18,271 nucleotides of DNA. It comes from Candidatus Pelagibacter sp. GTDB lineage: Bacteria; Pseudomonadota; Alphaproteobacteria; Pelagibacterales; Pelagibacteraceae. The translations under genes and the position numbers were made by a program. The stretch is from positions 1 to 18,271 of the forward strand of contig JAOHFB010000013.1 in assembly GCA_028097785.1 (NCBI GenBank), given 5' to 3'. The notes beneath the pieces were generated by a model. It ran no database searches. It was not told the origin of the DNA and was given only the letters and a program-made list of their open reading frames with translations. Of the stretch, positions 1 to 18,271 are shown one piece after another (the stretch's first letter is position 1; each line of letters begins with the position of its first letter).

Positions 1-655
1 TTTTAATCATTCGCTCTGTTCTTTTGCCAATTCTTTGAATTAGTTCTTCACGTGGATAATCAATGTAAATTTTATAAAAATCTTCTTTTTCAAAATATGA
101 TTTTGTGTTTTTAAACCAATCATGAAGTGATTTTTGAGTATACTGTTTAACTTCATAAGCTCTGATTGATCTTTGAGTATCAGTTGAATTAATTTTTTCT
201 TTAGAATTTGGATCAAGCTTTATAAGTTTTTGATAAAATTTTTTCTGTCCTAATTTCTTTTGTAAATCTCTTATGTTTTTTCTATATTTAATTGGAATAT
301 TGGGAATACTTACCAACCCTTCTGTTAAAGCTTTAAAATATAATCCTGTTCCACCTACAAAGATTGGAATTTTTTTTTTTCGTCTTACTTCTTTAATTTT
401 TTTAATTGCATTTTTTAACCAATCTCCTGTTGAGAAATTATTTTTAACACTATGGAAACCATATAAGTGATGTTTTATGCTTTGATAATCTTTAAGGTTG
501 GGGCGAGCTGATAAAATTTTTAATTCTTTATAAACTTGCATGCTATCTGCATTAATGATTTCACCATTAATTTTTTTAGCTAATTTAATTGAAAAGTTTG
601 ATTTTCCTGAAGCAGTTGGCCCAGAAATTAAAATAATCTTGGATTTTAAATCCAT
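1..655 (-). CDS. miaA: tRNA dimethylallyltransferase MiaA, N-terminal part (cut by window edge)
   Basis: Partial gene; about 218 codons are present and the C-terminus lies outside the window. MiaA transfers a dimethylallyl group from DMAPP to A37 of tRNAs that read codons starting with U. The translated minus strand starts MDLKSKIILISGPTASGKS, giving the P-loop GPTASGKS at residues 12-19. It is followed by the DSMQVY motif (37-42) that binds the tRNA base and substrate, the SARP segment (49-52) and GGTGLYFKALTEG near residue 101, all characteristic of MiaA. The ATG at 655-653 lies two bases after the htrA stop (TGATCATG), so it is the last visible gene of the hflK-hflC-DUF2065-htrA-miaA operon and is probably translationally coupled. 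Identification is firm from the motifs; only completeness is unknown. Confidence 0.95.
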   Translation of the reverse strand, partial: MDLKSKIILISGPTASGKSNFSIKLAKKINGEIINADSMQVYKELKILSARPNLKDYQSIKHHLYGFHSVKNNFSTGDWLKNAIKKIKEVRRKKKIPIFVGGTGLYFKALTEGLVSIPNIPIKYRKNIRDLQKKLGQKKFYQKLIKLDPNSKEKINSTDTQRSIRAYEVKQYTQKSLHDWFKNTKSYFEKEDFYKIYIDYPREELIQRIGKRTERMIK

Positions 656-657
656 GA

Positions 658-2067
658 TCAGTCTAGCTTAATACCAATATATCTTCTTTGATTTTGATTA
701 TTATATATTGCTAATAAAATTGTTTTTTGATTTGATTTTAAAACATCCTTAACAATTTTCTCTAAATCTTGCGCATCCTTTATTTTTATTTTTTGAGCTT
801 CAACTATAATACTATTGGCCTCTATTGATTTCAGCAGTGGACTAGTATTTCCTATTTGCGTAACAACCAATCCTGAAATTTGATTAGGAAGTTTTCTAGT
901 CTTAATGTCTTCTTTTGTTAGTTTTCTAACAGTAATTTTTAAATCTTCTATGATTGTATCTTTAGGAGCTTCAGTTTTTTTATCACTAACTTTAAAATCA
1001 TCTGATGTTTCTAATCTACCTAAAAGAATACTTTTTGTTATTTCTTTTTTATTTCTCCAAACTTTAACCTTAACAGTTGTTCCAACTTTTGTTTTAGCAA
1101 CTATTGCTGGCAATTCTTTCATTTGATTAATTCTAACACCATTAAATTCTAAAATAATGTCACCAGCTTTTATCCCACCTTTATCTGATGGACTATTCTC
1201 TGCAACACTTGCAACTAATGCTCCTCTAGGTTCATCTAATTTTTCAACGTCAGCTATTTCTTGAGTAACATCTTGAATCCTAACTCCCAGCCAACCTCTT
1301 TTTGTTTCACCAAACTCAATTAATTGATCTATAACTAGCTTTGCATCATTAGCTGGTATTGAAAAACCAATTCCAATAGATCCATTTCTTCCAAGAATTG
1401 CTGTGTTTATTCCTATTACATCGCCATTCATGTCAAATAATGGTCCACCTGAATTACCTGAATTTATTGATGCATCAGTTTGTATGTAGTCTTCGTATCT
1501 TGATAGTCCAATTGATCTATTTCTTGCTGAAATAATTCCTGATGTGACTGTTCCACCTAATCCAAAAGGGTTTCCAATAGCTATAACCCAATCGCCAATT
1601 CTTGCTTTATCAGAATCTCCAAATTGAACTGGTATAAAATTTTCATCTGTTTCTAATTGTAAAACGGCAATATCTGACAAAGGGTCAGCTCCGATAACTT
1701 TTGCTTTAAATTCTTGATCTCCATTTACTCTAACAATGATATCTTCTGCTCCTTGAATTACGTGATTATTAGTAACCACTAATCCTTTTTCATCAATTAT
1801 AAATCCTGAGCCCAAAGCTGAAGACTTTCTCTCTTGAGGAGTTCCAAATTCTCTAAACATATCTTCAAAAGGCGATCCCGGAGGAAACGTAAATGGTAGG
1901 GGATTAGTATTTGTAACTACAGTTTGGGTAGTTGAAATATTTACAACTGATGGCATCAATCTTTCAGCAAGATCAGCAAATGATGCAGGCACTGAATTAG
2001 AGTTTGAAATGGTTTGTAAATTAAAAGTAAAAAATAATGCTAATAATATAAATTTAATTTTTTTCAT
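658..2067 (-). CDS. Periplasmic Do-like serine protease (HtrA/DegP/MucD family)
   Basis: 469-aa HtrA-family protease, expected to degrade or refold damaged proteins in the periplasm. Residues 1 to about 22 form a signal peptide (KK, then a hydrophobic stretch). The trypsin-like domain carries a complete triad: H102 in VTNNHVI, D132 in DPLSDIAVL and S206 in SINSGNSGGPLFD. The loop before it (residues ~54-80, rich in P, F and G) matches the LA loop of DegP/DegQ proteins. Two PDZ domains follow: PDZ1 at ~255-345 (LGVRIQDV, then GGIKAGDIILEFNG) and a more diverged PDZ2 at ~375-469. The length is normal for the family. It starts one base after the DUF2065 stop and ends two bases before miaA. Whether to call it degP, degQ or mucD cannot be decided from sequence alone, so no symbol is given. 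Confidence 0.94.
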   Translation of the reverse strand: MKKIKFILLALFFTFNLQTISNSNSVPASFADLAERLMPSVVNISTTQTVVTNTNPLPFTFPPGSPFEDMFREFGTPQERKSSALGSGFIIDEKGLVVTNNHVIQGAEDIIVRVNGDQEFKAKVIGADPLSDIAVLQLETDENFIPVQFGDSDKARIGDWVIAIGNPFGLGGTVTSGIISARNRSIGLSRYEDYIQTDASINSGNSGGPLFDMNGDVIGINTAILGRNGSIGIGFSIPANDAKLVIDQLIEFGETKRGWLGVRIQDVTQEIADVEKLDEPRGALVASVAENSPSDKGGIKAGDIILEFNGVRINQMKELPAIVAKTKVGTTVKVKVWRNKKEITKSILLGRLETSDDFKVSDKKTEAPKDTIIEDLKITVRKLTKEDIKTRKLPNQISGLVVTQIGNTSPLLKSIEANSIIVEAQKIKIKDAQDLEKIVKDVLKSNQKTILLAIYNNQNQRRYIGIKLD

Positions 2068-2068
2068 A

Positions 2069-2254
2069 CTAACTTTTAATATAATAAATAATTATAAATC
2101 CTATAATTGCAAAAATTAGCCCACCCGATCTTAATTGACTATCTTTTACAAGTTCTAATTTTCTTAACATACTTTTCATTTTTGATGGAAATATGGCATA
2201 CAAAATCCCCTCAATAAAAAGAAAAAGACCAAAAGCAATGATCAATTCTTTCAT
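2069..2254 (-). CDS. Small DUF2065 (YjeT-like) inner-membrane protein
   Basis: 61-aa protein with two hydrophobic segments, about residues 3-21 (ELIIAFGLFLFIEGILYAIF) and 44-59 (GGLIFAIIGFIIIYYI), joined by a basic loop (KMKSMLRKLELV). This two-helix layout with an LFxEGxLYAxFP-like first helix fits the DUF2065/YjeT family, which sits beside hflKC in many proteobacteria. Its function is not established. Here it lies between hflC (9 bases upstream) and htrA (1 base downstream), so it is co-transcribed with the membrane protein quality-control genes. The family call rests on pattern and context. Confidence 0.85.
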   Translation of the reverse strand: MKELIIAFGLFLFIEGILYAIFPSKMKSMLRKLELVKDSQLRSGGLIFAIIGFIIIYYIKS

Positions 2255-2263
2255 ATTTAGATA

Positions 2264-3133
2264 TTATTGAGATTTAGGTTTTATATTTCCAAAAAATTTA
2301 AAAAATTCACTATCAGGAGACAAAATTAAAGATGTATCTCCACCGATTAAAGCTGTTTCGTATGCTTGCATAGATCTATAAAATGCAAAAAATTCAGGGT
2401 CTCTTCCAAAAGCTTCTGCAAATATTTTATTTCTTTCACCATCACCTTCACCCTTCATAATCTCAGAGTTTTTATTAGCATCTGCTAAAATTATTGAAAC
2501 TTCTTTATCAGCCGTTGATGTAATAGTAACAGCCATTTCTGCACCTCGGGCTCTAAATTCCTTAGCTTCTCTCTCTCTTTCAGTTTGCATTCTTCTAAAA
2601 ATTGCTTCACTGTTTGCTTGTGGAAGGTCTGCTCTTTTAATTCTTACATCTACAATTTCAATGCCAAATTTTTGAGCCTCTGCATTAACCCCTACTTGAA
2701 TTAATGACATTTGTTTTGATCTATCTTTAGATAATAATGTTTGTAGTTCTTGTTGTCCTAAAACATTTCTAATTCTTGAGTTAATAACTGTTGCCAATCT
2801 TGATCTTGCAACTCTTTCATTTCCAACTGAAATATAAAATTTTAATGGATCTACAATTTTAAACCTTGCAAAAGCATCTACGATCAATCTTTTTTGATCT
2901 GATGCAATAACTTCTGCTGGTGGAGTATCTAAGTTCAATATTCTTTTATCTAGATAAACTACGTTTTGAATAAATGGGATCTTAAAGTTTAAACCTGGTT
3001 CAACTATGATCCTCTTAGGATCACCAAATTGAAGAACGATTGCTTGATTAACTTCTTTAATAATAAATACAGAAAAGAAAACTAGAGCCCCAATTATAGC
3101 AATTATTGGTAATAAAATTTTTTGTACTTTCAT
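2264..3133 (-). CDS. hflC: HflC, membrane SPFH-domain protein (FtsH regulator)
   Basis: 289-aa stomatin/prohibitin (SPFH) protein. HflC pairs with HflK in a large periplasm-facing membrane assembly that surrounds and modulates the AAA protease FtsH. One N-terminal membrane helix is visible (residues ~6-26, ILLPIIAIIGALVFFSVFII). The SPFH domain follows (NQAIVLQFGDPKRIIVEPGLNFKIPF, then LDTPPAEVIASDQKRLIVDAFARFKI). A charged helical region comes next, with RMQTEREREAKEFRARGAE, a signature of HflC. The ATG directly follows the hflK stop (TAAATG), the classic hflKC arrangement. Length is normal. It differs from HflK in lacking the glycine-rich N-terminus. Confidence 0.96.
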   Translation of the reverse strand: MKVQKILLPIIAIIGALVFFSVFIIKEVNQAIVLQFGDPKRIIVEPGLNFKIPFIQNVVYLDKRILNLDTPPAEVIASDQKRLIVDAFARFKIVDPLKFYISVGNERVARSRLATVINSRIRNVLGQQELQTLLSKDRSKQMSLIQVGVNAEAQKFGIEIVDVRIKRADLPQANSEAIFRRMQTEREREAKEFRARGAEMAVTITSTADKEVSIILADANKNSEIMKGEGDGERNKIFAEAFGRDPEFFAFYRSMQAYETALIGGDTSLILSPDSEFFKFFGNIKPKSQ

Positions 3134-4237
3134 TTAATTACTCACTTTCTTTTTTCCTAATTCAGGAAGCGGTAAGTATGGCACCACACCAGAACCTGCA
3201 CCTTTTTCAATAATTACTTTATCTATATCAGCTAGCACTTTTTCCATAGTCTCAAGATACATTCTTTCTTGAGTAACTTCTTTAGCTTTTGCGTATTCAT
3301 TATAAATCGAATTAAATCTACTAGCTTCACCCTCAGATGCTGCAACTACTTGTTGTTTATATGCTTCCGCTGCTTGCATGATTTTTGCTGCTTCCCCTCT
3401 TGCTCTAGGGATCACATCATTTGCGTAAGCTTCAGCTTCATTTTTAGATCTTTCCATATCAGCTCTTGCAGCTTGAACATCTCTAAATGCATCAATTACT
3501 TGATCCGGTGGATCAGCTTTTTGAGTTTGAACTTGTGTAATTTGAATTCCACTTTGATACTCATCTAATATTGATTGAATTATTTCTTGTGTTTCAATTT
3601 CAATTTCAGCTCTTCCCTCAGTTAGGATTGGTTGAATTTCACTTTTAGCAATTACTTCTCTCATCGCTGTTTCTGCTGCAGCTTTTACAGATCCTTCAGG
3701 ATCTTGAATTTCAAATAAGAATTTACCAGCATCTTTAATTACCCAAAATACTGAAAAGTCTATATTCACAATATTTTCATCTCCTGTTAACATTAAACTT
3801 TCTTGAGGAACATCAGCTACTCCTCCACCTTGAGAAAAACCACTGTCTCTTTCTGATCTAAAACCAATATCAATTCTATTGACTTTTGTAACTTTAGGAG
3901 TTTCAACTGTCTCAATTGGAATTGGAATATGATAATGCAATCCCGGTTGGGTAGTTTTTATAAACTTACCAAATCTAAGAACGACACCTTGTTCATCAGG
4001 TCCCACTCTGTAAAGTCCACTTGCAAGCCAGACAAAAAGTAAAATAATTAAGATTAGACCAATTGGTTTCCCACCTGATTTACTTCCACCAGGTAAAAAT
4101 TTATTAATTTTATTTTGAATGTCTTTAATAATTGCATCTATGTCTGGTGGTGTTGGGCCTCTACCTGAGCCATTTCCACTTCCTCCAGGAGGTGTTCCCC
4201 ATGGACTTCCACCTCTACCTTTAAAATCATCTGACAT
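3134..4237 (-). CDS. hflK: HflK, membrane SPFH-domain protein (FtsH regulator)
   Basis: 367-aa partner of HflC. The N-terminus is Gly/Pro/Ser-rich (GRGGSPWGTPPGGSGNGSGR), the usual HflK hallmark. It is followed by a membrane helix at residues ~58-76 (PIGLILIILLFVWLASGLY) and an SPFH domain (VGPDEQGVVLRFGKF, then TQPGLHYHIPIPIETV). The C-terminal part is a long charged helix (VQAARADMERSKNEAEAYANDVIPRARGEAAKI) that drives oligomerisation in this family. It is the first gene of the minus-strand operon. The ATG lies only 51 bases from the divergent mrp start, so both promoters must fit in that gap. Length and domain order are standard. Confidence 0.96.
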   Translation of the reverse strand: MSDDFKGRGGSPWGTPPGGSGNGSGRGPTPPDIDAIIKDIQNKINKFLPGGSKSGGKPIGLILIILLFVWLASGLYRVGPDEQGVVLRFGKFIKTTQPGLHYHIPIPIETVETPKVTKVNRIDIGFRSERDSGFSQGGGVADVPQESLMLTGDENIVNIDFSVFWVIKDAGKFLFEIQDPEGSVKAAAETAMREVIAKSEIQPILTEGRAEIEIETQEIIQSILDEYQSGIQITQVQTQKADPPDQVIDAFRDVQAARADMERSKNEAEAYANDVIPRARGEAAKIMQAAEAYKQQVVAASEGEASRFNSIYNEYAKAKEVTQERMYLETMEKVLADIDKVIIEKGAGSGVVPYLPLPELGKKKVSN

Positions 4238-4288
4238 ATGACAAAGTATATAGTGTCTTTATTATAAAAAACAAGTAATGATAAAAAA
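4238..4288. promoter_or_regulatory. Divergent promoter region between hflK and mrp
   Basis: Only 51 bases separate the two divergent starts. On the minus strand, TTGTTT (4274-4269) and TATACT (4250-4245) are 18 bases apart and could drive the hflK operon. That would put the transcript start almost at the hflK ATG, giving a very short or no leader. On the plus strand an AT-rich TATTATAA-type -10 (about 4259-4266) could serve mrp. These are pattern matches in AT-rich DNA, so exact boxes are uncertain. Confidence 0.4.
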
Positions 4289-5113
4289 ATGACTGATAAA
4301 AAGCCAGAACTTAGTGACGCAATGAAGAAAAAACTGAAGCCCAGAAAGTTCATTAAAAATCCAATTTTAGGAACAAAATTTACTATAGCAATTTCGAGTG
4401 CCAAAGGTGGAGTTGGTAAATCTACTTTTGCAACAAATCTTGCGTTAGCTTTAAAACAAGTTGGCTGTAAAGTTGGTCTACTCGATGCTGATATTTATGG
4501 TCCATCAGTTCCAAAGATGTTTAATATAAATGAAAAACCTAAAAGTGATGGTCAAAAACTAGAACCAATAATTAAATATGACATTCAGTGTATGTCCATA
4601 GGTTTTTTAGCAGATCAGCAAACTCCAATGATCTGGCGTGGCCCTATGGTTACCAGTGCAATTAAAACTTTTACTCAAAAAGTTAATTGGAAAGATTTAG
4701 ATTTTATAATTGTCGATATGCCTCCAGGAACAGGTGATACACAGTTAACTTTTTCACAAGAAATAAAAATGGATGGTGCAATTATAGTCTCAACTCCTCA
4801 AGAAGTGGCTTTATTAGATGTTAAAAGAGGTATTAAAATGTTTGATAAACTTGGAGTAAAAATTTTAGGGCTGGTGGACAACATGAGTTATTTTACTGGA
4901 GATGATGGCAAGAAATATAAAATTTTTGGTGAAGGTGGTGTTAAAAAAACTGCAGAAGAATTTGAAAAAGAATTTCTAGGCGAGATACCTATTAATCCTG
5001 AAGTTGGAAAATGTGGTGATGAAGGAAAGCCTATAGTTGAAGCTAATCCTGAACATGAAATTTCAAAAATATATTTAGATTTTGCAAATAAAATTAAATC
5101 AACTTATCTTTAA
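4289..5113 (+). CDS. mrp: Mrp/ApbC-type P-loop ATPase (Fe-S carrier family), short form
   Basis: 274-aa MinD/Mrp-type ATPase; relatives bind a bridging [4Fe-4S] cluster as dimers and pass it to apoproteins. The deviant Walker [12 protein letters not shown] lies at residues ~37-47. [35 protein letters not shown] and [17 protein letters not shown] (Walker B) are all typical of Mrp. Two differences from the textbook protein are visible. The N-terminal MIP18/DUF59 domain of longer Mrp proteins is missing, replaced by about 30 basic residues. The segment after NMSYF reads [12 protein letters not shown] with no CxxC pair, which normally ligates the cluster. The last 20 bases overlap the convergent thyX end. 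The family call is firm; Fe-S function is less certain given the missing cysteines. Confidence 0.93.
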
Positions 5114-6041
5114 GATCAAAAGCAGTCATTAATTCGTTCCATTCTCTTTTTGAGAGACCTGAACTATCTACATCAATATTTTCACCTTTAATAAGTTTTT
5201 GAATAATTGCTTTTCCTTTAGCTGAAACTTCAGTTCCTCCAACTCTATAATCCATAAAAGCATCATAAGTAATTGGAACCCATTTCTTAACTGTATCTAA
5301 CATGATATCAGCATAAACTCTAATTTCATATTGAGCATGACTGTCGGCTCTAAGTCTTAAAAAATTCATTAAATTTAATAAATCTGTTTTCCAATACCAC
5401 TGGGTATAAGTATTTAAAGTTAAATTCATTCTTGCAAGTTCTCTGGCTAGTCCTTTTTTATTTTCATCAATAGTTGATCCATCAAATCTTTCATTCAACA
5501 TTGTTTCATAATTATCATAAGTTCTCTCAGCATCATTTTTCAAAAGTTCTAAAACTTCTTTGGCTTGTTCACCCTCTAGAACATCTCCTCTACCCTGTCT
5601 ATTGCTTGTAGATTGAGCAGCCAAATTATCTTGTGATGGTAGATAAAATTCTTTATCAAGTATTGAATATCTTGCAGAGTATTCATTAACATTTGCTGTT
5701 CTATGTCTGATCCATTGTCTTGCAATGAATATAGGAAGTTTAATGTGGTATTTGATTTCACACATTTCAAATGGCGTGCTATGCCAATGCCTCATTAAAT
5801 ATTTTATCAAACCTTTATCAGTTGATACTTGCTTAGTTCCTTTACCGTAAGAAACTCTAGCGGATTGGACTATAGATGTGTCATCACCCATATAATCAAC
5901 TACTCTTACAAAACCATGGTCTAAAGCTGGAATTGCTTCGTATAAAATCTTTTCAAGTTCTGGAGCAGTTACCCTTTTTGTTGGATTGCTCTGACTTTGT
6001 TGATTTTTTATTTCGTCTGCCTGTTCTTTAGTTAATTTCAT
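5094..6041 (-). CDS. thyX: Flavin-dependent thymidylate synthase ThyX
   Basis: 315-aa ThyX, which methylates dUMP to dTMP using methylenetetrahydrofolate and reduced FAD. The signature [14 protein letters not shown] begins at R112 and matches the ThyX motif RHRx7S. Other family features are [39 protein letters not shown] upstream of it, and [31 protein letters not shown] with the H/R substrate-binding end. The frame stays open to 6164, but that 41-residue extension ([12 protein letters not shown]...) is antisense to the tmRNA acceptor piece and is not ThyX-like. The ATG at 6041 ([11 protein letters not shown]) is therefore chosen. No strong ribosome-binding site is visible. The 3' end overlaps mrp tail-to-tail by 20 bases. 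Confidence 0.95.
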
Positions 6042-6049
6042 GATTGTTA

Positions 6050-6077
6050 TTGAATCTGTTGTAATTCCTTTTATATT
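6050..6077 (+). promoter_or_regulatory. Probable sigma-70 promoter of ssrA
   Basis: TTGAAT (6050-6055) and TATATT (6072-6077) are separated by 16 bases on the plus strand. A start about 7 bases later would coincide with a small GTTGG/CCAAC hairpin at 6084-6097 that could form the 5' end of the pre-tmRNA. The opposite strand has TTGGAA/TATAAA about 15 bases apart in the same segment, which could serve thyX, so the two promoters appear to overlap back-to-back. Pattern-based only. Confidence 0.45.
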
Positions 6078-6083
6078 AATAAT

Positions 6084-6343
6084 GTTGGTTTTCCAACTAC
6101 GACGATAAACGAATTTCGTAATAACCATTGCGGACGTGGGGGCAGTACCCACCACCTCCACCATTACAACTCATGGGGGTGAACTAGATTCGACGGGTGA
6201 CTAAAGGCTATTCTTTCGTTCGGGATTGTTCCACCGTGACGGGCAAATTTATAATTGCTAACGAAAGTTACGCACTTGCTGCCTAATTAACTTTGTTAAT
6301 TAAGTAGACGGGGTTTGGGGCACCTGGCAACAGAACGCCCCTT
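6084..6343 (+). ncRNA. ssrA: tmRNA gene, circularly permuted two-piece alphaproteobacterial form
   Basis: tmRNA rescues stalled ribosomes by adding a degradation tag. The gene is permuted: the acceptor piece comes first. In it GCGGACGTGGG leads into a 5-bp T stem (6136-6140 with 6148-6152, 7-base loop GGCAGTA), then acceptor strand CACCTCC (6153-6159), A, and an encoded CCA (6161-6163). An 11-base spacer (6164-6174) follows, then the coding piece starting GGGGGTG (6175-6181). That strand pairs with CACCTCC over 7 bp with one G-U pair, and continues AACTAGATTCGACGGG as in all tmRNAs. TTCGTT in the coding piece is complementary to AACGAA in the acceptor piece, consistent with P2. The tag frame (6257-6286) reads ANESYALAA then stop; the stop lies in a perfect TAATTAAC/GTTAATTA hairpin. 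The 3' end is a GGGGC/GCCCC hairpin at 6317-6341. Exact processed ends are estimated. Confidence 0.93.
6319..6343 (+). repeat. Left att core (3' end of ssrA)
   Basis: Begins GGCACCTGGCAACAG and ends AACGCCCCTT. It is identical over 25 bases to 17879-17903, and the bases on both sides differ between the copies. It forms the loop and 3' strand of the terminal GGGGC/GCCCC hairpin of the tmRNA coding piece, so an element carrying this sequence restores a functional ssrA on insertion. This is the usual logic of integration at tRNA and tmRNA 3' ends. Confidence 0.8.
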
Positions 6344-6393
6344 AACTATCCATGATTCTTTAATCATAGCAACAGTTCCAGAAAGCAATAATC

Positions 6394-6438
6394 AAAAAGA
6401 CGTTCATAGGACGTTATTTAGAAAGTGGAAAGGACGTT
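6394..6438 (+). repeat. Left subterminal repeat with GACGTT motifs (candidate integrase arm sites)
   Basis: Three copies of a (G/A)GACGTT motif start at 6398, 6409 and 6432; the last is directly before the integrase ATG. The first 28 bases (6394-6421) align with 17770-17798 near the right end, with about 23 of 30 aligned positions equal, including an exact CGTTATTTAG. Such repeats just inside both att cores are expected for a tyrosine recombinase with an arm-binding domain. The last motif overlaps the integrase translation start region, so binding could also repress int. Confidence 0.55.
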
Positions 6439-7443
6439 ATGGCATACATAAGAGTTAAGCGTGGGAAGTTTAAAGTTGAGATAAATAAAAAAGGTTATCC
6501 AAGAGTTTTTAAATCATTTCATACAATCAAGGACGCTAAGAAATTTGCAAAAGAAGTGGAGTCGCAAATGGAAAGACAAGTGTTTGAGGATTACTCTGGG
6601 GCAAGAGGAATTACTCTTAAAGAAATTTTAATTAAATATAGAGATAAAAAAACTGTAAATAAAAAAGGTGTAAGAGAAGAAACTTCCACTATTAATTTTT
6701 TAATTAAACATAAGATCAGTTTAAATTCATTAATGCGGTTGAAATCACACCATATTCATAAGCTAATGAATGAATTGGGTTCTACCAGGAAACCATCAAC
6801 CGTTAAGAAGTATGTAGTTATCATTTCTCATGCCTGGCGTGTAGCAAGGAAAGAATGGGGAATTAATTTACCACCAGAAAATCCTTGTGACATGGTTACA
6901 CTTCCAAAAGTCAATGACGCTAGGGACAGAATACTATCTAAATCTGAATATGTGTTGCTCCTAGAGTCTTGTAGAAATTCACATTTAAACATTTTAGAGG
7001 ATATTGTGGTTTTTGCTTATTCTACCGGTGCAAGACAGGGAGAAATATTAAGGCTCACCCAAAACAATATTGATTATGAAAAAAAACTAATAACCTTTTT
7101 AGATACTAAAAATGGACAAGACAGAACAATCCCTGCGCCAGACAATGTATTAAACATTCTAAAAAAATATAGATTTGGAAAAAAAGTTTTTAATATTGTT
7201 GCCAGAAGATTAAGAAAACATTTTAAGATCGCTTGTATAAAAGCAGGAATTGCAGATTTTAGATTTCATGATCTAAGAGCTTGTTTTTGTACCAATGCTT
7301 TATTGAATGGCTGGAGCATTGCAGAAGTATCTACAGTAAGTGGACATAAAGATTGGTCACAATTAAAAAGATATACAAGAATTAAACCTGCAGATTTATT
7401 AGATAAAATAAATAAGGTTAATGTAGTTAAATTAATTGGATAG
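6439..7443 (+). CDS. int: Tyrosine recombinase (phage-type integrase)
   Basis: 334-aa site-specific recombinase expected to join the element's attP to the ssrA attB. The catalytic set is complete: R199 in STGARQGEILRL, K224 in DTKNGQDRTIP, H277 and R280 in FRFHDLRACF, H303 in VSGHKDW and the nucleophile Y312 in KRYTRI. The first ~60 residues (YIRVKRGKFKVEINKKGYPRVFKSFHT...AKKFAKEVE) have the beta-rich look of an arm-type DNA-binding domain. Residues ~60-155 form the SAM-like core-binding domain. It starts about 95 bases after the ssrA end and reads away from it, the standard placement of int beside attL. GGA lies close to the ATG, but the ribosome-binding site is not strong. It appears intact, so the element may still be mobile. 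Confidence 0.94.
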   Translation: MAYIRVKRGKFKVEINKKGYPRVFKSFHTIKDAKKFAKEVESQMERQVFEDYSGARGITLKEILIKYRDKKTVNKKGVREETSTINFLIKHKISLNSLMRLKSHHIHKLMNELGSTRKPSTVKKYVVIISHAWRVARKEWGINLPPENPCDMVTLPKVNDARDRILSKSEYVLLLESCRNSHLNILEDIVVFAYSTGARQGEILRLTQNNIDYEKKLITFLDTKNGQDRTIPAPDNVLNILKKYRFGKKVFNIVARRLRKHFKIACIKAGIADFRFHDLRACFCTNALLNGWSIAEVSTVSGHKDWSQLKRYTRIKPADLLDKINKVNVVKLIG

Positions 7444-7447
7444 TCCT

Positions 7448-7529
7448 AGAGTTTAAAGGTTTCCGAAAACGCATAGCAAATTCAAGGGAACTATTCCAAA
7501 TTAACATTAGTAGGAAACTTTTAAATTCT
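7448..7529 (+). repeat. Long imperfect inverted repeat directly after int
   Basis: Left arm 7448-7464 (AGAGTTTAAAGGTTTCC) pairs with right arm 7513-7529 (GGAAACTTTTAAATTCT) over 17 positions. The two non-Watson-Crick positions would both be G-U pairs in the plus-strand RNA. The 48-base loop holds a small GGAA/TTCC hairpin. It starts four bases after the int stop codon. There is no T tract after it, so it does not look like a simple intrinsic terminator. It could control int mRNA stability, as sib does in phage lambda (analogy only). Confidence 0.55.
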
Positions 7530-7532
7530 GTA

Positions 7533-7548
7533 TAAGACAGACACACAC
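7533..7548 (+). repeat. CA-rich motif, copy 1 of 2
   Basis: TAAGACAGACACACAC matches 9460-9475 at 15 of 16 bases. Both copies lie in the intergenic DNA just upstream of an element gene, one before the 100-aa/primase pair and one before the 219-aa gene. They could be shared operators or replication-protein sites. The function is unknown. Confidence 0.5.
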
Positions 7549-7566
7549 GAACAAAGAAACAATAAT

Positions 7567-7593
7567 CATTAATCACGAAACATTAATCACGAA
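7567..7593 (+). repeat. Tandem 13-bp direct repeat (iteron-like)
   Basis: CATTAATCACGAA occurs twice, at 7567-7579 and 7581-7593, one base apart. It is followed by a GAGTT/AACTC hairpin (7601-7605 with 7610-7614) and then the start of the 100-aa gene. The period of 14 bases and the position before a primase operon fit either an operator or a small iteron set at an origin. Neither role is shown. Confidence 0.5.
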
Positions 7594-7640
7594 CCCTTTC
7601 GAGTTTGGGAACTCATAACAATAAAAAAAGGTAGTTATTA

Positions 7641-7943
7641 ATGACCACTAAAAAAGTCGTATCTGACTTAAAAAAGATAATACAAATACAAGAAAAGATA
7701 ATTAAAAAACAAGAGAATGAACATAAAATGGTTCATCGACTATTCATTCATTATTTGAATAGATTTGAGGAGTTTTTTCATAAGTATAAATTCCACAGAA
7801 AGCTATGGCTACACTCAGTAAATGACTTCAATGAATTTACTAGAGCTATTTTGCACCCCAATAAAAAGGAAAATATCAAAGGTAAGAAATACGGTGCTAG
7901 AGATTTCCCGATAATTATTAGAGAGGGTAAAGATGATAAATAA
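7641..7943 (+). CDS. 100-aa protein of unknown function, coupled to the primase-like gene
   Basis: Not recognised. The first ~30 residues are a charged helix with heptad-like spacing (VVSDLKKIIQIQEKIIKKQENEHK), likely a short coiled coil. A middle section rich in H, F and R follows (MVHRLFIHYLNRFEEFFHKYKFHRKLWLH), and the tail is basic. There is no signal peptide, membrane helix or clear helix-turn-helix. A good ribosome-binding site (AAAGGTAG) sits 8 bases before the ATG. Its last 11 bases overlap the start of the primase-like gene, so the two are translated together, and a partner, loader or regulator of replication is possible. Small size and position after int would also suit an excisionase, but no sequence feature supports that. 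The reading frame is convincing; the role is not known. Confidence 0.8.
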   Translation: MTTKKVVSDLKKIIQIQEKIIKKQENEHKMVHRLFIHYLNRFEEFFHKYKFHRKLWLHSVNDFNEFTRAILHPNKKENIKGKKYGARDFPIIIREGKDDK

Positions 7944-9444
7944 TTTTACAGATGGTGCTCCAAGGACTGCTAAAGAATGGCAAGACTTAGGTTATGAAGT
8001 TATCCCTTGTAATAGCGAGGGTGTTCCAATCATTAAAGGTTGGGATAAAGACCTTTACGATTCTAAAAAAATTACAGTACCTGCAGATTACATGGAAAAG
8101 AAAAATATTCCTGGTGTGTGGGGTGTAAGGTTAGAAAAGTTAGTTGATCTTGATATTGACAATCCAATACTACAAAAATTTTTAGGCGACATAATTTGTG
8201 GTGCTAAGTTTGGAAGAAAATCAAATCCTATAAGTCACTTATTATTTGAGGGTGTAACAGAATACGAGAGTGTAGTTGTGCCACAAGCATTTGAAAAATA
8301 TTTTAAACAGTTTCCGCATGGTCGAGTGTTGCTAGATATAAGACATGGACAAGATCGTTTCACATATGTGCCTGGTGGATTAAGACCACATAAAAAAAAT
8401 GCAGGTGCAGAAGTTTTGGATTGGATTCACTTCACAGGTTTCATGAAGTACGACACACGAACCAATGCTTTAATGAAAGAGATCTGTTTAAAGACTGCAT
8501 TGTCTGTAATGTTTCCTGCTACAGGTCAACGAGATGTATTTATTACTGCAATAGCAGGTATTTTTGCAAAACATACAGATTGGACAGATGAGAAGATAAA
8601 TCAATTTTGTTTTGATCTTGCTTTTAAATCTGGCTCAGACAATCCATCAAGGTATGCGAGTAAAGGAACTGATGCACGAAAACCAGAGAGCAAACATTTT
8701 GGAATTCCTAAACTTGCAGAAGTTTTAGAAGTTACTCCTGCAGATGTTTCAAAATTATTTAGCTGGGTTGGTGTCAAGGACGCCTCATCAATGTTCTCTG
8801 ACTTAGTTGTATATAATACTGAACCAAAACAATGGCGATTGAAATTTAAAGATCATTGGATTGATATATGGGACACTTCAATATTGCTTTCATATACCAA
8901 AGTAAAAGTTTTAATTTTGGAAACTTGTATGGAAGAACCACCAGAAATAAAACCAAATGATTGGAAAGTCATTCGGATGCAATTACTGCAGAGTGTAAAA
9001 AAAGAAGATGCTCCACCAGAAAGTTCTTATTATGGAATTGTAACAGGAATGTTAATTGAATGGTTTAAAAGAAAATCTTCAAATGCAAATGATGTATATG
9101 ACGACGCAAGATATAACCTGCTTGATAATTGGGGGTGTGTTTATTATGACCATCATTATTGGGTTAAATCTGAAGCAGTTATAAAGCACTTAAAAATACA
9201 AGGACAATCAATAGATGTTAGGAAAGTGGCTCATTTATTTAGAACTGAATTTAATGCTGAACCTACTAAAATCACATTATCAAAAAAAGAGATTAGATGT
9301 TGGAAGATACCCAAAACCAATATTGATGGTTCAAGTGCTGATAATATTGGATCTAATGAACAGTACGAAAAAGCCTATAAGGAGTTTAAAAAGAATAAAG
9401 AAGAAAGATTAGGTCGAGGCTTGTTTGATAAAAATAATTATTAA
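7933..9444 (+). CDS. Primase-polymerase-like replication protein (PrimPol, no helicase domain)
   Basis: 503-aa protein whose first ~170 residues resemble the bifunctional primase/polymerase domain of plasmid, phage and satellite replication proteins. These include AKEWQDLGYEVIPCNSEGVPIIKGWD, a GVWGVRLEKLVDLDID strand with acidic residues D74 and D76 as the probable metal-binding DxD, H102 in ISHLLFEG, and LLDIRHGQDRFTYVPGGLR (133-151). The next block (ATGQRDVFITAIAGIFAKHTDWTDEKI...GIPKLAEVL, ~196-267) resembles the helical region after PrimPol domains. The C-terminal ~220 residues are not recognised. No Walker A motif is present, so it is not a primase-helicase fusion; a host or helper-phage helicase would be needed. 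The ATG is preceded by GAGGGTAAAG and overlaps the upstream gene by 11 bases. The family call comes from motif order and is moderately sure. Confidence 0.75.
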   Translation: MINNFTDGAPRTAKEWQDLGYEVIPCNSEGVPIIKGWDKDLYDSKKITVPADYMEKKNIPGVWGVRLEKLVDLDIDNPILQKFLGDIICGAKFGRKSNPISHLLFEGVTEYESVVVPQAFEKYFKQFPHGRVLLDIRHGQDRFTYVPGGLRPHKKNAGAEVLDWIHFTGFMKYDTRTNALMKEICLKTALSVMFPATGQRDVFITAIAGIFAKHTDWTDEKINQFCFDLAFKSGSDNPSRYASKGTDARKPESKHFGIPKLAEVLEVTPADVSKLFSWVGVKDASSMFSDLVVYNTEPKQWRLKFKDHWIDIWDTSILLSYTKVKVLILETCMEEPPEIKPNDWKVIRMQLLQSVKKEDAPPESSYYGIVTGMLIEWFKRKSSNANDVYDDARYNLLDNWGCVYYDHHYWVKSEAVIKHLKIQGQSIDVRKVAHLFRTEFNAEPTKITLSKKEIRCWKIPKTNIDGSSADNIGSNEQYEKAYKEFKKNKEERLGRGLFDKNNY

Positions 9445-9459
9445 TAGTTATTATTATAC

Positions 9460-9475
9460 TAAGACAGACAGACAC
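9460..9475 (+). repeat. CA-rich motif, copy 2 of 2
   Basis: TAAGACAGACAGACAC, differing from 7533-7548 at a single base. It lies 16 bases after the primase-like gene and about 220 bases before the 219-aa gene. Confidence 0.5.
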
Positions 9476-9529
9476 TTATAAAGTGATGACCGAATTTTAT
9501 AATTTCTAGTTTATTAATAAGAATGATAA

Positions 9530-9621
9530 AAAAGGTTTGTTAGTAATAACACCTTTTACTGATTAGGGGCGTTTGATCACCGCCTCTGATCTGAATAAGT
9601 TTTAGGGGTTACCCTCAGATC
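9530..9621 (+). repeat. Cluster of three hairpins between the primase-like and 219-aa genes
   Basis: Three inverted repeats follow one another. The first is AAAAGGT/ACCTTTT (9530-9536 with 9551-9557), with GTTA/TAAC inside. The second is AGGGGCG/CGCCTCT (9565-9571 with 9581-9587, one G-U pair). The third is GATCTGA/TCAGATC (9588-9594 with 9615-9621), enclosing AGGG/CCCT. The first would look like an intrinsic terminator on the minus strand (followed there by six T), although no minus-strand gene ends here; on the plus strand it could weakly terminate the primase operon. The dense structure and relatively GC-rich patch stand out. A replication origin, packaging signal or leader RNA for the next gene are possible readings. 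Confidence 0.55.
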
Positions 9622-9692
9622 CCTTTAAAAAAGAAAAAAATTCAAAAAAGTAAGGGTTTATTAAAAATATTTAAAATAATTTAAGGGAACAT

Positions 9693-10352
9693 ATGCAAGA
9701 AGATATGACGGATAGATTAGTAAGACTTACTAAACTTTATGATGATGATAGTCCCGTGGTCAGTGATCCAAGATCCATGGAACAAACATTAGAAGATTTT
9801 AAAGCACCAGTAAAAAAACCAAATGCAACAGAATTAGAAAGAATTTTGACTCGACCAAAGCCCTCACAGACTCGTAGAGAACCATTGAAAAAGAAACCTA
9901 ATACCAAGGTTGTAAAATCTAAGGAGGATTTAGAAGAGGACTTTAAGGTAATAGAAATACCTATAATAATGAAAGAGTTTGAGGAATGGATCAAAAATAA
10001 CCCAGGAAAAGAATTTAGAGAATTCCTAAAAGAGCAGGAATACATAAGAAAACAAGACGAACAAAAATTTAAGGACATAGTGCTGGCAGGCGCCCTTGGA
10101 AAGATTGATGATGCTATGTCTGGTATAATGTCAATGGCTATGGGTGGTATTATCAGAGATCCTAGTTACACCTATTACAGCGATGGTGGCAGTGCAAATA
10201 AACCAAAAGATCCAGCAACAAAAATTAAAAAATTAAATTTGGCAGATTATTTCCAATATGGGATGAAGATTGCAGACCTTACTGAGTCTGAAAGAGAAGT
10301 GGTTAATGATCTTCTTAAAAAATCCTTTGGAAAAAACTACTCTGATAAATAA
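9693..10352 (+). CDS. 219-aa hypothetical protein of the element
   Basis: Not recognised. The N-terminal ~90 residues are charged and low in hydrophobics (LKKKPNTKVVKSKEDLEEDF), probably disordered. Residues ~93-130 form a helix rich in E and K. The middle has a small-residue stretch, LAGALGKIDDAMSGIMSMAMGGII (131-154), followed by RDPSYTYYSDGG (155-166). The C-terminus (LNLADYFQYGMKIADLTESEREVVNDLLKKSF) looks like a folded helical tail. Short GG-I/V...YxDGG segments occur in structural or internal virion proteins of marine podoviruses, so a virion-associated or helper-interacting role is conceivable, but this is recall rather than a search. It starts 8 bases after AAGGG, converges on phoB with 42 bases between them, and is the last gene before the Pho cluster. 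Confidence 0.75.
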   Translation: MQEDMTDRLVRLTKLYDDDSPVVSDPRSMEQTLEDFKAPVKKPNATELERILTRPKPSQTRREPLKKKPNTKVVKSKEDLEEDFKVIEIPIIMKEFEEWIKNNPGKEFREFLKEQEYIRKQDEQKFKDIVLAGALGKIDDAMSGIMSMAMGGIIRDPSYTYYSDGGSANKPKDPATKIKKLNLADYFQYGMKIADLTESEREVVNDLLKKSFGKNYSDK

Positions 10353-10394
10353 TAAAGATTAAAGAAGACTGAGGCGTGGCTAGTTATTAAGAAA

Positions 10395-11075
10395 TCAATT
10401 AAGTGAATAGCCTGCTGATCTTACAGTTCTAATTAATTCTTTACTTCCTTTTAGATTAATATTTTGTCTTAATCTTCTTATATGGACATCGATAGTTCTC
10501 GTTTCAACATTAATATTTTCTGACCAAACATTTTCAAGTAATTGTTCTCTTGAATAAACTCTTTTAGGATTTTTTATAAAGAAATTTAATAACTCATATT
10601 CTTTAGGTCCAAGATGAACCTCTGTATCTTTTCTGTAAACACGTCGTGTCATTCTATCTATTTTTAAATCATCAAATAAAACTGTATCTGAAATGACAGA
10701 TGGTTTAGATCTCCGCAAAAGTGCTTTTATACGAGCTAAAAGTTCAGGGAAGCTAAAAGGTTTTGTTATATAATCATCAGCACCTGAGTTAAGTCCTTTA
10801 ACTTTGTCTTCTTCTTCTCCTTTTGCGGTTAACATAATAATAGGAAGATCTTTAAATTTAATATCTTTTTTTAGGTTCTTACAAATTTCTACTCCAGAAA
10901 AATCGGGTAGCATCCAATCTAACAAAATAAGATCAGGTAATTTCTTTTTTATTTCTTTAATGCCATCATTACCATTATCTGAATAAGAAACTTTATAACC
11001 TTCTTTTTCTAAATTGTATTTGATTAATGTAATAATTGGTTCCTCATCTTCAATTATATAGATATTAGCACTCAT
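10395..11075 (-). CDS. phoB: Phosphate response regulator PhoB
   Basis: 226-aa OmpR-type response regulator that, when phosphorylated by PhoR, activates Pho-box promoters. The receiver domain has the acidic pocket E9/D10/E11, phospho-acceptor D53 in LILLDWMLPDFSG, T83 in MLTAK and K105 in ITKPF. The C-terminal winged-helix domain (~130-226) includes LGPKEYELLNFFIKNPKRVYSREQLLENVW, VETRTIDVHIRRLRQNI and the final RTVRSAGYSLN, all very PhoB-like. Its start overlaps the phoU stop as ATGA, so it is the last gene of the phoR-to-phoB cluster. It converges on the 219-aa element gene and no clear terminator separates them. Confidence 0.96.
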   Translation of the reverse strand: MSANIYIIEDEEPIITLIKYNLEKEGYKVSYSDNGNDGIKEIKKKLPDLILLDWMLPDFSGVEICKNLKKDIKFKDLPIIMLTAKGEEEDKVKGLNSGADDYITKPFSFPELLARIKALLRRSKPSVISDTVLFDDLKIDRMTRRVYRKDTEVHLGPKEYELLNFFIKNPKRVYSREQLLENVWSENINVETRTIDVHIRRLRQNINLKGSKELIRTVRSAGYSLN

Positions 11076-11773
11076 GAATTTGAGTCAAAATCTTTTCCTT
11101 TAGGTCTGGCTCCTTCTATATGCTCACCTTCAATTAAATAAAATAATGACTCAGCAATATTAGTTATATGGTCGCCTGCTCTTTCAATATTTTTTGTTAC
11201 AAAAAGTAAGTGCGTAGCTAAATCTAAATTTTTTTTATCTTTACCTAAAAAATCTGCAACTTCATTCATGGCTGTATGCGTTAAATCATCAACTTTTTCA
11301 TCAGTTTTCCAAATTTTTATCGCTAACTCTTTTGATTTTTTTAAGTACGCATCAAGAATATCTTTTAATTGTCTTTGTACCAAGTCACCTAATCTTCTTA
11401 AACTTGCAATTAATTCCTCAGGTAAATCATGTGGAAGAGGTTTAATCTTTTTAGCAACACTTTTTGCTAAATCACCGATACGTTCTAAATCACTAGAAAT
11501 TTTTAATGTTGATATGGTGAGTCTTAAATCAATAGCCATCGGAGCTCTCTTTACAAGCACATTAACTATTTGTTCTTCAATAGTTGCTCTTAATTCATTG
11601 ATCTTAGCATCATTTTTAATAATATTTTCTGCAGCATCTTTATCAACTTTAATGATTGCTTCCATTGAATCTGAAAGTTGTGTTTCCACTAAACTTCCCA
11701 TTTTAATCAAATTATCATTTAAGTTTTGAAGTTCTTCTTCATATGATTTAACTATATGTGATATTTCTGACAT
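11072..11773 (-). CDS. phoU: Phosphate signalling protein PhoU
   Basis: 233-aa all-helical protein with two PhoU repeats, about residues 8-110 (SYEEELQNLNDNLIKMGSLVETQL) and 115-220 (KDILDAYLKKSKELAIKIWKTDEKVDDL). Both contain the metal-binding-type D/E patterns; LKISSDLERIGDLAKSVAKKI in repeat 1 and TKNIERAGDHITNIAESLFYLIEGE in repeat 2 are signatures of PhoU. It links the Pst transporter to PhoR, keeping PhoR in its repressing state when phosphate is plentiful. The ATG directly follows the pstB stop (TAAATG) and its end overlaps phoB, so translation is coupled on both sides. Length is normal. Confidence 0.96.
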   Translation of the reverse strand: MSEISHIVKSYEEELQNLNDNLIKMGSLVETQLSDSMEAIIKVDKDAAENIIKNDAKINELRATIEEQIVNVLVKRAPMAIDLRLTISTLKISSDLERIGDLAKSVAKKIKPLPHDLPEELIASLRRLGDLVQRQLKDILDAYLKKSKELAIKIWKTDEKVDDLTHTAMNEVADFLGKDKKNLDLATHLLFVTKNIERAGDHITNIAESLFYLIEGEHIEGARPKGKDFDSNS

Positions 11774-12541
11774 TTATCCAAACCTCCCTGTGATATAATC
11801 CTGGGTCATTTGATTACCAGGGTTTTTAAATATTTTTTCAGTTGTATCTACTTCAATTATTTTTCCTAAATGGAAAAAACCTGTTCGCTGAGAAACTCTT
11901 ACGGCTTGTGACATTGAATGAGTAACAATTACTATTGTATAACTTTTTTTTAGTTCATCAATTAATTCTTCAATTTTAGCTGTTGCTATAGGATCTAAAG
12001 CAGAACAAGGTTCGTCCATCAATATTACCTCTGGATTTACAGATATAGCTCTTGCTATACATAATCTTTGTTGTTGTCCTCCAGAAAGACCTGTTCCTGG
12101 TTCATCCAGTCTATCTTTTACCTCTTCCCATAATGCTGCTTTTTTTAAACTATTTTCAACAATTTGATCCATATCAGATTTATTATCTGCTAGGCCATGA
12201 ATAGATGGACCATATGAAATGTTGTCATATATACTTTTTGGAAATGGATTAGGTTTTTGAAAAACCATTCCAATTGACTCTCTTAATCTTACTACATCAA
12301 TATTATTATCAATTATTTCCTTATCATCAATTTTAATTGATCCTTCAATTTTACAAATATCAATAACATCATTCATTCTATTGATGCACCTTATAAAAGT
12401 TGATTTTCCACAACCTGATGGACCAATTAATGCTGTAACTTCTTTACTATGAATGTCTAAATTTACATTAAATAATGCTTGTTTTTTCCCATAGTAAACA
12501 TTCAAGTCTTGTGCTTTTATTTTAACGTTATTGCTTATCAT
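11774..12541 (-). CDS. pstB: Phosphate ABC transporter ATPase PstB
   Basis: 255-aa ATP-binding subunit that energises high-affinity phosphate import through PstC/PstA. Visible are Walker [10 protein letters not shown] (residues 40-48), the Q-loop VFQKPNPFP (Q95), the ABC signature LSGGQQQRL (152-160), Walker [15 protein letters not shown] (171-184) and the switch histidine in [17 protein letters not shown] after Walker A is typical of PstB. Two starts are possible: 12547 (MVMISNN) and 12541 (MISNN). The second is chosen because AGGA is then 8 bases upstream, whereas it would be only 1-2 bases from the first. Its ATG shares a base with the pstA stop (TAATG), so translation is coupled. Confidence 0.96.
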
Positions 12542-13800
12542 TACCATTTCCTTTCAAATTTTTGTCTTAGGTAAACTGCTATAAAATTTAATGTAATTAG
12601 AAAACTTAAAAGTATCATAATAGTTGCAGATGTTTTCTCTACAAAACCTCTCTCAGCTTGTTCAGACCATAAATAGACTTGAACAGGTAGTGATGCAGAT
12701 GGATCTGTGGGTATTGAAGGTATATCAACTACAAATGCTACCATTCCTATCAAGATTAGTGGTGCTGTCTCACCTAAAGCTTGAGCTAATCCAATAATAG
12801 TACCAGATAAAGTTCCAGGAATTGCAAGAGGAACAACATGGTGCATTACTGATTGAACTTTAGAGGCACCTACCGCTAATGCACCTTCTCTTATTGATGG
12901 TGGCACAGCCTTTAAAGAAGCTCTGCAAGGAATAATAATTCTAGGTAACGTCATCAATGCAAGAGTAATACCAGCAACTAGAGGAGTTGATCTTGGTAGA
13001 TCAAATGTGCCAAGTAAAATTCCTAAACCCAATAAACCAAATACAATTGATGGAACTGCTGCAAGATTATTTATATTAATTTCTATAAAATCAGTAATTC
13101 GATTTTTAGGTGCAAATTCTTCTAAATATATTGATGCAAATATAGCAATAGGAAAAGATAACAACAAAGTTATAATTATAGTAAAGAAAGATCCAACTAA
13201 AGCTCCACCAATACCAGCAAGTTCTGGGTTTCTTGAATCACCTTTTTGAAATAGATAATTATTAAAAATTTTATCAATTTTATTTTGTTCAACTAACTTG
13301 TCGTACATCATTAACTGAAAATCATTAATTCGTCTTCTGTCTTCAGGTAAGTGTCTTGGGTAATTTCCTTTATGCAATTGATCCATATCATCAGAGGCAG
13401 TTAATTTTAAAATAGTTTTCTTATTTATAAATTCAGGGTTTTTAATTAGAAAATCTCTTACTTCGTATTCATAATCAGGACTAAATAAATTAATTAATGC
13501 TTTTTCTTCTTTTAAACCATTGACTTGATAAACTTTTAATAAGCTTTCAATTGCAAGATCATAATACTCAACATTCTCTAGATCATCTTTGGAAGGATTT
13601 GGGTCTAAATATAAAGAGTCTAAGGTAAAATTAATCTCAACATTTATAATTGTTTTTTGAAAAGCGCTACTACCTTTAGAAAATATTACGTAAATTAAAA
13701 AGACAACAAATAAAATTGCTAGCACAACTGAAGTGATGCCATAAAGCTTAAATCGCTTTTCTGCATTATATCTTTTTTTTATACGTTCTTCTTTAGTCAT
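12541..13800 (-). CDS. pstA: Phosphate ABC transporter permease PstA, with N-terminal extension
   Basis: 419-aa inner-membrane permease. After a cytoplasmic basic start there is one membrane helix ([19 protein letters not shown]). A soluble stretch of roughly 150 residues follows ([21 protein letters not shown]...[19 protein letters not shown]). Then comes the usual permease core with [40 protein letters not shown] and the EAA-type loop [27 protein letters not shown]. The long N-terminal part resembles the DUF3333-type extension of alphaproteobacterial PstA. The frame runs back to a TTG at 13824, but the ATG at 13800 (MTKEERIKK) is preferred. It overlaps the pstC stop by eight bases (TATGACTAA), giving tight coupling. 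Confidence 0.94.
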
Positions 13801-15196
13801 ATTTTTCTCTATATTTTTTAACAAATCTTAAGGCGATGTAGTTTAAAATTAACGTTGCAAAGAAAAGAGTTAATCCCAAAGCAAAAGCTGATTGAGTTTT
13901 TGGACTATCAAACTCTTGGTCTCCAACCAAAAGCATAACAATCTGTGTTGTAATAGTAGTTGTAGACTCTAAGGGATTTATTGTTAAATTTGCCGCTAAC
14001 CCTGCTGCCATTACAACAATCATAGTCTCACCTATAGCTCTTGATACAGCTAACAAAATAGATCCGACTATTCCTGGTAAGGCCGCAGGTATGACAACTC
14101 TTTTAATTGTTTCAGACTTTGTTGCCCCAACAGCATAAGAGCCATCTCTTAATGATTGAGGTACAGAATTAATTACATCGTCTGATAACGATGATACATA
14201 AGGAATAATCATCACTCCCATAACTAATCCTGCTGCAAGCGCACTTTCAGATGAAACTTCAAGACCAAGCTTTTCACCAAATTCTCTAAAAAAAGGACCT
14301 ACAGTAAGAGCTGCAAAAAAACCATATACGACAGTTGGAATACCAGCCAATATTTCAATAATAGGTTTTGAAAATTTTCTAACCTTAATACTTGCGTACT
14401 CCGCCATATAAATTCCAGAAAATAATCCTATGGGAACAGCAACAGTCATTGCAATCAAGGCTATGAAAGCCGTACCAGCAAAGAGCGGTACAGAACCAAA
14501 AGCATTTTTTAAATCAGCATATTCTTCTGCAGTAATCGCCGATGCATCTCTAACAAAAGCTCTTTGAGGACTCCACGAAGTACCAAATAAAAAATCAAAA
14601 ATATTTATTGCTGAAAAAAACTTTATACTTTCAAATAACAGAGAAAAAATAATCCCAAGAGTGGTCAGTATTGCAACTAAAGAACAAGCAAAAAGTAATC
14701 CAGTTAAAATTTTTTCAACATCATGTCTTGCTTTATTATTTTTTGAAATTCTTTTTATTCCATAAGTAATTGTTAAAACTGCTGTTGATAATAACAAAAC
14801 TACTTTTGAAGATTGAGCAATTGATAAAAATGATTTGTAATCTTCAGCCCCTTGTTTAATTTCATTTGTAATTTTTCCTGAGAAGTTTCCATTATAAAGA
14901 GATACTATTTTTTGATAAATTAGATTTATTTGATCACTCGTATATACATTTAACTCATTTTGACTTAATGTTTGTGAGATTAATCCCTTAATAATTGAAG
15001 CTTCAAATATAGACCAAACTAATAAAATTATTAGTGATGGTAACGCACACCATAAGGCCAAATAATATCCGTAGTAATTAGGTAATGCATTAATTTTGAT
15101 TGATTGACTAGTGGTAATTTTTTTAATTCTTGATCTTCCATATATAAATGAAGTGTAACTAAATATTCCAATCAAAATTAAAATTACTAAATTCAT
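13793..15196 (-). CDS. pstC: Phosphate ABC transporter permease PstC
   Basis: 467-aa inner-membrane permease, longer than the ~320-aa E. coli protein because of an N-terminal region with extra hydrophobic helices (residues ~2-18 and ~43-68) and a soluble loop. The permease core includes FGTSWSPQ, GLFSGIYMAEYASIKVRKF, KPIIEILAGIPTVVYGFFAAL and the EAA-type loop AALPGIVGSILLAVSRAIGETMIVVMAAG, which couples to PstB. Together with PstA it forms the phosphate channel. Its ATG is only about 25 bases from a Pho box, and it is separated from pstS by a terminator, so it heads its own transcript pstC-pstA-pstB-phoU-phoB. Confidence 0.95.
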   Translation of the reverse strand: MNLVILILIGIFSYTSFIYGRSRIKKITTSQSIKINALPNYYGYYLALWCALPSLIILLVWSIFEASIIKGLISQTLSQNELNVYTSDQINLIYQKIVSLYNGNFSGKITNEIKQGAEDYKSFLSIAQSSKVVLLLSTAVLTITYGIKRISKNNKARHDVEKILTGLLFACSLVAILTTLGIIFSLLFESIKFFSAINIFDFLFGTSWSPQRAFVRDASAITAEEYADLKNAFGSVPLFAGTAFIALIAMTVAVPIGLFSGIYMAEYASIKVRKFSKPIIEILAGIPTVVYGFFAALTVGPFFREFGEKLGLEVSSESALAAGLVMGVMIIPYVSSLSDDVINSVPQSLRDGSYAVGATKSETIKRVVIPAALPGIVGSILLAVSRAIGETMIVVMAAGLAANLTINPLESTTTITTQIVMLLVGDQEFDSPKTQSAFALGLTLFFATLILNYIALRFVKKYREKYD

Positions 15197-15221
15197 TTTA
15201 ATGGGACACTATGATTTAAAT

Positions 15222-15239
15222 GTTACAATTTTGTTACAA
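15222..15239 (-). promoter_or_regulatory. Pho box upstream of pstC
   Basis: On the minus strand, TTGTAAC-AAAA-TTGTAAC: two identical 7-base units 4 bases apart, an 11-base period matching the direct-repeat architecture of PhoB sites. It would occupy the -35 position, with CATAGT (about 15213-15208) as a possible -10. This implies PhoB control of pstC-pstA-pstB-phoU-phoB and autoregulation of phoB. Confidence 0.8.
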
Positions 15240-15260
15240 AGTTAAACTGTAAATTGAAAA

Positions 15261-15293
15261 ATAAAAAAAAGACCAGAAATTAATTCTGGTCTT
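15261..15293 (-). terminator. Intrinsic terminator after pstS
   Basis: Perfect 10-bp stem AAGACCAGAA/TTCTGGTCTT (15269-15278 with 15284-15293) with a 5-base loop. Read on the minus strand, the transcript from pstS meets this hairpin 19 bases after its stop and then a run of eight T (15270-15263). It separates pstS from pstC and lies just upstream of the pstC Pho box. Confidence 0.88.
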
Positions 15294-15311
15294 AATTTTA
15301 TATAAACTCAA

Positions 15312-16337
15312 TTACTTGATAGATATAGTTTCTAGTTTAAGAGCGGCAGTTCTAATAGCTTTATATTTATCTTTAGCTAAAGGAACCAAACCTATTTCTG
15401 CCAAATACCCTCTAGGGCCCATTGCCTTTTTGGAAGTAAAAGTTTTCACAAATTCCTCAATTCCTGGAACTACTCCAATATGTGCTTTCTTAACATAAAA
15501 GAATAAAGGTCTAGCAATCGGGTAAGAATAATCTTGAATACCTTCAAGACTTGGTTTTACACCATTGATAGTTGCTGCTTTAATTTTATCTTTGTTAGCC
15601 ACTAAATAACTATAACCAAAGAAACCGTAAGCATCAGGATTTGAAGCAAGTTTTTGAACTATTAACGTATCGTTCTCTCCAGCTTCAACTGCATAACCGT
15701 CTTCTCTCATTTTAGCACATTCTTTTGTAGCTTTTTTTCCGTTAGCTTCAAAAAGAGATTTAGCTGCTTTTGAACAACCTTTACCCATAACTAATGAATT
15801 CCAAGCATCTCTAGTTCCAGATGTTGGTGGTGCAATTAGTATTTCAATTTTTTTTGAGGGAAGACTTGAATCAATATCGCTCCATTTTTTATATGGATTA
15901 ACAACTAATTTTCCATCTACATCTACTTCATGTGCTAAAGCTCTCCACAATTGTTCTTTAGAAAAATCAATATCAGGAGAGTTAACTGAATGTGCAAAAG
16001 AAATACCATCATTACCAACAACTATTTCTATAATTTCAGTAACACCATTTTTTTTACATAATGCTTTTTCTTTAGATTTAATTGCTCTTGATGCATTCGT
16101 AATATCAGGGTGGTTTGTACCAACACCAGCACAGAATAATTTCATTCCGCCACCAGTACCTGTGCTTTCAATAACTGGTGTTTTAAATTTTCCAGTTTTA
16201 CCAAAAGTTTCAGCAACTACAGTTGCATACGGGTATACTGTAGAAGATCCTACTATTTTAATTTGATCTCTAGCCTGAGCATTAAAAGCAAAAATTGCAA
16301 ATGCTAAAACTGATAATGTTATCTTAATGTGTTTCAT
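15312..16337 (-). CDS. pstS: Periplasmic phosphate-binding protein PstS
   Basis: 341-aa substrate-binding protein of the high-affinity Pst importer. Signal peptide: KH-K start, hydrophobic core LSVLAFAIFAFNA, probable cleavage after AQA (residue 22). The mature part begins DQIKIVGSSTVYPYATVVAETF. STGTGGGMKLFCAGVG, DITNASRAIKSKE, VGNDGISFAHS and IAPPTSGTRDAWNSLVMG carry the Ser/Thr/Gly/Arg phosphate-binding loops typical of the PstS family. The C-terminal part (FFGYSYLVANKDKIKAATING and YPIARPLFFYVKKAH) is also standard. AGGA lies 9 bases before the ATG. It has its own Pho box and is followed by a terminator, so it can be made in excess over the permease, as expected for a binding protein. Confidence 0.95.
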   Translation of the reverse strand: MKHIKITLSVLAFAIFAFNAQARDQIKIVGSSTVYPYATVVAETFGKTGKFKTPVIESTGTGGGMKLFCAGVGTNHPDITNASRAIKSKEKALCKKNGVTEIIEIVVGNDGISFAHSVNSPDIDFSKEQLWRALAHEVDVDGKLVVNPYKKWSDIDSSLPSKKIEILIAPPTSGTRDAWNSLVMGKGCSKAAKSLFEANGKKATKECAKMREDGYAVEAGENDTLIVQKLASNPDAYGFFGYSYLVANKDKIKAATINGVKPSLEGIQDYSYPIARPLFFYVKKAHIGVVPGIEEFVKTFTSKKAMGPRGYLAEIGLVPLAKDKYKAIRTAALKLETISIK

Positions 16338-16406
16338 TATATTTTTTCCTATTTTAGTTTACAGACTAGAATTAATATTTTTATATTGACGTTTTATTAC
16401 TAAATT

Positions 16407-16424
16407 ATGAAAGTTTTGTTACAA
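16407..16424 (-). promoter_or_regulatory. Pho box upstream of pstS
   Basis: On the minus strand, TTGTAAC-AAAA-CTTTCAT: two 7-base units 4 bases apart. The first is identical to the pstC site, and the second is close to the classical CTGTCAT. A TAATAA about 8 bases downstream could be the -10. Further upstream, GTTAC and GTAAC (16428-16432 and 16418-16422 on the plus strand) form an inverted repeat that may add a weaker PhoB half-site. Confidence 0.75.
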
Positions 16425-16451
16425 AAAGTAACTTTTTGGTTGTAATAAATT

Positions 16452-17495
16452 TTATGATTTAGGGAATTCTATAATAAATTCAGTTCCCTTGCCCTCTTCA
16501 CTGAAGATTTCCATCCGAGCTTTATGTTGATTTACTATATGTTTCACAATAGCGAGACCTAGTCCAGTGCCTCCAGCTTCTTTACTGCGAGCAGGATCGA
16601 CTCTAAAAAATCTCTCAGTGATTCGTGGCAAATATTTTTTAGGAATTCCTACACCCTGATCTTTAATGGAAAATAAAAAGATTTTATCTTTATCTGTAAG
16701 TGAAATTTTTATAGTAGAATTTTCTTCACTATACTTGCAAGCATTATCAATTAAGTTAGTAAATACTTCAATTAGTCTATTTCTATCACCTAAAATTACC
16801 CAATCATTACCTTCAACAATATATTCAATTTTTATTTTTCTTTTTTTGACTAAATCTGAATTAATTTCTAAAACATGGCTAATTATATCGTTTAGATCTA
16901 CTTTATTATTTGGTCTAATATGTTCTTGTAATTCAATTTTAGATAAAGAAAGCAAGTCACTAACTAAATTTTCCATTCTTGATGTTTGTTTAAGTATTAT
17001 AGGTAAAAACTTTTTTTGGCTTTCAAAATCATTCGTTGCATGGCCTTCGTTAATTGTTTCCAAACCTAACTTAATTGATTGTAGCGGAGTTCTTAACTCA
17101 TGAGATACATTTGCAACAAAATCAGATTTAAATCGTTGAGTTTTATAAATTTCTGTCAAATCTTTTAAAAAAATTATTACAGATTGATCTTCACTACAAA
17201 GTTTAGAAGGACCAGGAATTATATTTGCTTTATAAAATTCAAAAATTGGTAACTTAATTTCAATATCAACAATTTTAGTTTTTTTATCAATTATAGCTTG
17301 ATCTATACTCTCTAAAAGATTTGCATCTCTTAAGATTAAGGAAATATTTTTTCCCTCAATATCATTACCAAATCTAGTTAAGGCACTATTATTTGCACAA
17401 CAAACATTTTTAGATTTATCTAGAATAATTACTTGATCTATCATTTCATCAAGGAATTTCATTTCTTGAAAACCTGTTTTATCTAATGAACTCAT
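16452..17495 (-). CDS. phoR: Phosphate sensor histidine kinase PhoR, form without membrane helices
   Basis: 347-aa histidine kinase that phosphorylates PhoB when phosphate is scarce. A PAS domain covers ~12-112 (FLDEMIDQVIILDKSKNVCCANNSAL). The dimerisation domain has FVANVSHELRTPLQSIKLG with phospho-acceptor H132. The ATPase domain has the N box FTNLIDNACKYS (245-256), G1 DQGVGIP (279-285), F box ERFFRVD and G2 GGTGLGLAI (308-316). PhoR proteins usually start with one or two membrane helices; none is present, and a stop codon lies in frame about 40 bases upstream of the ATG, so this is not a missed start. The protein is probably cytoplasmic or held at the membrane by PhoU/PstB. It is the first gene of the Pho cluster, 114 bases before pstS. 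It is named from context plus domains. Confidence 0.9.
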   Translation of the reverse strand: MSSLDKTGFQEMKFLDEMIDQVIILDKSKNVCCANNSALTRFGNDIEGKNISLILRDANLLESIDQAIIDKKTKIVDIEIKLPIFEFYKANIIPGPSKLCSEDQSVIIFLKDLTEIYKTQRFKSDFVANVSHELRTPLQSIKLGLETINEGHATNDFESQKKFLPIILKQTSRMENLVSDLLSLSKIELQEHIRPNNKVDLNDIISHVLEINSDLVKKRKIKIEYIVEGNDWVILGDRNRLIEVFTNLIDNACKYSEENSTIKISLTDKDKIFLFSIKDQGVGIPKKYLPRITERFFRVDPARSKEAGGTGLGLAIVKHIVNQHKARMEIFSEEGKGTEFIIEFPKS

Positions 17496-17628
17496 AAAAT
17501 TTAAACCTGAGAATATATCCCTAAAAGTTTTTCACAATCCAAGACTACCAAATCATGAACCATGAGTCTATTTGCTTTAAACTAGCTATTTGATTGTTGA
17601 ATTAGTTTGAAATTTTGAAAAAATTTTT

Positions 17629-17699
17629 ACCCCCTACGTCTAAGCAAAACTGCCTAATACACTGAGAGTAGAAGCTACTCCTTTCTATTTTGAGGGGGT
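17629..17699 (-). ncRNA. Candidate structured RNA or leader upstream of phoR
   Basis: A closing stem ACCCCCT/AGGGGGT (17629-17635 with 17693-17699, 7 bp) encloses two hairpins. One is GAGTAG/CTACTC with a 3-base loop (17666-17671 with 17675-17680). The other is AGGCA/TGCTT with a 4-base loop in the minus-strand sense (17655-17651 with 17646-17642, one G-U pair). Together they form a three-way junction. The G-U pair favours the minus strand, which runs toward phoR, about 130 bases downstream. It matches no family I recognise. It could be a cis-regulatory leader, a small RNA, or DNA structure near attR. Confidence 0.4.
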
Positions 17700-17760
17700 T
17701 AAGGATTTCTTTAAAAGCCTATCTCGAAACCCACATGGTACCTCTATTTATTATCTAATC

Positions 17761-17798
17761 ACGTCCTCTAAAAAGGACGTCATGGAGTCGTTATTTAG
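17761..17798 (+). repeat. Right subterminal repeat with GGACGT motifs (candidate integrase arm sites)
   Basis: ACGTCC (17761-17766) and GGACGT (17775-17780) form a 6-bp inverted pair. 17770-17798 aligns with the left-end segment 6394-6421, with AAAAA, GACG, TCAT and CGTTATTTAG shared in order. The sequence AAAGGACGTCATGG also differs by only one base from AAAGGACGTTATGG at the integrase start. Confidence 0.5.
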
Positions 17799-17878
17799 GC
17801 TTGAATATCGAGTCCTCAGCCCATAGGATATGTATTGAAACTGTTTGTTTTATTAAAGATTTATGAGACATAGTTCAC

Positions 17879-17903
17879 GGCACCTGGCAACAGAACGCCC
17901 CTT
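17879..17903 (+). repeat. Right att core, exact copy of the ssrA 3' end
   Basis: 25 bases identical to 6319-6343. Sequence upstream is unrelated to ssrA, so this is only the crossover segment left at the far junction, not a second tmRNA gene. DNA to the right should be the original chromosome downstream of ssrA. Confidence 0.8.
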
Positions 17904-18008
17904 TACCAACGGAAACCGTTATTCCAACTCAAATATCAAATTAGGAACAGCAAGAAGTTTTACACGAAGTTTTTGAAAAAGTGTTATATTCTGTATATTA
18001 TTAATCAA

Positions 18009-18029
18009 GGGGCGAGAAACAGAACGCCC
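18009..18029 (+). repeat. Degenerate third att-like copy
   Basis: GGGGC at 18009-18013, then after a shortened middle AACAGAACGCCC (18018-18029), which is identical to 12 bases of the att core. It keeps the GGGGC...GCCC hairpin potential. It lies about 105 bases past the right att, suggesting the scar of an earlier insertion at ssrA. Confidence 0.5.
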
Positions 18030-18070
18030 ATTCCAATTTATTAATTTAGTTTGCGGTAATTAAAAATTTA

Positions 18071-18271
18071 CTATTTTTTTACATATAAATTATCTTGAAA
18101 GTGTAAAAGTGGAAAAGTAAATTTTTTTAGCAATTCAAAATTATTTTTTTTTAGAAAAAGATGAACTTTTTCTGTTGAGTCACCATTATTAGATTGAAAA
18201 AAATGTTTCTCTATAAGTATATATTTTATTTTTTTTGGTAATATCTTTTTGGCACCTTTTAGAACATTTAG
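18071..18271 (-). CDS. C-terminal end of a FkbM-like methyltransferase (cut by window edge)
   Basis: The minus strand is open from the window edge to a TAG at 18073-18071, giving 66 residues: LNVLKGAKKILPKKIKYIL, then IEKHFFQSNNG, and finally KKFTFPLLHFQDNLYVKK. The pattern LKGAKKIL...I..ILIEKHF, then VHLFLKKNNFELL, then a terminal hFQDNLYVKK is what I expect at the C-terminus of FkbM-family SAM-dependent methyltransferases. These are common in surface-polysaccharide regions of SAR11 genomes. The start and most of the domain are outside the window. It is presumably the original chromosomal neighbour of ssrA before the insertion. Family assignment is moderate. Confidence 0.6.
   Translation of the reverse strand, partial: LNVLKGAKKILPKKIKYILIEKHFFQSNNGDSTEKVHLFLKKNNFELLKKFTFPLLHFQDNLYVKK

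What the first reader, a model, noticed from the sequence alone, without database searches (positions are those of the whole stretch)
6319..17903. Whole Pho/Pst phosphate system enclosed by att repeats of an ssrA-integrated element
Seen: an exact 25-bp repeat of the ssrA 3' end bounds 11.6 kb that contains an intact tyrosine recombinase, replication-type genes and the complete phoR-pstSCAB-phoU-phoB set. Known: tycheposons and similar tRNA-integrating elements in marine bacteria carry nutrient-uptake cargo. Inference: in this lineage the phosphate-starvation response may be, or have been, mobile cargo, which would offer a route for the patchy distribution of phosphate genes among marine bacteria. 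A second reading is that the Pho genes are old neighbours of ssrA and became enclosed by recurrent insertion.
Basis: partly seen in the sequence, partly recalled or inferred. Interest (0 to 1): 0.88.

Follow-up and report, generated by a model that had tools for sequence, protein, structure and literature searches.

The report
Mobile island carrying phosphate-uptake genes
In a SAR11 ocean bacterium, the complete set of genes for sensing and importing phosphate sits as a passenger inside a small piece of mobile-looking DNA, which gives a concrete way for this nutrient trait to move between related cells.

Summary
The window is SAR11 (Pelagibacteraceae) DNA. Two exact 25-bp copies of the ssrA 3' end (6319-6343, 17879-17903) bracket 11,560 bp holding a tyrosine recombinase with its catalytic residues, a prim-pol-type primase, two small genes and phoR-pstSCAB-phoU-phoB. 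A relative (G071) shows the empty site: ssrA runs straight into the window's right flank (447 bp, 92%, 3 gap positions). None of 80 related Pho loci (67 with 3 kb or more past phoB) has ssrA beside it, so the 'old neighbours' reading fails. Relatives carry the core without Pho, one a complete 4.5-kb element at tRNA-Met. The two ends share arm-site-like repeats. The Pho genes are foreign to the host lineage: 72-74% identical to those of its closest backbone relatives sampled, 98% to genome G001's. In G001 the same operon is again an att-bounded cassette, between tRNA-Leu repeats, without integrase. So one Pho lineage occurs as cargo at two att sites. Open: a single contig, no excised circle seen, transfer route unknown, and no other tested Pho locus has convincing bracketing repeats. 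Best described as a tycheposon-like variant with new cargo.

The parts
6046..6344 (+). ssrA (permuted tmRNA), integration target; its 3' end is the att core
   Evidence: Rfam alpha_tmRNA 220.8 bits
6319..6343 (+). left att core (attL)
   Evidence: exact repeat of 17879-17903
6408..6442 (+). left arm-type repeats AGGACGTTAT x2
   Evidence: match AAAGGACGTCATGG and CGTTATTTAG of the right end; own right end ranks 1 of 17
6439..7443 (+). tyrosine recombinase (INT), 334 aa
   Evidence: Pfam Phage_integrase, PHROGs integrase, invariant catalytic residues
7641..7943 (+). 100-aa protein, unknown; a 93-aa gene holds the same place in G251
7933..9444 (+). prim-pol-type primase with C-terminal winged-helix-like part, 503 aa
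9693..10352 (+). 219-aa conserved protein of unknown function, part of the element core
   Evidence: 228 homologs; beside the primase in G251 and G271
10395..11075 (-). PhoB response regulator
   Evidence: TIGR02154 above cut-off
11072..11773 (-). PhoU
   Evidence: TIGR02135 above cut-off
11774..12547 (-). PstB
   Evidence: TIGR00972 above cut-off
12541..13824 (-). PstA
   Evidence: TIGR00974 above cut-off
13793..15196 (-). PstC
   Evidence: TIGR02138 above cut-off
15222..15239 (-). Pho-box-like site TTGTAAC-AAAA-TTGTAAC before pstC
   Evidence: top score 14 of 14 in the window, 0.0 expected (consensus recalled)
15312..16337 (-). PstS
   Evidence: TIGR02136 best match, below cut-off; PBP_like_2
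16407..16424 (-). Pho-box-like site TTGTAAC-AAAA-CTTTCAT before pstS
   Evidence: score 13 of 14, 0.63 expected in the window; a like site stands before pstS in L001, L027, L069
16452..17495 (-). PhoR sensor kinase
   Evidence: TIGR02966 best match, below cut-off
17758..17798 (.). right arm-type repeats (AGGACGT on both strands, CGTTATTTAG)
17879..17903 (+). right att core (attR)
17904..18052 (.). chromosomal right flank, directly after ssrA in G071; probably a collapsed relic of an older ssrA element
   Evidence: 93% to G071, 92% to G001; arm and degenerate core

Best explanation
The stretch 6319-17903 is one integrative mobile element of SAR11: a four-gene core (tyrosine integrase, 100-aa protein, prim-pol primase, 219-aa protein) with the whole Pho operon as passenger. 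The integrase recombines the element's att site with the 25-bp 3' end of ssrA, keeps ssrA whole, and leaves a second 25-bp copy at the far end. Shown by sequence: a clean insertion, the empty site in a relative, relatives of the core without Pho, matching arm repeats at both ends, foreign ancestry of the Pho genes, and the same Pho lineage as a second att-bounded cassette at tRNA-Leu in G001. Inferred: that the integrase still excises the element, that the prim-pol copies the excised circle, and that it travels as a hitchhiker (phage particles or vesicles), since no conjugation or capsid gene was recognised. The recipient would gain, or replace, PhoR-PhoB-controlled high-affinity phosphate uptake; Pho-box-like sites travel with the operon.
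For: Exact 25-bp repeats, 0 expected. Empty site in G071: flanks joined through the core align over 447 bp at 92.4% with 3 gap positions. 0 of 80 related Pho loci beside ssrA (67 reach 3 kb or more past phoB). Core without Pho in G251 (complete, tRNA-Met, 4.5 kb), G271 (ssrA core, contig starts inside the primase) and a cousin in G191 (ssrA, 6.2 kb). Matched arms, own end rank 1 of 17. Pho tree W+G001 100/100 against backbone W+G024+G035 99/97. W's Pho 72-74% to five relatives with ThyX 93-96%, while 10 other pairs with ThyX of 92% or more have Pho 87-98.5%. G001's Pho cassette between tRNA-Leu repeats with its own arms.
Against: One contig and no host genome; the p219-phoB junction was not found in viral contigs and no close p219 in 399 genomes of the genus. 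G071 is a relative (about 92%), not the same strain. No excised form seen. The arm match is rank 1 of 17, which alone is modest; 4 of 14 left ends tested ranked 6-11. In several other SAR11 pairs Pho is also closer than the backbone (e.g. G023-G028: ThyX 82%, Pho 98%), so ordinary recombination spreads Pho too. 53 of the 55 Pho loci tested are either without an excess repeat or artefact or marginal; only L001 is convincing.
Confidence: 0.84

Rival explanations
1. Composite: an int-primase-p219 element and a separate integrase-less Pho cassette landed in tandem at ssrA, and the att between them was deleted. The unit is now one bracketed element, but Pho was not its cargo to begin with.
For: Integrase-less cassettes exist at ssrA (G044, G077: restriction-modification) and the Pho operon itself is an integrase-less cassette in G001. 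Tandem cores occur in 9 of 20 ssrA loci. A served cassette could share its helper's arms.
Against: No remnant core within 3 mismatches between p219 and phoB; only 37 bp separate the p219 stop from the start of homology to G001's Pho block; in G271 p219 is followed by about 490 bp before the core, so a deletion would have had to be neat.
Confidence: 0.2
2. Assembly chimera: the integrase half and the Pho half come from different molecules.
For: Single contig; no independent sight of the junction.
Against: The right half alone (Pho, arms, core, ssrA flank) already puts Pho at an ssrA att site, so a chimera would still leave Pho in an ssrA element; end arms match; no repeat of 16 bases or more was listed across the junction to cause a misjoin.
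Confidence: 0.07
3. Old neighbours: Pho stood beside ssrA in the ancestor and became enclosed by a later insertion.
Against: 0 of 80 related Pho loci by ssrA; 54 of 67 loci with 3 kb past phoB have a Fur-like and zinc-uptake gene group instead; empty site in G071 without Pho; Pho foreign to the host lineage.
Confidence: 0.02

Closest known systems
Tycheposons (Prochlorococcus, original description recalled; Methylophilaceae, PMC10872708, passages seen)
   Same: Tyrosine recombinase, tRNA-gene borders, nutrient-related cargo, size range 4-200 kb; a relative of this core sits at tRNA-Met.
   Different: Target here is ssrA, host is SAR11, cargo is the full Pho operon; kinship of the recombinases was not tested.
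Phage satellites such as PICMIs (PMC10803314, search listing with start of abstract only)
   Same: Small, integrase plus replication-type gene, no conjugation genes recognised, probably needs a helper.
   Different: No helper phage known, no recognised packaging gene, and carries a 7-kb host nutrient operon.
Flexible phosphate islands of HIMB59 (PMC10734472, passages) and SAR11 (PMC7318151, passages)
   Same: pst-pho genes as variable, exchanged islands in streamlined marine bacteria.
   Different: Those sit at one fixed genome position; the HIMB59 paper notes no tRNA or IS marks and suggests homologous recombination. Here att repeats, arms and an integrase bracket them.

Membership tests
Tycheposon | tyrosine recombinase gene inside the borders | tested here: met
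Tycheposon | borders at a tRNA gene (one of seven in Prochlorococcus, as cited in PMC10872708) | tested here: not met
   window's target is ssrA, a tmRNA gene; a relative of the core does sit at tRNA-Met
Tycheposon | cargo of metabolic or nutrient genes, 4-200 kb | tested here: met
   Pho operon in 11.56 kb
Tycheposon | recombinase and core genes related to those of named tycheposons | not tested
   no tycheposon recombinase was compared
Phage satellite (PICI or PICMI type) | integrase and replication gene | tested here: met
Phage satellite (PICI or PICMI type) | packaging or capsid-hijack genes, or a packaging signal | tested here: inconclusive
   p219 and the 100-aa protein match no known family convincingly
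Phage satellite (PICI or PICMI type) | mobilised by a helper phage | not testable with these tools
   needs culture or virion sequencing
Integrative conjugative element | conjugation genes inside the borders | tested here: not met
   11 genes between the cores; none of them matched a conjugation family in Pfam (10, PstC)
Site-specific integrative element (genomic island at a tDNA) | target gene kept whole, displaced fragment as direct repeat, integrase, empty site in relatives | tested here: met

The most novel reading that the evidence does not exclude
In SAR11 the complete Pho regulon core is a habitual travelling cassette: one Pho lineage moves between species both on an autonomous int-primpol-p219 element (ssrA) and as an integrase-less cassette served in trans (tRNA-Leu in G001), so that high-affinity phosphate uptake is gained, swapped and lost by site-specific recombination.
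Probability: 0.5. Interest if true: 0.88.

Novelty: new variant of a known kind. Interest (0 to 1): 0.8.

Why it matters
SAR11 genomes differ in whether they hold high-affinity phosphate uptake: one study reports pstSCAB-phoU, phoB and phoR as core in coastal genera but in 55% of offshore genomes, names horizontal transfer as plausible, and in the passages seen gives no vehicle (PMC12636525, passages). For the neighbouring HIMB59 group homologous recombination was suggested because no tRNA or IS marks were seen (PMC10734472, passages). An integrase-bearing element with a complete regulated Pho operon between att sites, plus a second cassette form of the same operon, supplies a specific vehicle that can be tested in reads, long-read metagenomes and cultures.

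Tried and rejected
Old-neighbour reading: looked for and not supported. Att copy between p219 and phoB: searched to 3 mismatches, none.

Viral origin: single-sequence scans of IMG/VR with INT, primase, p219 and PhoU confirmed no relative. With an alignment, the primase found 152 relatives; the 80 listed match its N-terminal 300 residues or so at 33-40%; the p219 alignment found none. Phage records: no match for primase, p219 or the junction stretch; INT matched 622 records, all under 60%. The junction 27-mer was not found in viral contigs. The p219 model was too poor to use (mean pLDDT 57). No PDB sequence relative of the primase.

The search for closer relatives of p219 among 150 relatives of G032 gave only a hit already known. 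The bracketing-repeat test used 55 of the 80 Pho loci and 20 Markov resamplings each; 5 exceeded them: L016 and L070 are artefacts of my slicing where phoR lies at a contig end, L052 and L076 are marginal, L001 is real. Trees used 20 of the 35 genomes plus the window; the others lacked or had incomplete genes, or were left out by me. The backbone tree holds 17 rows and only ThyX and Mrp.

A Pho-box-like site before int, which would link phosphate to excision: no site of score 13 or more besides the two before pstC and pstS.
Full report
Observation. No whole genome is held for the window; its nearest relatives are SAR11, Pelagibacteraceae. Two exact 25-bp copies of the ssrA 3' end lie at 6319-6343 and 17879-17903; 0 of 200 shuffles gave two. 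ssrA itself (6046-6344) matches the full alphaproteobacterial tmRNA model. The 11,560 bp from core to core hold four + strand genes (integrase, 100 aa, 503 aa, 219 aa) and seven - strand Pho genes. NCBIfam names PhoB, PhoU, PstB, PstA and PstC above cut-off; PstS and PhoR match best but below cut-off.

Precise insertion. The window's flanks joined through the core align to genome G071 over 447 bp at 92.4% with 3 gap positions. G071 has ssrA, one core, then the window's right flank, and no match to the integrase or Pho genes in the 19.9 kb read there. G001 has ssrA, then a second core 637 bp on, then the same right flank at 92%. Of 80 related Pho loci none shows a tmRNA or ThyX neighbour. 67 of the 80 reach at least 3 kb past phoB, and 54 of those 67 have a group with Fur-like, ABC and ZnuA-like proteins instead. 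So Pho is not an old neighbour of ssrA.

Relatives without Pho. G251: integrase (31%), 93 aa, primase (42%), p219 (44%) between about 60-bp tRNA-Met repeats 4,486 bp apart. G271: primase (66%), p219 (46%), then an ssrA core about 490 bp on; the contig starts inside the primase. G191: ssrA, integrase (54%), small genes, a gene matching the p219 C-terminus, a 733-aa gene, then a second core, 6.2 kb. In the window Pho stands between p219 and the right end, so it reads as added cargo.

One element, two ends. GGACGT occurs 5 times in the window, 4 of them near the two cores inside the insert and one in ssrA. The window's left end matches its own right end better than it matches 16 right ends of other elements (rank 1 of 17). 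As a control, of 14 left ends tested 7 rank first (G044 and G077 share one arm type), 3 rank second or third, and 4 rank 6-11, perhaps where two cores belong to different elements.

Foreign cargo. With 20 genomes plus the window, five Pho proteins group W with G001 (100/100); ThyX+Mrp (17 rows) group W with G024 and G035 (99/97). W's Pho is 72-74% identical to that of five relatives with ThyX 93-96%, whereas the 10 other pairs with ThyX of 92% or more have Pho 87-98.5%. To G001 the Pho proteins are 98% identical with ThyX 86%. Nucleotide identity to G001 is 93-97% for phoB to pstC, 94% for pstS, 78% for phoR and 75-80% for the five backbone protein genes; the drop begins near 16200, inside pstS. 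Against a special role for mobility, other SAR11 pairs also have Pho closer than backbone (e.g. G023-G028, ThyX 82%, Pho 98%), so recombination at the usual locus happens too.

A second mobile form. In G001 the same operon (homology to window 10389-17532, 92.0% over 7,157 columns) lies between a copy of the 5' part of tRNA-Leu at 10063 and the intact tRNA-Leu at 17638, with ACAGGAGCA repeats inside both ends that differ from the repeats of the neighbouring modules, and no gene matching INT. Two more copies at 4565 and 6014 bound modules with a 341-aa gene without Pfam family and with polysaccharide-lyase and trypsin-like genes. A 41-bp exact repeat brackets Pho; of 55 Pho loci tested no other gave a convincing one. 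One Pho lineage thus occurs as cargo at two att sites with different arms.

The hotspot. 9 of the 20 ssrA loci first fetched have a second core downstream. In G044 and G077 ssrA cassettes with GAAGTTTTACAC repeats at both ends carry type I-like restriction-modification genes (N6_Mtase plus Methylase_S, ResIII; G044's proteins scanned) and no gene matching INT. The window's right flank, shared with G071 and G001, has one such repeat and a degenerate core and looks like the collapsed relic of such a cassette (inference).

Regulation. Pho-box-like sites stand before pstC (score 14, 0.0 expected) and pstS (score 13, 0.63 expected), with like sites in three or more related loci (consensus recalled). 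None of score 13 or more stands before int.

Literature. Passages seen: pst-pho in 55% of offshore genomes (PMC12636525); HIMB59 phosphate islands without tRNA or IS marks (PMC10734472); Pho in one flexible island at one position in two SAR11 genomospecies (PMC7318151); tycheposons in Methylophilaceae (PMC10872708); transfer rates (PMC12416821); SAR11 hypervariable regions (PMC2217521); nBUS isolates (PMC12816887). PMC10803314 was seen in a listing with the start of its abstract. Searches listed, within the rows shown, no paper on a Pho operon in an ssrA- or tRNA-integrated SAR11 element; the library lacks most subscription journals and the original tycheposon paper was not seen.

Verdict. A precisely bounded integrative element with the full Pho operon as foreign cargo. 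Excision, carrier and frequency are open.

Noticed in passing
L215/L216 (G001:C10) 4565, 6014, 10063, 17638: Tandem array of modules bounded by 5' tRNA-Leu fragments, each with its own arm repeats: a 341-aa gene, polysaccharide-lyase and trypsin-like genes, and the Pho operon.
   Followed up: partly
window 17904-18048; L165 and L166: The right flank looks like a collapsed relic of an older ssrA cassette; intact versions in G044 and G077 carry restriction-modification genes without integrase.
   Followed up: partly
window 17517-17595: A sequence repeated in many places of SAR11 genomes (37 blast matches in fetched loci), often just before a start codon and in several cases before genes beginning MKKLLG; here upstream of phoR.
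   Followed up: partly
L207-L214: Eight IMG/VR contigs hold the exact 21-base att core; ARAGORN finds a permuted tmRNA gene with tag ending ADENLALAA in each, so the core also occurs in virus-labelled contigs.
   Followed up: no
P0265: A p219 96% identical to the window's is encoded in a 1.39-Mb contig named Candidatus Pelagibacter bacterium nBUS_49, a possible laboratory system.
   Followed up: partly
window about 16200: Identity to G001's Pho operon falls from about 95% to 70-84% inside pstS and phoR, a recombination breakpoint within the cargo.
   Followed up: no
listing: PhoU was found in 201 of 399 genomes of the genus (many incomplete) and the listed matches fall into identity classes near 90, 75, 66 and 54%, suggesting several Pho lineages in one genus.
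   Followed up: no
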